Source of the DNA: Loktanella sp. 3ANDIMAR09
GTDB taxonomy: Bacteria; Pseudomonadota; Alphaproteobacteria; Rhodobacterales; Rhodobacteraceae
DNA: 64,000 bases
Assembly: GCF_001420005.1 (NCBI RefSeq)
Contig: NZ_LJAK01000007.1
Coordinates: forward strand, 1-64,000
Reading direction: 5' to 3'
A model generated the notes under the pieces. The model was not told where the DNA came from, ran no database searches, and saw only the letters and a program-made list of their open reading frames with translations. The translations under genes and the position numbers were made by a program. Below are positions 1 through 64,000 of the stretch, one piece after another (the stretch's first letter is position 1; each line of letters starts with the position of its first letter).

Positions 1-152
1 AAGGGCGTGGCGGTGGTTGAGGGGGTGTTTTTGAGGGCGGAAACCGGACATTCTCTGCGCCAGCGGAACATTAACGCTTTTTCGAAAAGCAGCCATTCGG
101 CGATGCAAGTGAAGTCAAAACACCCCTCTAAACGCCTTGCGTTTTCGACTGC
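1..152. other. left-edge non-coding stretch
   Basis: No convincing gene is visible between the window edge and the stop codon of the ATPase gene. The sequence has no hairpin with a T-run that I would call a terminator. If the methyltransferase-ATPase unit has further genes, such as a nuclease, they would lie to the left of this edge and cannot be seen. Confidence 0.5.
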
Positions 153-1811
153 CTAACTTGATATCAGGGTTCGAATACGTGCCTTGATATTCTCAAACGT
201 TAAGTTCAGGTGATCCTTGGCGGTCTTTGTAAGTCGTCCAGTATGGCCTACAGCGTTTCTGACAGGCCTGAAGGCTCCAGCATCTGCCCAAAGAGATGGG
301 CTAGGTGCTTTCTTGTTCCCCTCAGCCGTGAATGCAAGATCGTTCATATCTACATAGCTAAGGTCGAAGGACGCTTGGCGGATCGGAAAACTAATATTCG
401 CAGCACCTTTGAAGGTCGTCTCCTGCTCCTTGAACTGATCAATCTTCGTCTGGATGTTTGATTTCAAAGGGAGGCTTTTGTGCGCAATGTATTTGCGAAC
501 GAGGTTTTCCGAAAGAAAGCAGTCCACATACGCTGAGGTGTTGAACTCTGCGTCGGGCATAATCTCTGTCAGCCAAGCATCAACTTCATCTTTGGCGGGT
601 GCATCATCATCTGGTATATAGTCGTTGATAGCCTCTGCAACCAAAGCTTGAGCCTTCCGCTCTCGTTTGGACTTTCTCGTATTCTCCTCATCACCCTCAT
701 CTCTAACTTCGAGCCTAAGCCTGTCCCAATCGTCGATAATTTGGGACAGCAGTTCGCGCTTCAGGTAATCCATTAGACTGCGGAACCTTTCGTCGTCCTC
801 AACGACACCTTCACGGCTGCTTGTGAACGGATCGACGCCCTCTCTGTCGAGAGTATCAAAGTGAATTTGGCCGTAAATGTAGCTTTCGACGATCCGCTGA
901 GTGGGAATGTGTCTTATTATGTTCTTCTCGCGGAGCCTGCCATTTACAAAGAGATCAATGGTCGCCCGCTCCTCGGTTCCAGTGATCTTGAGCATTGCGG
1001 GCTTCTTTACTGATCCGATAAAACCTTTGATGGCTAATGGGCTAGTAATTTCAACCTTCGGTTTTTCCAGATTTTGAAGCCCTTTGACGTAATCGTCAGT
1101 ATACTCATTTATAAGCCACAAGAATTGGGTCGCATCGGACAAGTTCTTCAGGTCGTCAATTGTAACCGGAGTTCCGTTTACGTGAATTGTGAAATCTGCA
1201 TCCAGCAGAGAGAACTTAAAGCTAAGAGCAAGCAATTTTCTCAGATAGGAATCGGAGTTTCTGAGTTGATCGTTGGTTTCTTCAAAACAGATTATTGTTC
1301 CTTTTTCATGACCACCGCGCAGCCTAGCTATGAGGTCAAAGTTAAGTCCCTCAAGCGGGTATTCTTCGGTGCTTTGATCGCCCTTAATCGCGTCGTCTAA
1401 TCCAGCATTGTCAATTACGCCGCCTGTATAATCGGAATTTTTGGTCTTAGAGAAAACAGATATGCGGTTTGCACAAGAAAGAAGGGCTAGCTTCCCAATA
1501 CCTTTGGCCCCAATGTAGGGGCGATCCTTGGGCGAACGCCCCCCACCTTCAGCTCTCTTTGAGTAGCCAATCTTCAAGAATTTGGATTGAAACGACGTTG
1601 CATCCATACCGACGCCATCATCCTTTATCGAAAAATTTAATTTCTCACGATCAATCTCGATCCAAACGTTGTTAGCATCAGCGTCCCATGAATTTGAAAT
1701 CGCTTCGCCAAGAACTGTAACGAAGTTTCGGTATAGGTTCCTGCCCAAATGGTTTAAAACACTAAGCGATATTTCAAACCTGTATGAGTCACGTTGTGGA
1801 TCTTCTACCAA
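153..1811 (-). CDS. GHKL-type ATPase (HSP90/MutL/MORC-like ATP-binding protein)
   Basis: The 552-aa protein opens with a GHKL ATP-binding fold: EAISNSWDADA (about residues 37-47) is the N box with the Mg-binding Asn, IKDDGVGMD (about 62-70) is the G1 motif, and YIGAKGIGKLALLS (about 99-112) is the G2 lid. This is the order seen in HSP90, MutL and MORC ATPases rather than histidine kinases, and no H-box or receiver is present. The C-terminal half is charged and has no domain I recognise. The gene overlaps the upstream cytosine methyltransferase by 23 bp, so the two are almost certainly co-transcribed. MORC-like GHKL ATPases beside C5 methyltransferases are a known theme in restriction-type systems, so a role in DNA restriction or remodelling is inferred. 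Base composition is visibly more AT-rich than the genes from 3.3 kb onward, suggesting transfer. Confidence 0.85.
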   Translation of the reverse strand: MVEDPQRDSYRFEISLSVLNHLGRNLYRNFVTVLGEAISNSWDADANNVWIEIDREKLNFSIKDDGVGMDATSFQSKFLKIGYSKRAEGGGRSPKDRPYIGAKGIGKLALLSCANRISVFSKTKNSDYTGGVIDNAGLDDAIKGDQSTEEYPLEGLNFDLIARLRGGHEKGTIICFEETNDQLRNSDSYLRKLLALSFKFSLLDADFTIHVNGTPVTIDDLKNLSDATQFLWLINEYTDDYVKGLQNLEKPKVEITSPLAIKGFIGSVKKPAMLKITGTEERATIDLFVNGRLREKNIIRHIPTQRIVESYIYGQIHFDTLDREGVDPFTSSREGVVEDDERFRSLMDYLKRELLSQIIDDWDRLRLEVRDEGDEENTRKSKRERKAQALVAEAINDYIPDDDAPAKDEVDAWLTEIMPDAEFNTSAYVDCFLSENLVRKYIAHKSLPLKSNIQTKIDQFKEQETTFKGAANISFPIRQASFDLSYVDMNDLAFTAEGNKKAPSPSLWADAGAFRPVRNAVGHTGRLTKTAKDHLNLTFENIKARIRTLISS

Positions 1812-2868
1812 GTGATTTCTCCGTTATTATTGAACTTATACTTCTGCCGATAGCTTCTGCCAGCCCCACAGGAACCGCATTACCAATCCAACGGCCAACT
1901 TCTGAAAGGGCGGGCTTTTCACCCTTGGGTAGAAATGAATAGTCTTTTGGAAATGATTGCAAGATAGCTGCTTCACGGAGTGTTATCGCTCGATCCTGTT
2001 CAGGATGCCCAAAACGACCATTGCCAAATCCGTAACATTGGGTGGTCATGGTCGGAGACGGCTTGTCCCACTCCATCCGTGCATACACGCCTGAATACGT
2101 TTTACCTGTTGCTCGCTGATGGCACTTCGCCCTGAGGTCAAACGGCCAATCGCGCCAAGTTCCTCCAGGCTTTGATGCTCTGATGCGAGCAAGATTGGTT
2201 TCTGAAAGAGAGGCGGCCACATGGAGCGCATCCTTTTTCTTATTCTCTCCCGCCCCAATTGGCGGCAACGAGGCGATTGCATCTCTTACGGTCAAGGAGG
2301 TTGAATGGGTCGCTCTGAGTTTGGGTGGAAGTGCAATCCTAGATGCGATCACAACCAACCGCCTCCGTCGCTGTGGGACACCATATTGCTCACATCGGGC
2401 CACTTCCCATTGAACATTGTATCCAGCGTCTTCGATAACTTCTTTGAAGCGAGCGAATACACGCCCCTCCTTGTATTTCAGAAGGGACGGAACGTTTTCC
2501 ATAGTCACAAAATCTGGCTGAACTCTCACAGCAAGCTGGGCGAAGCTTTCAACCAAATCCCACCGTGGATCTTCGTCATAACGCTGTTTGTATGTTGAGA
2601 AGGGCTGACAAGGTGCACAACCTGCCAAGACAGTCGGAAGATTACCTGAAAAGTGAGACTGTATCTCCTCTGGTTGCAACTTTGCGACGTCTCTGGAATG
2701 AAATTTTGCTTCGTTATTTACCTCGAAGGCATGCTTGCACCGGCTATCAGTGTCGTATCCCGCCCGTATATCAAAACCCGCTCTGAATAAGCCATGGCTT
2801 AACGCTCCTACGCCGCAGAACAAATCCACTACTTCAGCAAACGGTTCAGGGCCTTCTTTTTCGACCAT
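1789..2868 (-). CDS. DNA (cytosine-5) methyltransferase
   Basis: A C5 cytosine methyltransferase that transfers a methyl group from SAM to cytosine in a specific DNA site. Visible family motifs, in order: DLFCGVGALSHG (motif I, SAM binding), APCQPFS (motif IV with the catalytic Cys), ENVPSLL (motif VI), QYGVPQRRRRLVVI (motif VIII), and GNAVPVGLAEAIG (motif X). The target recognition region between VIII and X is short and gives no hint of the recognition site. The chosen ATG (MVEKEG) has an AGGGA Shine-Dalgarno nine bases upstream; an ATG at 2889 and a GTG at 2892 are alternatives that would add seven or eight residues. It precedes and overlaps the GHKL ATPase gene. No restriction endonuclease is visible in this window, so it is either part of a restriction locus cut by the window edge or a solitary methylase with an ATPase partner. 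Confidence 0.92.
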   Translation of the reverse strand: MVEKEGPEPFAEVVDLFCGVGALSHGLFRAGFDIRAGYDTDSRCKHAFEVNNEAKFHSRDVAKLQPEEIQSHFSGNLPTVLAGCAPCQPFSTYKQRYDEDPRWDLVESFAQLAVRVQPDFVTMENVPSLLKYKEGRVFARFKEVIEDAGYNVQWEVARCEQYGVPQRRRRLVVIASRIALPPKLRATHSTSLTVRDAIASLPPIGAGENKKKDALHVAASLSETNLARIRASKPGGTWRDWPFDLRAKCHQRATGKTYSGVYARMEWDKPSPTMTTQCYGFGNGRFGHPEQDRAITLREAAILQSFPKDYSFLPKGEKPALSEVGRWIGNAVPVGLAEAIGRSISSIITEKSLGRRSTT

Positions 2869-3147
2869 ATTTGAACATCCCTGTGCCATCACTATTGAGC
2901 TTTGGTAACTAGCTCAGTTTTTTGGAGCACGCTAAACAATCGAACGTCCAAGGGGAAGCTCTATTGCAATCTCAGGTGGCTTCCAGCCATGCGCGGCAAC
3001 GAGATCCACCGAAGACTGCTATGGGGAAACTGTATGCGGCTTCGACTTAAGTTCTCAATGATCGGTTGAGGCCGGAAGCCGCTGGCGACGCAATTTATAC
3101 AGTCTTCAAAAAAAACCGCTTGCTGCAACTTCAACTGTTACGCACTG

Positions 3148-3204
3148 CAAAACCTGCTGTCACGCTACAAACAGCTACACTTACAAAACCTACAGTCACG
3201 CTAC
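3148..3204 (+). repeat. pair of 21-bp direct repeats upstream of nrdR
   Basis: The 21-base units at 3148-3168 and 3184-3204 share CAAAACCT, differ at three bases in the middle, then share GTCACGCTAC. The start-to-start spacing is 36 bp. No matching family is recognised. They could be regulator half-sites in the nrdR promoter or a remnant of an insertion boundary. Confidence 0.55.
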
Positions 3205-3250
3205 CCGCCTGATGCATCCGGGACTCACCCTCGCAGCAACATCATGCGGG

Positions 3251-3304
3251 TTATCCACAGGGCTACCCAAAGTCTGGGGCCAATCCTATAGTCGATGTGG
3301 ATAA
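3251..3304. promoter_or_regulatory. two inverted DnaA boxes in the nrdR promoter
   Basis: TTATCCACA at 3251-3259 and its reverse complement TGTGGATAA at 3296-3304 are both exact matches to the strict DnaA-box 9-mer. They face each other 36 bp apart and end about 40 bp before the nrdR start codon. This is seen directly; DnaA control of the nrdR operon is inferred. Confidence 0.6.
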
Positions 3305-3342
3305 GTGGGGTTCAGCCCCCAAGACAGGACAAGGAACGGCCC

Positions 3343-3810
3343 ATGCGTTGCCCCTTTTGCGGAAATGTCGATACACAGGTCAAGGACAGCCGCCCCGCCG
3401 AAGATCATGTCGCCATTCGCAGGCGACGGTTCTGTCCGGCCTGTGGCGGACGTTTCACGACCTATGAACGGGTTCAGTTGCGTGACCTCGTCGTCATCAA
3501 ATCCAACGGCCGACGCGAGGATTTCGACCGTGACAAACTGGAACGGTCGATCCGGATCGCACTTCAAAAGCGCCCGGTCGAACCCGAACGCATGGACCAG
3601 ATGATCTCGGGGATCGTGCGCCGGTTGGAGAGCATGGGCGAAACCGACATCCCCTCGGGGACCATCGGCGAGATCGTAATGGAAAGCCTCGCGCGGATCG
3701 ACACGGTGGCCTACGTTCGTTTTGCCAGCGTTTACAAGAACTTTCAGGCGGCGGACGACTTCGAGAAATTCATGGAAGACCTGCGCCCGAACACCAAGCC
3801 GGACGTATGA
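3343..3810 (+). CDS. nrdR: transcriptional repressor NrdR
   Basis: NrdR is a nucleotide-sensing repressor of ribonucleotide reductase genes. The 155-aa protein has the N-terminal zinc ribbon (MRCPFCGN with the first cysteine pair, then [16 protein letters not shown] with the second) and the ATP-cone domain that starts near [17 protein letters not shown]. The length is standard. The frame is open upstream to an ATG at 3295, but that start would sit inside a DnaA box; NrdR proteins begin at the M(R/H)CPFC motif, so 3343 is chosen, with AAGGAA just upstream. It overlaps ribD by four bases (ATGA), so both are read from one promoter. The nrdR-ribD order is common in alphaproteobacteria. Confidence 0.97.
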
Positions 3811-4907
3811 CGCCCGACATCAGGTTCATGGAACTGGCGCTGTCGCTGGGCCGGCGCGGGTTGGGTCAGGTCTGGCCGAACCCGGCGGTGGGATGCGTCA
3901 TCGTGCGGGACGGGGTCATCGTCGGACGCGGGCACACGCGGCGCGGCGGCAGACCGCATGCCGAACGCGTGGCGCTGGATCAGGCGGGTGAGGCCGCGCG
4001 CGGTGCCGTGGCATATGTCACGCTGGAACCCTGTGCGCACCACGGCCAGACGCCGCCCTGCGCCGAGGCATTGATTGCGGCAGGCATTGCCCGCGTCGTG
4101 GTCGGCACCGGGGACCCTGATCCGCGAGTGGCGGGCCGGGGTCTGGACATGCTGCGTGCAGCAGGCATCGCTGTCACCACAGGGGTCTGCGCCGCACAGG
4201 CGCAGGACGCCAACGCAGGGTTCCTGAAATCGGTGACGCAGGGTCTGCCCTGGGTCACGCTGAAACTGGCTACCACGCTGGACGGACGGATTGCGACCGC
4301 AACCGGAGAAAGCCGCTGGATCACCGGTCCGCAGGCCCGCCGCACGGTGCACGGTCTGCGGGCAAATCATGACGCGGTGCTGGTGGGGGCCGGAACGGCC
4401 CGCGCCGATGACCCGGCGCTGGACGTGCGCGATCTGGGTGATGTGCGCCAGCCGGTCCGTATCGTGGTTTCGCGCGATCTGAATTTGCGGGTCAATGGGC
4501 GTTTGGGACAGACCGCCCACCTGCAACCGGTCTGGATCGTTCATGCGAACGACGCCGAAACACGCGACTGGTCATCGACCGGGGCGACATTGATCCCCTG
4601 CCCCCTGCTCCACCATCAGATCGACATGCTGGCCGCCCTGCAAGAGCTGGCGCGCCGCGGATTGACCCGCATCCTGTGCGAAGGCGGCAGTCATCTGGCC
4701 GCGTCGCTGCTGCATGCGGGCCTGGTGGACGAGGTAGTGATGATGCAGGCCGGTTGCATGATCGGGGCGGATGGTCTGCCGTCGATGGCTGGCCTTGGCA
4801 CACGCGCGTTGGGTGATGCGCCCCGGTTCGATCTGATCGAGACCCGCGCGTTGGGCGGTGATGTGCTGCATCGCTGGCGACCGCGCCGCAGTCGCGCCGA
4901 CGACTGA
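3807..4907 (+). CDS. ribD: bifunctional diaminohydroxyphosphoribosylaminopyrimidine deaminase / 5-amino-6-(5-phosphoribosylamino)uracil reductase
   Basis: RibD carries out the second and third steps of riboflavin synthesis. The N-terminal deaminase domain shows the zinc site: the His-Ala-Glu motif (HAERVAL, about residue 51) and [11 protein letters not shown] (about 74-84). The C-terminal reductase domain starts near residue 145 ([19 protein letters not shown]) and includes WITGPQARR and [13 protein letters not shown]. At 366 aa it has the usual fused length. It overlaps nrdR by four bases. In many relatives the next genes are ribE, ribBA and ribH; here they are absent and queC follows, so the riboflavin cluster is split in this genome. 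Confidence 0.97.
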
Positions 4908-5039
4908 CAGGGCCCGGCCCTGACGTGACCGCCTGCGGCATGCTGACCCGGCGGTCACAACTTGGCATCCGCCGTGAATTGGTCTAAGCGGCGCACTCCG
5001 GTCGCAGCCTACCCGGATATCAAAACAAGGGTTAACATA
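4908..5039 (+). other. leader between ribD and queC with two hairpins
   Basis: Two hairpins are visible. The first is a 15-bp palindrome just after the ribD stop (4908-4922, CAGGGCC/GGCCCTG arms). The second has a perfect 9-bp stem, GTGACCGCC at 4925-4933 with GGCGGTCAC at 4950-4958, and a 16-nt loop. Neither is followed by a T-run, so they are not classical terminators. The layout does not match the preQ1-I consensus I know, so I do not call a riboswitch. Confidence 0.4.
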
Positions 5040-5741
5040 ATGAAGACGATTGTCATCTGCTCCGGCGGACTCGATTCAGTGTCGCTTGCCCATATGGTCG
5101 CGGCAGAGCATCAGCTGACCCGCCTTGTGTCGTTCGACTACGGGCAGCGCCACCGCAAGGAACTGGATTTCGCGGCCCGCTGTGCCGGGCGGCTGGGCGT
5201 GCCCCATGACATCATTGATTTGCGCGGGATCGGTGCCGCGCTGACGGGATCGGCGCTGACCGATGACCTGGATGTGCCCGACGGACACTACGCCGAGGAA
5301 AGCATGCGGATCACGGTCGTGCCGAACCGCAACGCCATCATGCTGGCCGTGGCATTCGGTGTGGCGGCGGCCAATGGTGACGATGCGGTGGCGACTGCCG
5401 TGCACGGCGGCGATCATTTCATCTATCCCGACTGTCGGCCCGCCTTTACCCAGGCCTTCGAGGCGATGCAGAAGGCGGCGCTGGACGGCTATGCCGACGT
5501 GTCGCTGTACACACCCTTTGTGACCCGGACCAAGGCGGATATCGTCACCGCAGGTGCGCGCCACGACACGCCGTTCGCAGACACATGGTCCTGCTACAAG
5601 GGTGGCGCGGTTCACTGCGGGCGTTGCGGCACCTGCGTCGAACGGCGCGAGGCCTTTGATCTGGCGGGGATCACAGACCCCACGGCCTATGCCGACCCCA
5701 ATTTCTGGGCCCATGCCATCGCCGCAAAGGAAGGTGTCTGA
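5040..5741 (+). CDS. queC: 7-cyano-7-deazaguanine synthase QueC
   Basis: QueC converts 7-carboxy-7-deazaguanine to preQ0 with ATP and ammonia, in the queuosine pathway. The 233-aa protein starts [15 protein letters not shown] with the PP-loop ATP pyrophosphatase motif SGGLDS, has the [10 protein letters not shown] stretch, and ends with the zinc-binding cysteine cluster [23 protein letters not shown]. The frame is open 26 codons further upstream, but the start at 5040 gives the conserved N-terminus of the family. Its TGA shares a base with the queD ATG, giving tight translational coupling. Confidence 0.97.
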   Translation: [233 protein letters not shown]

Positions 5742-6094
5742 TGTACCGGATCACCAAGGAATTTCATTTCTCCGCCTCGCACCAATTGGCCCATCTGCCC
5801 GCGGACCATCAATGCGCGCGCCTGCACGGTCACAACTACATCGTGGTGGTGGAACTGGCGTCACCTACCCTGGACGGCGATGGTTTCGTGCGCGACTACG
5901 GCGAGCTGAAGGCGCTCAAGACCTATATCGACGACACCTTTGATCATCGCCACCTGAACGATGTTCTGGACGTTCATTCCACGGGCGAAAACATGGCGCG
6001 GCATTTCTACGACTGGTGCAGGGCGCGTTGGCCGGAGACCTGCGCGGTCAAGGTCAGCGAAACCCCCAAGACCTGGGCGGAATACCGGCCGTGA
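5741..6094 (+). CDS. queD: 6-carboxy-5,6,7,8-tetrahydropterin synthase QueD
   Basis: QueD makes 6-carboxytetrahydropterin from dihydroneopterin triphosphate, the first dedicated step of queuosine synthesis. The 117-aa protein is of the PTPS/QueD family: FHFSASHQL and ARLHGHNY supply the zinc-binding histidines, DYGELK and DHRHLND are typical, and the glutamate in [11 protein letters not shown] near the C-terminus is the conserved end motif. It starts on the last base of the queC stop codon and overlaps the queE GTG by four bases. Confidence 0.97.
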
Positions 6095-6801
6095 CCCGGC
6101 TGCGGATCGTCGAAATTTTCGGTCCCACGGTTCAGGGCGAAGGCGCGCTGATCGGGGAACCAACCGTGTTCGTGCGTAGCGGCGGCTGTGACTATCGCTG
6201 CAGCTGGTGCGATAGCATGCATGCGGTTGACCCGGCGTTTCGCGCCTCCTGGACTGCAATGGACACCGCCGAGGTCTGGGCCGAGGTGCAGCGCCTGTCG
6301 GGGCATCAGCCTTTGACCGTTTCGCTGTCAGGCGGCAATCCGGCCATTCAGGATTTCGCGCCGCTGATCGCGCGGGGTCAGGCGCAGGGATACCGTTTCG
6401 CCTGCGAAACACAGGGGTCCATCGCCAAACCCTGGTTCGCCGATCTGGACACCTTGGTGCTGAGCCCGAAACCACCATCAAGCGGGGAATGCGTCGATTG
6501 GGACGCCTTTGAGGCCTGCTGTCAGGCTGCCCGCGGCGCGGGCGCGGTCGTGCTGAAGATCGTGATTTTCGACGACGCGGATTACGCCTGGGCGCGGGCG
6601 GCGGCGGATCGGTATCCGCATCTGCCGCTATATCTGCAACCCGGCAATCCAGAGGTCGATCCCGACTGCCCGGTCGATCCCCAGCGCCTGTCCGACAGGT
6701 TGCTGTGGCTGGTCGACAAAACGATGAACGACAACTGGTTTGCCCCCCGCATCCTGCCGCAATTGCATGTGCTGCTGTGGGGCAACAAACGCGGGGTGTG
6801 A
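6091..6801 (+). CDS. queE: 7-carboxy-7-deazaguanine synthase QueE
   Basis: QueE is a radical SAM enzyme that turns 6-carboxytetrahydropterin into 7-carboxy-7-deazaguanine. The cluster-binding motif is visible as CDYRCSWC (C-x3-C-x2-C, about residues 31-38) after [10 protein letters not shown], the substrate-side signature of Que[10 protein letters not shown] is the GGxP-type SAM site. GTG at 6091 is preferred because it overlaps the queD stop (GTGA) and puts the protein in register with the family; an ATG at 6016 lies inside queD. Length is 236 aa. Confidence 0.95.
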
Positions 6802-6820
6802 CCCGTTAGAGGAGACAACA

Positions 6821-7282
6821 ATGGAAACGATTTACAGCGATCTGAAACAACTGGGCGACCAGACCAAACTGCCGAACTCTCCCGAAGAGGCGGTGCTGGA
6901 ACGTGTGGCCAACCCCCAGGCCGATATCGCCTATTGCGTGCGATTTACCGCGCCAGAGTTCACATCGCTGTGCCCGATGACGGGTCAGCCCGACTTTGCC
7001 CATCTGGTGATCGACTATGTGCCGGGGGATTATCTGGTCGAATCCAAATCGCTGAAACTGTTTCTGGGGTCATTTCGCAACCACGGGGCGTTCCACGAGG
7101 ATTGCACGATCTCGATTGCGCGGCGTCTGGTCGATTTTCTGAACCCGCAATGGCTGCGCATCGGTGGCTACTGGTACCCGCGCGGGGGCATTCCCATCGA
7201 CGTGTTCTGGCAGACCGGCGCCGTCCCGCAAAATGTCTGGATCCCGGATCAGGGCGTGCCGCCCTATCGCGGTCGGGGCTGA
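6821..7282 (+). CDS. queF: NADPH-dependent 7-cyano-7-deazaguanine reductase QueF
   Basis: QueF reduces the nitrile of preQ0 to the amine of preQ1, the base then inserted into tRNA. At 153 aa it is the short, unimodular type. [15 protein letters not shown] contains the catalytic Cys and Asp, and [18 protein letters not shown] is the QueF motif with the substrate-binding Glu. The start is set by an AGAGGAGA Shine-Dalgarno at 6808-6815; an in-frame ATG further upstream lies inside queE. It is the last gene of the queCDEF run and ends 16 bp before the convergent histidine kinase gene. GTP cyclohydrolase (folE), tgt and queA are not in the window. Confidence 0.97.
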
Positions 7283-7298
7283 CCGGCGACATCGGACG

Positions 7299-8708
7299 TC
7301 AGGCGACCTGCGACAGCTGCGGGCCGCCGTCGTCCGCGTCCGCATCCCCGATCAACCGATCGAATTCCACAAAGAAGGTCGAGCCGACACCAAGTTCGCT
7401 GGTGTAGTCGATGAGACCACCGTGTTGTTCGACGATCAGTTTCGAAATGTTCAACCCCAGACCGGTGCCGCCTACCTTGCGGATGTCAGAGGAATCGACC
7501 TGCGTGAAACGGCCGAACACGTTCTCGCGGGCACCATCGGGGATGCCCTGACCATGGTCATGCACGGACACGCGCGTCCGCTGACCCAAGGTTTCGACCT
7601 GCACCGTGACCGTGCCGCCCTTGTCAGAGAACTTGATGGCGTTTGACAACATGTTGTTCATCACCTGGATCAGTCGCTTGCGGTCACCCGCGATCAGCGC
7701 CCCTTGGGCACAAAGATCGGTTTCCACATCAATCCCGAAATTGCTGGCGTAGCCTGCGATGCTCTCGACCGCCTCGATCGCCAGCGTATTCACCGAGATC
7801 GGACGCAGATCAAATACCATTTCGCCTGCTTCGATCTTTTGCATGTCGAGCAGATCCTCGACGAGGTCGGCCAGACGTCGCGCATTGCGCGCCGCAATTT
7901 TTATTGCAGGTTTGAGGTTGTCTGGCACAGGACCCAGACGGTCACCGTTTATCAGCTCCAATGAGCCGATGATGGACGTCAAAGGCGTGCGCAGCTCGTG
8001 GCTGACAGTGGCCAGAAACCTTGACTTGACCTCAAGCGCGGCCTTGGCGCGGGCGTGCTCTTGCTTGATACGTCGGAGTTGCTCGTAGCGCTCGCGATAG
8101 CCCTGATTGAACTTGATCGAGATGTCGCAGAGGAAATAGAGCACAAAGATGACCGTAAAGAATTCCAGCCAGATCGGCGAGGAAAACGCGGGCAGCTCTC
8201 GCATCACGTCAAGCAGCGCGATCGTCAGAAACGCAATGCCGTAGATGCCAAGCCGCAGCAGCAGAATGCCGATCATCTGGCTGTTGTGCATCGCCGCAAA
8301 GACAGAGGCCGAAAACAGCAGGAACAGCGGCGTGAAGTGACCGCCCGATGTTTGCTGGATCGCCATGTTCACGCTGAAAATGCTGATAGCGGTCGCGCTG
8401 ACCAGCGTATTGATGGTGATCCGCCACAGAATTTCCCGCCCGACGGCACGGTTCCGACCGTCCCAATTTGCCGCAACGGAACCCAGCCGCAGATCGAGGA
8501 TTTCTGCAAAGACGACAAAGCCGTAGCACAGCACGACTGACGATGGGTCAAAATAGAATGCCGCAAGTATCGCAGCAGCAAGAAAGCTGGCCTGCCGTTT
8601 CCAGATCAGCTGGTTGGAAAGGGCGATGTAGTCCTTGATCTTTTGCTCACGACCGTGAACGCTGAACCACCTGCGCGGAGACCCCACAAGAACGTTAAAG
8701 AAGGTCAT
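7299..8708 (-). CDS. membrane-bound sensor histidine kinase (orphan)
   Basis: A 469-aa sensor kinase. The N-terminal half has several hydrophobic segments (for example ASFLAAAILAAFYF, VVLCYGFVVFAEIL, FFTVIFVLYFLC) forming a membrane sensor without an obvious periplasmic domain. A short coiled-coil leads to the H box FLATVSHELRTPLT, the N box MNNMLSNAIKF, and G boxes DHGQGIPDG and GGTGLGLNISK. There is no receiver domain and no response regulator gene next to it, so its partner lies elsewhere. The start is set by AGAGG five bases before ATG at 8708; the frame is open 30 codons further upstream but has no ribosome-binding site there. It converges with queF and lies downstream of the feeM-like gene on the same strand, 165 bp away. 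Confidence 0.92.
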   Translation of the reverse strand: MTFFNVLVGSPRRWFSVHGREQKIKDYIALSNQLIWKRQASFLAAAILAAFYFDPSSVVLCYGFVVFAEILDLRLGSVAANWDGRNRAVGREILWRITINTLVSATAISIFSVNMAIQQTSGGHFTPLFLLFSASVFAAMHNSQMIGILLLRLGIYGIAFLTIALLDVMRELPAFSSPIWLEFFTVIFVLYFLCDISIKFNQGYRERYEQLRRIKQEHARAKAALEVKSRFLATVSHELRTPLTSIIGSLELINGDRLGPVPDNLKPAIKIAARNARRLADLVEDLLDMQKIEAGEMVFDLRPISVNTLAIEAVESIAGYASNFGIDVETDLCAQGALIAGDRKRLIQVMNNMLSNAIKFSDKGGTVTVQVETLGQRTRVSVHDHGQGIPDGARENVFGRFTQVDSSDIRKVGGTGLGLNISKLIVEQHGGLIDYTSELGVGSTFFVEFDRLIGDADADDGGPQLSQVA

Positions 8709-8813
8709 CGTAACCTCTGCTGCAATTCCGAGGTCAGGTCTAACCAGAAGTTGTGTTTTAGTTGTGACGCCTGAGGGGCGCGGACGCACAAAAAGCAAAA
8801 CCCTGCTAAGAAA

Positions 8814-8828
8814 TTAGTAACATTTTAA
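8814..8828 (-). promoter_or_regulatory. possible CtrA half-consensus site upstream of the histidine kinase
   Basis: TTAA-N7-CTAA is read on the minus strand about 105 bp before the kinase start. This is one mismatch from the CtrA consensus TTAA-N7-TTAA. It sits in an AT-rich patch between the kinase and the FeeM-like gene. A single degenerate match is weak evidence. Confidence 0.3.
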
Positions 8829-8873
8829 TGAATATGGTTGGATTGCCGTTGGGTAATCCGCAGGCAGGATCGG

Positions 8874-9587
8874 TCAGGCAGCTGCAGTGCGCCTGTCCTG
8901 CGACGGAATATAAACACCGGCAAGGTCGGGAAACGCGATGTCGGATTGGGGCATATCCGCAATGGGGCCGAAAACCGGGGTCCGTGACAACACGGCGGCG
9001 CGCTGTTCACGCACGTTTGTCGTCAGCAAGTGTATGGGTTTGGCCAACCCAGGGTAACTGCGCGGATCGAGCGTCGGCGCATAGCCCAGATAGCGGCGAT
9101 AAAATGCCATGTGTTCTGACCGCACGGGCGCAAGCGCCAGATCCACATCGTAGAAAAGCGCTGCCATGAACGGAATGCGCAGCACGAGAAAGTGCAATGA
9201 AACCCGCTGCTTGCGTGCGGATGGATCAATCACGAAACGCGTCGGGTCAAGGACGGTCTTGCCTTGGCCGAAACCGGACGTGATTTCGGGGAAAACTTCG
9301 GCGGTGGGGGAAACCGCCGACAGTTCCGACATCAGATGCAACCGCACCGCTGCAAGCAGCTTGCCGTTGGTTTCGACCGCGATGTGCAGGCAATTTGCCG
9401 TGTCATCGTAGGCGTCATGCATGATGCCTTGTGCGTTTGCTGCGATCGACCCTTCGGCACGATAGCAATCGTATCGCAGACGGTAGATGTCTTCGAGGTC
9501 GCGATCGTCTGTCATCACACGGTACCGCGACTGACGCAGCGCATCCAGAACCCGCTCGTTCATGTTCAGGTCTCTTTGATAGGTCAC
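8874..9587 (-). CDS. FeeM-like N-acyl amino acid synthase (acyl-transferase of the GNAT/autoinducer-synthase fold)
   Basis: The 237-aa protein resembles the FeeM catalytic core, which joins an acyl chain from acyl-ACP to the amino group of an amino acid and is structurally related to acyl-homoserine lactone synthases. Visible features: DIYRLRYDCYRAEGSI near residue 33 (the substrate-entry segment shared with LuxI-like folds), LLAAVRLHL, VLDPTRFVIDPSARK, and the long helix with FYRRYLGYAP. No transmembrane segment is seen. Its start overlaps the stop of the upstream methyltransferase gene by four bases (ATGA), so they form one transcript. The natural product is not predictable; an acylated amino acid used as a lipid or signal is inferred. 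Confidence 0.75.
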   Translation of the reverse strand: MTYQRDLNMNERVLDALRQSRYRVMTDDRDLEDIYRLRYDCYRAEGSIAANAQGIMHDAYDDTANCLHIAVETNGKLLAAVRLHLMSELSAVSPTAEVFPEITSGFGQGKTVLDPTRFVIDPSARKQRVSLHFLVLRIPFMAALFYDVDLALAPVRSEHMAFYRRYLGYAPTLDPRSYPGLAKPIHLLTTNVREQRAAVLSRTPVFGPIADMPQSDIAFPDLAGVYIPSQDRRTAAA

Positions 9588-10345
9588 AGGTCGGTCGCGC
9601 GGCAGATCAGCAGGTCGCTATACCCGCGATAAACGACCTCTTGGCGCAGGACCTCGAACCCGGCATTGCGGACCGCAGTCGCAAGTTCATCTCCGCTGTG
9701 TGTCCAGTAGGTGCCGTCGTCTTGGGATGCGCGGATATTCGCGTTCTGTTTCGCGATCTCACGCCCCTGCCAAAAAATCCGGCATGCGCCAAACAGGCCA
9801 TGTTCCCGCCGCAGATGACCAAAGAGGTAGCGCCGCCAGTCAGAGACGTTCATCGCACGTCCCAGGTCCACCAGATACAGCAATCCGCCCGGTCGCAACA
9901 TGCGGCGCATGTCGGCCAGTCGGTCCTGCTGGTCCGGCATGGCATAGAGGGAATGGATCGAAACGATCAGATCGGCGTCGCCCGGCGCACCTGCAGATTC
10001 CAGACCAGCATTTTCAAAGATGATGTTGTCGTGGTCCGAGAGTTTTCGCTGCGCGACGCCCAGCATTCCGGGATCAGGCTCGATAAAGCGTATCTGACTG
10101 GTAGGGCAGCATCGCGCGATGATCTGCGAATAGTTTCCCGTCCCGCCGCCGATATCGTAAATCACCGATGGACCATCCAATTGCGACAAGAAGTCCTCAA
10201 ACCCCGAGAGAAGAGACTGATACTCGGGGTTGTGCGCCGACAGCAGGTCATAGGCGGCCGCGTAGGCTTGCCAATCGGTCTGCGCTGCGCGACTGCCCTT
10301 GTCTTTTGAAAAAACACCATCATTTTCAACGGAATATACGGACAT
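9584..10345 (-). CDS. class I SAM-dependent methyltransferase
   Basis: A 253-aa Rossmann-fold methyltransferase. VIYDIGGGTGNYSQI (about residue 63) is motif I for SAM binding, RFIEPDPGML is motif II, and MLRPGGLLYLVDLG is the post-motif. The substrate is unknown. The ATG at 10345 has AGAGGTG nine bases upstream and starts MSVYSVEND; the frame extends 41 codons further up without a good ribosome-binding site. It is the first gene of a two-gene unit with the FeeM-like synthase, which suggests the methyltransferase modifies the acyl amino acid or its precursor. Confidence 0.9.
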   Translation of the reverse strand: MSVYSVENDGVFSKDKGSRAAQTDWQAYAAAYDLLSAHNPEYQSLLSGFEDFLSQLDGPSVIYDIGGGTGNYSQIIARCCPTSQIRFIEPDPGMLGVAQRKLSDHDNIIFENAGLESAGAPGDADLIVSIHSLYAMPDQQDRLADMRRMLRPGGLLYLVDLGRAMNVSDWRRYLFGHLRREHGLFGACRIFWQGREIAKQNANIRASQDDGTYWTHSGDELATAVRNAGFEVLRQEVVYRGYSDLLICRATDL

Positions 10346-10802
10346 GACTGCAACACCTCTGGCAACAGGAGCTTGAAATGTCCCGATCTGTGTCGGGCAT
10401 AAGATCACTATAGGTTGCAAATTTAATCCAGCACAACCCGAACTGAGAACAGTTTCGACGTCACGCATATATTAGCCCCGGTCCGAGAACAATTTACCCG
10501 ATCGCTCAGGTCAATATTATTAATCTGTATTTAGTTATTGGGGCGTATCAATCTGCCAATTCATGATTTGCACGGAAATCAGGCGAAACTGAAACGGCTA
10601 TGCCTGCCCCGGTCCAGCGGCGTTTTTCGGACCGACCGGGATGTCCTGACGGCACCCAGCGTCCCGAATGGTCACCACCACTGGCAGGCCAGTGATCTGA
10701 CCCCCCGGCCCTGCGCCATGAAATTCACGATGCCGCCAAACCGCGGCCTCAATTTTGGGCGATCAGGACATCGTGCGTCACGCCGATGCAAAAGGAGGCA
10801 TC
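10346..10802. other. intergenic region, no clear gene
   Basis: About 460 bp without a gene I can support. The left part is AT-rich (around 10500-10550) and should carry the promoter of the methyltransferase-feeM unit. An open frame from 10538 has no ribosome-binding site and no recognisable protein character. No hairpin terminator is evident. Confidence 0.4.
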
Positions 10803-10991
10803 ATGGAATACAATGCCGCGCGGCCCAGTGACATGGACCTCGAACTTGTCGCGCATTTTTTGGGGCTGGTGACCTGTGCCAATGACAACGCCCCACCGCA
10901 ACAGACCGAGGCGCATGCCCCCTATCGCAGTGCCGGGAACAGGACCACACTGCGCCGCCCGCGGCCCTGCAACACAACTCCAGACGTCTGA
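10803..10991 (+). CDS. small hypothetical protein (62 aa)
   Basis: A short open frame starting MEYNAARPSDMDLELV, preceded by a near-perfect Shine-Dalgarno AAAAGGAGG with good spacing. The protein has an acidic/hydrophobic N-terminal half and a basic C-terminal tail (GNRTTLRRPRP), with no signal peptide or membrane segment. The stop lies eight bases from the stop of the convergent hypothetical gene at 11000. No family is recognised. The strong ribosome-binding site is the main support; the open frame is otherwise short enough to occur by chance in GC-rich DNA. Confidence 0.45.
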   Translation: MEYNAARPSDMDLELVAHFLGLVTCANDNAPPQQTEAHAPYRSAGNRTTLRRPRPCNTTPDV

Positions 10992-10999
10992 ACCGTTTG

Positions 11000-11473
11000 T
11001 CAGTGCAATTTGCGGGCGGCGTTGATCTGTCTTGAGATCTGCCAGATATCCCGCCCTGCCCGTTCTGCATATTGGATCAGGACAAGCAGCACCTCGCCGG
11101 GGACCAGCAGCGACAGCAGCAACATCGCATCCTCGCGGTCTGCGGTCACAGCGGCGGTCAGGATATGGGCGACGACCGCCTCGTCCGCGCCCACACAACG
11201 GCAGTCGGCACCGTGACGCATGACCGGACGGCGTGCATGATCGACCAGCGCCGTCACAAAGCCCGCCCAGTTTTCAGTTGCGGCTTGCCCACGCGCAGGC
11301 CCGAGGGCGGATTCAAAGAAGTCGCTGACCCGGTCACGACCCGCCGGACCGTCGAACCAGTCGCGAAACAGTGAAACGCTCACGAACTGCATCGGGTTCA
11401 GCGCGCGGATGTCGCCAACGACGACGCTACCCGTCACGGATTGGCGAGTGTCGATCTCCGTATCCATCATCAT
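11000..11473 (-). CDS. hypothetical protein, partner of a DUF2218 gene
   Basis: A 157-aa soluble protein with no family I recognise. A cysteine pair in HGADCRCVGADEAVVAHIL (about residues 88-106) is followed by two hydrophobic helices (EDAMLLLSLLVPGEVLLVLI). It is not long or hydrophobic enough at the N-terminus for a signal peptide. Its start codon overlaps the DUF2218 stop by four bases (ATGA), so it is the second gene of a two-gene operon transcribed away from the siderophore ABC importer. A role linked to iron is inferred from this context only. Confidence 0.8.
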   Translation of the reverse strand: MMMDTEIDTRQSVTGSVVVGDIRALNPMQFVSVSLFRDWFDGPAGRDRVSDFFESALGPARGQAATENWAGFVTALVDHARRPVMRHGADCRCVGADEAVVAHILTAAVTADREDAMLLLSLLVPGEVLLVLIQYAERAGRDIWQISRQINAARKLH

Positions 11474-11784
11474 GACGCGGCACCCCCGGTTTGCGTGGCC
11501 CAGACCATCGTCGAAAACGAGTCCCGGAACGCGAAACGCGCGAGGTGGCTGTCGACGATACCGCGCATCCTGTCCAGTTTTTCCGGATCATCCGTGGTGA
11601 CAACGACGCGCAGCACATCGTCGGTCGCTGTCAGTGCAATCTTGCCGGGCGGCAGCGCGATTTCGGCCGCTGCCGGATCGAAACGCACCTCTGCCTTGTG
11701 CGCGAAATGTTTGCTGAGTTGCTGAAGGTAGCGGCTGGCCTGTGTCGTGTCGAAGTGACCTTCATCGCGAAAAGCGGGTTGCAT
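11470..11784 (-). CDS. DUF2218 family protein
   Basis: A 104-aa protein of the DUF2218 family: the segment ASRYLQQLSKHFAHKAEV followed by a short beta-rich body ending in HLARFAFRDSF is characteristic. The function of the family is not established; members are often encoded beside siderophore uptake genes, and here the gene is divergent from such an importer. It is the first gene of a two-gene unit. The shared upstream region (11785-11872) holds an IRO-like palindrome, suggesting iron control in both directions. Confidence 0.8.
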   Translation of the reverse strand: MQPAFRDEGHFDTTQASRYLQQLSKHFAHKAEVRFDPAAAEIALPPGKIALTATDDVLRVVVTTDDPEKLDRMRGIVDSHLARFAFRDSFSTMVWATQTGGAAS

Positions 11785-11818
11785 CTGATTTTATCCTGAG
11801 TATTTCTGTCTGATATAA

Positions 11819-11837
11819 CCTGACAAGTTTAATCAGG
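11819..11837. promoter_or_regulatory. palindrome resembling an iron-responsive operator (TGA-N9-TCA)
   Basis: CCTGA-N9-TCAGG spans 11819-11837 between the divergent DUF2218 and substrate-binding protein genes, about 36 bp before the latter. TGA-N9-TCA is the core described for RirA-type iron boxes in alphaproteobacteria. The palindrome is seen; the regulator is inferred. Confidence 0.5.
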
Positions 11838-11872
11838 TTTGTCTAGCCACTTTGGACCAACTGGAGTCTCAC

Positions 11873-12775
11873 ATGAAAGTCACCCTTCCCATGCTCGCCC
11901 TGGCGGGGTTCGCAACCACGGCAGCAGCCCAGCAGGTCGAGGTTCTCACCTTTGCCGGGCCGGTCGATGTGGCAACCAGCCCGCAACGTGTCGTGGCACT
12001 CGACCTTGCGGCAATCGACAGTCTGGACGCCCTGGGGGTCACCGTGGACGGGGTGCCCGATTTCACACCGCCGGCTTATCTTGCGGATGCGATGGACGGG
12101 ATCACGACCGTCGGCACCCTGTTCGAGCCCGATTTCGAAGCCTTGGCGGTCATGGCACCGGATCTGATCATCGCGGGCGGCCGGTCGCAAACACAGGTGG
12201 ACGCATTGTCCCGCGTGGCCCCGACCCTGGACATGACCGTCAGCGAGACGCTGATTGACGATGCCATCGCACGCGTCACCGCCTACGGCCAGATTTTCGA
12301 CAAACCCGAGGCCGCAGCAACCCTGACCGCCGATCTGGACGCTGCCGTGACACAGGCGCAATCGGTCGCAGCCGGCAAAGGCCGTGCGCTGATCCTGCTG
12401 ACCAACGGCGGCAAGATTTCGGCCTATGGCGAAGGGTCCCGGTTCGGGTGGATTCACAGCGCATTGCACATCCCGCAGGCCTATCCCGACCTGACAGCCG
12501 GGTCACATGGCGAGGCCGTGTCGTTTGAATTCGTGGCCGAAGTCGATCCCGACTGGATCTTTGTCGTCGATCGCGGCGCTGCAATCGGTCAGGAAGGCGA
12601 GGCCGCAGCCGTCACACTCGACAACCCGCTGGTGGCTGAAACCAAGGCGGCACAGCAAGGTCAGATCGTCTATCTGGACAGCGCCCCCCTGTATCTGGCC
12701 GGCGGCGGTATCCAGTCGCTGATGGGCAGCATCGCTGACATCACAGCCGCCCTTCAGGGCGACACGGACAGCTAA
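11873..12775 (+). CDS. siderophore ABC transporter, periplasmic substrate-binding protein (FatB/CeuE type)
   Basis: A 300-aa periplasmic binding protein of the iron-siderophore class. It begins with a signal peptide MKVTLPMLALAGFATTAAA and cleavage after AAA or AAQ. Family features: RVVALDLAAIDSLDALGV, FEPDFEALAVMAPDLIIAGG, and the C-terminal DWIFVVDRG stretch. It has no lipobox cysteine, so it is probably soluble in the periplasm. The start at 11873 has GGA eight bases upstream. It leads a four-gene operon with two FecCD permeases and an ATPase; no outer-membrane receptor or siderophore synthesis gene is present, consistent with use of scavenged catecholate-type siderophores (substrate inferred). 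Confidence 0.93.
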   Translation: MKVTLPMLALAGFATTAAAQQVEVLTFAGPVDVATSPQRVVALDLAAIDSLDALGVTVDGVPDFTPPAYLADAMDGITTVGTLFEPDFEALAVMAPDLIIAGGRSQTQVDALSRVAPTLDMTVSETLIDDAIARVTAYGQIFDKPEAAATLTADLDAAVTQAQSVAAGKGRALILLTNGGKISAYGEGSRFGWIHSALHIPQAYPDLTAGSHGEAVSFEFVAEVDPDWIFVVDRGAAIGQEGEAAAVTLDNPLVAETKAAQQGQIVYLDSAPLYLAGGGIQSLMGSIADITAALQGDTDS

Positions 12776-12776
12776 G

Positions 12777-13724
12777 GTGACCCGCAACGGCCTTCTTGGT
12801 GCATTGACGCTCGTGCTGTTGATCGGCACGAGCGTTTTCGTCGGGGCAACGGATATGCTGTCGGGGGATCTGGATGCGGGGTTCCTGATGGCCGTCAGCC
12901 GCCTGCCCCGGACCGCTGCCGCGATCCTGACGGGCGCGGGTCTGGCAATGGCGGGTGTCGTCGTGCAACTGTGCGTGCAAAATCGGATGGTCGAACCGGG
13001 TCTGGTCGGCACACCTGAATCCGCGATGCTGGGCTTGCTGGCCATCACCCTGATCGCCCCCGGGGCCGCACTGATGACCAAGATGTCGGTGGCGGCCGTC
13101 ACGGCCTTGGTCGGCACGCTGGGATTTATGGCCCTGGCCCGGCAGGTTCCCCGGCAGGACCCCGTGCTGTTGCCATTGGTCGGGTTGATCTACGGCGGCA
13201 TTCTGGGGTCAGTCGTTCTGGGCATCGCCTGGGTCACCGATCTGGTGCAATTCATAGGCGTCTGGCAGTCAGGCGAATTTTCCGGCGTCCTGCAGGGCCG
13301 CTATGAATTGCTCTGGATCGTGGCACTGGTGGCGGCCGCACTTTACCTTGCGGCTGACCGTCTGACGCTGCTGGGTCTGGGCGAGGATGCCGCCCGCAGT
13401 CTGGGACTGGATTACCGGCAGACGTTGATCGGCGGACTGGTCCTTGTGGCGATCACGGTTGCAGTCATCGTCGTCACCGTTGGCAGCATCCCGTTTGTGG
13501 GCCTCGTTGTGCCCAACATCGTCTCCCGCCTGCGCGGGGACAATCTGCGCGACAATCTGCCTGTCGTGGCGTGGACGGGTGCTGTGCTTGTGCTGGCCTG
13601 CGACATCCTGGGCCGCGTGCTGCGCTGGCCTTATGAAATTCCTGCGGGCACGATCTTTGCGGTGTTCGGTGCGGGCCTGTTTTTGTGGTTGCTGCACAGC
13701 AGACCGGGGCGGTCCCATGGCTGA
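12777..13724 (+). CDS. siderophore ABC transporter permease, FecCD family
   Basis: A 315-aa integral membrane protein of the FecCD family with about nine to ten hydrophobic segments. Typical family segments are visible: RLPRTAAAILTGAGLAMAG near residue 43, LLGLGEDAARSLGLDYRQT before the coupling loop, and VGSIPFVGLVVPNIVSRL near residue 240. The start is a GTG one base after the substrate-binding protein stop; no ATG with a better site lies nearby. It overlaps the next permease by eight bases. The two permeases are diverged and presumably form a heterodimer. Confidence 0.93.
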   Translation: MTRNGLLGALTLVLLIGTSVFVGATDMLSGDLDAGFLMAVSRLPRTAAAILTGAGLAMAGVVVQLCVQNRMVEPGLVGTPESAMLGLLAITLIAPGAALMTKMSVAAVTALVGTLGFMALARQVPRQDPVLLPLVGLIYGGILGSVVLGIAWVTDLVQFIGVWQSGEFSGVLQGRYELLWIVALVAAALYLAADRLTLLGLGEDAARSLGLDYRQTLIGGLVLVAITVAVIVVTVGSIPFVGLVVPNIVSRLRGDNLRDNLPVVAWTGAVLVLACDILGRVLRWPYEIPAGTIFAVFGAGLFLWLLHSRPGRSHG

Positions 13725-14661
13725 GCGTCGCCTGTTCGCCCTGTTGGGTCTGCTCGCACTGCTGTCGGCGCTGTTCCTGGGCTGGGGATTGCGCGAACCA
13801 GCAGGGTTCATCCTGTCGCTGCGCGCGGTCAAGCTGGCCGCACTGCTGGTCGTCGGTGCCGCGATCGGTGCTGCGACGGTCATGTTTCAGACGGTTGCCG
13901 CCAATCGGCTGCTGACCCCCGGTATCGTGGGTTTTGACGCGCTGTTCGTCTTTCTCCAGACGGGGTTGGTCCTGCTGCTGGGGGGAGCGGGGTTCGCCAC
14001 ATTGCCGGACCTGGCAAAGTTCGGTGCGGAACTGTTGTGCATGTTGCTGGCCGGTGTCGCCCTGTTCGGGGTGATGTTGCGCCGAGGGGCCGAGGACGTC
14101 CTGCGGCTGGTGCTGACAGGCGTCATTCTGGGCGTTTTCCTGCGGGGGCTGTCCGGTTTTGCGGGCCGCCTGCTGGACCCGTCGGAATACAGTATCGTGC
14201 AGCAGGCCAGTTTCGCGACATTCGGCACCGTTGACGGCACGCAACTGGCCATCGCCGCGGCGGTCCTCGCTGCGGCCCTGACCGGCGCACGCCTGTTGGC
14301 ACCGGCGCTGGATGCCGCGGCACTGGGGCGCACGACCGCGCGCGCCATCGGGCTGCCGTTCGACCGTATCGCACTGTTGGCACTGGTCATCGTGTCGGCT
14401 TGTGTCGCCGCATCGACCGCACTGGTCGGGCCGATCACCTTTCTGGGCCTGCTGGCCGCGAGTCTCGCCCATGCTGTCCTGCGGACCTGGCGGCATGCGC
14501 TGCTGATCCCCGGTGCCGCGATCATCGGCGCAAGCATCCTGGTAGCCGGGCAGTTCGTGTTCGAACGCCTGCTAGGCCAGCAATCGACATTGGCCGTGAT
14601 CGTGGGATGCGTTGGCGGCCTGCTGTTCCTGTTCCTTGTCCTACGAAAGTCTCGCCCATGA
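13717..14661 (+). CDS. siderophore ABC transporter permease, FecCD family (second subunit)
   Basis: The second FecCD permease, 314 aa, starting MAERRLFALLGLLAL. It shows the same topology: VKLAALLVVGAAIGAATVMFQ, PGIVGFDALFV, LGRTTARAIGLPFDR (coupling region), and VGPITFLGLLAASLAHAV. The frame is open far upstream inside the first permease, but ATG at 13717 gives the right length and overlaps the first permease stop by eight bases. It overlaps the ATPase start by four bases (ATGA). Confidence 0.93.
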   Translation: MAERRLFALLGLLALLSALFLGWGLREPAGFILSLRAVKLAALLVVGAAIGAATVMFQTVAANRLLTPGIVGFDALFVFLQTGLVLLLGGAGFATLPDLAKFGAELLCMLLAGVALFGVMLRRGAEDVLRLVLTGVILGVFLRGLSGFAGRLLDPSEYSIVQQASFATFGTVDGTQLAIAAAVLAAALTGARLLAPALDAAALGRTTARAIGLPFDRIALLALVIVSACVAASTALVGPITFLGLLAASLAHAVLRTWRHALLIPGAAIIGASILVAGQFVFERLLGQQSTLAVIVGCVGGLLFLFLVLRKSRP

Positions 14662-15419
14662 TCCGGATCGAAAACATGTCCGTCGCACGTCAGGGCATCA
14701 CGACCCTGTCAGACATCAACCTCGGCTTTGGCGAAGGTGGCGTCACCGCGCTGATTGGTCCGAACGGCGCGGGGAAATCCACCCTGTTGCATGCGATGTC
14801 GGGGCTGCTGCCGCTGGCCAGCGGTCGCGTCACGATCGCGGGTCAGGATATCGCCCGTGCGACGGCGCAGGTGCGGGCCCGCACCGTCGCCCTGCTGACC
14901 CAGTCGGAACATGTGACCGCCCGGCTGACCGTCGCCGATCTGGTGACCTTCGGACGTTGGCCGCACCATCGCGGCAGGCCCGGTCCGGCCGACCATGCGG
15001 CCGTCGCACAGGCGTTGGACCTGTTTGCGCTGACCGACCTCGCGCAGCGGCAGATTGACCGGCTGTCCGGTGGCCAGCGGCAACGGGCCTTTGTCGCGAT
15101 GGCCTATGCGCAGGGCACGCCGTGGATGCTGCTGGATGAACCACTGGCGGCACTGGACCCGCGCCATGCGCGTGATCTGATGGAACGGCTGCACGCGTTG
15201 TCGCGGCCAGGACCACGGCAGCGCAGCGTCGTCATCGTGGTGCACGACCTCAATATCGCGGCCCGCTATGCCGACCGGATCGTCGCGCTGAAGGATGGCC
15301 GGATCGCCCGGACCGGACCCAAGGTGATCGCCCTGACCTCGGCCATGCTGTCAGACCTGTTCGACACGCGCATGGCGGTGGACGCGGTAAACGGCCATCC
15401 CGTGGTGGTCCCGGTCTGA
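14658..15419 (+). CDS. siderophore ABC transporter ATP-binding protein
   Basis: A 253-aa ABC ATPase that powers the upstream permeases. Walker A is GPNGAGKST (about residues 35-43), the signature is LSGGQRQRA, Walker B is MLLDEPLAALD, and the switch histidine is in VVHDLN. FGRWPHHRGRPG between Walker A and the signature is typical of the iron-siderophore subfamily. It starts inside the permease stop (ATGA), and ends 16 bp before the convergent YjbQ gene. Confidence 0.94.
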   Translation: MIRIENMSVARQGITTLSDINLGFGEGGVTALIGPNGAGKSTLLHAMSGLLPLASGRVTIAGQDIARATAQVRARTVALLTQSEHVTARLTVADLVTFGRWPHHRGRPGPADHAAVAQALDLFALTDLAQRQIDRLSGGQRQRAFVAMAYAQGTPWMLLDEPLAALDPRHARDLMERLHALSRPGPRQRSVVIVVHDLNIAARYADRIVALKDGRIARTGPKVIALTSAMLSDLFDTRMAVDAVNGHPVVVPV

Positions 15420-15435
15420 GGCCGAGGCTGCCCCC

Positions 15436-15852
15436 TCACCCGCTGAAATGCGCCATCACGTTCCGCCTGTGCGGGGCCGTGCGGTGTTCGAACACGTAAA
15501 TCCCCTGCCAGGTGCCGAGGGCCATGCGCCCCGCTGTCACCGGGATCGACAGGCTGACTGGCAAAAGCGCCGCCTTGATATGGGCGGGCATGTCGTCGGG
15601 GCCTTCGTAGGTATGGGTCAGATAGGACATGGCCGGGTCCGTTGTCGGCGGCACGAGCCGCGCAAAATAGGCGTTCAGGTCGGTCTGCACCTCGGGGTCG
15701 GCGTTTTCCTGCACCAGCAGGCTGGCAGAAGTGTGCTGGATGAACAGCGTCAGCAGGCCGTCGCGGCCAGTCTGGCGGACCCAGTCCGCGACCTGATCGG
15801 TGATGTCCGTCAGGCCGGGGCCGCGCGTCGGAACGGTGAAACGGGTCTGCAT
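15436..15852 (-). CDS. YjbQ family protein (UPF0047, putative thiamine-phosphate synthase-like)
   Basis: A 138-aa protein of the YjbQ/UPF0047 family. The family signature is clear: TLFIQHTSASLLVQENADPEV near residue 36, HIKAALLPVSLSIPV, and LGTWQGIYVFEHR at the C-terminus. Family members have been linked to weak thiamine-phosphate synthase activity, but the physiological role is unsettled. ATG at 15852 with AAAGG upstream gives the family length; the frame extends 25 codons further without support. Confidence 0.92.
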   Translation of the reverse strand: MQTRFTVPTRGPGLTDITDQVADWVRQTGRDGLLTLFIQHTSASLLVQENADPEVQTDLNAYFARLVPPTTDPAMSYLTHTYEGPDDMPAHIKAALLPVSLSIPVTAGRMALGTWQGIYVFEHRTAPHRRNVMAHFSG

Positions 15853-15911
15853 CGGGAACCTTTCAGGTGGGGGGCGGCGTTGGGTCGGCAACACGCATAA
15901 GGAGTGACAGA

Positions 15912-16586
15912 ATGGCCGACAAGACATTGTTCATCACAGGCGCATCCAGCGGGATCGGTGCAGCAACCGCACGCAAGGCGGTGGCAAGCGGATGGAACGT
16001 GGGTCTGTTAGCCCGGTCCAAGGACAAGCTGGCGGATCTGGTCGACGAACTGGGTGACGCCGCACTGGCCCTACCGGGTGACGCGACCGACTATGGCGAA
16101 CTGACCGCGGCACTGGACACGCTGGCCGACAAGTTCGGCGGTGTGCACGCGGCCTTTGCCAACGCGGGCCGTGGCACGTCGCAGGGCGGCACCGAAGGCG
16201 GCGATTTGGATGATTGGCAGGGCATGATCGATCTGAACGTCATGGGCCTGCTGAAAACCACCAAGGCCGCGCTGCCGCACCTGAAAAAGACCAAGGGACA
16301 TATGGTGCTGACCGGCTCTGCCGCCGGACGCCGCCATTTGTCCGGATCAGTCTACGGCGCAACCAAATGGTTCGTGCATGGTTACGGCGGCAACCTGGCC
16401 GAAGAGATGAAGGACTGGGGCGGTCGCTGTACCGTCGTGGCACCCGGCATGGTGAACACCGCATTTTTCGACGAACCGAAACCCGACAAGCTGCAACCCG
16501 AGGACGTGGCCGATGCGGTCATGCTCGCACTGAACGCGTCCGAGGTGAACGACGTGCGCGAAGTGTTCCTGATGCCGCGCGGCTGA
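15912..16586 (+). CDS. SDR family oxidoreductase
   Basis: A 224-aa short-chain dehydrogenase/reductase. The N-terminal TGASSGIGAATA is the NAD(P)-binding motif, FANAGRG is the NNAG-equivalent, VLTGSAAG carries the catalytic Ser, and VYGATKWFVHG is YxxxK. VAPGMVNTAFFDEP follows as in the classical family. The substrate is unknown. The start is set by AAGGAGTGACAG just upstream of ATG at 15912. It converges with qorR. Confidence 0.93.
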   Translation: MADKTLFITGASSGIGAATARKAVASGWNVGLLARSKDKLADLVDELGDAALALPGDATDYGELTAALDTLADKFGGVHAAFANAGRGTSQGGTEGGDLDDWQGMIDLNVMGLLKTTKAALPHLKKTKGHMVLTGSAAGRRHLSGSVYGATKWFVHGYGGNLAEEMKDWGGRCTVVAPGMVNTAFFDEPKPDKLQPEDVADAVMLALNASEVNDVREVFLMPRG

Positions 16587-16614
16587 TTTCGATTGTCGCA
16601 GCTACAGAGTTTCA

Positions 16615-16648
16615 GACGCGGCCGCAGGACTTAGCCTGCGGCCGCGTC
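16615..16648. terminator. possible bidirectional terminator between SDR and qorR
   Basis: A perfect 14-bp stem (GACGCGGCCGCAGG at 16615-16628 and CCTGCGGCCGCGTC at 16635-16648) with a 6-nt loop lies across the end of qorR. There is no strong T-run on either side, so termination is only possible, not certain. Confidence 0.4.
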
Positions 16649-17002
16649 GTATTTTGCCCGGGCCTGCGCCAACGTATCGGCGTGCGCCTCGGCCCAGTCC
16701 AGCAGACCGAACACAGGGATCAGCAAGGACTGACCAAGATCCGTCAATTCATAGGACACGCTGGGCGGTTTCGTCGGATAGACACGCCGCAGGATCAGGC
16801 CGTCCCGTTCAAGATCGCGCAGCGATTGGGTCAGCATCCGTTTCGATATATCAGGCAGGGCGCGGCCAAGGGCATTGAACCGCGCTGGCCCGTCATGCAG
16901 CGTCAGCAGGATCAGCGTCGTCCATTTGGCCGCCACATGATCAAGGACATGGCGCACAGGACAATTGTTCAGATCCATTTCCTCTGACTGCCAGCGTTCC
17001 AT
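16631..17002 (-). CDS. qorR: HxlR family transcriptional regulator (QorR-like)
   Basis: A 123-aa HxlR winged-helix regulator: [20 protein letters not shown] near residue 14, [27 protein letters not shown] recognition region, and [10 protein letters not shown] wing. The conserved Cys near the N-terminus (NNCPV) is the redox-sensing residue in QorR/HypR-type members. It is divergent from a QorB-like quinone reductase gene, the same arrangement as ytfH/ytfG of E. coli, so it probably represses that gene and responds to quinone or aldehyde stress. Start 17002 ([11 protein letters not shown]) is chosen for family length; the frame runs to 17140. Confidence 0.85.
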
Positions 17003-17053
17003 GCGCGAAATCTGTTTTTGTCCGTCCACGGGTGGTTCCCTCTGTGTGCCCTG

Positions 17054-17105
17054 GGCAGGAAATCCTGCCTCCTTTTCAGGATGCGATGCAGTCTCTAACT
17101 GAGAC
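17054..17105. promoter_or_regulatory. palindromes in the qorR-qorB divergent promoter
   Basis: Two inverted repeats sit between the divergent starts: GGCAGGA-AA-TCCTGCC at 17054-17069, and GTCTC-N5-GAGAC at 17091-17105. HxlR dimers bind short palindromes in such shared regions, so either could be the operator. The second lies 34 bp before qorB and is placed for repression. Confidence 0.45.
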
Positions 17106-17138
17106 CTGTATTCGATTTTCATTGCAGAGGACAGAGTC

Positions 17139-18002
17139 ATGTCAGAACACTACATGGTCACGGGGGCGACCGGCCAATTGGGCCGCAAGGTGATCGCAAG
17201 CCTGCGAGAGCGCGTTCCCGCGTCGCAGATCACCGCGATGGTGCGCAGCACCACGGCCAAGGACGCATTCGCGGCAGAAGGCATTGCCGCCCGGATCGCC
17301 GATTATCACGACCCAGACAGTCTGGACGCGGCACTGGACGGGGTCACGCGGCTGTTGCTGATTTCATCGTCGGACTTCAACGACCGACAGGGGCAGCATG
17401 CCAATGTCATCAATGCCGCCAAGGCGCGTGGCGTCGGTCTGATCGCCTATACGTCGGTCCTGCATGCCGCTGACAGCCCGCTTTGGCTGGCCAAAGATCA
17501 CAAGGCGACAGAGGCGCTGCTGGCCGACAGTGGCGTGCCCCATACGCTGTTGCGCAACGGCTGGTACATCGAAAACCTGTTGATGAATCTGCCGCAGGAT
17601 TTGGCGATGGGCCAGCATTTCGGTGCGGCCCGTGACGGCAGATTTGCAGCAGCCACACGCCAGGACTTTGCCGAGGCAGCGGCGGCAGCGCTTGCCGATC
17701 CCAGTCACGACGGCGCGACGTTCGAACTGGCGGGCGATACCAGCTTTACCCTCACAGAACTGGCGCAGGATATCAGCGCACAATCCGGCAAACCGGTCGC
17801 CTATGTCGATATGCCAGAGGCCGATTTCGCAGCCGCCCTGATCAGCGCGGGCCTGCCGCCTGCATTTGCGGAATTGCTGGCCCAGACGGATGCAATGGCC
17901 GCGGATGGTGCGCTGAATGACCAATCGGGCGATTTGCGCCGTCTGATCGGCAGGCCGACCACACCGTTGTCAGATGCGGTCAAGTCCGCGTTGGCCGCCT
18001 GA
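17139..18002 (+). CDS. qorB: NmrA-like NAD(P)-dependent quinone oxidoreductase QorB
   Basis: A 287-aa atypical SDR of the NmrA/QorB type. It has the N-terminal dinucleotide motif [12 protein letters not shown], then [10 protein letters not shown] and [20 protein letters not shown], which together match QorB (YtfG), an NADPH-dependent quinone reductase. [11 protein letters not shown] is the conserved mid-protein segment. There is no active-site YxxxK of the classical SDR type, as expected. It is divergent from qorR and followed by a strong terminator. Confidence 0.9.
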
Positions 18003-18006
18003 ACAC

Positions 18007-18041
18007 AAACGGGGCCGCAGTGCAGACTGCGGCCCCGTTTT
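18007..18041. terminator. bidirectional rho-independent terminator between qorB and hlyU
   Basis: A near-perfect hairpin with arms ACGGGGCCGCAGT and ACTGCGGCCCCGT, loop GCAG, ends in TTTT on the plus strand and is preceded by an A-rich run for the minus strand. It sits directly after qorB and beyond the hlyU stop. Confidence 0.85.
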
Positions 18042-18056
18042 GTCGATGCGTCGCGA

Positions 18057-18344
18057 TCAGGCGTTGAACAGACCGGCCCCTTGCTGGTCGATCATCAGCT
18101 TGGCCTTGGCGATGGACGCAGCCGCGGCATCGTCGAACGACTGGAGCGTATCGGCCCTGATCAACTGGTGTTCGCGGCTCTCGCCATCGACCTCACCGAT
18201 GATCCGTGCCCCGATGCGATAGGCCTTGTCAGCCTTGATCGGTGTCGGGATGATCGTGAAGCCCTTGTAGACCTCGCCTTGCGGTGCCTCTGCGACGGGG
18301 TCTGCGGATTGCCCGCCGCCAAAGAGTTTCGACAGCCAGGACAT
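18057..18344 (-). CDS. HlyU family protein
   Basis: A 95-aa protein of the HlyU family: MSWLSKLFGGG at the start, YKGFTIIPTPIKADKAYRIGARI in the centre, and REHQLIRADTLQSFDDA. The family was named after a Vibrio haemolysin regulator, but this Rhodobacteraceae form has an unknown role. The start codon lies two bases from the end of rpoD on the same strand, so it is the last gene of the dnaG-rpoD transcription unit, ended by the hairpin at 18007-18041. Confidence 0.88.
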   Translation of the reverse strand: MSWLSKLFGGGQSADPVAEAPQGEVYKGFTIIPTPIKADKAYRIGARIIGEVDGESREHQLIRADTLQSFDDAAAASIAKAKLMIDQQGAGLFNA

Positions 18345-18346
18345 GC

Positions 18347-20323
18347 CTATTGATCCAGGAACGACCGCAGCTTGCGCGACCGGCTGGGATGCTTGAGCTT
18401 GCGCAGCGCCTTGGCCTCGATCTGACGAATACGTTCGCGCGTCACGCTGAACTGCTGGCCGACCTCTTCCAGCGTGTGGTCGGTGTTCATGCCAATACCG
18501 AAACGCATGCGCAGCACGCGTTCCTCACGCGGGGTGAGGCTTGCCAGCACACGGGTCGTGGTTTCCTTGAGGTTTTCCTGAATGGCGGAATCCAGCGGCA
18601 GGATCGCATTCTTGTCCTCGATGAAATCGCCCAGCTGGCTGTCTTCTTCGTCGCCGATCGGAGTTTCGAGGCTGATCGGTTCCTTGGCGATCTTCATCAC
18701 CTTGCGGACCTTTTCCAGCGGCATCTGCAGTTTTTCTGCCAATTCCTCGGGCGTGGGTTCGCGGCCGATTTCGTGCAGCATCTGGCGACCGGTGCGCACC
18801 AGCTTGTTGATCGTCTCTATCATATGGACCGGGATGCGGATCGTGCGGGCCTGGTCGGCAATGGACCGGGTGATCGCCTGACGGATCCACCATGTCGCAT
18901 AGGTCGAGAATTTGTAGCCGCGGCGGTATTCGAATTTATCGACGGCCTTCATCAGGCCGATGTTGCCTTCCTGGATCAGGTCCAGGAATTGCAGACCACG
19001 GTTTGTGTATTTCTTGGCGATGGAGATCACGAGACGCAGGTTGGCCTCGACCATTTCCTTCTTGGCGGCGCGCGCCTCTTTTTCGCCCTTCTGGACCTGG
19101 GCCACGATGCGGCGGAACTCGGTGATGTCGACGCCGACGTATTGACCGACCTGGGCCATGTCGCCGCGCAATTCCTCGATCTTGTCGGTGGACCGTTCCA
19201 GCAGCATCGACCAGCCGCGCCCGGATTTGGACGCGATTTCGTCCAGCCAGTTGGGGTCAAGTTCGCGGCCACGGTAGGCGTCGATGAATTCACGGCGGTT
19301 GATGCGGGCCTGATCGGCCAGTTTCACCATGGCCGAGTCGATCTGCATGATGCGGCGGTTGATGCCGTACAGCTGGTCGATCAGCGCCTCGATCCGGTTG
19401 TTGTGAAGGTGAAGCGAATTCACCATTTCGACGATTTCGGACCGCAGTTTCTGGTAGGTCTCTTCCTCGCCCGAGGAAAAGCTGCTGTCCTCGTTCAAGG
19501 TGGCGTCCATGCGCGCATCCTGCATGTCGGACAGTTTGGCAAAATCGGCGGCGATGATGTCGAGCGTTTCCAGCACGCGCGGTTTCAGCGCGGCCTCCAT
19601 CGCGGCAAGCGACATGTTTGCCTGCTCGTCATCATCGTCATCGTCGTCCTTGGCGATCGGGTTGCCGTCGGCATCCAGATCGGGCTTGTCGTCACCTTCG
19701 GATGTGCCACCCGCGCCAGCCGTCACGACCGGTTCGGCGGCATCGTCGTCACCCAGCTGGTTGCCAAAGGTGGTTTCCAGATCGATCACGTCGCGCAGAA
19801 GGATGTCTTCGCTCAGAAGTTCGTCGCGCCAGATGGTGATGGCCTGGAAAGTCAGCGGGCTTTCGCACAGGCCGAGGATCATCGTGTTGCGACCGGCTTC
19901 GATCCGCTTGGCGATGGCGATTTCGCCCTCGCGGGACAGCAGTTCTACGCTGCCCATTTCGCGCAGATACATCCGCACGGGATCATCGGTGCGATCAAGC
20001 TTTTCAGCCTCTGCGCCGCCCAAGGCCACATCACGCGACCCGGCGATGGTCGCCACGTCAGTGCTGGTCTTGTTTTCTTCGGTTTCCTCGGATTCTTCTT
20101 CCTCGGTGACCTGGATGCCCATTTCGGACAGCATCGACATCACGTCCTCGATCTGGTCCGAGGACACCTGATCGGGTGGCAGAACCGCGTTCAGCTGATC
20201 ATAGGTGATGTAACCGCGCTCGCGCGCGTCCTGGATCATCTTCTTGACGGCAGCCTGGCTGAGGTCGAGGGAAATGTCGCTGTCGGAATTGTCCTTGCGG
20301 TCGTCATTGTCTTTGGCGGCCAT
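18347..20323 (-). CDS. rpoD: RNA polymerase sigma factor RpoD (sigma-70)
   Basis: The primary sigma factor. Region 1.1 is the acidic N-terminal part, [21 protein letters not shown] is region 1.2, a long acidic non-conserved region (with a DDDDDDDE run) follows, [20 protein letters not shown] and [16 protein letters not shown] are region 2, [15 protein letters not shown] lies in 3.2, and [18 protein letters not shown] is the -35 binding helix of region 4.2. Start 20323 ([11 protein letters not shown]) has GGGAGA upstream; the frame opens 21 codons earlier without a site. Its 167-bp promoter region contains five GANTC sites. dnaG lies immediately upstream on the same strand. Confidence 0.98.
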
Positions 20324-20360
20324 GGTACGGTCTCCCTCGTTCCAGCAACGATCAGTCCCA

Positions 20361-20474
20361 GTGATTCGGGTGATTCGGCTTCTCACGAATCAACGCGTCA
20401 TTCGCGCGATTCGCAACCTGTTGCCGGTCAATTTCGGCTGATGTTGCAACTATCCCTGCGGCCAATGGCGAGTC
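20361..20474. promoter_or_regulatory. cluster of five GANTC (CcrM) sites upstream of rpoD
   Basis: GATTC at 20363 and 20372, GAATC at 20387, GATTC at 20408 and GAGTC at 20470 lie within 112 bp between dnaG and rpoD. The first two sit in a tandem duplicate of GTGATTCGG (20361-20378). GANTC is the site of the alphaproteobacterial cell-cycle methylase CcrM. The sites are seen; methylation-dependent control of rpoD is inferred. Confidence 0.5.
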
Positions 20475-20490
20475 TGACCGCGTGTCAGCG

Positions 20491-22455
20491 CTATTTAGGG
20501 TCCTCTGACGGCTTTGCAATCGTCAACGCCTCCCAAAGCGCCCGCGCCGCAGAAAGTTCGTCACTATCCAGCTCGGCGCCGTTCTCTGCGACGATCATTT
20601 CGCCACTGGACCCCGCCGCGATGATCGCGGCCCGGTCGCGCGCAGTCGTGGCCTGCCGCAGACGCCATGTCAGACCTTCGTCACCGGCGTCGATATCCTC
20701 CTGGGCTTCGCGGACCTCTTGCGGCAGGGCACGGGCGGTCGACAGCTTGGCAAAGGCCTCGGACAGGCAGGCGCTGGCGAACTCCAGATCACCGGGTTTG
20801 CGCAGCCCCGATGACAGCTGCACGATGCGCTGACCGGTCAGCGCATCAACCGCTGCTGCCAGCCCGGCATCATGCAATGCGGCGCGCAGATCGGTGCCGG
20901 GTGCCATGCGCAGAATGATCCCGCGCAGGGCCGCATGATCGTCATCGGTGCATTCCATCGCCTCGATCTGCGCCATGAAAGGGTCGATGGCGGCCGGCGT
21001 GGCGATCAGCGTAGCCAGGATCACCGCCTCGCGCAGATGATCGTCGCGCGTGGCCCCCGTCGCCAGCGCAGACGTGCGGTTGGTGGCCACCGGTGATTGA
21101 TCCCGGTGCCAGGCGTCCTGCCCGCGCGGATTGAATGCGGCGCGGCGCGCCGTGGCGCGGGACTGCGGCTTGCGTGTCCGGAACAGCTGCCATTTCAGTT
21201 CCTTGAGCGCCTGATCGTAGTGATTGCGCAGATCGGGGTCCTGGATCAGGGCCGTTTTCTGGCGCAGCGCCTTGTCCAATGCGGCCCTGCGTTCGGGGCT
21301 GTCGAAGACGCGGCCCTCGGTTTCGCGCTGCCACAACAGTTGAACCATGGGGATGGCGGCATCCAGAATGCCCTGCATCGCGTCCTTGCCCTGTTGTTTC
21401 AGCACGTCGTCGGGGTCCAGCCCCTTGGGCATCACGGCAAAGCGCAGGGATTTGCCCGCCAACAGCAATGGCAATGCGATGTCGATTGTGCGCATGGCCG
21501 CGCGCAGACCGGCGGTGTCGCCATCGAGGGCGATGATCGGTTCGTCCGCCACCCGCCACAGCATCGCAAGGTGATGTTCGGTGACAGCGGTGCCAAGAGG
21601 GGCGACAGCGGCCTCGAACCCGGCCTCGGACAGGGCGATCACGTCCATGTAGCCTTCGGCCACGATCAGCGGCTGGCCCTTGCCCGCAGCGGTGCGTGCG
21701 TTCTGGATGTTGTAGAGCGTGCGGGATTTGTCGAACAGCAGCGTTTCGGGCGAGTTGTAGTATTTCGCCTTGGCATCTGCCGCCATCGCGCGACCACCCA
21801 GACCGATGGGCCGCCCCCGCGCGTTGCGGATCGGAAAGATGATGCGGTCGCGAAACCGGTCGTAGGGCGCACCGCCGTAATCGGATTTCGCAGCAAGGCC
21901 CGCATCAATCACCATCTGCTGTGACACGCCCTTGGCTGTCAGGGCGGCAAGCACGCTGCCCTTGTCCGGGGCGAAACCGATGTCCCAGCGCGCGCAGGCG
22001 TCGGCGTCCAGCCCGCGCCGGGTCAGGTAATCGCGGGCCTCTGCCGCGGCGGCCGTTTTCAGGTTCAGACGGAAATGCTGGACCGCCAGTTCCATGACGT
22101 CGGCCAGTTCGGTGCGGGCATCGGCCTTTTCCTGCGCACGCGGGTCGCGTTCGGGCATGGTCATGCCCGCCTCGCCCGCGAGGATCTGAACCGCCTCCAT
22201 GAAACCCACGTTTTCGGTTTCGCAGACGAATTTGAAGACATCGCCCCCAGCATGACAACCAAAGCAATGATAAAAACCCTTGCGATCATCGACGTGAAAG
22301 CTGGCGGATTTTTCCTGATGGAAGGGGCAAGGTGCCCACATGTCGCCCTTGCCTGCATTGGATTTGCGGCTGTCCCACATGACCTTGCGGCCGACAACGT
22401 CGGAGATCGAGAGGCGGGTGCGCAATTCGTCGAGGAAACCGGGCGGGAGTGACAT
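20491..22455 (-). CDS. dnaG: DNA primase DnaG
   Basis: DnaG makes RNA primers at the replication fork. The 654-aa protein has the N-terminal zinc finger (CPFHQEKSASF and FYHCFGCHAGGD), the RNA-polymerase domain with the TOPRIM motifs (IVAEGYMDVIAL about residue 265, ALDGDTAGLRA about 315), and a C-terminal helicase-binding region. Length is normal. A perfect DnaA box lies 55 bp upstream of the start. It is followed by rpoD on the same strand, the conserved remnant of the macromolecular synthesis operon, without rpsU. Confidence 0.97.
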   Translation of the reverse strand: MSLPPGFLDELRTRLSISDVVGRKVMWDSRKSNAGKGDMWAPCPFHQEKSASFHVDDRKGFYHCFGCHAGGDVFKFVCETENVGFMEAVQILAGEAGMTMPERDPRAQEKADARTELADVMELAVQHFRLNLKTAAAAEARDYLTRRGLDADACARWDIGFAPDKGSVLAALTAKGVSQQMVIDAGLAAKSDYGGAPYDRFRDRIIFPIRNARGRPIGLGGRAMAADAKAKYYNSPETLLFDKSRTLYNIQNARTAAGKGQPLIVAEGYMDVIALSEAGFEAAVAPLGTAVTEHHLAMLWRVADEPIIALDGDTAGLRAAMRTIDIALPLLLAGKSLRFAVMPKGLDPDDVLKQQGKDAMQGILDAAIPMVQLLWQRETEGRVFDSPERRAALDKALRQKTALIQDPDLRNHYDQALKELKWQLFRTRKPQSRATARRAAFNPRGQDAWHRDQSPVATNRTSALATGATRDDHLREAVILATLIATPAAIDPFMAQIEAMECTDDDHAALRGIILRMAPGTDLRAALHDAGLAAAVDALTGQRIVQLSSGLRKPGDLEFASACLSEAFAKLSTARALPQEVREAQEDIDAGDEGLTWRLRQATTARDRAAIIAAGSSGEMIVAENGAELDSDELSAARALWEALTIAKPSEDPK

Positions 22456-22509
22456 GACGCCAATATCGGGGTTGCAACGCGCGGAGTCGAGTGGCTGGAG
22501 CCCGGTTGT

Positions 22510-22518
22510 TGTGGATAA
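22510..22518 (-). promoter_or_regulatory. DnaA box upstream of dnaG
   Basis: TTATCCACA read on the minus strand, an exact strict DnaA box, 55 bp before the dnaG start codon. It is the third perfect box in the window after the two in the nrdR promoter. Regulation by DnaA is inferred. Confidence 0.5.
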
Positions 22519-22524
22519 CGTGGC

Positions 22525-22578
22525 GGGGGGCGCTGCCCCCGGCTGCGCCTCCCCCGGAGTATTTCTGGCAAGATGATG
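22525..22578 (+). repeat. dispersed double-hairpin repeat, copy 1
   Basis: GGGGGC-GCT-GCCCCC, then GGC-TGC-GCC, then CTCCCCCGGAGTATTT and a tail ending CAAGATGATG. It lies between the end of the MATE gene and the dnaG promoter. The same architecture recurs at 50361, 58807, 29133, 48299 and 63774 (see those entries). Function unknown; a processed or terminating RNA structure is possible. Confidence 0.75.
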
Positions 22579-22591
22579 CGAAACGCCCGCG

Positions 22592-23902
22592 TCAGGCGCG
22601 CGCGGCGCGTTCGAGTGCGGGGTAGCGCAGGCCCAGCGTCAAGCCGCGAACGATGAAGCTGAGCAGCAAGGCCAGCCACAGGCCGTGGTTGCCGAAGGCC
22701 GCCATCAACGGCATGACGGCGGCGAAATAGACGGCAGCCGAGACGATCATCATGTTGCGCATATCCGTGGTGCGGGTCGCGCCGATGAAGATACCGTCAA
22801 GCATCCAGGCCGCGACCCCCAGCAGCGGGGCCGCGATCATGTAGGGCAGGTAATCGCGCGCCACGTCCCGGACCAGCGGGGCCGTCGTCATCAGGTCGAT
22901 GACAGCCCCGCCCAGCATGAGAAAGCCCAGTGCAAGACCGGCACAGATGCCAGCGCCCCAGGCGCTGGTCAGCAGCGCCGCCCGGCGCAGGGCCTGTGGC
23001 GCGCGGCGGCCCAGGGCCTGCCCCACCAGCGCCTCGGCCGCGAGGGCAAAGCCGTCAAGCGCATAGGCCGTCACCTGGAGGAATTGCAGAAGGATCTGGT
23101 TGGCGGCCAGCTGGACGTCGCCGAAATCCGCCCCCCAGAACAGAAAGCTGACAAAAATCGCCTGCAACAGCACCGACCGGATCATGATGTCGGAATTCAC
23201 GATCGCCATGCGGGTCAGCCTGACAGGGTCGAAAATCCGCGCGGTGTCGCGCCATGCGGGCACTGCAAAGGCCGCACGGCACAGCCACAGCCCGAACATC
23301 ATGCCCGACCATTCCGCGATGAACGTGGCCCAGGCCACCCCCGGCACGCCCCAGTCAAACCCAAGCACGAACAACAGATCGAGGCCGATGTTGACACCAT
23401 TGGTCAGCACCTGGACCGCCAGCACCGCCATCGTGCGTTCCTGGGCGATGAGCCAGCCGGTGATCCCGTAGAGCGCAATCGCGGCGGGTGCGGACCAGAC
23501 CCGCACGGACATGTATTGCCGGGCCAGGGTTTCGACCTCGGCGCTGGCGGGGGAGACGACAAAGGCCCCGGCAAACAACGGCCATTGCAACAGGATGATC
23601 GCGGCCCCGGCCCCAAGGCCGATCAGAAGCACCCGGCTGAGCAGGGCTGCCACCTCGGCCGTGTCGCCCGCGCCGATGGCCTGGGCCGCAAGGCCCGAAG
23701 TCCCCATGCGCAAGAAGCCGAAGATCCAGTAGATGGCGGTGAGGATGATGGCGCCGATCGCCACGGCACCGATGGGTGCCGCCTGCCCCATCTGCCCCAC
23801 AACGCCCGTATCGACGATGCCCAGGATCGGCACCGTTGCATTGGACACGACGACCGGCAGCGCGATGTGCAGCACGCGCCGATGGGTCAGCGTGTCAATC
23901 AC
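22592..23902 (-). CDS. MATE family efflux transporter (DinF-like)
   Basis: A 436-aa, about 12-segment membrane protein of the MATE family, a sodium- or proton-driven exporter of cationic drugs and metabolites. Visible hallmarks are PVVVSNATVPILGIVDTGVVGQ near the start and ALDGFALAAEALVGQALG in the second half, which match the DinF branch. The gene overlaps the upstream thioesterase gene by eight bases and is the third gene of a thioesterase-thioesterase-MATE operon. The substrate is not evident. Confidence 0.93.
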   Translation of the reverse strand: MIDTLTHRRVLHIALPVVVSNATVPILGIVDTGVVGQMGQAAPIGAVAIGAIILTAIYWIFGFLRMGTSGLAAQAIGAGDTAEVAALLSRVLLIGLGAGAAIILLQWPLFAGAFVVSPASAEVETLARQYMSVRVWSAPAAIALYGITGWLIAQERTMAVLAVQVLTNGVNIGLDLLFVLGFDWGVPGVAWATFIAEWSGMMFGLWLCRAAFAVPAWRDTARIFDPVRLTRMAIVNSDIMIRSVLLQAIFVSFLFWGADFGDVQLAANQILLQFLQVTAYALDGFALAAEALVGQALGRRAPQALRRAALLTSAWGAGICAGLALGFLMLGGAVIDLMTTAPLVRDVARDYLPYMIAAPLLGVAAWMLDGIFIGATRTTDMRNMMIVSAAVYFAAVMPLMAAFGNHGLWLALLLSFIVRGLTLGLRYPALERAARA

Positions 23903-24383
23903 GCTGCGGCATCAGGAAATGCCCGGTCGCCTGCGCAAAGGGGCGCGCGCTGTTGTCCTGCCAGCCCTCGGCGTGGACAGAAGCATAGCGCCGCCCCGAC
24001 CGGGTGATCCGCGCACGGGCATAGGCGTCGCGCGGCAGACCCGAGCGCAGGTAATCCACGGTGAAATCAATGGTCTTGGGCAGGCGGCGCGGCGCATCCT
24101 CGACGCCCTCGCCCGCCTCGAGCGCATCCCACTGCGTAAACCAGCTGAGCGAGATGATCGACGTCACCTCGAGGAACGCCGCCGTCACACCACCGTGGAT
24201 CGCGGGCAGCGCGGGGTTGCCGATCAGCATGTCGGCATAGGGCAATACGCCCGTCAGCTCGTCCCCGCGCCGGTCGAAACGGATGCCCAGGAACTTGATG
24301 TAGGGGACGCCGTCGATCAGCGCCTCGAGCGCGGCATCGCGACGTTGCTTGACGACCTGGACGGGTTCGGGGCGACGGCTCAT
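23895..24383 (-). CDS. PaaI family hotdog thioesterase
   Basis: A 162-aa hotdog-fold protein of the PaaI/YigI type. The active-site region is NPALPAIHGGVTAAFLEVTSI, where the HGG motif and the following acidic residue are typical, and TIDFTVDYLRSGLPRDAYARA is the second conserved strand pair. The substrate acyl-CoA is unknown. It overlaps its upstream paralogue by four bases and the MATE gene by eight bases. Confidence 0.9.
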   Translation of the reverse strand: MSRRPEPVQVVKQRRDAALEALIDGVPYIKFLGIRFDRRGDELTGVLPYADMLIGNPALPAIHGGVTAAFLEVTSIISLSWFTQWDALEAGEGVEDAPRRLPKTIDFTVDYLRSGLPRDAYARARITRSGRRYASVHAEGWQDNSARPFAQATGHFLMPQRD

Positions 24384-24847
24384 GCGGGGTCCTTTGGGCG
24401 TTCGACGGTGAATGCGCCCGTGGCGCAGGCGACGGGCCGGTCAGGGTCGGCGTCATAGGCCGTGGCGCGCACGAATGCGACCGAGCGTGTCATGTGATAG
24501 CAGGTCGCCACCGCACGGATGGCCTGCCCCGGTGTGGCCGCGCGCATGTAGTCGATCCGCAGGTCGATCGTGGCGGTGCCCAGCGCGCTGTCGGGATGCG
24601 CGATCACGGCGGCACCGCAGCAGGTATCCATCAAGGCAGAGACCGCACCACCGTGGATCACCCCTGTGTCCGGATCACCCAAAAGGCGCGGATCAAAAGG
24701 CATGGTGATTTCGGCCATGCCGGGGCCGACGTCCGTGACCTGCATCGCCAGTTCGCGGGCATGCGGGATCATCCCGATGAACTGCCGCGCGATTTTCGCA
24801 CGGCGTTCAGCCTGTGCATCAGTCTCGGTCGGGGGCGTCTGCGCCAT
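24380..24847 (-). CDS. PaaI family hotdog thioesterase (second paralogue)
   Basis: A 155-aa hotdog thioesterase, first gene of the operon. GDPDTGVIHGGAVSALMDTCCGAA is the active-site segment with HGG and the catalytic Asp, and TIDLRIDYMRAATPGQAIRA is the paired strand. ATG at 24847 (MAQTPPTETD) is chosen over the upstream codon at 24901 because it starts after a typical spacing and gives the family length. The two adjacent paralogues resemble each other in the second half and probably arose by duplication. Confidence 0.9.
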   Translation of the reverse strand: MAQTPPTETDAQAERRAKIARQFIGMIPHARELAMQVTDVGPGMAEITMPFDPRLLGDPDTGVIHGGAVSALMDTCCGAAVIAHPDSALGTATIDLRIDYMRAATPGQAIRAVATCYHMTRSVAFVRATAYDADPDRPVACATGAFTVERPKDPA

Positions 24848-24916
24848 GAATCTGCCTGCGTGATTGGACCTGCAATTTGGCACTTGTCGCTGCCAACGCA
24901 ACCCCTATATCTTTTA

Positions 24917-24933
24917 TTGAGAATAATTCGCAA
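24917..24933. promoter_or_regulatory. Mur/Fur-like box upstream of the metal transporter
   Basis: A 17-bp near-perfect palindrome TTGAGAAT-A-ATTCGCAA with a single mismatch ends 11 bp before the start of the transporter gene. It resembles the manganese-responsive Mur box (a Fur-family site) of alphaproteobacteria. The site is seen; the regulator and metal are inferred. Confidence 0.6.
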
Positions 24934-24944
24934 CTGGGTGATCC

Positions 24945-26087
24945 ATGAGTGTTTCCGACATTGACCGGCCCATCGCCGTCGTTCCCCCGCGTATCGGGCC
25001 ATTTCGACCACGACGCCTGATCGTCGCTCTCATCTTTCTTGCGCTGGCAGCAGCACCGGGTGATCTGGGCGCATTGACGCGCGAACTGATGACCGACGCC
25101 TTTGTGCAGGTGTCGGCCTTTGTGGCGGCGACGCTGATCATTTTCTACGGTGCCGAAAAGCTGTTCAATTTCAACATTGGCGCAGCGCTGAAGAACGCGA
25201 AGGGCTGGCAGGTGCCAATGGCGGCGCTCCTGGGGGCCACGCCGGGTTGCGGTGGTGCGGTCGTGGTCGTCGCGGCCTATTCGTCCGGCAATGTCGGGTT
25301 TGGCGCGGTCGTCGCCACACTGACGGCCACGATGGGCGACGCCGCGTTTCTGCTGATCGCGACGCGGCCCGATGCGGCCATGGTCGTGCTGCCGCTGTCA
25401 TTCGCGGTCGGTATCATTTCGGGCTGGGTGGTCGACCGCCTGCCCGCGATTTCCATGACGCCGCGCAGGACCGACCCTGCCGACATGGTGCCCCGGATCG
25501 GTGCCACGCGTGCGCGCGACTGGTTGTTCGCGGCATTCGCCTTGCCCGGGTTGGTCATCGGCGTCAGTCAGTTGGCCGGTGTCGATGTGGCCGCCGTCTT
25601 TGGACCTGTGATGCCCATCGTGGGTGTCGGCGGCAGCATCCTGGGTCTGCTGATCTGGTCGACCTCGTCGTTGAAGGCGATGACCAACATCAATGACACG
25701 CCCGTGTCGCGCATGGCCGAGGAGACGGCGTTCATTTCGGTCTGGGTCATCGGTGCCTACCTTGCCTACGATTATCTGGTGGCCTACGGCGGCTTTGATC
25801 TGGCAGCCTGGTTTCAGGCTGTAGCCCCCCTGCTGCCGCTGCTGGGTGTCATTGTGGGCCTTGTGCCGGGCTGTGGACCGCAGGTGCTGGTGACGACACT
25901 CTATATCAACGGGCTGGTTCCGTTTGCAGCCCTCCTGGGAAATGCGATCAGCAATGACGGCGATGCGTTGTTTCCCGCGATTGCCATTGACCCGCGCGCC
26001 GCAGTCTGGGCCACGGTCTATTCCACGGTGCCTGCGCTGATCCTGGCCTACGCGTTCTACTGGCTGGCACCGGGGTTCATGAACTAG
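24945..26087 (+). CDS. putative manganese / heavy-metal transporter (10-11 TM, ArsP_2-like family)
   Basis: A 380-aa polytopic membrane protein with about ten hydrophobic segments in two similar halves. Each half carries a glycine/cysteine motif: GATPGCGGAVVV (about residue 95) and GLVPGCGPQVLV (about 305). This internal repeat matches a family annotated as a putative manganese transporter or 10-TM heavy-metal exporter. A Mur-like box immediately upstream supports manganese. Whether it imports or exports is not shown by the sequence. It is divergent from the thioesterase operon. Confidence 0.75.
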   Translation: MSVSDIDRPIAVVPPRIGPFRPRRLIVALIFLALAAAPGDLGALTRELMTDAFVQVSAFVAATLIIFYGAEKLFNFNIGAALKNAKGWQVPMAALLGATPGCGGAVVVVAAYSSGNVGFGAVVATLTATMGDAAFLLIATRPDAAMVVLPLSFAVGIISGWVVDRLPAISMTPRRTDPADMVPRIGATRARDWLFAAFALPGLVIGVSQLAGVDVAAVFGPVMPIVGVGGSILGLLIWSTSSLKAMTNINDTPVSRMAEETAFISVWVIGAYLAYDYLVAYGGFDLAAWFQAVAPLLPLLGVIVGLVPGCGPQVLVTTLYINGLVPFAALLGNAISNDGDALFPAIAIDPRAAVWATVYSTVPALILAYAFYWLAPGFMN

Positions 26088-26141
26088 GGCCGTTTGCCAC
26101 CGCCCGCAGGCGTGTTAGATATGCGTCCAAGGAGAGATCGC

Positions 26142-26510
26142 ATGTCTGACAAACGCCTGACGTTCAAGGAAATGTGCGCTGCGTTCGATGTGACGCCGCG
26201 CACATTGCGGTATTACGAATATATCGAACTGCTCAATCCCGACCGCGAGGGGCGGTCCCGGTTTTACGGGCCGCGCGAACAGGCACGCATGACGCTGATC
26301 ATGCGTGGCCGGCGGTTCGGATTCGCGCTGGAGGACATCCGCCAGTGGCTGTTGATCTACGAGCACGAAGGGACCGCGGCGCAGATGCAGGCCTGGGTCA
26401 CACTGGCCGACCGGCAGCTGCAGGAACTGGAAGTCCAGCGCAAACAGCTGGACGATACGGTCGCCGAATTGCGCCGCCTGCGGGATGAAACACGCGCCAC
26501 GCTGGGCTGA
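26142..26510 (+). CDS. MerR family transcriptional regulator
   Basis: A 122-aa MerR protein with the N-terminal winged helix [20 protein letters not shown], then RGRRFGFALEDIRQWL and a C-terminal coiled coil (LEVQRKQLDDTVAELRRL). It lacks cysteines of the metal-sensing type. It starts after AAGGAGAG at 26129-26136. It is closely similar to the next gene across its whole length, so the two are tandem paralogues in front of a beta-oxidation cluster. Confidence 0.92.
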   Translation: MSDKRLTFKEMCAAFDVTPRTLRYYEYIELLNPDREGRSRFYGPREQARMTLIMRGRRFGFALEDIRQWLLIYEHEGTAAQMQAWVTLADRQLQELEVQRKQLDDTVAELRRLRDETRATLG

Positions 26511-26550
26511 TCCGGCCTGACCTTTCGTCACCCCCGATTTTGACGTCACG

Positions 26551-26571
26551 TTACGTTTACGTTTACGTCAA
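26551..26571. promoter_or_regulatory. LiuR/PsrA-like MerR operator
   Basis: Tandem TTACGTT units give TTTACGTTTACGTCAA at 26556-26571, a palindrome-like arrangement resembling sites described for MerR-type fatty-acid and branched-chain regulators (LiuR). It lies in front of the second MerR gene and upstream of the acyl-CoA dehydrogenase gene, suggesting autoregulation and control of the cluster. Confidence 0.5.
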
Positions 26572-26632
26572 CCGTCATTGTAAGCTTGGTCCAGAACGAT
26601 GATCTGACGTGCAGACGACAGACCGAAGGACC

Positions 26633-27040
26633 ATGAAGATGACCACCGAAACACTCAGCATCCGCGAGATGTGCGACGCGTTCGACGTGACCCCACGCAC
26701 ATTGCGTTTCTACGAATCCAAGGAATTGCTGTTCCCGCAGCGGATCGGACAGAAACGTCTGTTCACCCGGTCCGATCAGGCCCGGCTGAAGCTGATCCTG
26801 CGCGGCAAGCGGTTCGGATTCAGCCTCGAGGAAGTCCGCCAGCTGCTGGACCTGTATCACATGGGCGACGGCCAGCTGACACAGCTCAGCCGCACGCTGG
26901 ACCTTGCACAGCAGCACCTGGCGGACATGCAGCGCCAGCGCGCCGAACTGGACGAGGCGATTTCGGAACTGCGCGTTCAGATGGATTGGGCCACCGACAA
27001 GCTGGCCGAGATTTCAAAAAACAAGTCCGACGCGGCCTGA
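26633..27040 (+). CDS. MerR family transcriptional regulator (LiuR-like)
   Basis: A 135-aa MerR regulator, paralogue of the upstream gene: [20 protein letters not shown], then [20 protein letters not shown], and a long C-terminal coiled coil. No metal ligands are seen. ATG at 26633 has AAGGA spaced well; an ATG two codons on is an alternative. It lies immediately upstream of the acyl-CoA dehydrogenase gene on the same strand, so regulation of fatty-acid or branched-chain acyl-CoA breakdown is likely. Confidence 0.92.
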
Positions 27041-27071
27041 ACCGCGCGACACCAGACGGAGGAGAGACCCG

Positions 27072-28847
27072 ATGACAACCTACACCACCCCGCACAAGGA
27101 CCTGCAATTCGTCCTGCACAACCTGCTCAAGGTGTCCGAGCAGGACATCCCCGGCTTTGCCGACCTCGACCGTGATTTCACCGGGGCCGTCCTCGAAGAG
27201 GTGGGCAAGCTGTCCTCTGACGTGCTGCACCCGCTGAACGCCGTGGGCGACACCGAAGGCTGCACCCTGGAAAACGGTATCGTGCGCACGCCCAAGGGCT
27301 TCAAGGAAGCCTTTGATCAGGTGCGCGAGGGTGGCTGGACAGCACTGGATGCCGAGGAACAATACGGCGGTCAGGGCCTGCCCTATGTCATGCATTCGGC
27401 CGTGAACGAACCGATGGTCAGCGCCAACATGGCGTTCAACATGTACCAGGGCCTGACCCATGGTGCCTATTCCGCCATCCGCGTCCACGGGTCCGAGCAG
27501 CAAAAAGACACCTATCTGCCAAAGCTCGCATCCTGCGAATGGACCGGCACGATGAACCTGACCGAACCGCACTGCGGCACCGATCTGGGTCTGATGCGGA
27601 CCAAGGCCGTCCCGCAAGAGGACGGCAGTTACAAGGTGACGGGCCAGAAGATCTTCATCTCGGCCGGCGATCACGACATGTCGGACAACATCATTCACCT
27701 GGTGCTGGCCAAGATCCCCGGTGGCCCCGAGGGCATCAAGGGCGTCAGCCTGTTCATCGTGCCCAAGTTCATCGTCAAGGACGACGGCTCGCTGGGGGAA
27801 CGCAACGGCGTGTCGGTCGGCAAGATCGAAGAGAAGATGGGCATCCACGGGAATTCCACCTGCGTGATGAACTACGACGAGGCGACGGGTTATCTGATCG
27901 GCGAGGAACACAAAGGCATGCGCGCCATGTTCGTCATGATGAACGAGGCGCGTTTGGGCGTGGGTCTGCAAGGCTACGCACAGGCCGAAGTCGCGTATCA
28001 GAACGCCGTGGCCTACGCCAACGACCGCCTGCAGGGACGCGACGTGACCGGTGCGAAAAACCCCGACGGTCCCGCTGATCCGCTGATCGTGCACCCCGAT
28101 ATCCGTCGCAACCTGATGGACCAGAAAAGCTTTACCGAAGGTGCACGCGCCTTCACCATGTGGGGGGCCTATCTGATCGACCGCGCGCACAAGATGGATG
28201 ACGCGCAGGCGGATGGCCTGATCTCGCTGATGACGCCGGTGCTCAAGGGGTTCCTGACCGACAAGGGGTTCGAATACGCGACCGCCGCACAGCAGGTCTA
28301 CGGCGGCCACGGCTATATCGAGGAATGGGGCATGTCCCAATTCGCCCGCGATGCCCGGATCGCCATGATCTACGAAGGGGCCAACGGCGTGCAGGCGCTG
28401 GACCTCGTGGGTCGCAAGCTGGCTATCGACGGCGGCAAACACCTGATGGGCTTTTTCGAGATGATCAAGTCGTTCATCAAGGAAAACGAGGGCAACGCGG
28501 CACTGAAGGCGGATTTCCTCGACCCGCTGAAGGCAGCAAGCAAGGACATGCAGGCGGCCGCGATGTATTTCATGGGCGCGATGAAAAACCCCAACAACGC
28601 TTTGGCGGGGTCCTATGACTTCATGCACCTGATGGGTCACGTCTGCCTGGGCTACATGTGGGCGCAGATGGGCAAGGCCGCGATGGAGGCCCTGGAGGCA
28701 GGCGAAAGCGATACCGCCTTCTACCAGACCAAGATCGCGACCGGGCGCTACTACATGGCACGCCAGCTGCCCGCCACGGCGATGCACCTGGCCCGGATCA
28801 ACACCGGGGCGGACACCGTCATGGCGCTGGAGGCCGCAAACTTCTGA
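27072..28847 (+). CDS. acyl-CoA dehydrogenase with C-terminal extension (FadE/DmdC-like)
   Basis: A 591-aa flavoprotein that oxidises acyl-CoA to enoyl-CoA. It has the FAD-binding pattern of the family: [17 protein letters not shown] (about residue 160), the [13 protein letters not shown] loop, [14 protein letters not shown] near residue 410 and [14 protein letters not shown], the FAD/active-site segments, followed by a C-terminal domain of about 120 residues typical of the 590-600 aa type. DmdC, the methylmercaptopropionyl-CoA dehydrogenase, has the same architecture, so a DMSP-related substrate cannot be ruled out. GGAGGAGAG precedes the start. The neighbours (thiolase, FadJ) argue for general beta-oxidation. 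Confidence 0.9.
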
Positions 28848-28857
28848 TCGGGGTGGC

Positions 28858-28875
28858 GGCGGGACACGTCCCGCC
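28858..28875. repeat. 18-bp perfect palindrome
   Basis: GGCGGGAC-AC-GTCCCGCC lies just after the acyl-CoA dehydrogenase gene, followed by CTACG. It could fold into a hairpin and may attenuate transcription into the small downstream gene. There is no T-run. Confidence 0.4.
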
Positions 28876-28901
28876 CTACGCTGACCACAAAGGAGATCCC
28901 G

Positions 28902-29114
28902 ATGCCCAAACGCCTGCGCCTGACCCGTCGTTTCCCCGTGGCCATGACCGAAGACGGCTATCGCCGCCTGAAACGGTTCGCCAAGGAGGCAGGTCTGGAC
29001 GAAGGCGAGGCGCTGTCATTCCTGTTCGAGAACTTTGACAGCATCCTTGACGACGACACCTTTGGGCATCGGTTGCGCCTGTTCAATGCGGAACTGGAAG
29101 CCCGCAAAAGGTGA
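28902..29114 (+). CDS. small basic hypothetical protein (70 aa)
   Basis: A 70-aa protein starting MPKRLRLTRRFPVAMTEDGYRRLKRF. AAAGGAGATCCCG precedes the start, giving good support. The short N-terminal beta-like stretch followed by two helices (GYRRLKRFAKEAG, GEALSFLFENFDSIL) is reminiscent of ribbon-helix-helix or small DNA-binding proteins but I do not assign a family. It sits between the acyl-CoA dehydrogenase and GST genes in the same direction. Confidence 0.75.
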   Translation: MPKRLRLTRRFPVAMTEDGYRRLKRFAKEAGLDEGEALSFLFENFDSILDDDTFGHRLRLFNAELEARKR

Positions 29115-29132
29115 CGGCAGCGCAGGTGGCGG

Positions 29133-29173
29133 TTGGAGGCGCCTCCGGCGGGAGTATTTGGGGCAAGATGATA
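29133..29173 (+). repeat. dispersed double-hairpin repeat, copy 2 (degenerate)
   Basis: GGAGGC-GCCTCC palindrome, CGGCGGGAGTATTT and a GGCAAGATGAT tail, after the small gene. The first hairpin has no spacer loop, so this copy is a shortened variant. It is oriented like copies 1, 5 and 6, and faces copy 3 across about 130 bp. Confidence 0.6.
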
Positions 29174-29302
29174 CACATATCACCCTGCCCCGACGATGTG
29201 ACCCATTGGGGACGCATCACCTTGCACGGTCATCGGCTCTCCAGCCTGTTCCGCGTCACCAGATGACACGGGCAAGGTTAAGTAATGATTGACGGCCTTT
29301 GG

Positions 29303-29325
29303 CATCATCTTGCCAAAAATACTCA
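29303..29325 (-). repeat. dispersed repeat tail, copy 3 (inverted)
   Basis: The core GAGTATTTTTGGCAAGATGATG is present here on the minus strand (as CATCATCTTGCC plus AAAAATACTC on the plus strand), without an obvious double hairpin. Together with copy 2 it forms an inverted pair around a short segment that contains no gene. Confidence 0.55.
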
Positions 29326-29371
29326 AACACGACGCCGGCAAGGCGCGTGACACAAAACGGGAGGGCGACAC

Positions 29372-30004
29372 ATGACGATCAAGCTGCATTGCTTTGGCGA
29401 AAGCGGAAACGCCTACAAGGCGGCGCTGACGCTGACACTGGCCGAGGTGGAATGGGAGCCTGTCTTTGTCGATTTCTTCAAGGGCGGCAGTCGGACACCT
29501 GAATTTCGCGCGTTGAATGTCATGGGCGAAGTGCCCGTGATGGTCGACGGCGACATGGTGCTGACGCAATCGGCCGTGATTCAGGATTACATCACCTCGA
29601 AAACCAGCAAGCTGGGCGCGAAATCTGCCGATCAGCGGCGCGAAATCCTGCGCTGGATGTTTTTCGATAACCACAAGGTCAGCGGCATTGCCGGGCCGTT
29701 GCGGTTCAACATGAACTTTTTGCCAGCCGACAAGCGGAGCCGGGATGTCAACGACTACCTGCTGATGCGCCTGAACTCTGCACTCAAGGTGATGGACACC
29801 CATCTGAATGGCCGCGACTGGCTGGCGAGCGATGTCCTGACGATCGCTGACATCGCCTGTGCCGGATACCTCTATTACGAAGAGCCCTTTGGCTTTGACC
29901 GTACCGCATTTCCGAACGTGGATGCCTGGCTGGACCGGCTGGCGGCCACGGACGGATGGAAACACCCCTATGATCTGATGCCGCGCGCACTGCCTGCGGC
30001 CTGA
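29372..30004 (+). CDS. glutathione S-transferase family protein
   Basis: A 210-aa two-domain GST. The N-terminal thioredoxin-like domain has IKLHCFGESGNAYKAAL (the Ser near the catalytic position), GEVPVMVDGDMVLTQS with the cis-Pro and Ser of the glutathione site, and the C-terminal helical domain has WLASDVLTIADIACAGYLYY. The substrate is not evident. A GGGAGGG site precedes ATG at 29372. It lies between the dehydrogenase and thiolase genes; the start of the thiolase is 12 bp away, so the genes are probably co-transcribed. Confidence 0.9.
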   Translation: MTIKLHCFGESGNAYKAALTLTLAEVEWEPVFVDFFKGGSRTPEFRALNVMGEVPVMVDGDMVLTQSAVIQDYITSKTSKLGAKSADQRREILRWMFFDNHKVSGIAGPLRFNMNFLPADKRSRDVNDYLLMRLNSALKVMDTHLNGRDWLASDVLTIADIACAGYLYYEEPFGFDRTAFPNVDAWLDRLAATDGWKHPYDLMPRALPAA

Positions 30005-30015
30005 AGGAGAAGACG

Positions 30016-31227
30016 ATGACCGACGCTTATATCTATGACACCGTGCGCACGCCGCGGGGCAAGGGCCGCAAGGATGGCAGCCTGCACGAGGTGACCTCTG
30101 TCCGGCTGTCCGCCGGCGTTCTGAACGCGCTGAAGGACCGCAACGGGCTGGAAGGCCACGCCGTCGAGGACGTGATCTGGGGCAATGTCACGCAGGTGGG
30201 CGAACAGGGCGGCTGTCTGGCGCGGACCGCCGTGCTGGCCTCTGACCTCGACCAATCGATCCCGGGTCTTGCCATCAACCGGTTCTGTGCGTCCGGCATG
30301 GAGGCGGTGAACCTTGCCGCCAACCAGGTGCGTGGCGGTGCTGGTCAGGCCTATATCGCGGGCGGCGTGGAAATGATGGGCCGCGTGGCCATGGGCAGCG
30401 ACGGGGCCGCGATCGCGGTTGACCCTTCGGTGGCGATGAATACCTACTTTGTGCCGCAGGGCATTTCGGCGGATATCATCGCGACGGAATACGGGTTCAG
30501 CCGTGACGATGCCGATGCGCTGGCGGTCGAATCCCAGCGCCGGGCCAAGGCGGCCTGGGACGATGGCCGGTTCGACAAATCCGTCGTCGCCGTGCGTGAC
30601 ATCAACGGTGTGCCGATCCTGGAACACGACGAATACATGCGTCCGGGCACCGACATGCAGTCGCTGGGCGCGCTGAAGGCGTCGTTCAAGGACATGGGTG
30701 AAACCATGCCCGGTTTCGACAAGGTGGCGCTGATGAAATACCCGCATCTGGAGCGCATCAACCATATCCACCACGCCGGCAATTCGTCCGGCATCGTGGA
30801 CGGTGCCGCGGGCGTGTTGATCGGGTCCAAGGCATGGGGCGACGCGATGGGGCTGAAGCCGCGCGCGCGCATCCGGGCAACCGCCAAGATCGGCACCGAT
30901 CCGACCATCATGCTGACAGGCCCCGTGCCCGTCACCGAAAAGATCCTGGCCGACAGCGGCATGGCCATCGGCGACCTTGACCTGTTCGAGGTCAATGAGG
31001 CCTTTGCCTCTGTGGTTCTGCGGTTCATGCAACGCTTTGATGTGGACGCGGACAAGGTCAACGTGAACGGCGGGTCCATCGCGATGGGTCACCCGCTGGG
31101 TGCGACCGGTGCCATCATCATCGGCACCCTGCTGGACGAGCTGGAACGCACCGGCAAGGGCACCGGTCTTGCGACGCTTTGCATTGCGTCGGGCATGGGG
31201 GCCGCCACGATCATCGAACGCGTCTAG
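30016..31227 (+). CDS. acetyl-CoA C-acyltransferase (3-ketoacyl-CoA thiolase, FadA-like)
   Basis: A 403-aa thiolase. The acylation Cys is in [12 protein letters not shown] (about residue 93), [14 protein letters not shown] (about 349) and [13 protein letters not shown] contain the catalytic His and Cys of the C-terminal half. Full length. GAAGGAGAA precedes the start, and the gene lies 12 bp after the GST gene. With the acyl-CoA dehydrogenase and FadJ homologue it completes the beta-oxidation cycle. Confidence 0.95.
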
Positions 31228-31245
31228 CACAGCGGGATTGCGATC

Positions 31246-31680
31246 ATGGACACGCGATTGTTTCAAGATTGGCTGGACCACGTATCCGATTGCGTGATTG
31301 CAGACGATTTCGAAAACTGGGCAGGCCATTTCGGCCTGCCGCTGTCCGTGGAATCCGACATCGGGCCTTCTGTGATCGCGACCAATGACGCCTTGCATGA
31401 AAAATTCATGCGCTGGCGCCAGATGTTCAAGGCCCATGCGGTCAATGACATGATCCGGACGGTCCGCGATGTCACGCGGGCGGCGGATGATTGCATCGTC
31501 GGGCATTACGACACGGATATCCTGCACAACGGCAAGCGGGTGAAACCTCGCTTTTCGTCCCAAATCACATTGAAATTGCAGGGCAACACCTGGCGCTGCG
31601 TCGCGGTTCGTACCGGGATGCAGGCCTCGGACAGGCACCTGTTTCACACACCCTCTGCGCAGGATCACGCGGTACGATAG
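31246..31680 (+). CDS. hypothetical protein (144 aa), possible NTF2-like fold
   Basis: A soluble 144-aa protein starting MDTRLFQDWLDHVSDCVIADDF. The alternating alpha and beta character (CIVGHYDTDILHNGKRV, SSQITLKLQGNTWRCVAVRTG) suggests an NTF2/SnoaL-like fold, but no motif fixes a function. It lies in the beta-oxidation cluster between thiolase and FadJ, 18 bp after the thiolase stop, so it is probably co-expressed. It may be an accessory or ketosteroid-isomerase-like enzyme. Confidence 0.75.
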   Translation: MDTRLFQDWLDHVSDCVIADDFENWAGHFGLPLSVESDIGPSVIATNDALHEKFMRWRQMFKAHAVNDMIRTVRDVTRAADDCIVGHYDTDILHNGKRVKPRFSSQITLKLQGNTWRCVAVRTGMQASDRHLFHTPSAQDHAVR

Positions 31681-31717
31681 CCCGCCAGACTGCCACCGAC
31701 CTGAAGGATACGAGCAC

Positions 31718-33916
31718 ATGACAGATTTCACCCTCGCCACCGACGACCAGGGCGTCGCCGTCATTACATGGGACACCGTCGGCAAATCGATGAACGTGAT
31801 GAACCAGCAGGGGTTTGCGGACCTTGATGCGCTGGTGGCACAGGCCCTGACCGATGACGCGGTCAAGGGGATCGTGATCACATCCGGCAAGGAAGGCTCC
31901 TTTGCCGGGGGCATGGACCTGAACATCATCGCCGCGATGCGCGACAGCAGCGACGACCCCGCCAAGGCGATCTTTGACGGCGTGATGGACATGCACGGCG
32001 TGCTGCGCCGGATCGAACGCGCTGGCATGGACCCCAAGACCAACAAGGGTGGCAAGCCGATCGCAGCCGCCCTGCCCGGCACCGCACTGGGCATCGGTCT
32101 GGAAATTCCGCTGGCCTGTCACCGCATCTTTGCCGCCGATAACCCCAAGGCGAAAATCGGCCTGCCGGAAATCATGGTCGGAATTTTCCCCGGTGCAGGC
32201 GGCACCACACGTCTGTCGCGCAAGCTGGGTGCCATGGGCGCGTCCCCGCTGCTGTTGCAGGGCAAGCTGAACGATCCCACCGCCGCGATGAAGGCGGGTG
32301 TGATCGACGAGGTGGTTCCGGCAGAGGACCTGCTGGCCAAGGCCAAGGCATGGGTCCTGTCAGAGCCGAACATCGTCAAACCCTGGGACGACAAGGGCTG
32401 GAAAATGCCCGGCGGCGCACCCTATCACCCCGCTGGCTTCATGACCTTTGTCGGTGCATCCGCGATGGTGAACGGCAATACCCAAGGCGTCTATCCTGCG
32501 GCCAAGGCGCTGTTGTCCGCCGTCTACGAGGGCGCGCTGGTGCCATTCGATACAGCGCTGAAGATCGAGGCGCGCTGGTTCACCCATGTCCTGCTGAACC
32601 CATCGTCGTCCGCGATGATCCGGTCGCTGTTCATCAACAAGGAAAAGCTGGAAAAGGGTGCCAACCGTCCTGATGTGGCGGATCAGCGCGTCCAAAAGGT
32701 CGGCGTGATCGGTGCAGGCATGATGGGTGCGGGCATCGCACTGGTTTCGGCCAAGGCAGGCATCGAGGTCGTGCTGATCGACAACAGCCAAGAGGCTGCC
32801 GACAAGGGCAAGGCCTACTCGGCCGCCTACATGGACAAGGGCATCGCCCGCAAGAAGTCCACGCCCGAGAAGAAAGAGGCGCTGCTGGGCCTGATCAACG
32901 CGACGACCGATTATGCGGCACTCGCAGGCTGCGATCTGATCGTCGAGGCGGTGTTCGAGGATATGGGCGTCAAGGCCGAGGTCACCAAGAAGGTGCAGGC
33001 CGTCGTCGGAGCTGACTGCGTGTTCGCGACCAACACATCCACGCTGCCCATCACGGAACTGGCGCAGGCTGCCGAAAATGCCGAAACCTTCATCGGCATC
33101 CATTTCTTTAGCCCCGTGGACAAGATGAACCTGGTGGAGATCATCAAGGGTCAGAAAACCGGCGACGTGGCCGTGGCCAAGGCGCTGGATTTCGTGCGCC
33201 AGATCCGCAAGACGCCCATCGTCGTGAACGACGCGCGGTTCTTTTACGCCAACCGCTGCATCATTCCCTACATCAACGAAGGCATCCGCATGGTAAAAGA
33301 GGGCGTCAGCCCTGCCCTGATCGAAAATGCGGCCAAGCTGGTCGGCATGCCGCTGGGCCCGCTGCAACTGGTGGACGAGACCAGCATTGATCTGGGTGTG
33401 AAAATCGCCAAGGCCACCAAGGCCGCAATGGGCGATGCCTACCCTGACGGCGAAGTTGACGAGGTGCTGTTCTGGATGGCCGACGCGGGCCGCATGGGGC
33501 GCAAGTCAAACGCAGGTTTCTATACCTACGACGACAAGGGCAAGCGCGAGGGCCTGTGGGCCGAACTGGGCGATAAATACCCGGTGGCGGCAGACCAACC
33601 CGACCTGATCACCGTGCAGCATCGCCTGCTGTTCGCACAGGTGCTGGAGGCCGTGCGCGCACTGGAGGACGGCGTTCTCACCGACATCCGCGAAGGTGAC
33701 GTCGGCGCGATCCTGGGCTGGGGCTTTGCGCCGTGGTCGGGCGGTCCGTTCAGCTGGCTGGACATCCTGGGCGCACCTTTTGCGGCCGAAACCTGCGACA
33801 TGCTGACCGAAACCTACGGCGACCGGTTCAAGACACCGGATCTGCTGCGCGAATTGGCCGACCGTAACGGGACGTTCTACGCCCGCTTTGGCGAGGGAGT
33901 CGATACGGCCGCCTGA
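31718..33916 (+). CDS. 3-hydroxyacyl-CoA dehydrogenase / enoyl-CoA hydratase (FadJ/FadB-like)
   Basis: A 732-aa bifunctional enzyme of fatty-acid beta-oxidation. The N-terminal hydratase domain has KEGSFAGGMDLNIIA and ALPGTALGIGLEI. The dehydrogenase domain begins near residue 326 with VGVIGAGMMGAGIALVSAKAG (NAD binding), has TSTLPITELA and HFFSPVDKMNLVEII, and the C-terminal duplicate helical domain follows. Length is as expected. The start has AAGGA upstream. It is followed by a hairpin terminator, closing the cluster. Confidence 0.95.
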   Translation: MTDFTLATDDQGVAVITWDTVGKSMNVMNQQGFADLDALVAQALTDDAVKGIVITSGKEGSFAGGMDLNIIAAMRDSSDDPAKAIFDGVMDMHGVLRRIERAGMDPKTNKGGKPIAAALPGTALGIGLEIPLACHRIFAADNPKAKIGLPEIMVGIFPGAGGTTRLSRKLGAMGASPLLLQGKLNDPTAAMKAGVIDEVVPAEDLLAKAKAWVLSEPNIVKPWDDKGWKMPGGAPYHPAGFMTFVGASAMVNGNTQGVYPAAKALLSAVYEGALVPFDTALKIEARWFTHVLLNPSSSAMIRSLFINKEKLEKGANRPDVADQRVQKVGVIGAGMMGAGIALVSAKAGIEVVLIDNSQEAADKGKAYSAAYMDKGIARKKSTPEKKEALLGLINATTDYAALAGCDLIVEAVFEDMGVKAEVTKKVQAVVGADCVFATNTSTLPITELAQAAENAETFIGIHFFSPVDKMNLVEIIKGQKTGDVAVAKALDFVRQIRKTPIVVNDARFFYANRCIIPYINEGIRMVKEGVSPALIENAAKLVGMPLGPLQLVDETSIDLGVKIAKATKAAMGDAYPDGEVDEVLFWMADAGRMGRKSNAGFYTYDDKGKREGLWAELGDKYPVAADQPDLITVQHRLLFAQVLEAVRALEDGVLTDIREGDVGAILGWGFAPWSGGPFSWLDILGAPFAAETCDMLTETYGDRFKTPDLLRELADRNGTFYARFGEGVDTAA

Positions 33917-33925
33917 GCGGTCCCC

Positions 33926-33942
33926 GGGGGGCTTTGCCCCCC
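33926..33942. repeat. degenerate repeat / hairpin after the FadJ-like gene
   Basis: GGGGGGC-TTT-GCCCCCC is a strong hairpin directly after the stop codon; the following CAGATGATG resembles the tail of the dispersed double-hairpin repeat, but the GGAGTATTT box is missing. It may be a worn member of that family. Confidence 0.4.
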
Positions 33943-33967
33943 GCCCTGTGTCAGATGATGCTATCGA

Positions 33968-34003
33968 CAGCGCGCGCCACCGTGACCGGGGCGCGCGCTG
34001 TTT
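33968..34003. terminator. terminator hairpin after the beta-oxidation cluster
   Basis: A 10-bp perfect stem, CAGCGCGCGC at 33968-33977 with GCGCGCGCTG at 33991-34000, is followed by TTTG. Together with the preceding hairpin at 33926 it makes a plausible terminator for the FadJ-like gene. Confidence 0.6.
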
Positions 34004-34025
34004 GCGTCTGGCGATGATGGCAGGG

Positions 34026-34664
34026 TCAGGCGGCCAGACGAAAGGCTTGGGTCGCCTGTCCGTCGGTGACGTGGCCCGCATCCTCTTGTTTCAGGAAATG
34101 CACCAGCAGTTCGGCGTCGTCCATGGACAGCGCCTCATAGGCAGGCACCGTCGGTTCCGCCAACAGATCGGTCTGCACGGGGCAGTAAAACAGGGCACCG
34201 ACGTTGGCATAGACGATCTCGTCCTGGCTGAAATGCAAGGTCACGACCTCGATTTCAGCGGCGGGTGGTTTGCGATAGACGCCCCGCAAACCGTCCAGCG
34301 CCGCCGCCGGGATCAGCGCAAAGGGATCGCCGAACACCTGTTCTGCGGTATCGCTTTCGATCAGAACGGCCTGTTCAGGCAGCAACATCAGTTCATCGCG
34401 GTTGCCCAATGCACCGACAGGCACGACCAAAGGCCAGGTTAGCGGATCTGCGGCTGCACCCTTGGTCTTGACCGTTCTGCGGCTGACCGCCGTGACAACC
34501 TGAAGCCCGCCGTCAAACGTCAGGCATTGGTCGCCTGCGACGACCGCCTCGACCGGACGCCACCCCATGTGGGTTGCAACCATCGTCCCCGCAACGAGGC
34601 CAACGCCAAAGTCGAAAAGAAACGGTTCGGTACGTAATACACGTGTCTGTGCAAAATCGAACAT
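34026..34664 (-). CDS. Hint domain-containing protein lacking the usual N-terminal Cys
   Basis: A 212-aa protein of the Hint (hedgehog/intein) type common in Rhodobacteraceae: GTMVATHMGWRPVEAVVAGD, then CLTFDGGLQVVTAV. The family usually begins this segment with a Cys that starts self-splicing or autocleavage; here that position is a valine or glycine (GLVAGTMVAT), so autocatalysis is probably lost. MFDFAQTRVL at 34664 has AGGGGA nine bases upstream; an ATG at 34673 would sit too close to that site. No signal peptide is visible. Function in this form is unknown. It is encoded on the opposite strand to the beta-oxidation cluster. Confidence 0.8.
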   Translation of the reverse strand: MFDFAQTRVLRTEPFLFDFGVGLVAGTMVATHMGWRPVEAVVAGDQCLTFDGGLQVVTAVSRRTVKTKGAAADPLTWPLVVPVGALGNRDELMLLPEQAVLIESDTAEQVFGDPFALIPAAALDGLRGVYRKPPAAEIEVVTLHFSQDEIVYANVGALFYCPVQTDLLAEPTVPAYEALSMDDAELLVHFLKQEDAGHVTDGQATQAFRLAA

Positions 34665-34845
34665 GACTTCCATTCCCCTGATGTGCGCCCTGTTCTGACT
34701 GTGGGCAGGGCTGCGTTATCACAGGTTAAGGGGGCGCGATTCGCGGGGCTGAGATGCGTCTGAATAAAGGCAAGTTCTGGGCGCTGTTCAGAGATCTGGT
34801 GGTAATGCTACCCAGCTTGGCAGACTGTCAGTCAATCCGCGACAA

Positions 34846-35493
34846 TCAGGCGGCGTCGTCGAACCGGTAACGTGATCTTGTGATGTCGGCGGCGCACAAA
34901 TCCGCGATCAGGTCAGCGTCAGCAGGGGTGTAGCTTGTGCGCCAATCGACAGGGTGTGTCGCTGTATTCAGGCGCGGTAATGGCAGCGCAAACCCCAGAT
35001 GCGCCGCAACCGGGGCCATGTCGCGGTCATAGTGTTCAAGCCTGACAAAATGGGCCGCCAGCAGCTGTCCCTGCGGATTGGTCACATAGGACGCATAGGG
35101 GTTGGCACGCAGGCTGGCGACCGTGTGCGGATGATGCAGGAACGCGCTGAAATCAAGTGTGGCGGCCAGCCTGACGGCCGGATGGTCAAATGATTGACGC
35201 CGCAGCCAATGGTAATAGCTGACCATACGCGCCCATGGGTTGCGCACCAGAACCATGATGCACATGCCCTCTGGCGCAATCAGGGGGCCGACATCCGCGA
35301 TGCGGCTGTGTTTCCACAAACGGCCCGGCACATCCAGTTCCGCAAGCCGGTGCCTGCGATTGCGCGCCTTGGGCGTGTCACCGATCAGGATGTCGTCCTT
35401 TGCCGCACGCGCGTCATAGGCATGGGCAAAGGACGTTCCGCCGGTTTTGGGAATGTGAACAAAGACGAATTTTCGTGCGCGCGAGATGATCAT
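34846..35493 (-). CDS. sulfotransferase family protein
   Basis: A 215-aa sulfotransferase-like protein. The N-terminal 5'-phosphosulfate loop is visible as VFVHIPKTGGTSFAHAY, and the 3'-phosphate-binding stretch as VLVRNPWARMVSYYHWL. These two together indicate PAPS use. The acceptor is unknown; in Roseobacters such genes often modify carbohydrates or secreted products. It has no membrane segment. It is divergent from the acyl-CoA ligase gene. Confidence 0.85.
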   Translation of the reverse strand: MIISRARKFVFVHIPKTGGTSFAHAYDARAAKDDILIGDTPKARNRRHRLAELDVPGRLWKHSRIADVGPLIAPEGMCIMVLVRNPWARMVSYYHWLRRQSFDHPAVRLAATLDFSAFLHHPHTVASLRANPYASYVTNPQGQLLAAHFVRLEHYDRDMAPVAAHLGFALPLPRLNTATHPVDWRTSYTPADADLIADLCAADITRSRYRFDDAA

Positions 35494-35601
35494 GCGGTCA
35501 CCCTATCGCCGGATGGTCTGATCGCAGCTCTCATATGCTTCCGCCATTGTCTTGCGCATCTGGTCTCTCATACTCTGACACGGGGACAGGAGGGAGCCAT
35601 C

Positions 35602-37227
35602 ATGGAGAACGTGACAAAGGCGGACGGCATGGGCAAGGGGCCGGCCAACCACGTGGCCCTGACGCCGCTGAGCCATCTGGCGCGTGCGCGGGACGTTTTT
35701 GCCGACAGGGTCGCGCTGATCTATGGCGAAATACGGCTGACCTATGCGGAATATGGCGCAAGGATTGATCGGCTCGCACATGCGCTGACACTGGCGGGGG
35801 TCGGGCGTGGTGATGTCGTGGCAACCATCCTGCCGAACGTTCCCGCACAATCAGAAGCCGCCTTTGCCGTTCCGGCCTGTGGTGCCGTCCTGAACACGAT
35901 CAACACACGGCTGGATCCCGATACGATCGCCTATATTCTGGACCACGGTGGGGCGCGCGTCGCGATCATCGACAGCCAGCTTGTGCCATTGATCCGGCAG
36001 GCGGTCGCCATGATGACGACGCCTGCCCCAAGGATCATCGAGGTGCCGGACCCGACCGCCGGTGTTCCCGCCAGCGGCATGTTTGAGACCTACGACGATT
36101 TCATGGCCGGGGGTCAGATCGGGTTTGACTGGGTCTGGCCCGCGGATGAATGGGACGATCTGGCGCTGAACTATACCTCCGGCACGACGGGCCGGCCCAA
36201 GGGCGTGGTGTATCACCACCGCGGTGCCTATCTGATGACGATGGGCACGCCGATCAGCTGGCGCATGACGCTGTTCCCGGTCGTGTTGCAGATCGTGCCG
36301 CTGTTTCACTGCAACGGCTGGTGCCACACTTGGATGACACCGCTGCTGGGAGGCACCGTGGTCTGCTGCCGCGACATCACGGCGGCGGCCATCTATGATG
36401 CCATCGCGGACCATGGTGTGACGCATTTCGGCGGTGCGCCCATCGTTCTGAACCTCATCGTGACCGCCAAGGATGCGGACCGGCGCCCGTTTGGCCACAG
36501 CGTCGAGGTGTTTACGGCAGGGGCGCCCCCTGCGGCGGCCACGCTGGCCGCGATCGAGAAACTGGGGTTTAACGTCACGCAGGTCTACGGGCTGACCGAA
36601 ACCTACGGCCACGTCACCGAATGCATCTGGTCTGATGCCTGGAACGACCTGCCCGAGGATGCGCGGGCCACGATCAAGGCCCGGCAGGGCGTCGGATTTG
36701 CGATCATGGACGGTGTCGCCGTAGTCGGCCCCGACATGAAGCCGGTGCCGCGTGACGGTCAGACCCAGGGCGAAATCGTCATGCGCGGCAATGCGGTGAT
36801 GAAGGGTTATCTGAAAAATCCCGAGGCGACGGCGGCGGCTTTTGACGGCGGGTGGTTCCATTCCGGCGATCTGGCCGTGCAGCATCCCGACGGCTACATC
36901 CAGATCGTTGACCGGGCCAAGGACATCATCATTTCCGGCGGGGAAAACATCTCTTCGGTCGAGGTCGAGAGCGCGTTGATGCACCATCCTGCCGTCAGCC
37001 TGTGCGCCGTCGTGGCAAAACCCGACGACACATGGGGCGAGGTGCCGGCCGCCTTTGTCGAATTGCGCGACGGGACCGAGGCCACGGCCCAGGAGATCAT
37101 CACCTTTGCCCGCGGCCGTCTGGCGGGCTTCAAATGCCCCAAGCAGGTGATCTTTGGCGAACTGCCGAAAACATCCACCGGCAAGATCCAGAAATTCGCG
37201 TTGCGGCAACAGGCGGCAGCACTCTAG
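35602..37227 (+). CDS. AMP-binding acyl-CoA ligase (DmdB/AlkK-like)
   Basis: A 541-aa adenylate-forming acyl-CoA ligase. Adenylation motifs are present: LNYTSGTTGRPKGVVYHH (about residues 190-207), YGLTETYGH (A5), WFHSGDLAV (A7), and KTSTGKIQKF with the C-terminal catalytic Lys. The length and motifs fit the medium-chain or DmdB branch; DmdB activates 3-methylmercaptopropionate. Substrate assignment needs phylogeny. The start is set by AGGAGGG upstream of ATG 35602; the frame runs far upstream but without a site. It lies 1.7 kb downstream of the FadJ-like gene. Confidence 0.9.
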   Translation: MENVTKADGMGKGPANHVALTPLSHLARARDVFADRVALIYGEIRLTYAEYGARIDRLAHALTLAGVGRGDVVATILPNVPAQSEAAFAVPACGAVLNTINTRLDPDTIAYILDHGGARVAIIDSQLVPLIRQAVAMMTTPAPRIIEVPDPTAGVPASGMFETYDDFMAGGQIGFDWVWPADEWDDLALNYTSGTTGRPKGVVYHHRGAYLMTMGTPISWRMTLFPVVLQIVPLFHCNGWCHTWMTPLLGGTVVCCRDITAAAIYDAIADHGVTHFGGAPIVLNLIVTAKDADRRPFGHSVEVFTAGAPPAAATLAAIEKLGFNVTQVYGLTETYGHVTECIWSDAWNDLPEDARATIKARQGVGFAIMDGVAVVGPDMKPVPRDGQTQGEIVMRGNAVMKGYLKNPEATAAAFDGGWFHSGDLAVQHPDGYIQIVDRAKDIIISGGENISSVEVESALMHHPAVSLCAVVAKPDDTWGEVPAAFVELRDGTEATAQEIITFARGRLAGFKCPKQVIFGELPKTSTGKIQKFALRQQAAAL

Positions 37228-37254
37228 ACAGGATCAAATCATCCGGCGGACCAC

Positions 37255-38268
37255 ATGACGGCATTGGAACAATACGAACGACTGGAGAGTCTGGGTCTCT
37301 GGCGGGCAACGCGCAGCGAGCAGCGTCGCGAGGTCCTGGTATCGTTCGGCAAGGCGACCTTGATCGTCAGCGACATGGCTGACCGGCCATTGACGCATTG
37401 GTCATTGCCTGCGGTGGAACGGGTCAACCCCGACGCCATGCCCGCTGTATTCCGTCCTGGCCCCGATGCCGGTGAAAGCCTTGAAATCGAGGACGAAACC
37501 ATGGTCGACGCCATCGAGGCGGTGCGTGGTTCCATCGCGCGGGCAGAGGCCAGGCCGGGGCGTCTGCGCTACTGGATCAGCGCCACGATCCTCGCGGCTG
37601 TCATCGGCGCTGGTGCAATCTGGGGGCCGGGGTTGCTCCGCGATCAGGCCCTGCTGGCGACACCGGACGCGCGCCGCGCCGAACTGGGGGCGCGCATCCT
37701 CGGCCACATGCAGGCGCAGACCGGCGCAATCTGCCGCAGTCGCGGCGGCCTTGTGGCGCTGGACCGGATGCGGGCCCGTCTGCTGGGAACGGATGCACCC
37801 GGCCAGACGGTCGTGCTTCCTGCTCCACTGCCCGGGCCGGTGCTGCTGCCCGGACAGATCACGGTCATCAACCGTGCGGTTCTGGTACGCTATGACGACC
37901 CTGCCGTCGTCGCAGGTGAAATCCTGGCGGCCAAGGCGAACACAACCGACCCGCTGCGCGCCGTGCTGAATTTTGCAGGGCTACGGGCGACCGTGCATCT
38001 GATGACGACGGGCGATTTGCCGCCTGGCACCCTCGCCGACTATGCGGCATCCCTGATCGACGCACCGCAGGCCGTGGCATCTGAACAGGCGCTGTTGCAG
38101 GCCTTTGGCCGCGTCGGCGTGCCCAGCGCACCCTATGCCGATCTGCGCACCGCGCGCGGTCAGGACGCGGCATTGCTGTTGACGCAATCGCCTGACGCAG
38201 GCACCCCGCCCAGCCCGATCCTGACGGATTCCGAATGGATCCAGCTACAGGGGATCTGCGATGCCTAG
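37255..38268 (+). CDS. membrane-anchored protein of unknown function (337 aa)
   Basis: No family is recognised. Residues 1-100 form a soluble part, RYWISATILAAVIGAGAIWG (about 103-122) is a single transmembrane helix, and the remaining C-terminal part (about 210 residues) is rich in Leu, Ala and Arg and probably extracytoplasmic. Charged clusters near the N-terminus (RSEQRREVLV) suggest a cytoplasmic face, consistent with a type II-like topology. It begins 27 bp after the acyl-CoA ligase stop and ends seven bases before the SPOR gene on the other strand. Confidence 0.75.
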   Translation: MTALEQYERLESLGLWRATRSEQRREVLVSFGKATLIVSDMADRPLTHWSLPAVERVNPDAMPAVFRPGPDAGESLEIEDETMVDAIEAVRGSIARAEARPGRLRYWISATILAAVIGAGAIWGPGLLRDQALLATPDARRAELGARILGHMQAQTGAICRSRGGLVALDRMRARLLGTDAPGQTVVLPAPLPGPVLLPGQITVINRAVLVRYDDPAVVAGEILAAKANTTDPLRAVLNFAGLRATVHLMTTGDLPPGTLADYAASLIDAPQAVASEQALLQAFGRVGVPSAPYADLRTARGQDAALLLTQSPDAGTPPSPILTDSEWIQLQGICDA

Positions 38269-38274
38269 GCGGTG

Positions 38275-39627
38275 TCAGCCTCGGGTATAGGCGTCGCCAA
38301 AGCCCATGCCGCGCACGATGCCCAAGGCGCGCTGAAGGTCGGACGCATTGGCAAACGGACCTGCGGCAACAACCTTGAGGTTGCCCGACCGGCCAGAGGC
38401 CACGGGCAGACCGGCGGCCTGAAGCCTGCCGATCAGCCGCGTCGCATTGTCCGGGTCGCCAAAGCTGCCGACCTGCACATAGCGATGCCCCGTCGCGGCA
38501 GCCGCCGGAGCAGGAGCGGTCACAGGCGCAACCGAACGGCTGGATACACGGGCCTGCGGTGCAGCCTGAACCGCCACACGGGCCTGCGGCAGGCCACGCT
38601 GGGGATTGATGCGCCCGTCGTCCCAGACCTTGGCATAGCCACGGGGCGGCGATGCTGGCGTGACCGCACCCACCGGGTTGGACCGGGGCACGACAGGTTC
38701 GCTGAGAATGGTGCCAAAACCGCCTTCGGTGCGGGTGGAAATCGTGGCCGTGGACGGGTTCATGACGCTGCGCGTGACCGTGCCGCCGGACGGCGATTCC
38801 GCCTGTGGTCCGCAGCGTACCGGGAAACGCCCGTCGCTGTTCATGTTTGCAATGCCGCAGGCCGTGCTGGCCGTGCGGACGGGTGCGGGCTGTGCTGTGG
38901 CGACCCGCACGGGTGCAGACGTCTGGGGGCAGACAATCGGTGATCCGCCTGCATTGACCAGACGTTCGCCGTTCGCGATCCGCGCACAGGCCTGCGCCAA
39001 CGTGATGCGCTGGGGTGCAGGCATGGCCCGTGGTTGCGGTGCGGCAGCGGCCACCTGCGGGGCTGGCCCGCAATCGATCGGCTGGCGCGTCGTCGCGCTG
39101 ACAAAGCCGGGCTGCACACCAAACCGACCGTCACAGGCCTGCGCGAGCGAGATACGACGCGGTTCCGGTGCAGGGGCAGTCACGACGCGCGGTGTCGCAA
39201 CCACCTGCCGCACGACCGGGGCCACAACAGGTGCCATGCGCGGTGTCGGGGCTGCGGCAGTGCGCGCCGCAGGTGCGGCTGCACGCGGGGCCGGTGTTGT
39301 CGGGGTGACGGGCTCTGCCGTGATGTTGATGATCGGCAGATCCTGCATGGCAGGCTGCGGCGGCGTCGGGCTGGTTTCCGACCGCGCAAGGCTGGGCTGG
39401 AAATTGCAAAGCTGCTCGCGGCGACGGTCAACGCGCGGCACCCATGTGACGCGACCATCCATGCCAGCCCTGACAAAGGCACAGCCCCGGCTGTCGACAT
39501 ATTGCGAAGCAGTATAGCTCGCGGGTGGGAATTCTGCGGGAACTGCCGTGGTTTGCGCGTTGACCTGACCGGCAAGGCCCGTCGTCAGCGCAGCCATCAA
39601 TACGATGCCTTTTGTCATGCGTGTCAC
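38275..39627 (-). CDS. SPOR domain-containing exported protein
   Basis: A 450-aa secreted protein. A signal peptide MTKGIVLMAALTTGLAGQVNA is followed by a conserved cysteine-bearing segment (DSRGCAFVRAGMDGRVTWVPRV), a long Ala/Pro/Thr/Arg-rich linker with repeats of ITLAQAC-type segments, and a C-terminal SPOR domain (GHRYVQVGSFGDPDNATRLIGRLQAAG). SPOR domains bind denuded peptidoglycan at division sites, so localisation to the septum is likely. GTG at 39627 has GGGA eight bases upstream; ATG at 39618 is an alternative. Confidence 0.88.
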   Translation of the reverse strand: MTRMTKGIVLMAALTTGLAGQVNAQTTAVPAEFPPASYTASQYVDSRGCAFVRAGMDGRVTWVPRVDRRREQLCNFQPSLARSETSPTPPQPAMQDLPIINITAEPVTPTTPAPRAAAPAARTAAAPTPRMAPVVAPVVRQVVATPRVVTAPAPEPRRISLAQACDGRFGVQPGFVSATTRQPIDCGPAPQVAAAAPQPRAMPAPQRITLAQACARIANGERLVNAGGSPIVCPQTSAPVRVATAQPAPVRTASTACGIANMNSDGRFPVRCGPQAESPSGGTVTRSVMNPSTATISTRTEGGFGTILSEPVVPRSNPVGAVTPASPPRGYAKVWDDGRINPQRGLPQARVAVQAAPQARVSSRSVAPVTAPAPAAAATGHRYVQVGSFGDPDNATRLIGRLQAAGLPVASGRSGNLKVVAAGPFANASDLQRALGIVRGMGFGDAYTRG

Positions 39628-39714
39628 GAGAACAATCCCAACTTACCACCCGAATTGTCGCGAGAATCGCAAACAAACCGAATCAAGTAAAGGATTTATT
39701 CCCGTGACGGCCCC

Positions 39715-40368
39715 TTATTTTGTGCCGAACATGCGGTCGCCCGCATCCCCTAGCCCTGGAACAATATATCCATGGTCGTTCAATTTCTCGTCCACAGCGG
39801 CGGTGACGATGGGGACATCCGGGTGGGCATCCTTCATGCGGGCGATACCCTCTGGTGCGGCCAGCAGACACAGGAACCGGATGTTGGTGGCCCCCGCCTG
39901 TTTCAGCAGATCAATCGCGGCGACAGATGAATTGCCGGTCGCCAGCATCGGGTCGACCGCAATGACCATGCGGTCCTCCAGCGATTGCGGCACCTTGAAG
40001 TAATACTGAACGGGTTTCAGTGTTTCCTCGTCGCGGTAAAGGCCCACGAAACCCACTCGCGCCGAGGGGATCAGCTCAAGGATACCGTCCAGCAGACCGT
40101 TGCCGGCGCGCAGGATCGACACCAGCGCCAGCTTTTTGCCATCCAGCACGGGGGCGTCCATCGGCTGGATCGGCGTATCGATCCGTTCGGTGGTCAGCGG
40201 CAGGTTGCGCGTCACCTCGTAGGCCAGCAACTGACTGATTTCGCGCAACAACTGGCGGAACACGGCCGTCGAGGTCGCGGTCTGCCGCATCAGCGTCAGC
40301 TTGTGCTGCACCAAGGGGTGAATGACGTGGGTCAGGTGGCCGTCGGCGGTGCTGTGGTCCGTGATCAT
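39715..40368 (-). CDS. upp: uracil phosphoribosyltransferase
   Basis: Upp converts uracil and PRPP to UMP. The 217-aa protein has the N-terminal family segment [35 protein letters not shown], the PRPP loop [17 protein letters not shown] (with the family's MLATG), and the C-terminal [13 protein letters not shown]. It is the last gene of the nucleoside salvage operon and overlaps add by four bases. Confidence 0.97.
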
Positions 40369-41354
40369 GTGGCAGGCTCCAGTCGCTTGAGGATCGCTGT
40401 GCGGGTGGCATCGTCGCAGAAGGCGGCCTCTGCGCCGGTGACGTTCAGCGCGTGGAAATCGGCCTCTTCCCAGCCAAAGGTCTTGTTCAGACCCTCGTAT
40501 TCGGCGGTCATGGTGGTGTGGAAAAACGGCGGATCGTCGGTCGATACGGTGATCGGCGCACCTGCGTCGCGCAGCTTGACGATCGGGTGGGCGTCCCAGC
40601 CGCTGACCGCCTTGAGCACGACATTGGATCCCGGACAGACCTCGAGCGTGATGTTTTCGTCTGCGATACGTTGCAGCAGCGCTGCGTCCTCGACCGCACG
40701 GATGCCGTGGCCCAGACGTTCAACGCCCAGCGCGTCCAGCGTTTCGGTGATGCGACCGGGATCGCCCCATTCACCGGCGTGGGCGGTCAGTTGCAGCTGC
40801 GCCTCGCGCGCCATGTCGAAACTGTATTTGAAATCGGCCGGTCGTCCTTCGAGTTCGGCCCCCGCAAGACCAAATCCGGTCAGGAATCCACCGGCGGTTT
40901 CAGCCGCACAGCGGGCGGTCTGGCGGCAGCTGTCCTGCCCGTGGTGGCGCACGGCGGTGGCGATGCCGCGCAGCACGATCCCCTCGTCGCGTTCGGCATC
41001 CGTCGCGGCCTGCGCGATGGCCGCAAGGTAGTCGCGCCACGCCGCAACATCGCCGCCGCCGCAGAAATCGGGCGACAGGAATGTTTCGGTGTAAATCACG
41101 CCGTGGGCCGCGGATTGGGTCAAGACCGCGCGTGTCAGGCGGTAGAATTCCTCGGGGCCGGTCAGGACGGTGCAGGCCTCGTCGTAGATCGACAGGAAAT
41201 GCGCGAAATCGCGGAACAGATAGCTGCCGTCATCGGCAAAAATGCCCGACAGGTCGACCTTTTTCTCGGCGGCCAGCTGACGGATGAATTCAGGCGGAGC
41301 CATACCTTCGAGGTGGGTATGGAGTTCGACCTTTGGGAGGGTGCTGTATGTCAT
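40365..41354 (-). CDS. add: adenosine deaminase
   Basis: Add deaminates adenosine to inosine. In the 329-aa protein the zinc-binding HTH pair is in [15 protein letters not shown], the [19 protein letters not shown] segment carries the catalytic histidine, the [13 protein letters not shown] region follows, and STDDPPFF supplies the C-terminal Asp pair. Length is typical. It overlaps deoB and upp by four bases each, so the five genes are one operon. Confidence 0.95.
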
Positions 41355-42547
41355 AGGAAGGATTTGCCTTTGCCGCTGTGTGTGACGCCCAGATGATCCG
41401 CGACCGTGGCGGCAACATCGACGAAATTGATCAGGCCCAATGCGCGGGGCCCCATGCCGTGCACCAGCACCGGCACCCGTTCGCGGGTGTGGTCGGTGCC
41501 CATCCAGCTGGGGTCGTTGCCGTGGTCGGCCGTGACGATCAGCAGATCACCCTCGCGCAACCGTGGCAACAGATCGCCAAGGGCGGCGTCGAACCATTCA
41601 AGGTGCCCGGCATACCCCGGAATATCGCGGCGGTGGCCGTATTCGCTGTCGAATTCGACAAAATTGGCAAAGACGAATGCGCCGTCGGCGGCGGTATCGA
41701 CCAGATCGCCCAGATGGCCCATCAGGTCGCGGTCCGCACCCTTGCGGACCTCGTCGATGCCGCGCATGGAAAAAATGTCACCGATCTTGCCTATCGCATG
41801 CACGGGCCTGCCCGCGGCCTGCACATCGTCGCAGATCGTGGGGCTGGGCGGGGCAATGGCGAAATCGCGACGCCGGGGCGTGCGTTTGAAGCCATCCTCC
41901 ACCGACCCGACAAAGGGCCGCGCGATCACGCGGCCAATACGCATGGCGTGCAGCGTCGGGGCAAGATCCGCGCAAAGCTTCAACAGACGGTCAAGGCCGA
42001 AATGTTCCTCGTGAGCTGCGATCTGCAACACGGAATCCGCGCTGGTATAGACGATGGGCCAGCCCGTCTGGATATGGCGTGCGGCCTCCTCCTCGATCAC
42101 CTGCGTTCCCGAGGCGTGCCGGTTGCCAAGGATGCCGCCGGTGCCTGCGGCCTGACAGATCTTGACCGTCAGATCATCAGGAAAGGCAGGTTGGGTGTCG
42201 GGGAAATAATGCCAGTCCCATGGCACGGGCACGCCTGACAGTTCCCAGTGGCCGGACGGTGTATCCTTGCCCCGGCTCACCTCGGTCGCGGCCCCCCATG
42301 CGCCCGTGGGTTCCGCGTCCAGCCCGGGTGCCGTTGCACCGCTGGCCAGCGTGACAGCACACCCCAAGCCCAGGGCGTCCATGACAGGCAGACGCAACGG
42401 ACCACGCGACAGGGCAGCACATCCATCGGCGATATGGGCTACGGTGTTCGCCCCCGTATCCGGCACAGATCCATTGAAAAACTGATCCGCGTCGGGGGCA
42501 CCGCCGATCCCGACTGAATCGATCACCACCAGAAAAGCACGTTTCAT
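41351..42547 (-). CDS. deoB: phosphopentomutase
   Basis: DeoB interconverts ribose-1-phosphate and ribose-5-phosphate. The 398-aa protein has the alkaline phosphatase superfamily metal motif FLVVIDSVGIGGAPDA at the N-terminus, VYTSADSVLQIAAHEE with the phosphate-acceptor Thr, and the C-terminal metal site VTADHGNDPSWMGTDHTRERVP. It overlaps its neighbours by four bases. Confidence 0.96.
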   Translation of the reverse strand: MKRAFLVVIDSVGIGGAPDADQFFNGSVPDTGANTVAHIADGCAALSRGPLRLPVMDALGLGCAVTLASGATAPGLDAEPTGAWGAATEVSRGKDTPSGHWELSGVPVPWDWHYFPDTQPAFPDDLTVKICQAAGTGGILGNRHASGTQVIEEEAARHIQTGWPIVYTSADSVLQIAAHEEHFGLDRLLKLCADLAPTLHAMRIGRVIARPFVGSVEDGFKRTPRRRDFAIAPPSPTICDDVQAAGRPVHAIGKIGDIFSMRGIDEVRKGADRDLMGHLGDLVDTAADGAFVFANFVEFDSEYGHRRDIPGYAGHLEWFDAALGDLLPRLREGDLLIVTADHGNDPSWMGTDHTRERVPVLVHGMGPRALGLINFVDVAATVADHLGVTHSGKGKSFL

Positions 42548-43845
42548 TTCAATATCCTGTCCAATACCAGCGGTCCTGCCTGCGGTGCGTCGCCCAGCGT
42601 TATGGCGGCGCGTACAGCGGCGACGGCAGCCTCTGCGCTGTTGTCATCGGCGGCCTGCACGATGGCCAGCGGGTCGCCCTTGGCCACGCGTTGCCCCAGC
42701 GATGCAACCGAAGTCAAGCCGACAGCCGGATTGATCCGGTCGGTTTCCACCGCGCGGCCCCCGCCAAGGCCCACCACCGCGAGGCCCAGCGCCTCTCCGT
42801 TGATTGCGGTGACATGACCATCGGCCGTCGCCGCAACGACCCGTTGCACCGGCGCATCCGGCAGATGCGTGCGCCAATCGTCGCCCATGTCCGGCGGACC
42901 GCCCAGCGCGTGCACCATGCGGGCAAAGCGGTCCATGGCCTGACCGTTCGTCAGTGTTGCGGCCAGACGGTCGCCTGCACCATCCCCCTGCCCTGCAAGG
43001 GTCAGCAGTGTCTCGCCCAGCGACAGGCACAATTCAGTCAGGCGCGGGGCGGCGACCCTGTCGCCCTCCAGCACGGCCATGCAGATGGCCAGTTCGGTCG
43101 CATTGCCCAGCGCAGGGGCCAGCGGTTGGTCCATATCCGTCAGCAGTGCAGCGGTCGGACAGCCTGCCCCTGTCGCGGTGTCGACAAGGGCCGTGGCCAG
43201 TGCCGCAGCATCTGCACGCGATTTCATGAACGCGCCCGACCCCACCTTGACGTCCAGCACCATGGCATCAAGCCCCGCCGCCAGCTTTTTCGACAGGATC
43301 GAGGCCGTGATGAGGTCAACCGAGGCAACCGTCGCCGTCACATCGCGAATGGCATAAAGCCTGCGGTCCGCCGGGGCGATCCCGCCACCTGCCCCCACGA
43401 TAGCGCAGCCGACATCACCGACGATCTGGCGCAGGCGCGCCTCGTCCACATCGGTGGTAACGCCGGGGATCGCCTCGAGCTTGTCCAGCGTCCCGCCGGT
43501 GTGGCCCAATCCCCGACCCGATATCATGGGCACATAGACACCGCAGGCCGCCAGCATGGGCGCAAGGATCAGCGACACGCAATCACCGACGCCGCCCGTG
43601 GAATGTTTGTCCACGACCGCACCGGGCAGGTCCCAGTCCAGCGTGCGCCCGCTGTCGCGCATGCCGCGGGTCAGCGCGACGCGGCCCGCATCCGACAGGC
43701 CCCGCAGACAGACGGCCATGGCGAATGCCCCGGCCTGCGCGTCGCTGACCCGTCCATCCGCAAGCCCGGCTGCGAATTGCATCAGATCATCCGCCGTCGG
43801 GGTGGCACCGTCGCGGATACCGGCAATCAGGGCACGCACATCCAT
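42544..43845 (-). CDS. deoA: thymidine phosphorylase
   Basis: DeoA cleaves thymidine with phosphate. The 433-aa protein has DKHSTGGVGDCVSLILAPMLAACG (phosphate-binding glycine loop, about residues 83-106), SGRGLGHTGGTLDKLEAIPG, and LDVKVGSGAFMKS. Full length for the family. It overlaps deoB by four bases and starts three bases after the cdd stop. Confidence 0.96.
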   Translation of the reverse strand: MDVRALIAGIRDGATPTADDLMQFAAGLADGRVSDAQAGAFAMAVCLRGLSDAGRVALTRGMRDSGRTLDWDLPGAVVDKHSTGGVGDCVSLILAPMLAACGVYVPMISGRGLGHTGGTLDKLEAIPGVTTDVDEARLRQIVGDVGCAIVGAGGGIAPADRRLYAIRDVTATVASVDLITASILSKKLAAGLDAMVLDVKVGSGAFMKSRADAAALATALVDTATGAGCPTAALLTDMDQPLAPALGNATELAICMAVLEGDRVAAPRLTELCLSLGETLLTLAGQGDGAGDRLAATLTNGQAMDRFARMVHALGGPPDMGDDWRTHLPDAPVQRVVAATADGHVTAINGEALGLAVVGLGGGRAVETDRINPAVGLTSVASLGQRVAKGDPLAIVQAADDNSAEAAVAAVRAAITLGDAPQAGPLVLDRILK

Positions 43846-43848
43846 GGA

Positions 43849-44253
43849 TCAGGCCTTGGACATATAGTCTTGGTCAAACGCACCCGGCAGCAGCGCGGCG
43901 ACGGTGGTGTGCTGCACCAGACCGTCCGTTGTCGCCAGCGTCACCGGGGTGTCACCCGATGCGAATTCGGCGATTTTCTGCCGGCATCCGCCACAAGGGC
44001 TGACCGGTTGCGGGCTGTCGGCAATGACGGCGATGGCAGCGATCCGCGTCTCGCCACTGGCGACCATGGCGGCGATGGCACCGGCCTCGGCGCAGGTGCC
44101 TTCGGGGTAGGCCACGTTTTCGACATTGCAGCCGACATGCAGCGCACCGCCCGCCCCGCGGATGGCGGCCCCGACCTGAAACCGCGAATAGGGGGCATGG
44201 GCATTCAGGCGCACATCGGTGGCGGCGGCGATCAGGGCATGGGGGTCTGACAT
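43849..44253 (-). CDS. cdd: cytidine deaminase
   Basis: Cdd deaminates cytidine and deoxycytidine. The 134-aa protein has the zinc site in CAEAGAIAAMVASGE (Cys-Ala-Glu with the catalytic Glu) and PCGGCRQKIAEF (the Cys pair). This is the short homotetrameric type. It is the first gene of cdd-deoA-deoB-add-upp, which together salvage pyrimidine and purine nucleosides. Confidence 0.96.
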   Translation of the reverse strand: MSDPHALIAAATDVRLNAHAPYSRFQVGAAIRGAGGALHVGCNVENVAYPEGTCAEAGAIAAMVASGETRIAAIAVIADSPQPVSPCGGCRQKIAEFASGDTPVTLATTDGLVQHTTVAALLPGAFDQDYMSKA

Positions 44254-44374
44254 GGGTGGCTCCGTTTTGATCGGACGACCTTGCCGCCCGGTGCTGCGGG
44301 ATGCAAGGGCAGCCCCGGCGGAACCCCGCAGGCGTCAGCCGCGTTTACCCTGCGAGCCATGACAGGAGGACCAC

Positions 44375-44581
44375 ATGATTTCCCCAACCACCAAGACCGT
44401 GACTGACGAAACGATCGCACAGACGTCCGGTGATCCCGATTCCCCGATGACGGGCGATCAGGCCGACCTGCTGCGCGTCCTGTGCGAAGAGGCCAGCGAA
44501 CCCTTTGATGCCAGCCTGACACAGCGTCAGGCGCTGGAACGGATCGAGGCGCTGCGCGACAGCACGAACAAGACGTTGTAA
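44375..44581 (+). CDS. DUF3072 family small protein
   Basis: A 68-aa protein with a short acidic N-terminus and a helical hairpin TGDQADLLRVLCEEASEPFDA then LTQRQALERIEALR, the DUF3072 pattern. The function is not known. It has an AGGAGG Shine-Dalgarno at the ideal distance. A second, smaller copy follows 13 bp downstream, at 44594-44773, with clear similarity. Confidence 0.8.
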   Translation: MISPTTKTVTDETIAQTSGDPDSPMTGDQADLLRVLCEEASEPFDASLTQRQALERIEALRDSTNKTL

Positions 44582-44593
44582 AGGATCTGACCA

Positions 44594-44773
44594 ATGGCCA
44601 ACATGATGGCAGACAACACGAAAATGGACGGCGAACAGGCCGCCATCCTGCGCGACCTGTGTGAAAAAACAGGCCACCCTTTTAGCGACCAGATGTCGGC
44701 GTCCAAGGCTGCCGCACTGATCGACGAGCTGTCTTTGCAGGTGGATGACACCGATCTGAAGAGCGAACGCTAG
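44594..44773 (+). CDS. DUF3072-like small protein, tandem paralogue (59 aa)
   Basis: A 59-aa protein starting MANMMADNTKMDG. DGEQAAILRDLCEKTGHPFSD aligns with TGDQADLLRVLCEEASEPFDA in the gene before, and KAAALIDEL with RQALERIEAL, so the two are tandem duplicates sharing a probable helical hairpin. AAGGA lies about eight bases upstream. It is easily missed because it is very short. It converges with the VOC-cupin gene, whose stop is three bases beyond this one's. Confidence 0.75.
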   Translation: MANMMADNTKMDGEQAAILRDLCEKTGHPFSDQMSASKAAALIDELSLQVDDTDLKSER

Positions 44774-44776
44774 GCC

Positions 44777-45859
44777 TCAGCCGGGATGGGTCACAAACCG
44801 TCCCGGCAGCGCCACCTGCAGCAACGTCAGGTCCTCTGACGGGTCCGCATAGAGCGTGCGCAGACCCGGCGGGATCACGAACGCATCCCCTGCGGACAAT
44901 GCGACCGGCGCGTGACCCTGCGCCTGAAGCTGCATCTCGCCTTCCATCACGAATGTGAAATGGATGTCCGCGTCGTGCTGCGTCCACGCAGGATTTCCGG
45001 CAGATCTGCGCAGGACCAGAACCCCCGCCACATCGCCGGTATTGGCGGCAATCGTGGTATCGCGCGCCACAAACCCCGGCAGATCGGCGTCCTGCCAGAC
45101 CGCATGCCTCTGTTGATTGAATACGAACCGCTGGCCCTGCCAGACCCGGTCCGGCCTCAGGTGCGGTGTCGGCAGCGTCATGTCGTGGTCAATTTCGGTC
45201 ACGTGTTCGGCCGGCACGCCGATCTCGATCACCTCGATCCCATCAGAAGCCTCGAGCACGCGGTGCCGGATTTCGGGGGGCTGGATCACGCAATCGCCAG
45301 CATGCAGGCGGATCGGCCCGCCTTGATCCTCGTAGATCACATCGACCCAGCCCCGGTAGCAAAAGATCAGCTGAAATCCGACGCGGTGGAAATGGACAGT
45401 GTCCGGCACCGGCCCACCGTCGGGAATGCGAATGTGGCTTGCGATGATCGACCCGCCCAGCCGGTCCGGGATCAGGTCGCGATAATGCATACCCGCGCGG
45501 CCAATTACCCAAGGGGCCTGATCCGCAAGCCGCCGCACGACAAACGCATGGATGGTCTGCGGCTGTTCCACCGGCGACATGCGCGGCAGGATTGATACCT
45601 GCGTTCCGCCCGGCGCGGTCAATGCGCCAGCCCCTTGGGCAAAGGTTGCATCGTCTGTCATGATTCGCAGCCGCCCCGCGGGACCCTGCCCGCGCTCCAG
45701 CCGCACCCGACAGCCATGGCCTGCGAATACCGCAACGGCCGGATCGTCGGCGGGATAGATCGACATCATCCGCATCCCCAGCACGCGGCTGAAAAACGCG
45801 ATGTCGCCGGCCAGGTCGGTCGTGTTCAGGCAGACCTCTGCCATGGTGTCCAGTGTCAT
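44777..45859 (-). CDS. VOC domain fused to two cupin domains
   Basis: A 360-aa protein. Residues about 1-110 form a glyoxalase/bleomycin-resistance (VOC) domain (MAEVCLNTTDLAGDIAFFSRVLGM), a linker follows, and two cupins come next: VHFHRVGFQLIFCYRG with VIQPPEIRHRV, and HDADIHFTFVMEGEMQL with FVIPPGLRTLY. Each cupin has a plausible metal site. The combination is unusual; dioxygenase or isomerase activity on a small carbon compound is possible but not assigned. ATG at 45859 (MTLDTMAEV) has GAGG nearby; the frame extends 96 codons upstream without support. A 27-bp tandem duplication lies just upstream, between it and maeB. Confidence 0.8.
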   Translation of the reverse strand: MTLDTMAEVCLNTTDLAGDIAFFSRVLGMRMMSIYPADDPAVAVFAGHGCRVRLERGQGPAGRLRIMTDDATFAQGAGALTAPGGTQVSILPRMSPVEQPQTIHAFVVRRLADQAPWVIGRAGMHYRDLIPDRLGGSIIASHIRIPDGGPVPDTVHFHRVGFQLIFCYRGWVDVIYEDQGGPIRLHAGDCVIQPPEIRHRVLEASDGIEVIEIGVPAEHVTEIDHDMTLPTPHLRPDRVWQGQRFVFNQQRHAVWQDADLPGFVARDTTIAANTGDVAGVLVLRRSAGNPAWTQHDADIHFTFVMEGEMQLQAQGHAPVALSAGDAFVIPPGLRTLYADPSEDLTLLQVALPGRFVTHPG

Positions 45860-45885
45860 GCCCTCAGACTGCCTCGCACGGGACC

Positions 45886-45939
45886 GTGCGGCAAGCGGCA
45901 AGATGCGGAACAGTGCGGCACGCGGCAAGATGCGGGCAG
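45886..45939. repeat. 27-bp tandem duplication between the cupin gene and maeB
   Basis: Two adjacent 27-bp units start at 45886 and 45913. They share GTGCGGCA and GCGGCAAGATGCGG and differ at a few bases. They lie between the divergent starts of the VOC-cupin gene and maeB, so they could be a binding site for one regulator acting in both directions. Confidence 0.55.
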
Positions 45940-46014
45940 AGGTGGCCGCAATCGCTTCCCCTACGTCGGAAAACAGCGTAATCGGGCGCCGGAACCAGAC
46001 AGGAAGGCCCGGCC

Positions 46015-48294
46015 ATGAGCAACGATCCCAAAGAAGCGACACGCCGTGCGGCCCTTGATTACCATCAGTTTCCGCGCCCCGGAAAACTGGAAATCCGGGC
46101 CACGAAACCACTGGCCAATGGCCGTGACCTGGCGCGCGCCTATTCACCCGGCGTTGCCGAGGCCTGCCTTGAAATCAAGGCGGATGCGGCGACGGCGCGG
46201 GATTACACCACCCGCGGCAATCTGGTCGGAGTCGTCACCAACGGCACCGCCGTGCTTGGGCTTGGCAATATCGGCGCACTGGCCTCCAAACCGGTGATGG
46301 AAGGCAAGGCGGTGCTGTTCAAGAAATTCGCGGGAATCGATTGCTTTGACATTGAACTAAATGAAAACGACCCGGAAAAGTTGGCGGAACTGGTCTGCGC
46401 GCTGGAACCCACCTTTGGCGCGATCAACCTCGAGGACATCAAGGCACCCGATTGCTTTATCGTTGAACAAATCTGCACGGAGCGGATGAATATCCCGGTT
46501 TTCCACGACGACCAGCATGGCACCGCCATTGTCGTCGGTGCCGGTGTGACCAACGCGCTGCGGATCGCGGGCAAGGATTTTGCGGATATCAAGGTCGTGT
46601 CCACCGGCGGCGGGGCCGCTGGCATCGCCTGCCTGAACATGCTGCTGAAACTGGGCGTCAAACGCGAAAACGTCTACCTGTGCGACCTGCAAGGTTTGGT
46701 CTATGAGGGCCGCGAGGCCGACATGACCCCGCAAAAGGCCGACTACGCCCAAGGGTCGGAGCCGCGCACGCTGGCAGATGTCATTGCAGGGGCCGACCTG
46801 TTCCTGGGCCTCTCCGGTCCGGGTGTTCTGACGCCCGAAATGGTCCAGACCATGGCGGATACGCCGATCATCTTTGCCCTTGCCAACCCGAACCCCGAAA
46901 TTGACCCCGACGCCGCCCGTGCCGCAAACCCAAAGGCGATCACCGCCACGGGCCGGTCCGATTTCCCCAATCAGGTCAATAACGTGCTGTGTTTCCCGTT
47001 CATCTTCCGGGGCGCGCTGGACGCAGGTGCAACGACCATCAACGACGAGATGAAAATCGCCTGCATCGAAGGGATCGCCGCGATGGCCCGCGCCACCACC
47101 AGCGCAGAGGCCGCCGCCGCCTATCAGGGCGAACAGCTGACATTCGGGCCTGATTACCTGATCCCGAAACCCTTTGATCCGCGCCTGATGGGTGTGGTCG
47201 CCACCGCCGTGGCCCGCGCAGCCTGCGAAACCGGCGTGGCCCAGCGCCCGATTGCCGATCTGGATGCCTACAAGGCGGGCCTCGATGCCAGCGTGTTCAA
47301 ATCCGCTTTCATCATGCGGCCCGTGTTCGATGCCGCCCGTGACGCCGCCCGCCGCATCGTTTTCGCCGAAGGCGAGGACGAACGCGTGTTGCGCGCGGCC
47401 CAGGCCGTGATGGAAGAAACCACCGACGTGCCGATCCTGATCGGGCGGCCCGACGTGATCGCCGCTCGCTGCGAACGTGCGGGCCTCGATATCCGCCCGG
47501 ACGTCGATTTCAAGATCGTGAACCCGCAAAGCGACCCGCGCTACCGCGACTACTGGGGGACCTACCACGACATCATGGCGCGGCGCGGCGTGACCCCCGA
47601 TCTGGCCAAGGCGGTGATGCGTACCAATACCACCGCCATTGCCGCCGTCATGGTGCAGCGCAACGAGGCAGACAGCATGATCTGCGGCACCTTCGGTCAA
47701 TTCCTGTGGCACAAGAAATACATCGAGGAAATCCTGGGCCACGGCGGGCTCCATCCGGTTGCCGCCCTGTCACTGATGATCCTTGAAAACGACAGTCTGT
47801 TCATCGCCGACACACAGGTCCACGAGGAACCGACACCCGAACAGATCGCGGAAACGGTCGTATCCGCAGCCCGGCATATCCGTCGTTTCGGGATGGAACC
47901 CAAGATCGCCCTGTGTTCGCATAGCCAGTTCGGCAACCTCGACAGCAATTCCGGTCGCCGGATGCGTGCGGCAATGACGATCCTCGACGCAGCACCGCGC
48001 GACTTTGCCTACGAGGGCGAAATGCACATCGACAGCGCGCTGGACACGACCCTGCGCGATCATATCTTTCCCGGCTCGCGCCTGGATGGCGCAGCCAACT
48101 GCCTCGTCTTTGCCAATGCGGATGCCGCCAGTGCCGTGCGCAACATCCTCAAAATCCGCGCCGGCGGACTGGAAGTCGGCCCGATCCTGATGGGCATGGG
48201 CAATCGCGCCCATATTGTCACCCCGTCGATCACGGCCCGAGGCCTTTTGAACATGTCCGCGATCGCGGGTACGCCTGTATCGCACTACGGCTAG
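46015..48294 (+). CDS. maeB: NADP-dependent malic enzyme (with phosphotransacetylase-like domain)
   Basis: The 759-aa enzyme decarboxylates malate to pyruvate with NADP. The N-terminal malic enzyme half shows LAYHQFPRPGKLEI-type start, the catalytic region TNGTAVLGLGNIGALASKPVMEGKA and FHDDQHGTAIV, and STGGGAAGIACL (NADP binding). From about residue 430 a C-terminal phosphotransacetylase-like domain (IVFAEGEDERVLRAAQAV, SRLDGAANCLVFANADAA) is present but is usually regulatory in this family. MaeB length matches. The start follows GGAAGG. The gene is divergent from the VOC-cupin gene. Confidence 0.96.
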   Translation: MSNDPKEATRRAALDYHQFPRPGKLEIRATKPLANGRDLARAYSPGVAEACLEIKADAATARDYTTRGNLVGVVTNGTAVLGLGNIGALASKPVMEGKAVLFKKFAGIDCFDIELNENDPEKLAELVCALEPTFGAINLEDIKAPDCFIVEQICTERMNIPVFHDDQHGTAIVVGAGVTNALRIAGKDFADIKVVSTGGGAAGIACLNMLLKLGVKRENVYLCDLQGLVYEGREADMTPQKADYAQGSEPRTLADVIAGADLFLGLSGPGVLTPEMVQTMADTPIIFALANPNPEIDPDAARAANPKAITATGRSDFPNQVNNVLCFPFIFRGALDAGATTINDEMKIACIEGIAAMARATTSAEAAAAYQGEQLTFGPDYLIPKPFDPRLMGVVATAVARAACETGVAQRPIADLDAYKAGLDASVFKSAFIMRPVFDAARDAARRIVFAEGEDERVLRAAQAVMEETTDVPILIGRPDVIAARCERAGLDIRPDVDFKIVNPQSDPRYRDYWGTYHDIMARRGVTPDLAKAVMRTNTTAIAAVMVQRNEADSMICGTFGQFLWHKKYIEEILGHGGLHPVAALSLMILENDSLFIADTQVHEEPTPEQIAETVVSAARHIRRFGMEPKIALCSHSQFGNLDSNSGRRMRAAMTILDAAPRDFAYEGEMHIDSALDTTLRDHIFPGSRLDGAANCLVFANADAASAVRNILKIRAGGLEVGPILMGMGNRAHIVTPSITARGLLNMSAIAGTPVSHYG

Positions 48295-48298
48295 TGCC

Positions 48299-48362
48299 TT
48301 CTTCTGGTCACAAGTATCCCGGAGGTTTGGAGGCAGCGCCTCCAAGCCGTCCGCAGGACGGC
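48299..48362 (-). repeat. dispersed double-hairpin repeat, copy 4 (inverted)
   Basis: Read on the minus strand: GCCGTCC-TGC-GGACGGC, then GGAGGC-GCT-GCCTCC, then AACCTCCGGGATACTT. Both hairpins keep the same loops as copies 1 and 5 but with different, paired arms. It lies after maeB. Confidence 0.7.
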
Positions 48363-48463
48363 ACCTGTCAAATAATTCACAGCCCTCGCCCGGGTCACGT
48401 GACACACCTTGCCCGATCACGCGTCTGTGCCTATCCAAGTCCTGCAATGTTTGGGAGGACACG

Positions 48464-50353
48464 ATGCGCTACGCCGATATTTATCAAAGCTGGCAGGACA
48501 ACCCCGAAGGCTTTTGGATGGAACAGGCAAAAGCCATCGACTGGGTCACCCCACCGTCCAAGGCGCTGAACGACAGCCGCGCGCCGCTGTACGAATGGTT
48601 CACCGACGCGCAGGTCAATACCTGCTACAATGCCGTTGACCGCCATGTCGAAAACGGACGTGCTGATCAGACGGCCATCATCTACGACAGTCCGATCACG
48701 GGGACGGTCGCGCATATCACCTACGCCGAATTGCTGAACCGGGTGGCGTCCCTTGCAGGCGCGCTGCGCGACAAGGGCGTCGGCGTCGGCGACCGGGTCA
48801 TCATCTATATGCCGATGGTGCCCGATGCCCTGACCGCGATGCTGGCCTGCACGCGCATCGGCGCGATTCATTCGGTGGTTTTTGGCGGATTTGCCGCCCA
48901 TGAACTGGCGGTGCGAATCGACGATGCCACACCCAAGGCCATCATTGCCGCCTCCTGCGGGTTGGAACCCAATCGCGTGGTCGCCTATAAACCGCTGCTG
49001 GATGGTGCCATCGCTCAGGCAAAACACAAGCCCGATTTCACGATCATCCTGCAACGCGATCAACAGCCCTGCGACCTGACGCCGGGCTATGATTTCGACT
49101 GGCACGCGGTTCAGGACGGCGTGACCCCGGCGGATTGCGTGCCCGTATCCGGCGACCACCCGGCCTATATCCTTTATACCTCGGGCACCACCGGTGCGCC
49201 AAAGGGCGTGGTGCGTCCCACCGCAGGCCATCTGGTCGCGCTGCACTGGACGATGAAAAATTTTTACAACGTCGATCCCGGCGACGTGTTCTGGGCCGCC
49301 TCGGACGTGGGCTGGGTCGTCGGCCACAGCTACATCTGCTATGCGCCTCTCATCCACGGCAACACCACCGTTGTGTTCGAAGGCAAACCGGTCGGCACGC
49401 CCGATGCGGGCACGTTCTGGCGGGTGATCCAGGATCACAAGGTGCGCAGCTTCTTTACCGCGCCGACGGCCTTTCGCGCGATCAAACGCGAGGACCCGAC
49501 GGGCGCACTGATCAAGGACTACGACATTTCCTGTCTGCGCGCGCTGTATCTGGCGGGCGAACGGGCGGACCCCGATACGATCATCTGGGCGCAGAATGTC
49601 ATGCAGGTCCCGGTCTATGACCACTGGTGGCAAACCGAGAGCGGGTTCCCCATGGTGGGCAATCCCGCCGGGATCGAGGCCCTGCCCGTCAAGATCGGCA
49701 GCCCGACGGTCGCGATGCCGGGCTACGACATCCGCATCCTTGCCGACGACGGGACAGAGATGCCGGCGGGCGAGCTGGGGTCCATCGCGATCAAGCTGCC
49801 GCTGCCGCCGGGGACCTTGCCGACGCTCTGGCAGGCCGAAGACCGGTTCGTGAAATCCTACCTCACGACCTTTCCGGGGTACTACGAGACAGGCGACGCG
49901 GGGCTGCTGGACGCGGATGGTTATCTCTATGTGATGGCGCGCACCGATGACGTGATCAACGTGGCGGGCCACCGGCTGTCCACCGGCGCGATGGAGGAGA
50001 TTCTGGCCAATCACCCGGATGTGGCCGAATGCGCCGTGATCGGGGTATCGGATGCGCTGAAGGGTCAGCTGCCGATGGGATTCGTCTGCACCAACAGCGG
50101 CACCAGCCGATCGAATGACGAGATCGTCGCCGATTGCATCAGGATGGTGCGCGAGAGCATCGGGCCGGTGGCCGCGTTCAAACTGGTCGCCGTCGTCAAC
50201 CGCCTGCCCAAGACCCGGTCCGGCAAGATTCTGCGGCGGACGATGGTATCCATCGCGGACAATACGGATTTCAAGATGCCCGCGACCATCGACGACCCCG
50301 CCATCCTGGACGAAATTCGCGACACTCTGCGGCCCCTGGGCTATGGCGGCTGA
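48464..50353 (+). CDS. prpE: propionyl-CoA synthetase PrpE
   Basis: PrpE activates propionate to propionyl-CoA. The 629-aa protein begins with the acyl-CoA synthetase N-terminal domain (MRYADIYQSWQDNPEGFW), then has TSGTTGAPKGVVRPT (adenylation P-loop), YETGDAGLLDADGYLYV, and the C-terminal lysine site KTRSGKILRR. The starting motif and size match PrpE rather than acetyl-CoA synthetase. GGGAGGACACG precedes the start. Together with maeB and the meaB at the right edge it points to propionate and methylmalonyl metabolism. Confidence 0.93.
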   Translation: MRYADIYQSWQDNPEGFWMEQAKAIDWVTPPSKALNDSRAPLYEWFTDAQVNTCYNAVDRHVENGRADQTAIIYDSPITGTVAHITYAELLNRVASLAGALRDKGVGVGDRVIIYMPMVPDALTAMLACTRIGAIHSVVFGGFAAHELAVRIDDATPKAIIAASCGLEPNRVVAYKPLLDGAIAQAKHKPDFTIILQRDQQPCDLTPGYDFDWHAVQDGVTPADCVPVSGDHPAYILYTSGTTGAPKGVVRPTAGHLVALHWTMKNFYNVDPGDVFWAASDVGWVVGHSYICYAPLIHGNTTVVFEGKPVGTPDAGTFWRVIQDHKVRSFFTAPTAFRAIKREDPTGALIKDYDISCLRALYLAGERADPDTIIWAQNVMQVPVYDHWWQTESGFPMVGNPAGIEALPVKIGSPTVAMPGYDIRILADDGTEMPAGELGSIAIKLPLPPGTLPTLWQAEDRFVKSYLTTFPGYYETGDAGLLDADGYLYVMARTDDVINVAGHRLSTGAMEEILANHPDVAECAVIGVSDALKGQLPMGFVCTNSGTSRSNDEIVADCIRMVRESIGPVAAFKLVAVVNRLPKTRSGKILRRTMVSIADNTDFKMPATIDDPAILDEIRDTLRPLGYGG

Positions 50354-50360
50354 TGTCGGA

Positions 50361-50416
50361 GGGGGCGCTGCCCCCGCGGCTGCGTCGCCCCCCGGAGTAT
50401 TTCGGGCAAGATGATG
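50361..50416 (+). repeat. dispersed double-hairpin repeat, copy 5
   Basis: GGGGGC-GCT-GCCCCC then GCGGC-TGC-GTCGC (one G-T wobble), then CCCCCGGAGTATTT and GGGCAAGATGATG. It is positioned directly after the prpE stop codon. Confidence 0.75.
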
Positions 50417-50468
50417 CATGGGCCTCGCCGCAAGGCGGGCTAGCTTTGCGGTGAAAGCGAGGACCGCG

Positions 50469-50939
50469 ATGCAGATTGATTTTCAGACCCCCGATGATTG
50501 GCGTTTCATCAGTGATCAGGTGATGGGGGGCGTTTCGACGGGTGGCGTGGATTTCCACGGGACCGGGGGACGGCATTTCGCCACCCTCGTCGGGGATGTC
50601 AGCACCGAGAATAACGGGGGATTCATTCAGATCAGACGCGATGTTGACGGGCTGCCTGCGGGTGCGACCGCGATGGTTCTGACGGTGCGCGGCAATGGCG
50701 CGGCCTACAAGGTCCACCTGCGCACCAGGCAGTCGGAACGGCCCTGGCATTACTTTGCCGCAAGTTTCGATGCCCCGGCCGAATGGACTGACATCACGCT
50801 GCCGCTGGCGGATTTCGCGCCGAACAAGGACCACCTGCAGGCGCCTGTTCGTCCCACTGAAGTCAGGTCCATTGGCATCGTGGCCTACGGCGCCGATTAC
50901 CATGCAAATCTGGATATCGCCGGGATCGTCCTGCGCTAG
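50469..50939 (+). CDS. CIA30 family protein (complex I intermediate-associated)
   Basis: A 156-aa protein of the CIA30/NDUFAF1 family: MQIDFQTPDDWRFISDQVMGGVS at the start, HYFAASFDAPAEWTDITLPLADF, and VRSIGIVAYGADYHANLDIAGI. In mitochondria CIA30 helps complex I assembly; the bacterial function is unknown. ATG 50469 has GAGGA nearby; an earlier ATG is less likely. Its stop overlaps the stop of nadK (convergent), four bases. Confidence 0.85.
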   Translation: MQIDFQTPDDWRFISDQVMGGVSTGGVDFHGTGGRHFATLVGDVSTENNGGFIQIRRDVDGLPAGATAMVLTVRGNGAAYKVHLRTRQSERPWHYFAASFDAPAEWTDITLPLADFAPNKDHLQAPVRPTEVRSIGIVAYGADYHANLDIAGIVLR

Positions 50940-51700
50940 ACGAATTGTTCGCGCAGCAGCCGTTCCTCGAGCCCATGGCCGGGGTCGAACAGGATGCGGT
51001 GGCGGATGTCGGGTTCGGACCGGATTTCGACGCTGACCACGTTACGGACAGATTTGCCGTCCGCGTCAGCCATGACAGGGCGTTTGGCCGCATTCAGCAC
51101 GTCGAACCTGACCACCGCCTTTTGCGGCAAAAGCGCCCCGCGCCACCGGCGCGGGCGAAAGGCCGCCATGGCGGTCAGTGCCAGAACGCCTGACCCGATG
51201 GGCAGGATCGGCCCATGCGCCGAATAATTGTAGGCGGTCGAGCCTGCGGGCGTCGACACCAGCGCCCCGTCGCAGACCAGTTCGGACATCCTGACCTTGC
51301 CATCGACGGTGATCCGCAACTTTGCCGCCTGTGCGCCTGCGCGCAGCAGACTGACCTCGTTGATCGCGAGCGCCTCGTGCATCGACCCGTCAGCGGCCAG
51401 CGCATTCATGACCAGGGGGTTGATCACCTCTTCTTCGGCATTGTCGAGGCGGGCGGGCAGATCGTCCTGTGTAAACTCGTTCATCAGGAAACCGACCGTG
51501 CCGCGGTTCATGCCGTAGACCGGCACGCCGAAATTCTGGGTTTCGTGCAAGGTTTGCAGCATGAAACCGTCCCCGCCGAGGGCCACGATGACCTCTGCCC
51601 GGTCAAGGGGGACATTGGTGTAGCGTTTGGCCAGACTGGACAACGCCTCTTGGGCGCTGGGCGCATGGCTGGCAACAAAGGCGATGGGGCGATGCGGCAT
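50936..51700 (-). CDS. nadK: NAD kinase
   Basis: NadK phosphorylates NAD to NADP. The 254-aa protein has the ATP-binding VIVALGGDGFMLQTLH (GGDG motif, about residue 37), NEVSLLR, VCDGALVSTPAGSTAYNYSAHGPILP and the C-terminal repetition of family motifs. It is short, matching the alphaproteobacterial form. ATG 51700 (MPHRPIAF) is preferred; the frame opens 20 codons earlier. Confidence 0.94.
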   Translation of the reverse strand: MPHRPIAFVASHAPSAQEALSSLAKRYTNVPLDRAEVIVALGGDGFMLQTLHETQNFGVPVYGMNRGTVGFLMNEFTQDDLPARLDNAEEEVINPLVMNALAADGSMHEALAINEVSLLRAGAQAAKLRITVDGKVRMSELVCDGALVSTPAGSTAYNYSAHGPILPIGSGVLALTAMAAFRPRRWRGALLPQKAVVRFDVLNAAKRPVMADADGKSVRNVVSVEIRSEPDIRHRILFDPGHGLEERLLREQFV

Positions 51701-51854
51701 GTCGGGTCCGGGTGTCAGGCGATCTGTGCACAGGTTCACGTGTCTGGCGCACAAAGGCAAGGCAGGGTGCGACGAATGGGGGCTTTAGCACGGGCCACAG
51801 ATGGATTAAGAGGACGGCAACCGGCCGGCCGGCCGCGAGCGAAAGGATTGTCCC

Positions 51855-53150
51855 ATGAACGCTTCCCACCGTGATGACGGATTTTTCACCGAAACCCTGG
51901 CAACGCGCGACCCTGATCTGCACGCCGCGATGCAGGCAGAGCTCAAGCGTCAGCGCAAGGAGATCGAGCTGATCGCGTCCGAGAACATCGTCAGCGCCGC
52001 CGTCATGGAAGCGCAGGGCGGCGTGATGACCAACAAATACGCCGAAGGCTATCCCGGTCGCCGCTATTACGGCGGTTGCGCCCATGTGGACGTGGCCGAA
52101 AACCTGGCGATCGAACGGGCAAAGCAGCTGTTTGGCTGTGGTTTCGCCAATGTGCAGCCGAACTCTGGGTCTCAGGCCAACCAGGGCGTGTTTCAGGCGC
52201 TGTTGCAGCCGGGCGATACCATCCTCGGGATGTCGCTGGACGCCGGTGGTCACCTGACCCACGGCGCGCGCCCGAACCAGTCCGGCAAATGGTTCAACGC
52301 GGTCCAATACGGCGTCCGCGAGGAAGATTTGTTGCTGGACTATGACGCCGTGGCCGATCTGGCGGCGGAACATCAGCCCAAGATGATCATCGCCGGTGGG
52401 TCTGCCATTCCGCGGATCATCGACTTTGAAAAGATGCGCGCGATTGCCGACAGCGTCGGGGCCTATCTGCTGGTCGATATGGCGCATTTCGCCGGTCTGG
52501 TCGCAGCCGGTCTGTATCCGTCGCCGTTCCCCCATGCCCATGCGGCAACGACCACCACGCACAAGACCCTGCGCGGCCCGCGCGGCGGCATGATCCTGAC
52601 CGACGACGAGTCGCTGGCCAAGAAATTCAACTCGGCCATCTTTCCCGGTATTCAGGGTGGCCCGTTGATGCATGTGATCGCAGGCAAGGCTGTCGCCTTT
52701 GGCGAGGCGCTGCGCCCGGGGTTCAAGGACTATCAGGCGCAGGTCGTCAAGAACGCGCAGGCCCTGTCTGACGAGCTGATCAAATGCGGTCTGGACATCG
52801 TCACCGGCGGCACCGACACGCACCTGATGCTGGTTGACCTGCGCCCCAAGGGCGTCAAGGGCAACGCCACCGAAGAGGCATTGGGCCGCGCCCACATCAC
52901 CTGCAACAAGAACGGTATCCCGTTTGACACGGAAAAGCCCACGATCACGTCGGGCATCCGTCTGGGCACACCCGCCGGCACCACCCGCGGTTTCACCGAA
53001 GAGGAATTCCGTCAAGTCGGTCGCTGGATTGGCCGGGTCGTTGACGGTCTGGCCGCCAATGGCGAGGACGGCAACAGCGAGGTCGAGGCGCAGGTTGCAG
53101 CCGAGGTCGAGGCCCTGTGCGACAAGTTTCCGATCTACCCGAACCTGTGA
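51855..53150 (+). CDS. glyA: serine hydroxymethyltransferase
   Basis: GlyA interconverts serine and glycine with tetrahydrofolate. The 431-aa protein has [20 protein letters not shown] near the start, [10 protein letters not shown], and the PLP-binding lysine in [17 protein letters not shown] (about residue 238). AAAGGA precedes the start. It is followed by a clear hairpin terminator. Confidence 0.97.
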
Positions 53151-53166
53151 TTTCAACAGACATGGC

Positions 53167-53200
53167 AAAAGGCCGTCGCATCTGCGGCGGCCTTTTGTTT
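53167..53200 (+). terminator. rho-independent terminator after glyA
   Basis: AAAAGGCCG and CGGCCTTTT arms (with an inner CGC/GCG extension) form a strong hairpin followed by GTTTTGG just after glyA. Confidence 0.8.
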
Positions 53201-53292
53201 TGGGCAGGTTGCAAGGCGTGCCTTGCTCTGGCTTGACCTTCGGCGTGCAGCGCCCCACGTGAGGGGCAACCAGACGATCAAGAGGTGCTGCC

Positions 53293-53949
53293 ATGACCGA
53301 CCAGACTGCCCCGCTGCGGATTGATATCGTATCCGACGTGATGTGCCCGTGGTGCATCGTCGGCTATCGCCAGTTGAAACAGGCGCTGGATGGGACCGGC
53401 ACGGCCTATGATCTGCAATGGCATCCGTTCGAGCTGAACCCCGATATGCCCGCCGAAGGTCAGAACATGACCGAACACATCATGGAAAAATACGGGTCCA
53501 CCGCCGCACAGAGTGCTGAAAACCGTGCGCGACTGACCCAGTTGGGACATGATCTGGGATTTGCTTTCTCATTCGATGACGACACGCGGATGCACAACAC
53601 GTTCAACACACACCAATTGATCCATTGGGCGCAGACGCTGGATCGTGGGCACGACATGAAACAGGCATTGTTCGTCGCGCATTTCACCCACGGGCGTGAC
53701 CTGTCCGACACCGCCGTGCTGGCGGCCATTGCTGGTGAAATCGGTCTGGATGAAACCGAGGCAGCAGCGGTACTGGACGATCAGCGCTATGCGCAGGCCG
53801 TGCGGTCCGAGGAACGTTTCTGGGTGCAGCAGGGCATCAGCGGCGTGCCTGCCGTAATCTTTGACCGTCAACATCTGGTCACCGGCGCGCAGGGCACCGA
53901 CAACTATACCAGCATACTCAATCAGCTCGCTGCGGGGGTGCCCGCCTAA
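53293..53949 (+). CDS. DsbA/FrnE-like oxidoreductase
   Basis: A 218-aa protein of the DsbA-like FrnE family: SDVMCPWCIVGYRQL has the CPWC active site, FELNPDMPAEG follows, and GISGVPAVIFDRQHLVTGAQ at the C-terminus carries the cis-Pro. There is no signal peptide, so it acts in the cytoplasm. Substrates are not known. It follows the glyA terminator. Confidence 0.92.
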   Translation: MTDQTAPLRIDIVSDVMCPWCIVGYRQLKQALDGTGTAYDLQWHPFELNPDMPAEGQNMTEHIMEKYGSTAAQSAENRARLTQLGHDLGFAFSFDDDTRMHNTFNTHQLIHWAQTLDRGHDMKQALFVAHFTHGRDLSDTAVLAAIAGEIGLDETEAAAVLDDQRYAQAVRSEERFWVQQGISGVPAVIFDRQHLVTGAQGTDNYTSILNQLAAGVPA

Positions 53950-54320
53950 ACCCGCCCCGTGGCCCACAGCCACCAGACAAACCCGATGAACAGGGCGATG
54001 GCCAGCGCGCTCCATTTCGCGAGCTTGCGCAGGATGATCGTCTTGCGCTGTTCCCAGGGGTCGATCTGTTTGAGGGCCGCTGTGGCAAGTCGCGCAGATT
54101 GGGCCACACGGGCGGTGTCGATCTGACGGGACAGTTTGGGGTGGGTCAGCATCAGCTGCGCTTGTGCGACACCCGCGATATCGCGCCGCAGGGTCGTCGG
54201 CAGGCGGCGGCGTCCCAGTTTGGACATCTGCGCCTGAATCGTGGGCCCTTTCAGGCCCAGACGCGCCTCGATCAGGCGGCTGACATCTTGGATGTGGCGA
54301 AGGGTCTGGGCATCAGGCAT
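53946..54320 (-). CDS. small protein with C-terminal membrane anchor
   Basis: A 124-aa protein that begins MPDAQTLRHIQDVSRLIEARLGLKG. Most of it is soluble and helical; the last third contains LAKWSALAIALFIGFVWWLW (about residues 98-119), one membrane helix that ends nearly at the C-terminus, so it is a tail-anchored type. No family is recognised. The frame extends 75 codons further at the N-terminus without a site, so 54320 is chosen. It converges with the DsbA-like gene with a 4-bp overlap. Confidence 0.7.
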   Translation of the reverse strand: MPDAQTLRHIQDVSRLIEARLGLKGPTIQAQMSKLGRRRLPTTLRRDIAGVAQAQLMLTHPKLSRQIDTARVAQSARLATAALKQIDPWEQRKTIILRKLAKWSALAIALFIGFVWWLWATGRV

Positions 54321-54399
54321 AAAGGGGCGTGTAAACCTGCGGCGCGTCTGTCTCAAGCGGTCAGATGGCGGCCCTGCGCGCCTGTCACGAGGAGGCCAC

Positions 54400-55152
54400 A
54401 TGCTCAATACCGTTGTCACCGGCACCGCCACGGACAAACCCGCGCTGCTGATCGCGCACGGGTTGTTTGGATCAGCCCGCAATTGGGGTGTGATCGCCAA
54501 ACGGCTGGCCGATACGCGGCGGGTCATCGCGGTGGACATGCGCAACCACGGCGAGAGCTTTCACAGCGACACGCACCGCTATCCCGAGATGGCCGAGGAT
54601 CTGGCAGAGGTCATTGCCGCGCAAGGCGGTCCCGTTGACGTCATGGGACATTCGATGGGCGGCAAGGCTGCGATGATGCTGGCACTGACACAGCCCGCAT
54701 TGGTGCGCCGCCTGATCGTCGCCGATATCGCGCCTACCGCCTATGCCCATGACCAATTCGGCCCCCTGAATGCGATGCGCGGCGTTGATCTGTCCGCCGT
54801 GACCACGCGCAAGGATGCAGCCGACCAGATGGACATCGACCCCGCCGTGATCCCGTTTCTGTTGCAAAGCCTGAACCTGCGCGACAAACGCTGGGATCTG
54901 AACCTGGAGACGCTGGCCGCCGACATGGGGCACATCACCGGCTGGCCCGAGGTAGACGCCCAATTCAACGGACCCGTGCTGATGCTGCGCGGGGCCAATT
55001 CGGATTACGTGACCCCGGACCACACCGCGACTATCGCGGCCTTGTTTCCGCAGGCACAGACTCAGACCATCGCCGATGCAGGCCATTGGCTGCACGCCGA
55101 ACAACCCCGCGCGGTGGAAACAGCCGTGCGCGACTTTTTGGACCAGCCATGA
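54400..55152 (+). CDS. alpha/beta hydrolase (YbfF-like esterase)
   Basis: A 250-aa alpha/beta-hydrolase: LLIAHGLFGSARNWG (oxyanion region), VIAVDMRNHGES, VMGHSMGGKAAMM with the nucleophile Ser in GHSMGG (about residue 86), LMLRGANSDYV with the acid, and DAGHWLHAEQP with the His. The motif set matches YbfF-type esterases of unknown natural substrate. The ATG at 54400 follows GAGGAGGCC. It overlaps rbsD by four bases. Confidence 0.92.
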   Translation: MLNTVVTGTATDKPALLIAHGLFGSARNWGVIAKRLADTRRVIAVDMRNHGESFHSDTHRYPEMAEDLAEVIAAQGGPVDVMGHSMGGKAAMMLALTQPALVRRLIVADIAPTAYAHDQFGPLNAMRGVDLSAVTTRKDAADQMDIDPAVIPFLLQSLNLRDKRWDLNLETLAADMGHITGWPEVDAQFNGPVLMLRGANSDYVTPDHTATIAALFPQAQTQTIADAGHWLHAEQPRAVETAVRDFLDQP

Positions 55153-55520
55153 AGAAAACGGGTATCCTCAACGCGGAACTGTCCCGCGCCATCGCACAGA
55201 TGGGGCACGGCGATTGTCTGGTCGTGGCCGACGCGGGCCTGCCGCTGCCCGCACATCTGCCGGTGATTGATCTGGCCGTCGTGGCGGGCCTGCCCCGTTT
55301 CGCTGATGTGCTGGCCGCGATCCTGACCGAACTGGAAGTCGAGCGCTGCCTGATGGCAACCGAGGCCAGCCCTGCATTGCAGGAACTGGCCCCCTGCCCG
55401 CCTGCCTGTGTGCCACATACGGATTTCAAACGTGCCACGCAGTCGGCCCGCGTTCTTGTGCGCACCGGCGAAACCACACCCTATGCCAACATCGCCCTGT
55501 ATTCGGGGGTCACGTTTTGA
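55149..55520 (+). CDS. RbsD/FucU family sugar-ring isomerase (D-ribose pyranase-like)
   Basis: A 123-aa RbsD/FucU protein: GILNAELSRAIAQMGHGDCLVVADAGLPLP is the diagnostic start with the catalytic His region. It interconverts pyranose and furanose forms of ribose or fucose; which sugar is not shown. It starts inside the hydrolase stop (ATGA). No ribose ABC transporter or kinase is adjacent, so the pairing with an esterase is unusual. Confidence 0.9.
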   Translation: MKKTGILNAELSRAIAQMGHGDCLVVADAGLPLPAHLPVIDLAVVAGLPRFADVLAAILTELEVERCLMATEASPALQELAPCPPACVPHTDFKRATQSARVLVRTGETTPYANIALYSGVTF

Positions 55521-55592
55521 CCCCGCGTTGCCGGGCAATCCGTTCGTTTTAGTTTAACAATGCAATCGAATCATGTCTGACCGGAGAAAACC

Positions 55593-55739
55593 ATGACACG
55601 TCCACTGACCTTTATCCTTGCTCTCGCCACCTTTGCGGCCTTGTCCGCCTGCAATACCATCGCAGGTGTTGGTCAGGATCTCAGCGTGACGGGCGCCACC
55701 ATCACGCAAGAAACCCGGCAGGTGCAGTCCAACCTGTAA
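55593..55739 (+). CDS. entericidin-like small lipoprotein (48 aa)
   Basis: A 48-aa protein MTRPLTFILALATFAALSAC with a lipobox (LSAC) and then NTIAGVGQDLSVTGATI, as in the entericidin EcnA/EcnB family of small membrane lipoproteins. It has CGGAGA before the start. The tail TQETRQVQSNL is also typical. It is short and easily overlooked. In other bacteria such peptides are part of an antidote/toxin pair or general envelope response; only one is seen here. Confidence 0.8.
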   Translation: MTRPLTFILALATFAALSACNTIAGVGQDLSVTGATITQETRQVQSNL

Positions 55740-55787
55740 CGGCCGCATACGGCCTTCGCCCTTGTCTGACCTTACGAAAGAATCCGC

Positions 55788-56141
55788 ATGTCCCTGACCC
55801 GTAGCCTTGTCGTCGCCGTTATCGCCGGCATCATCGGCACCATCATCAATGCCATCGCCGTCAACATCATTTCCGGTGCTGACGTGATGCCGCTGATCGT
55901 CTCGTTCGGACGCAACGCCGTTGCCGTCTTGGTGGCGCTGCTGCTGATCCCGCTGTTTCACCAGATCGGCGGCACGGTGGCGTTCGTGGCAGGATTGGTC
56001 CTGCTGACGGTGCTGCCGTCGGTGCTTGCGGTCTATGTCTTTGCGGCACAGGCCCCCTGGTCGATCATCCTGGGCGTCAACCTGGTCTATGCGCTGACGG
56101 CCACGATCATCTTTGCCGCCTGCTACCGCAGTAAACGCTGA
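55788..56141 (+). CDS. small integral membrane protein (117 aa)
   Basis: A 117-aa protein with four predicted hydrophobic segments (SLVVAVIAGIIGTIINAIAV, AVAVLVALLLIPLF, TVAFVAGLVLLTVLPSVLAV, SIILGVNLVYALTATIIFA) and short loops. No family motif is seen. It lies between the entericidin-like gene and mprF, and is followed by a terminator hairpin. Confidence 0.8.
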   Translation: MSLTRSLVVAVIAGIIGTIINAIAVNIISGADVMPLIVSFGRNAVAVLVALLLIPLFHQIGGTVAFVAGLVLLTVLPSVLAVYVFAAQAPWSIILGVNLVYALTATIIFAACYRSKR

Positions 56142-56160
56142 TCGGTCGCAATGACCTCTG

Positions 56161-56194
56161 ACGGGCCTGCACCCATGCGGTGCGGGCCCGTTTT
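56161..56194 (+). terminator. terminator hairpin before mprF
   Basis: ACGGGCC-T-GCACC and GGTGC-G-GGCCCGT arms close a CATGC loop, followed by TTTT. It ends the transcript of the small membrane protein and sets the lower limit for the mprF start. Confidence 0.75.
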
Positions 56195-56218
56195 CCTGAC
56201 CCAATGGCCGAGCATGTG

Positions 56219-58807
56219 ATGTCAGACGCCCCATCAGACCAAGGTCGATTGTCCGCCATCCTGTCGCATCCGCTGTTGCGGATGGCCATTCCCCTGACGA
56301 TCATGCTGATCGCACTGGCCGTCCTGCGTGACCTGAGCCGCGAAATCGCACCAGCCGAACTGATCGCCGCTGTCCGCAGCTATCCCTGGACTGCCATCGC
56401 GCTGTCGACCTGCGCGATGGTGACCAGCTATGTCGCGCTCGCGCTTTATGATCCGGTAATCCTGCGCGGCATGAAAACGCCTGACATGCCGGGCTGGGTG
56501 CCGGTTCTGACAGGGGTCAGTTCCATGGCAATTTCCAACCTGCTGGGGTTTTCCTGGCTGACGGGTGGTGCCATCCGATACCGGATCTATGCGGCGTTCG
56601 GGGTGGATATCGCGGCGGTCGCACGATTGATCGCGACCAGCTGGATCGCCTTTGCACTGGGCCTTTTGACACTGCTGGGCCTGATGTTCACATTCCATCC
56701 CACGGGCATGAGCCAGGTGATCGTCCTGCCGCGTCTGCCCGAAACCATTCTGGGTATCCTGATCCTGGCCGGGGTGGTCGGGTTGTACATCTGGACCTGG
56801 CCGGGTGGGCGCGAATTGCGGATCGGGCGACTGTCGACACCGCTGCCAAAGGCCACGCGCGGGCTGACCCTGATGGTCATTGCGCTGGTCGATCTGGTCG
56901 CCACGGCGCTGACATTGTATTTCCTGATGCCCGCTGATCTGGCGGGCAATTTTGTCTATTTCTTCATCATCTTTATCGGGGCGCTGGGGTTGGGTTTCGT
57001 CAGCAACGCGCCGGGCGGTCTGGGCGTGTTCGAGGCGACGATCATCGCCGCACTTGGTGGCACGGGCAGGCCCGACCTGCTGGCGGCCCTGTTGGTGTAC
57101 CGGCTGATCTACACGCTGCTGCCATTTACGATTGCTGCATTGGGTCTTGCGTTGGCCTGGACGTTGGCCAATCGGACCAAGGCAGGTGTTGCAGCACAAA
57201 CGCTGCGCCGGGCCATGCGCCCCATCGTGCCGGTGCTGATGGCCGCCGTCGCCCTGCTGTCAGGTGCTGCGCTGCTGCTGTCGGGTGACTTGCCCACCAC
57301 GGCCAAACGGATGGAGGTTTTGCAAGACATCCTGCCGCTTGCGCTGATCGAGACATCGCACCTGCTGTCATCCGTCGCGGGTGTCATGCTGCTGATCGTC
57401 GCACGGGGCCTGTACCGCCGGATGCGGCGGGCATGGCTGATCGCGATGGCACTGCTGTCGGCCGGTCTGATCGCGTCACTGCTGCGCGGGATCGAATACG
57501 AGGCGATGATCGCCCTGACGCTGGCCATCGTCGTGCTGTGGTCATTCCGCGATGCGTTCTACCGGGTCGGCCTTGGCAGTGCGCTGCACCTGAATGCGCG
57601 CTGGGTGATCACCGTTGTCCTGCTGTTTGCGGGGATCACCTGGATCGGATTCTTTGCCTACCGCAACGTCGCCTATTCGCAGGATCTGTGGTGGCAGTTC
57701 GCCTGGGGCGGTGATGCGCCGCGATTCCTGCGGGCAACCGTATTGGTCGCGGTGGTGCTGGCGGCGGTGTCACTGAACACATTGATCAGCCGCGCGGGCA
57801 CCCGCCTGCCCCCGCAACCCATCCCCGACACGGTCAGGCGCCTCGTGGCGCAAAGCAGCCAGACCGACAGCGCCATGGCGTTGACCGGCGATAAGCGGTT
57901 CCTGATCGCACCGCAGGGCGCGGCCGCCATCGCCTATGCCGACACCGGGCGCAGCCTGATCGCCAAGGGCGACCCCATCGGCGACCGCACGGCCGGCGAG
58001 GCGCTGATCTGGGACCTGCGCGACATGGCGGACCGGATGGGCCGGACCTGCGCGTTCTATGCCGTACAGACCGACTATCTGACGGCCTACCTCGATATGG
58101 GGTTACAGGTGGTCAAGATCGGGGAAATCGCACGGGTCCCCCTGGCCGGGTTCACGCTTGATGGCCCCAAACGCAAGGACTGGCGCCATGCCAAGAGCCG
58201 TGCCGCGCGCGACGGCTATGTGTTCGAGGTCATTCCGGCAGCGCAGGTCAGCGGGCATATCGCGGCGTTGCGGATGGTGTCCGATGCCTGGCTGGCGCTG
58301 AAGGGAGGCGCGGAAAAGAACTTTGCCCTTGGGGCCTTTGATCCGGATTTCCTGTGCCATTTCGATATTGCGGTGCTGCGACATGCCGAAACGGGGCGGA
58401 TCGCATCATTCGCCAACCTGTTGCAGGCCGCCGACGGCAGCGAGCTGGGGATCGACCTGATGCGCTATGATCCGGCGACGACGCCTGCCGCGATGGACGG
58501 GCTGTTCGCCGACATGATGCTGTGGGGGCGCGACCGGGAATTCGACTGGTTCTCATTGGGGGCAGCCCCGCTGGCCGGGTTGGAAAACCGGCCCCATGCG
58601 CCTGTCTGGAACCGTGTCGGCGGGTTCATCTATACCCACGGCGCGCGGTTTTATCATTTCGAAGGGCTGCGGTCGTTCAAACAGAAATTCGATCCCGTAT
58701 GGGAGCCGAATTACCTCGCCTCGCCGGGGCAGTTGCAGGCGGCGCGGGTGCTGTACGAGGTGTCGCTGCTGATTTCCGGGGGATTGCGCGGGTTGCGGCG
58801 CAGGTAG
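56219..58807 (+). CDS. mprF: bifunctional phosphatidylglycerol lysyltransferase/flippase MprF
   Basis: MprF aminoacylates phosphatidylglycerol and flips the product to the outer leaflet, lowering surface charge and giving resistance to cationic peptides. The 862-aa protein has an N-terminal membrane part of about 12-14 segments (LLGFSWLTGGAIRYRIYA, FVSNAPGGLGVFEATIIAALGG) and a C-terminal cytoplasmic DUF2156 catalytic domain from about residue 540 (LIAKGDPIG, DGPKRKDWRHAKSRAARDG, FDWFSLGAAPLAGL). ATG at 56219 is chosen; ATG at 56204 is close by and equally possible. Neither has a strong ribosome-binding site. It is followed by a repeat copy. Confidence 0.9.
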   Translation: MSDAPSDQGRLSAILSHPLLRMAIPLTIMLIALAVLRDLSREIAPAELIAAVRSYPWTAIALSTCAMVTSYVALALYDPVILRGMKTPDMPGWVPVLTGVSSMAISNLLGFSWLTGGAIRYRIYAAFGVDIAAVARLIATSWIAFALGLLTLLGLMFTFHPTGMSQVIVLPRLPETILGILILAGVVGLYIWTWPGGRELRIGRLSTPLPKATRGLTLMVIALVDLVATALTLYFLMPADLAGNFVYFFIIFIGALGLGFVSNAPGGLGVFEATIIAALGGTGRPDLLAALLVYRLIYTLLPFTIAALGLALAWTLANRTKAGVAAQTLRRAMRPIVPVLMAAVALLSGAALLLSGDLPTTAKRMEVLQDILPLALIETSHLLSSVAGVMLLIVARGLYRRMRRAWLIAMALLSAGLIASLLRGIEYEAMIALTLAIVVLWSFRDAFYRVGLGSALHLNARWVITVVLLFAGITWIGFFAYRNVAYSQDLWWQFAWGGDAPRFLRATVLVAVVLAAVSLNTLISRAGTRLPPQPIPDTVRRLVAQSSQTDSAMALTGDKRFLIAPQGAAAIAYADTGRSLIAKGDPIGDRTAGEALIWDLRDMADRMGRTCAFYAVQTDYLTAYLDMGLQVVKIGEIARVPLAGFTLDGPKRKDWRHAKSRAARDGYVFEVIPAAQVSGHIAALRMVSDAWLALKGGAEKNFALGAFDPDFLCHFDIAVLRHAETGRIASFANLLQAADGSELGIDLMRYDPATTPAAMDGLFADMMLWGRDREFDWFSLGAAPLAGLENRPHAPVWNRVGGFIYTHGARFYHFEGLRSFKQKFDPVWEPNYLASPGQLQAARVLYEVSLLISGGLRGLRRR

Positions 58808-58859
58808 GGGGCGCTGCCCCCGGCTGCGCCTCCCCCGGAGTATTTTCGGCAAGATGATG
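58807..58859 (+). repeat. dispersed double-hairpin repeat, copy 6
   Basis: GGGGGC-GCT-GCCCCC then GGC-TGC-GCC, then CTCCCCCGGAGTATTT and a CAAGATGATG tail, directly after the mprF stop. Nearly identical to copy 1. Confidence 0.75.
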
Positions 58860-58862
58860 CGG

Positions 58863-59723
58863 TCAGTCGCGCAGGCGTTTGAGCAGGCTTGATGTGTCCC
58901 ATCGGCCGCCGCCCATTTTCTGAACGTCCTTGTAGAACTGATCGACGAGCGCGGTGACAGGCAGGCTGGCACCGATGGCATTGGCGTTTTCCAGCACGAT
59001 GCCCAGATCCTTGCGCATCCAGTCCACGGCGAACCCGTGGTCGTAATGGTCGGCAAGCATGGTTTTGTAGCGGTTTTGCATCTGCCAGGACCCGGCGGCA
59101 CCCTGGCTGATGACCTCGACCACGGCTTCGCCGTCGAGGCCAGCCTTTTGCGCGAAATGCAGCGCCTCTGACAGGCCCTGGACGAGGCCCGCGATGGCGA
59201 TCTGGTTGCACATCTTGGTGGTCTGGCCTGCGCCGGATGGGCCGATGCGACGGCAGAGCTTGGCGTAAATGTTCATGACGGGTTCGGCGCGGTCATAGGC
59301 GTCCTGGTCGCCGCCGCACATGATGGACAGCTGGCCGTTTTCGGCCCCGGCCTGCCCGCCACTGATGGGCGCGTCGACAAAGTGGAGGCCGCTTGTCTGT
59401 GCCGCGTCATAGAGTTCGCGGGTGACGGCGGCGCTGACCGTGGTGTGGTCGACAAAGAGTGCGCCGTCCTTCATCCCGTGGAACGCGCCGCCCGCGCCCG
59501 TGGTGACGCCGCGCAGGTCGTCGTCGTTACCCACACAGGCAAAGACGATATCCGCCCCCTGTGCCGCCTGTTCGGGCGTGGAGGCCATGGTGCCGCCATG
59601 TTCCGCGACCCAGGCCTCGGCCTTGGAGGCGGTGCGGTTGTAGACGGTGACGTCGTGGTGCTTGGCGAGGTGGCCGGCCATAGGGTAGCCCATGACGCCG
59701 AGGCCGAGGAAGGTGATGTTCAT
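58863..59723 (-). CDS. NAD(P)-dependent beta-hydroxyacid dehydrogenase (HIBADH family)
   Basis: A 286-aa oxidoreductase of the 3-hydroxyisobutyrate/tartronate semialdehyde dehydrogenase family: ITFLGLGVMGYPMAGHLAK (NAD binding), FVDAPISGGQAGAENG (substrate loop, about residue 117), and GAGQTTKMCNQI with the catalytic Lys (about residue 170). The substrate cannot be fixed. The repeat copy at 58807-58859 lies just after its stop, and the AT-rich cargo gene lies upstream. Confidence 0.93.
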   Translation of the reverse strand: MNITFLGLGVMGYPMAGHLAKHHDVTVYNRTASKAEAWVAEHGGTMASTPEQAAQGADIVFACVGNDDDLRGVTTGAGGAFHGMKDGALFVDHTTVSAAVTRELYDAAQTSGLHFVDAPISGGQAGAENGQLSIMCGGDQDAYDRAEPVMNIYAKLCRRIGPSGAGQTTKMCNQIAIAGLVQGLSEALHFAQKAGLDGEAVVEVISQGAAGSWQMQNRYKTMLADHYDHGFAVDWMRKDLGIVLENANAIGASLPVTALVDQFYKDVQKMGGGRWDTSSLLKRLRD

Positions 59724-59753
59724 GTGCTTATCCTGCGGTTACAAAAGAAAGAA

Positions 59754-59777
59754 CTTTAGTAATGAAAGCCACTAAAG
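59754..59777 (-). terminator. AT-rich terminator for the cargo gene
   Basis: CTTTAGT and ACTAAAG arms with a 10-nt loop form a perfect 7-bp stem. Read on the minus strand it is followed by TTCTTTCTTTT, a good U-tract. It sits beyond the stop of the AT-rich gene. Confidence 0.65.
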
Positions 59778-59781
59778 TAAT

Positions 59782-60927
59782 TTAACTATTTAAACTTTGC
59801 CGATCAAAATACCAGTTCACAGGGCTATCCGAGCTACTTGGATCATCCAATGCCTGCCTGATTTGGTTTGAAATTTCAGACCTCCAAAGTTCTAGTTTAG
59901 GAGTCCATGTGTATATGTCCGTATTATCTATTGGAATAGTCCGCAATTGATTGACGTCAAATGGTATATTATCAGATTTCTGAATTATTTGAACCACCGG
60001 CTTTCGCACCATATGCCTTATCGCAAGTTCGTAGAAGACATTAGGATTATGAAAAGATAAATCCGCAATAACAAGACGTGCCTCAACAAGATACTGTATT
60101 ACTTGTTTTGTGATTACGCCCGGTTTATCAATCTGATCTGCCCTAACAACCTTAAGTCCAAACCTCTCAACAGCTGGCTCTATCAGAGTGTTCAGAAATA
60201 GGTCAGAGTGCTTCCTTTGAACCGAACCATCAGAGCCGATTGGAGTGACGTAAAAAGCCGTAGTTTCTAACGCAGCCTGTCCACTAGTAATCGGCGGAGC
60301 GAATGTCGCGGGACTAGTGGGTCGGCTAGTATCGGACTGAAAACTAGGGTCGGAAACAACTCCATCAGCCAAATGCTCTTTTGAAACTATTCTCTCAGCA
60401 CCGCTAAGCGTCTGAAGCAAATTTACCTCTTGCATATTTTCCAAAAATATATCAACAGCTTGCTCCGCAATTTCTCTATCTATATCAAATTCTTGAACGG
60501 CATCTACCAAAACTGACTTAGCAGGTAATTTATTACCCTTAAATTTTTCGTAAAGTCCCAAAAACGCTGGTATTGTCGAAATTGCACAATCAACTTTAGC
60601 AATTGCTCTTACTTTTGGATCGAATCCATCATCTACCACCTTGCGTCCATCTTCGGTAAGTTCAATGAACTCCGCTGAGGCGCTGCCTTTCGTCAAGCCA
60701 TATTTGGAGGAAGCTGAGACAAGAGACCTGCTCGGACCGCTTTCCGGAGCCTTGCCAATTGCATCGAATAGGGTGAGCCGCCTAACTGGCTGCCCTGCGC
60801 CAGTTCGAAAGAGCGCCTCTGCGAATGCCCTTGGCTGATCGAATGGTATCGTAGGGAATGAGACGACGCGGCGCTTCCTCTCACCCTTCTTTTCGGAACC
60901 GATCCCATCTTTATTTTTGGCAGACAT
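59782..60927 (-). CDS. AT-rich cargo protein with C-terminal nucleoside-deoxyribosyltransferase/TIR-like domain
   Basis: A 381-aa protein of no named family. Residues about 20-110 (PTIPFDQPRAFAEALF, LTLFDAIGKAPESGPSRSLV) look like a winged-helix module, followed by an alpha-helical linker. The C-terminal part from about residue 230 contains FYVTPIGSDGSVQRKHSD, VVRADQIDKPG, ARLVIADLSFHNPNVFYELAIRH and KPVVQII. This VIADLxxxNPNVFYELxxxH pattern is that of NDT-like and TIR-like nucleotide-handling domains in many anti-phage proteins. The gene is visibly AT-rich against GC-rich neighbours (HIBADH and lepA), and is flanked by its own promoter and terminator, so transfer is likely. AAGGGAG precedes ATG at 60927. 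Confidence 0.75.
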   Translation of the reverse strand: MSAKNKDGIGSEKKGERKRRVVSFPTIPFDQPRAFAEALFRTGAGQPVRRLTLFDAIGKAPESGPSRSLVSASSKYGLTKGSASAEFIELTEDGRKVVDDGFDPKVRAIAKVDCAISTIPAFLGLYEKFKGNKLPAKSVLVDAVQEFDIDREIAEQAVDIFLENMQEVNLLQTLSGAERIVSKEHLADGVVSDPSFQSDTSRPTSPATFAPPITSGQAALETTAFYVTPIGSDGSVQRKHSDLFLNTLIEPAVERFGLKVVRADQIDKPGVITKQVIQYLVEARLVIADLSFHNPNVFYELAIRHMVRKPVVQIIQKSDNIPFDVNQLRTIPIDNTDIYTWTPKLELWRSEISNQIRQALDDPSSSDSPVNWYFDRQSLNS

Positions 60928-61062
60928 AGACAACTCCCTTATGCTTGAAGAGAGTGAAACACTTCGTTGACATAACATCAACGCCTAGAACCGCTATCAG
61001 GTGCCGGCCGCGATTGGCTGCGCCATTCGCTTTCCCGCACTCGCTCTTAAAATGGTCAGCTT

Positions 61063-62862
61063 TCAGCTGTCCATCTTCAGCGCCGAAATAAACGCTTCCT
61101 GCGGAATATCCACCTTCCCGAACTGGCGCATCTTCTTCTTACCCGCCTTCTGCTTGTCCAGCAGCTTGCGCTTGCGCGAGGCGTCGCCGCCGTAGCATTT
61201 GGCCGTCACGTCCTTGCGCAGGGCGGACAGGGTTTCCCGTGCGATGACCTTGCCGCCGATGGCCGCCTGGATCGGGATCTTGAACATGTGGCGGGGGATC
61301 AGGTCCTTGAGCTTTTCCACCATCGCGCGGCCGCGCATTTCGGCCCGGTCGCGGTGGACCATCATGGACAGCGCGTCCACGGGTTCGTCGTTCACCAGCA
61401 CCGACATCTTGACCAGGTTGTCCTGCTGATAGCCGGTCATGGCATAGTCGAATGACGCGTAGCCCTTGGTCACGGATTTCAGGCGGTCGTAGAAATCGAA
61501 CACCACCTCGTTCAGCGGCAGGTCATAGACGACCATCGCGCGGGTGCCCGCATAGGTCAGGTCCAGCTGCACGCCGCGGCGGTCCTGGCACAGTTTCAGC
61601 ACGTCGCCCAGGTATTCGTCGGGCACGAGGATCGTCGCCTTGATCCGCGGTTCCTCCACATGGTCGACGTGGGTCAGGTCGGGCATGTCGGCAGGGTTAT
61701 GCAGATCATGCATCGTCCCGTCCTTCATGTAGACGTGATAGACGACCGAAGGGGCGGTGGTGATCAGGTCGATGTTGTATTCCCGCTCGATCCGGTCGCG
61801 GATGACCTCGAGGTGCAACAGTCCGAGAAAGCCGCAGCGGAAACCAAAGCCCAGCGCGGCAGAGGTTTCCATCTCGAAGCTGAAGCTCGCGTCGTTCAGG
61901 GCCAGTTTGTCGATGGCGTTGCGCAGGTCCTCGAATTCGGACGAATCCACCGGGAACAGACCGCAGAACACGACAGGTTGCGCGGGTTTGAAGCCGGGCA
62001 GCGGTGCGTCGGTGCCCTTGCGTTCGTTGGTGATCGTGTCACCGACGCGGGTGTCGCGCACCTCTTTGATCTGGGCGGTGAAAAAGCCGATTTCGCCGGG
62101 TCCCAGCTCGTCGACGGGCAGCATGCCGGGTTTGAACACGCCCAGACGGTCGATCAGGTGGACGGTGTCGTTCTGCATGAACCGCACGCGGTCCTTGACC
62201 TTGATCGTGCCGTCGATGACGCGGATCAGCACGACCACGCCAAGGTAGGCGTCATACCAGCTGTCCACCAGCATCGCCTTGAGCGGGGCCGCGCGGTCGC
62301 CCTTGGGGGCGGGCAGCTTGTGCACGATCGCCTCGAGCGTTTCCTTGATCCCGACGCCGGTCTTGGCGCTGACGCGGATCGCCTCGCTTGCGTCGATACC
62401 GATCACGTCCTCGATCTGTTCGGCCACGCGGTCGCATTCGGATGCGGGCAGGTCGATCTTGTTCAGGACGGGCACGATCTCGTGGTCGGCCTCGATGGCG
62501 TGATAGACATTGGCGAGGGTCTGCGCCTCGACGCCTTGGGTGCTGTCGACGACCAGCAACGATCCTTCGACCGCGCGCATGGACCGAGACACCTCGTAGG
62601 CGAAATCGACGTGACCGGGGGTGTCGATCAGGTTCAGGACGTAGGTTTCGCCGTTGTCGGCGGTATAGTCGATCCGCACGGTCTGGGCCTTGATGGTGAT
62701 GCCGCGCTCACGCTCGATATCCATGCTGTCCAGCATCTGCGCCTTCATGTCGCGGTCGGCGACGGTGCCGGTGGACTGGATCAACCGGTCGGCCAGGGTC
62801 GATTTCCCGTGGTCGATATGTGCCACGATCGAGAAATTGCGGATATGCGAGAGTTCGGTCAT
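61063..62862 (-). CDS. lepA: elongation factor 4 (LepA)
   Basis: LepA is a translational GTPase. The 599-aa protein has [14 protein letters not shown] (G1), [12 protein letters not shown] (G3), NKIDLPASE (G4), and the C-terminal LepA-specific domain ([17 protein letters not shown]). Length is standard. It stands alone, 135 bp from the AT-rich gene upstream on the map. Confidence 0.97.
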
Positions 62863-63031
62863 GTCGGGCCCCGGAGGTCTGAATTAGCGTCTGTCAATGG
62901 CGCGGACGCCGCGATTTTGCAAGGGGCCAAAGGGCCGCAGTCCGCTGGCCTGATGCGTGGGATCGGGGGTGGTCGGGGACCGGCAGCAGCGCTAGGCTTG
63001 GCACCCCGGAACCCCGTGCAGGATGCATCCC

Positions 63032-63298
63032 ATGACCGAAGACGACTACCGCGACATCGCCCGATCCCAGGACTATGGCACACCCCAAGAGGTCAGCATC
63101 GCAGCCGATACCCGCCGCGAGACGCATACCCACGATCAAACCTCCTTTGTCTACGTGGTCAGCGGTCGTTTCATCCTGAATACCGCCGAAGGGTCGCCCG
63201 CCTACGGTCCCGGCGACATCGTCATTCTGCCCGCCAATATTCCCCATGCCGAAGAGGCCGGACCAGAGGGGGCGACGATCCTGGTCGCCCGCAAATAG
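63032..63298 (+). CDS. cupin domain-containing protein
   Basis: An 88-aa single-domain cupin: THTHDQTSFVYVVSGRFILNT is cupin motif 1 with metal-binding histidines, and PGDIVILPANIPHAEEA is motif 2. MTEDDYRDIA is preferred over MHPM at 63023 because AGG lies nine bases before it. The substrate is unknown. It lies between lepA (divergent) and a small lipoprotein gene. Confidence 0.85.
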   Translation: MTEDDYRDIARSQDYGTPQEVSIAADTRRETHTHDQTSFVYVVSGRFILNTAEGSPAYGPGDIVILPANIPHAEEAGPEGATILVARK

Positions 63299-63448
63299 GC
63301 CAGCCGCCTCACGCGATTGCGATCCGGCAGCGTGACCGGTGCCCGCATCCAGCATTGCAAGACGACAAGGCCGCTGGCATAGTTGTAACACGGCAGTAAG
63401 GCGACGACACCGGAAAACCGGGCTCGCCACACAAGAACAGGCAGTCTC

Positions 63449-63751
63449 ATGCGGTTTCTCTTTCTGGGCATGGCCCTTGTTGTTTTGAATTCATGTGGCG
63501 CAGGTGTGCGCGGCGAGTTGGGCAAGGCCTGCATGGCATCAGGCCGATCTGCCGCCAATCCGGCTTTGTGTTCCTGCGTGCAACGTACAGCGAACCTGAA
63601 TTTGTCGGGACGCGACCAGAAACTGGCTGCCACCTTCTTTGAGGATCCGCAGCGCGCGCAGGACACCCGCCAGTCCGACAATGCCGGCGACGAGGCGTTC
63701 TGGCTCCGCTACCGGGCCTTTACCGATACCGCCCAACGTCAGTGCCGCTAG
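63449..63751 (+). CDS. small lipoprotein of unknown function
   Basis: A 100-aa protein with a lipoprotein signal MRFLFLGMALVVLNSC, lipobox LNSC. The mature part has three further cysteines (ACMASG, LCSCVQR) and a C-terminal TDTAQRQC, so disulfide-linked folding is likely. No family is recognised. The repeat copy at 63774 follows it. Confidence 0.75.
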   Translation: MRFLFLGMALVVLNSCGAGVRGELGKACMASGRSAANPALCSCVQRTANLNLSGRDQKLAATFFEDPQRAQDTRQSDNAGDEAFWLRYRAFTDTAQRQCR

Positions 63752-63773
63752 GCAAGGCGCTGGCGGTTCAGAC

Positions 63774-63835
63774 TTCTTCTGGCTAGAAATATCCCGGAGG
63801 TTCGGAGGCAGCGCCTCCGATCGGCGCAGCCGACC
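63774..63835 (-). repeat. dispersed double-hairpin repeat, copy 7 (inverted)
   Basis: Read on the minus strand: TCGGC-TGC-GCCGA, then GGAGGC-GCT-GCCTCC, then CTCCGGGATATTT and a CCAGAAGAAG tail. It lies between the lipoprotein gene and meaB and matches copy 4 in structure. Confidence 0.7.
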
Positions 63836-63850
63836 CCGACAGGAGAAGCA

Positions 63851-64000
63851 ATGACCGACATTCCCGCCATGGCTCAGGCGTTGCGTGCAGGCGACAGGCG
63901 CGCGCTGGCCCGCGCGATCACCCTGATCGAAAGCGGCAGGCCAGATCACCGCGATCGGGCGCTGGCACTGCTCGATGCGGTCGGGTCCGACCGTCAGGCC
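63851..64000 (+). CDS. meaB: methylmalonyl-CoA mutase-associated GTPase MeaB (partial, runs off the right edge)
   Basis: The first 50 codons are visible: MTDIPAMAQALRAGDRRALARAITLIESGRPDHR, the N-terminal helical start typical of MeaB/ArgK GTPases, which protect the B12-dependent mutase. The GTP-binding motifs would lie beyond the edge. AGGAGAAGCA precedes the start. Its presence agrees with propionate metabolism by prpE. Confidence 0.8.
   Translation, partial: MTDIPAMAQALRAGDRRALARAITLIESGRPDHRDRALALLDAVGSDRQA

Follow-up and report, generated by a model that had tools for sequence, protein, structure and literature searches.

A lone AT-rich gene of Loktanella sp. 3ANDIMAR09 encodes a predicted winged-helix and NDT/TIR-like protein, a candidate single-gene anti-phage factor

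The window analyzed here, a stretch of 64,000 nucleotides of Loktanella sp. 3ANDIMAR09 DNA, contains a real, foreign-looking gene that we regard as a single-gene candidate defence factor, and its product as a candidate new family within the known TIR/NDT-like sensor-effectors. The protein, which fits no Pfam or NCBIfam model, is predicted to join an N-terminal tandem winged-helix half to a C-terminal NDT/TIR-like domain with an invariant glutamate at its presumed active site.

The gene (59782..60927, minus strand) was delimited by its open reading frame and translation together with 45 full-length relatives; it encodes 381 amino acids, with an ATG start at 60927 and a stop codon whose last base is 59782. 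A ribosome-binding site, AAGGGAG, is located 6 nt 5′ of the ATG, and an alternative TTG start at 60981 is also open and would give 399 amino acids. The GC content is 0.442, compared with 0.621 for the remaining window, and only 3 of 1258 sliding windows (starts 59651, 59701, and 59751), all of which overlap the gene, are as GC-poor. The gene stands alone between lepA (61063-62862; its product is 84% identical to a protein of locus L009 that Pfam names LepA) and a gene at 58863-59723 that, by eye, resembles those for 3-hydroxyisobutyrate dehydrogenase, which agrees with the preliminary description of an AT-rich gene within a GC-rich housekeeping context. The gap between lepA and the gene (60928..61062, minus strand) contains, besides the AAGGGAG site, a single inverted repeat of 6 bp (60965-60983). 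Because this repeat is present in only 1 of 44 upstream regions, we claim no regulatory role for it, and a conserved operator upstream of the gene was rejected. RNA from the 80 bases that directly follow lepA folded no better than shuffled sequences. On the 3′ side, a weak AT-rich hairpin of 10 bp followed by U-rich sequence (59734..59781, minus strand; -8 kcal/mol, z -1.56) was not called by the terminator scan, and 14 of 200 shuffles folded equally well; a strong terminator was not found, and the terminator of its own that had been proposed for the gene is not supported. At the other end of the window, an AT-rich pair on the minus strand (153-2892; GC about 0.44-0.51 per kb), in which a C5-cytosine-methyltransferase-like ORF (1789-2892) is followed by a GHKL-ATPase-like ORF (153-1811), both assigned by eye, resembles a further defence module.

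Relatives were collected by scanning genome_contigs with six short patterns, which gave 60 loci, and IMG/VR, which gave 2 loci, both full-length copies on viral-database contigs. Of these 62 loci, 45 with a usable start form the full-length set (46 sequences including the window protein); 15 that were truncated, interrupted, or restricted to the C-terminal domain and 2 without a start (L026 and L057) were left out. The full-length relatives share 33-53% identity with the window protein as well as its two-domain layout. By label, they fall into nine phyla (Pseudomonadota, Acidobacteriota, Planctomycetota, Actinomycetota, Bacillota, Bacteroidota, Cyanobacteriota, Gemmatimonadota, and Thermoplasmatota), and several stem from metagenome bins. 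Their tree is largely phylum-coherent, with 10 label changes against a possible minimum of 8, and does not require promiscuous transfer between phyla. At two loci (L016 and L054), the tblastn match spans the protein and the open frame is interrupted, possibly reflecting decayed copies or assembly errors.

Sequence searches with the window protein returned little. Pfam gave PqqD alone, below the cut-off (E = 0.017), and NCBIfam gave two matches far under the cut-off (E = 0.13 and 0.16). In the PDB, sequence relatives over the full protein were rejected, as the sole match had E = 1 and the family profile had none. Matches to PF05014 (Nuc_deoxyrib_tr), to Pfam TIR and TIR_2, and to DUF4062 were absent both in the window protein (E ≤ 10) and in the 46 members (E ≤ 1), and membership in the Pfam NDT, TIR, or DUF4062 families was accordingly rejected. 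By contrast with these Pfam results, one PADLOC model, “Effector TIR” (PDLC00733), matched residues 238-330 of the window protein (E = 1.3e-7) and all 46 members at E ≤ 1 (best 1.2e-12). The string NPNVFYEL had zero occurrences in open-licence papers, none of the titles and abstract openings listed in searches of the open-licence literature named the combination of a winged helix with an NDT/TIR-like domain, and the terms winged, TIR, NADase, standalone, and single-gene did not occur in the DefensePredictor paper.

The N-terminal domain (about residues 18-196; 60340..60876, minus strand) was read as a tandem winged helix from AlphaFold and Foldseek. Modelled alone, it reached a pLDDT of 93.8, and its helices and wings look like two winged-helix units. 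In both this model and that of the full protein, the secondary structure, read by eye, fits the winged-helix-like module of the preliminary description. A Foldseek search with this domain returned nothing at E ≤ 0.001, and a relationship to a solved winged-helix family was rejected; the top five matches were four to the DNA-recognition domain of BpuJI (best E = 0.017) and one to SelB, followed by winged helices of methyltransferases. The tandem winged-helix half is probably the sensor. Four proteins (L006, L007, L098, and L099) match the N-terminal domain only and do not match the enzyme half. The linker that follows (about residues 196-222; 60262..60342, minus strand) is variable and partly disordered, with pLDDT below 50 at residues 196-211 and a length that varies in the family alignment.

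The C-terminal NDT/TIR-like domain (about residues 223-378; 59794..60261, minus strand) was delimited by Foldseek and by the PADLOC “Effector TIR” model. The full-length AlphaFold model has a mean pLDDT of 88 and a pTM of 0.54, so the mutual placing of the two halves in it is uncertain. When this model was compared with the PDB by Foldseek, all of the 50 matches listed were NDT-superfamily enzymes; MilB was the best (E = 3.2e-4), 9 matches had E ≤ 0.001, and the others included DNPH1/Rcl, CtNDT, and BcmB. The C-terminal half is predicted to adopt the Rossmannoid fold of the nucleoside deoxyribosyltransferase (NDT) superfamily. The C-terminal domain profile found 11 PDB sequences at E ≤ 10, all of them DNPH1/Rcl (best E = 0.019), and this weak alignment sets NPNVFYE on the VGYE stretch of DNPH1 and Glu300 on the glutamate of the DNPH1/Rcl YEL motif. 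Glu300 (codon 60028..60030, minus strand), the predicted catalytic nucleophile within NPNVFYE, is invariant in 46 of 46 sequences, and many polar residues around it are invariant across phyla. The motif VIADLSFHNPNVFYELAIRH, from which the domain had originally been recognized, is indeed present with a core invariant among relatives, and the presumed catalytic glutamate is retained in the alignment.

Two further positions bear on the chemistry. Phe225 (codon 60253..60255, minus strand) takes the place of the NDT/DNPH1 tyrosine and is Phe in 46 of 46 sequences; residue 276, which is aligned to the acid aspartate of NDT enzymes, is aliphatic in all 46 (27 Ile, 18 Val, and 1 Leu). Both placings come from a weak hhalign alignment (E = 0.011, probability 3.9%) with an NDT-family protein encoded in a related genome, in which the tyrosine and the aspartate were identified by our own reading; the alignment with a second NDT protein (E = 0.17) was short of the first strand. 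On this weak alignment, the classical deoxyribosyl tyrosine and acid aspartate are absent throughout the family. Passages of PMC10603095 give the DNPH1 triad as Y24, D80, and E104 and state that Phe replaces Y24 in the ribose-using MilB, and according to a passage of PMC11204291 Phe or Ala is usual at the NDT-tyrosine place in NADase TIRs. The nucleophile is thus kept and the marks of a deoxynucleotide enzyme are seemingly lost. The window family resembles MilB and DNPH1 (Rcl) in its predicted fold, its catalytic glutamate, and, for MilB, the Phe at the ribose-permitting place, but differs in having an aliphatic residue for the acid aspartate, an extra winged-helix half, and no metabolic context. 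Judged from these residues, the C-terminal domain family looks like a ribose-using, TIR-like enzyme. We predict that, with the active-site correspondence to NDT enzymes proposed here, it is a glycohydrolase of NAD+ or of another ribonucleotide, NAD+ being the likeliest substrate by analogy.

The gene is rare among close relatives of the host. Of 394 genomes from the bacterial family, 3, the host's among them, were matched strongly by the N-terminal domain profile; among 398 genomes of the phylum this profile found only the host copy and two weak matches, and none of the 8 other genomes of the genus had a match at E ≤ 1e-5. A housekeeping gene of the group, the reading that would have counted against a defence factor, was rejected on the 3 of 394 family genomes. 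A GC content below that of the flanks is general in the family: it was found in 44 of 44 loci, by more than 0.05 in 38 of them (44 of the 45 full-length loci were compared; L038 was left out because its flank was too short). The alignment, the structure models, the genus comparison, and the neighbourhood analysis together back the two-domain architecture, the reading of the gene as an AT-rich single-gene insertion, and the lack of a recurrent partner.

The neighbourhoods comprised 355 ORFs from 54 loci, predicted by a crude ORF caller, so that some of these ORFs are not genes; 140 of them were scanned. No recurrent partner gene was found among the 355 ORFs, and the largest cluster has five members from four loci, which are oxidoreductases by eye. 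The 140 scanned neighbours include 5 phage integrases and 2 terminases; the latter lie most likely beside L011 and L069, loci that carry identical copies of the winged-helix/NDT protein, and may therefore be one case. PADLOC matched 33 families among the 140 neighbours (raw counts), with a single member in each of the 25 families listed; the models matched by a single neighbour include mad3, mad8, PrimPol, AriA, ThsC, AbiLi, and PtuA, and some of the matches, such as RtcR and control proteins, are likely housekeeping look-alikes. Many carrier loci are surrounded by housekeeping genes.

The C-terminal domain also occurs apart from the winged-helix half. Homologues were found in 40 phage records, none of which covers 80% of the query; the 20 matches listed are to the C-terminal domain only and are 37-40% identical. 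In Staphylococcus phage SA75, the homologue stands alone and in reverse orientation inside the replication module, and in the Streptococcus phage Javan527 it lies in the lysogeny module, close to the repressor and the integrase. A 2022 survey includes a passage on a distinct TIR version in Staphylococcus, Streptococcus, and Clostridium phages (PMC9503650), which is perhaps the same C-terminal domain; the window protein differs from these phage proteins, as far as the 20 matches listed go, in its added winged-helix half. Matches were also found in 85 plasmid records, the 30 listed all falling in the C-terminal domain and none covering over 80% of the protein. On the Salinibacter ruber plasmid pSR61, the C-terminal domain gene adjoins an integrase, with an Abi-alpha family gene close by. 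In four loci of other bacteria (L063, L065, L066, and L067), the same NDT-like domain is, as judged by eye, fused with PLD-like, macro-like, and HEAT-like parts. Another contig of the host genome carries a second NDT-like ORF (370 aa), near which a SLATT-like membrane ORF and a resolvase-like ORF were identified by eye.

The region after lepA (59724-61062 in the window) is an apparent insertion hotspot across the bacterial family (loci L104-L133). Six other genomes of the genus have lepA and the dehydrogenase gene on one stretch, separated by gaps of 1.0-2.4 kb that hold other low-GC genes; in the two remaining genomes the contig ends before lepA. One gap contains GmrSD_N with HEPN_MAE_28990 (PADLOC NsnA, 8e-46); the other cargo consists of DUF4747 with a small ORF, one protein common to two genomes, and two others without a Pfam match. 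Among the nine genus slot proteins scanned, PADLOC matched one and Pfam four, one of the latter being a PhnA-type YjdM. Across the bacterial family, GC dropped by more than 0.10 within 1.4 kb after lepA in 17 of 30 genomes and after recA in 0 of 29 (Fisher p = 6e-7; Mann-Whitney p = 0.008), where the two sets are different genomes, the lepA set being the best-scoring 30 of 55 genomes with a match, including the host, and the recA set the best 30 of 61 with one dropped for its short end. Of ten slot ORFs, taken from 10 of the 14 family loci listed, 3 had a PADLOC match (E ≤ 0.01) and 4 a Pfam match above the cut-off, namely AAA plus TIR_2, SocA-Panacea, HARE-HTH, and HTH_3. Most of the scanned slot proteins, in the genus as in the family, had no defence match. 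In one family genome (G084), a different NDT-domain protein occupies the same slot. As for the relatives of the window protein, lepA lies within the flank covered at 2 of the 62 loci, directly in front of the homologue on a Rhodobacter MAG contig (L009) and about 2 kb away at L026; the other 60 show none.

The Retron-Eco1 effector is an NDT-like enzyme fused to a winged helix, with the domain order reversed relative to the window protein. PMC12548924 and PMC12887533 describe retron systems that include NDT-like effectors and winged-helix genes, and the window protein might serve such a system in the Retron-Eco1 manner, with the reverse transcriptase encoded elsewhere. A search of 20 carrier genomes, drawn from the 62 loci and of unstated completeness, largely refuted this reading: the host genome and 10 of 20 carrier genomes had no RVT_1 match, and a motif scan of the 54 loci, which is of low sensitivity, gave no convincing reverse transcriptase by eye. 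We hold a retron-type effector to be extremely improbable. Hardly more credit is due to a CBASS-like effector that would respond to the cyclic nucleotide product of a CD-NTase. In its favour, the PADLOC match is to an “Effector TIR” model, which may derive from CBASS, and the host genome has one SMODS gene; but this gene is on another contig, none adjoins the host locus, the genomic neighbourhoods offer no recurrent candidate, and 16 of 20 other carrier genomes lack a match to SMODS, the one family of CD-NTases searched, on which count the CBASS reading was rejected. The carriers free of RVT_1 and of SMODS indicate that neither a retron nor a CBASS partner is needed.

The protein could also be a DNA-binding regulator of nearby genes, with an NDT-like domain that would serve as a catalytically dead sensor of a ligand, given its predicted winged helices and the nucleotide binding described in PMC9503650 for inactive members of the TIR-DrHyd-SLOG clade. 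The invariance of Glu300 and its polar surroundings across phyla, the lack of a recurrent neighbour to control, and the near absence elsewhere of the palindrome upstream of the window gene all speak against such a regulator, which appears unlikely. A smaller doubt attaches to the same architecture with other chemistry, in which the C-terminal domain would hydrolyse other nucleotides or make a signal, such as a cyclic ADP-ribose variant, for a separate effector; this has a minor yet appreciable chance. Superfamily members are stated in PMC9503650 to act on many nucleotides or to make cADPR, and the closest folds in Foldseek are CMP and dNMP N-glycosidases. The exchange of Tyr for Phe and the apparent loss of the acid Asp, however, argue against deoxynucleotide specificity, and the 54 loci hold no recurrent neighbour fit to be the receiver of a signal.

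The closest functional analogue is Swarozyc. A passage of PMC13174449 describes KpSwz as a DUF4062 TIR-like NADase in which binding of the phage portal by an HTH/winged domain leads to NAD+ loss. Going by PMC13174449, the likeness lies in the one-gene format, the TIR/NDT-like enzyme with a catalytic glutamate, the HTH/winged auxiliary domain, and the patchy distribution; as a likeness in kind of parts, it depends on the predicted fold of the window protein. The enzyme domain is last in the window protein and first in Swarozyc. By analogy, the window protein may act like Swarozyc; on present evidence it is no member of Swarozyc.

We favour, with moderate confidence, a self-contained one-gene anti-phage factor of the abortive-infection type, Swarozyc-like in action and within a new family. 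The tandem winged-helix half would recognize a phage-derived trigger, either nucleic acid or protein; recognition would bring C-terminal domains together; the assembled domains would use Glu300 to cleave the N-glycosidic bond in NAD+ or a different ribonucleotide; and the infected cell would then no longer support the phage. We infer the trigger, the activation by assembly, NAD+ as the substrate, and the abortive outcome, while the putative defence role and NADase activity are motivated by context and by the active-site pattern. The anti-phage reading draws on the NDT fold, the invariant Glu300, Phe225 with the aliphatic residue 276, and the TIR-effector match in every member, and likewise on the low GC content, the rarity, the integrases, the defence-model neighbours, the lepA-slot genes, the phage homologues of the C-terminal domain, and the Swarozyc analogue. 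Counted against it are the weak placing of residues 225 and 276, the housekeeping settings, the single PADLOC neighbour matches, the few defence matches in the slot, the scarcity of lepA at relatives' loci, the phylum-coherent tree, and the uncertain domain orientation.

A broader proposal, which we put forward tentatively and hold at somewhat short of even confidence, is that these proteins constitute a new one-protein immune-receptor family over many phyla, in which tandem winged helices would themselves detect nucleic acid or a protein of the phage, and a TIR-like domain derived from NDT would then destroy NAD+. Its genes would travel as lone AT-rich cargo and, in the bacterial family of the host, occupy a slot behind lepA that has taken up many unrelated genes, some of them of defence type, with no recombinase evident. 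If this is true, a widely distributed family that neither Pfam nor NCBIfam models would provide a compact sensor-effector open to testing, and further defence genes that island-based searches may miss could be sought in the lepA slot. The family would also be a natural test, within the TIR-NDT clade, of the Tyr/Phe and Asp rule that divides deoxynucleotide enzymes from NADases.
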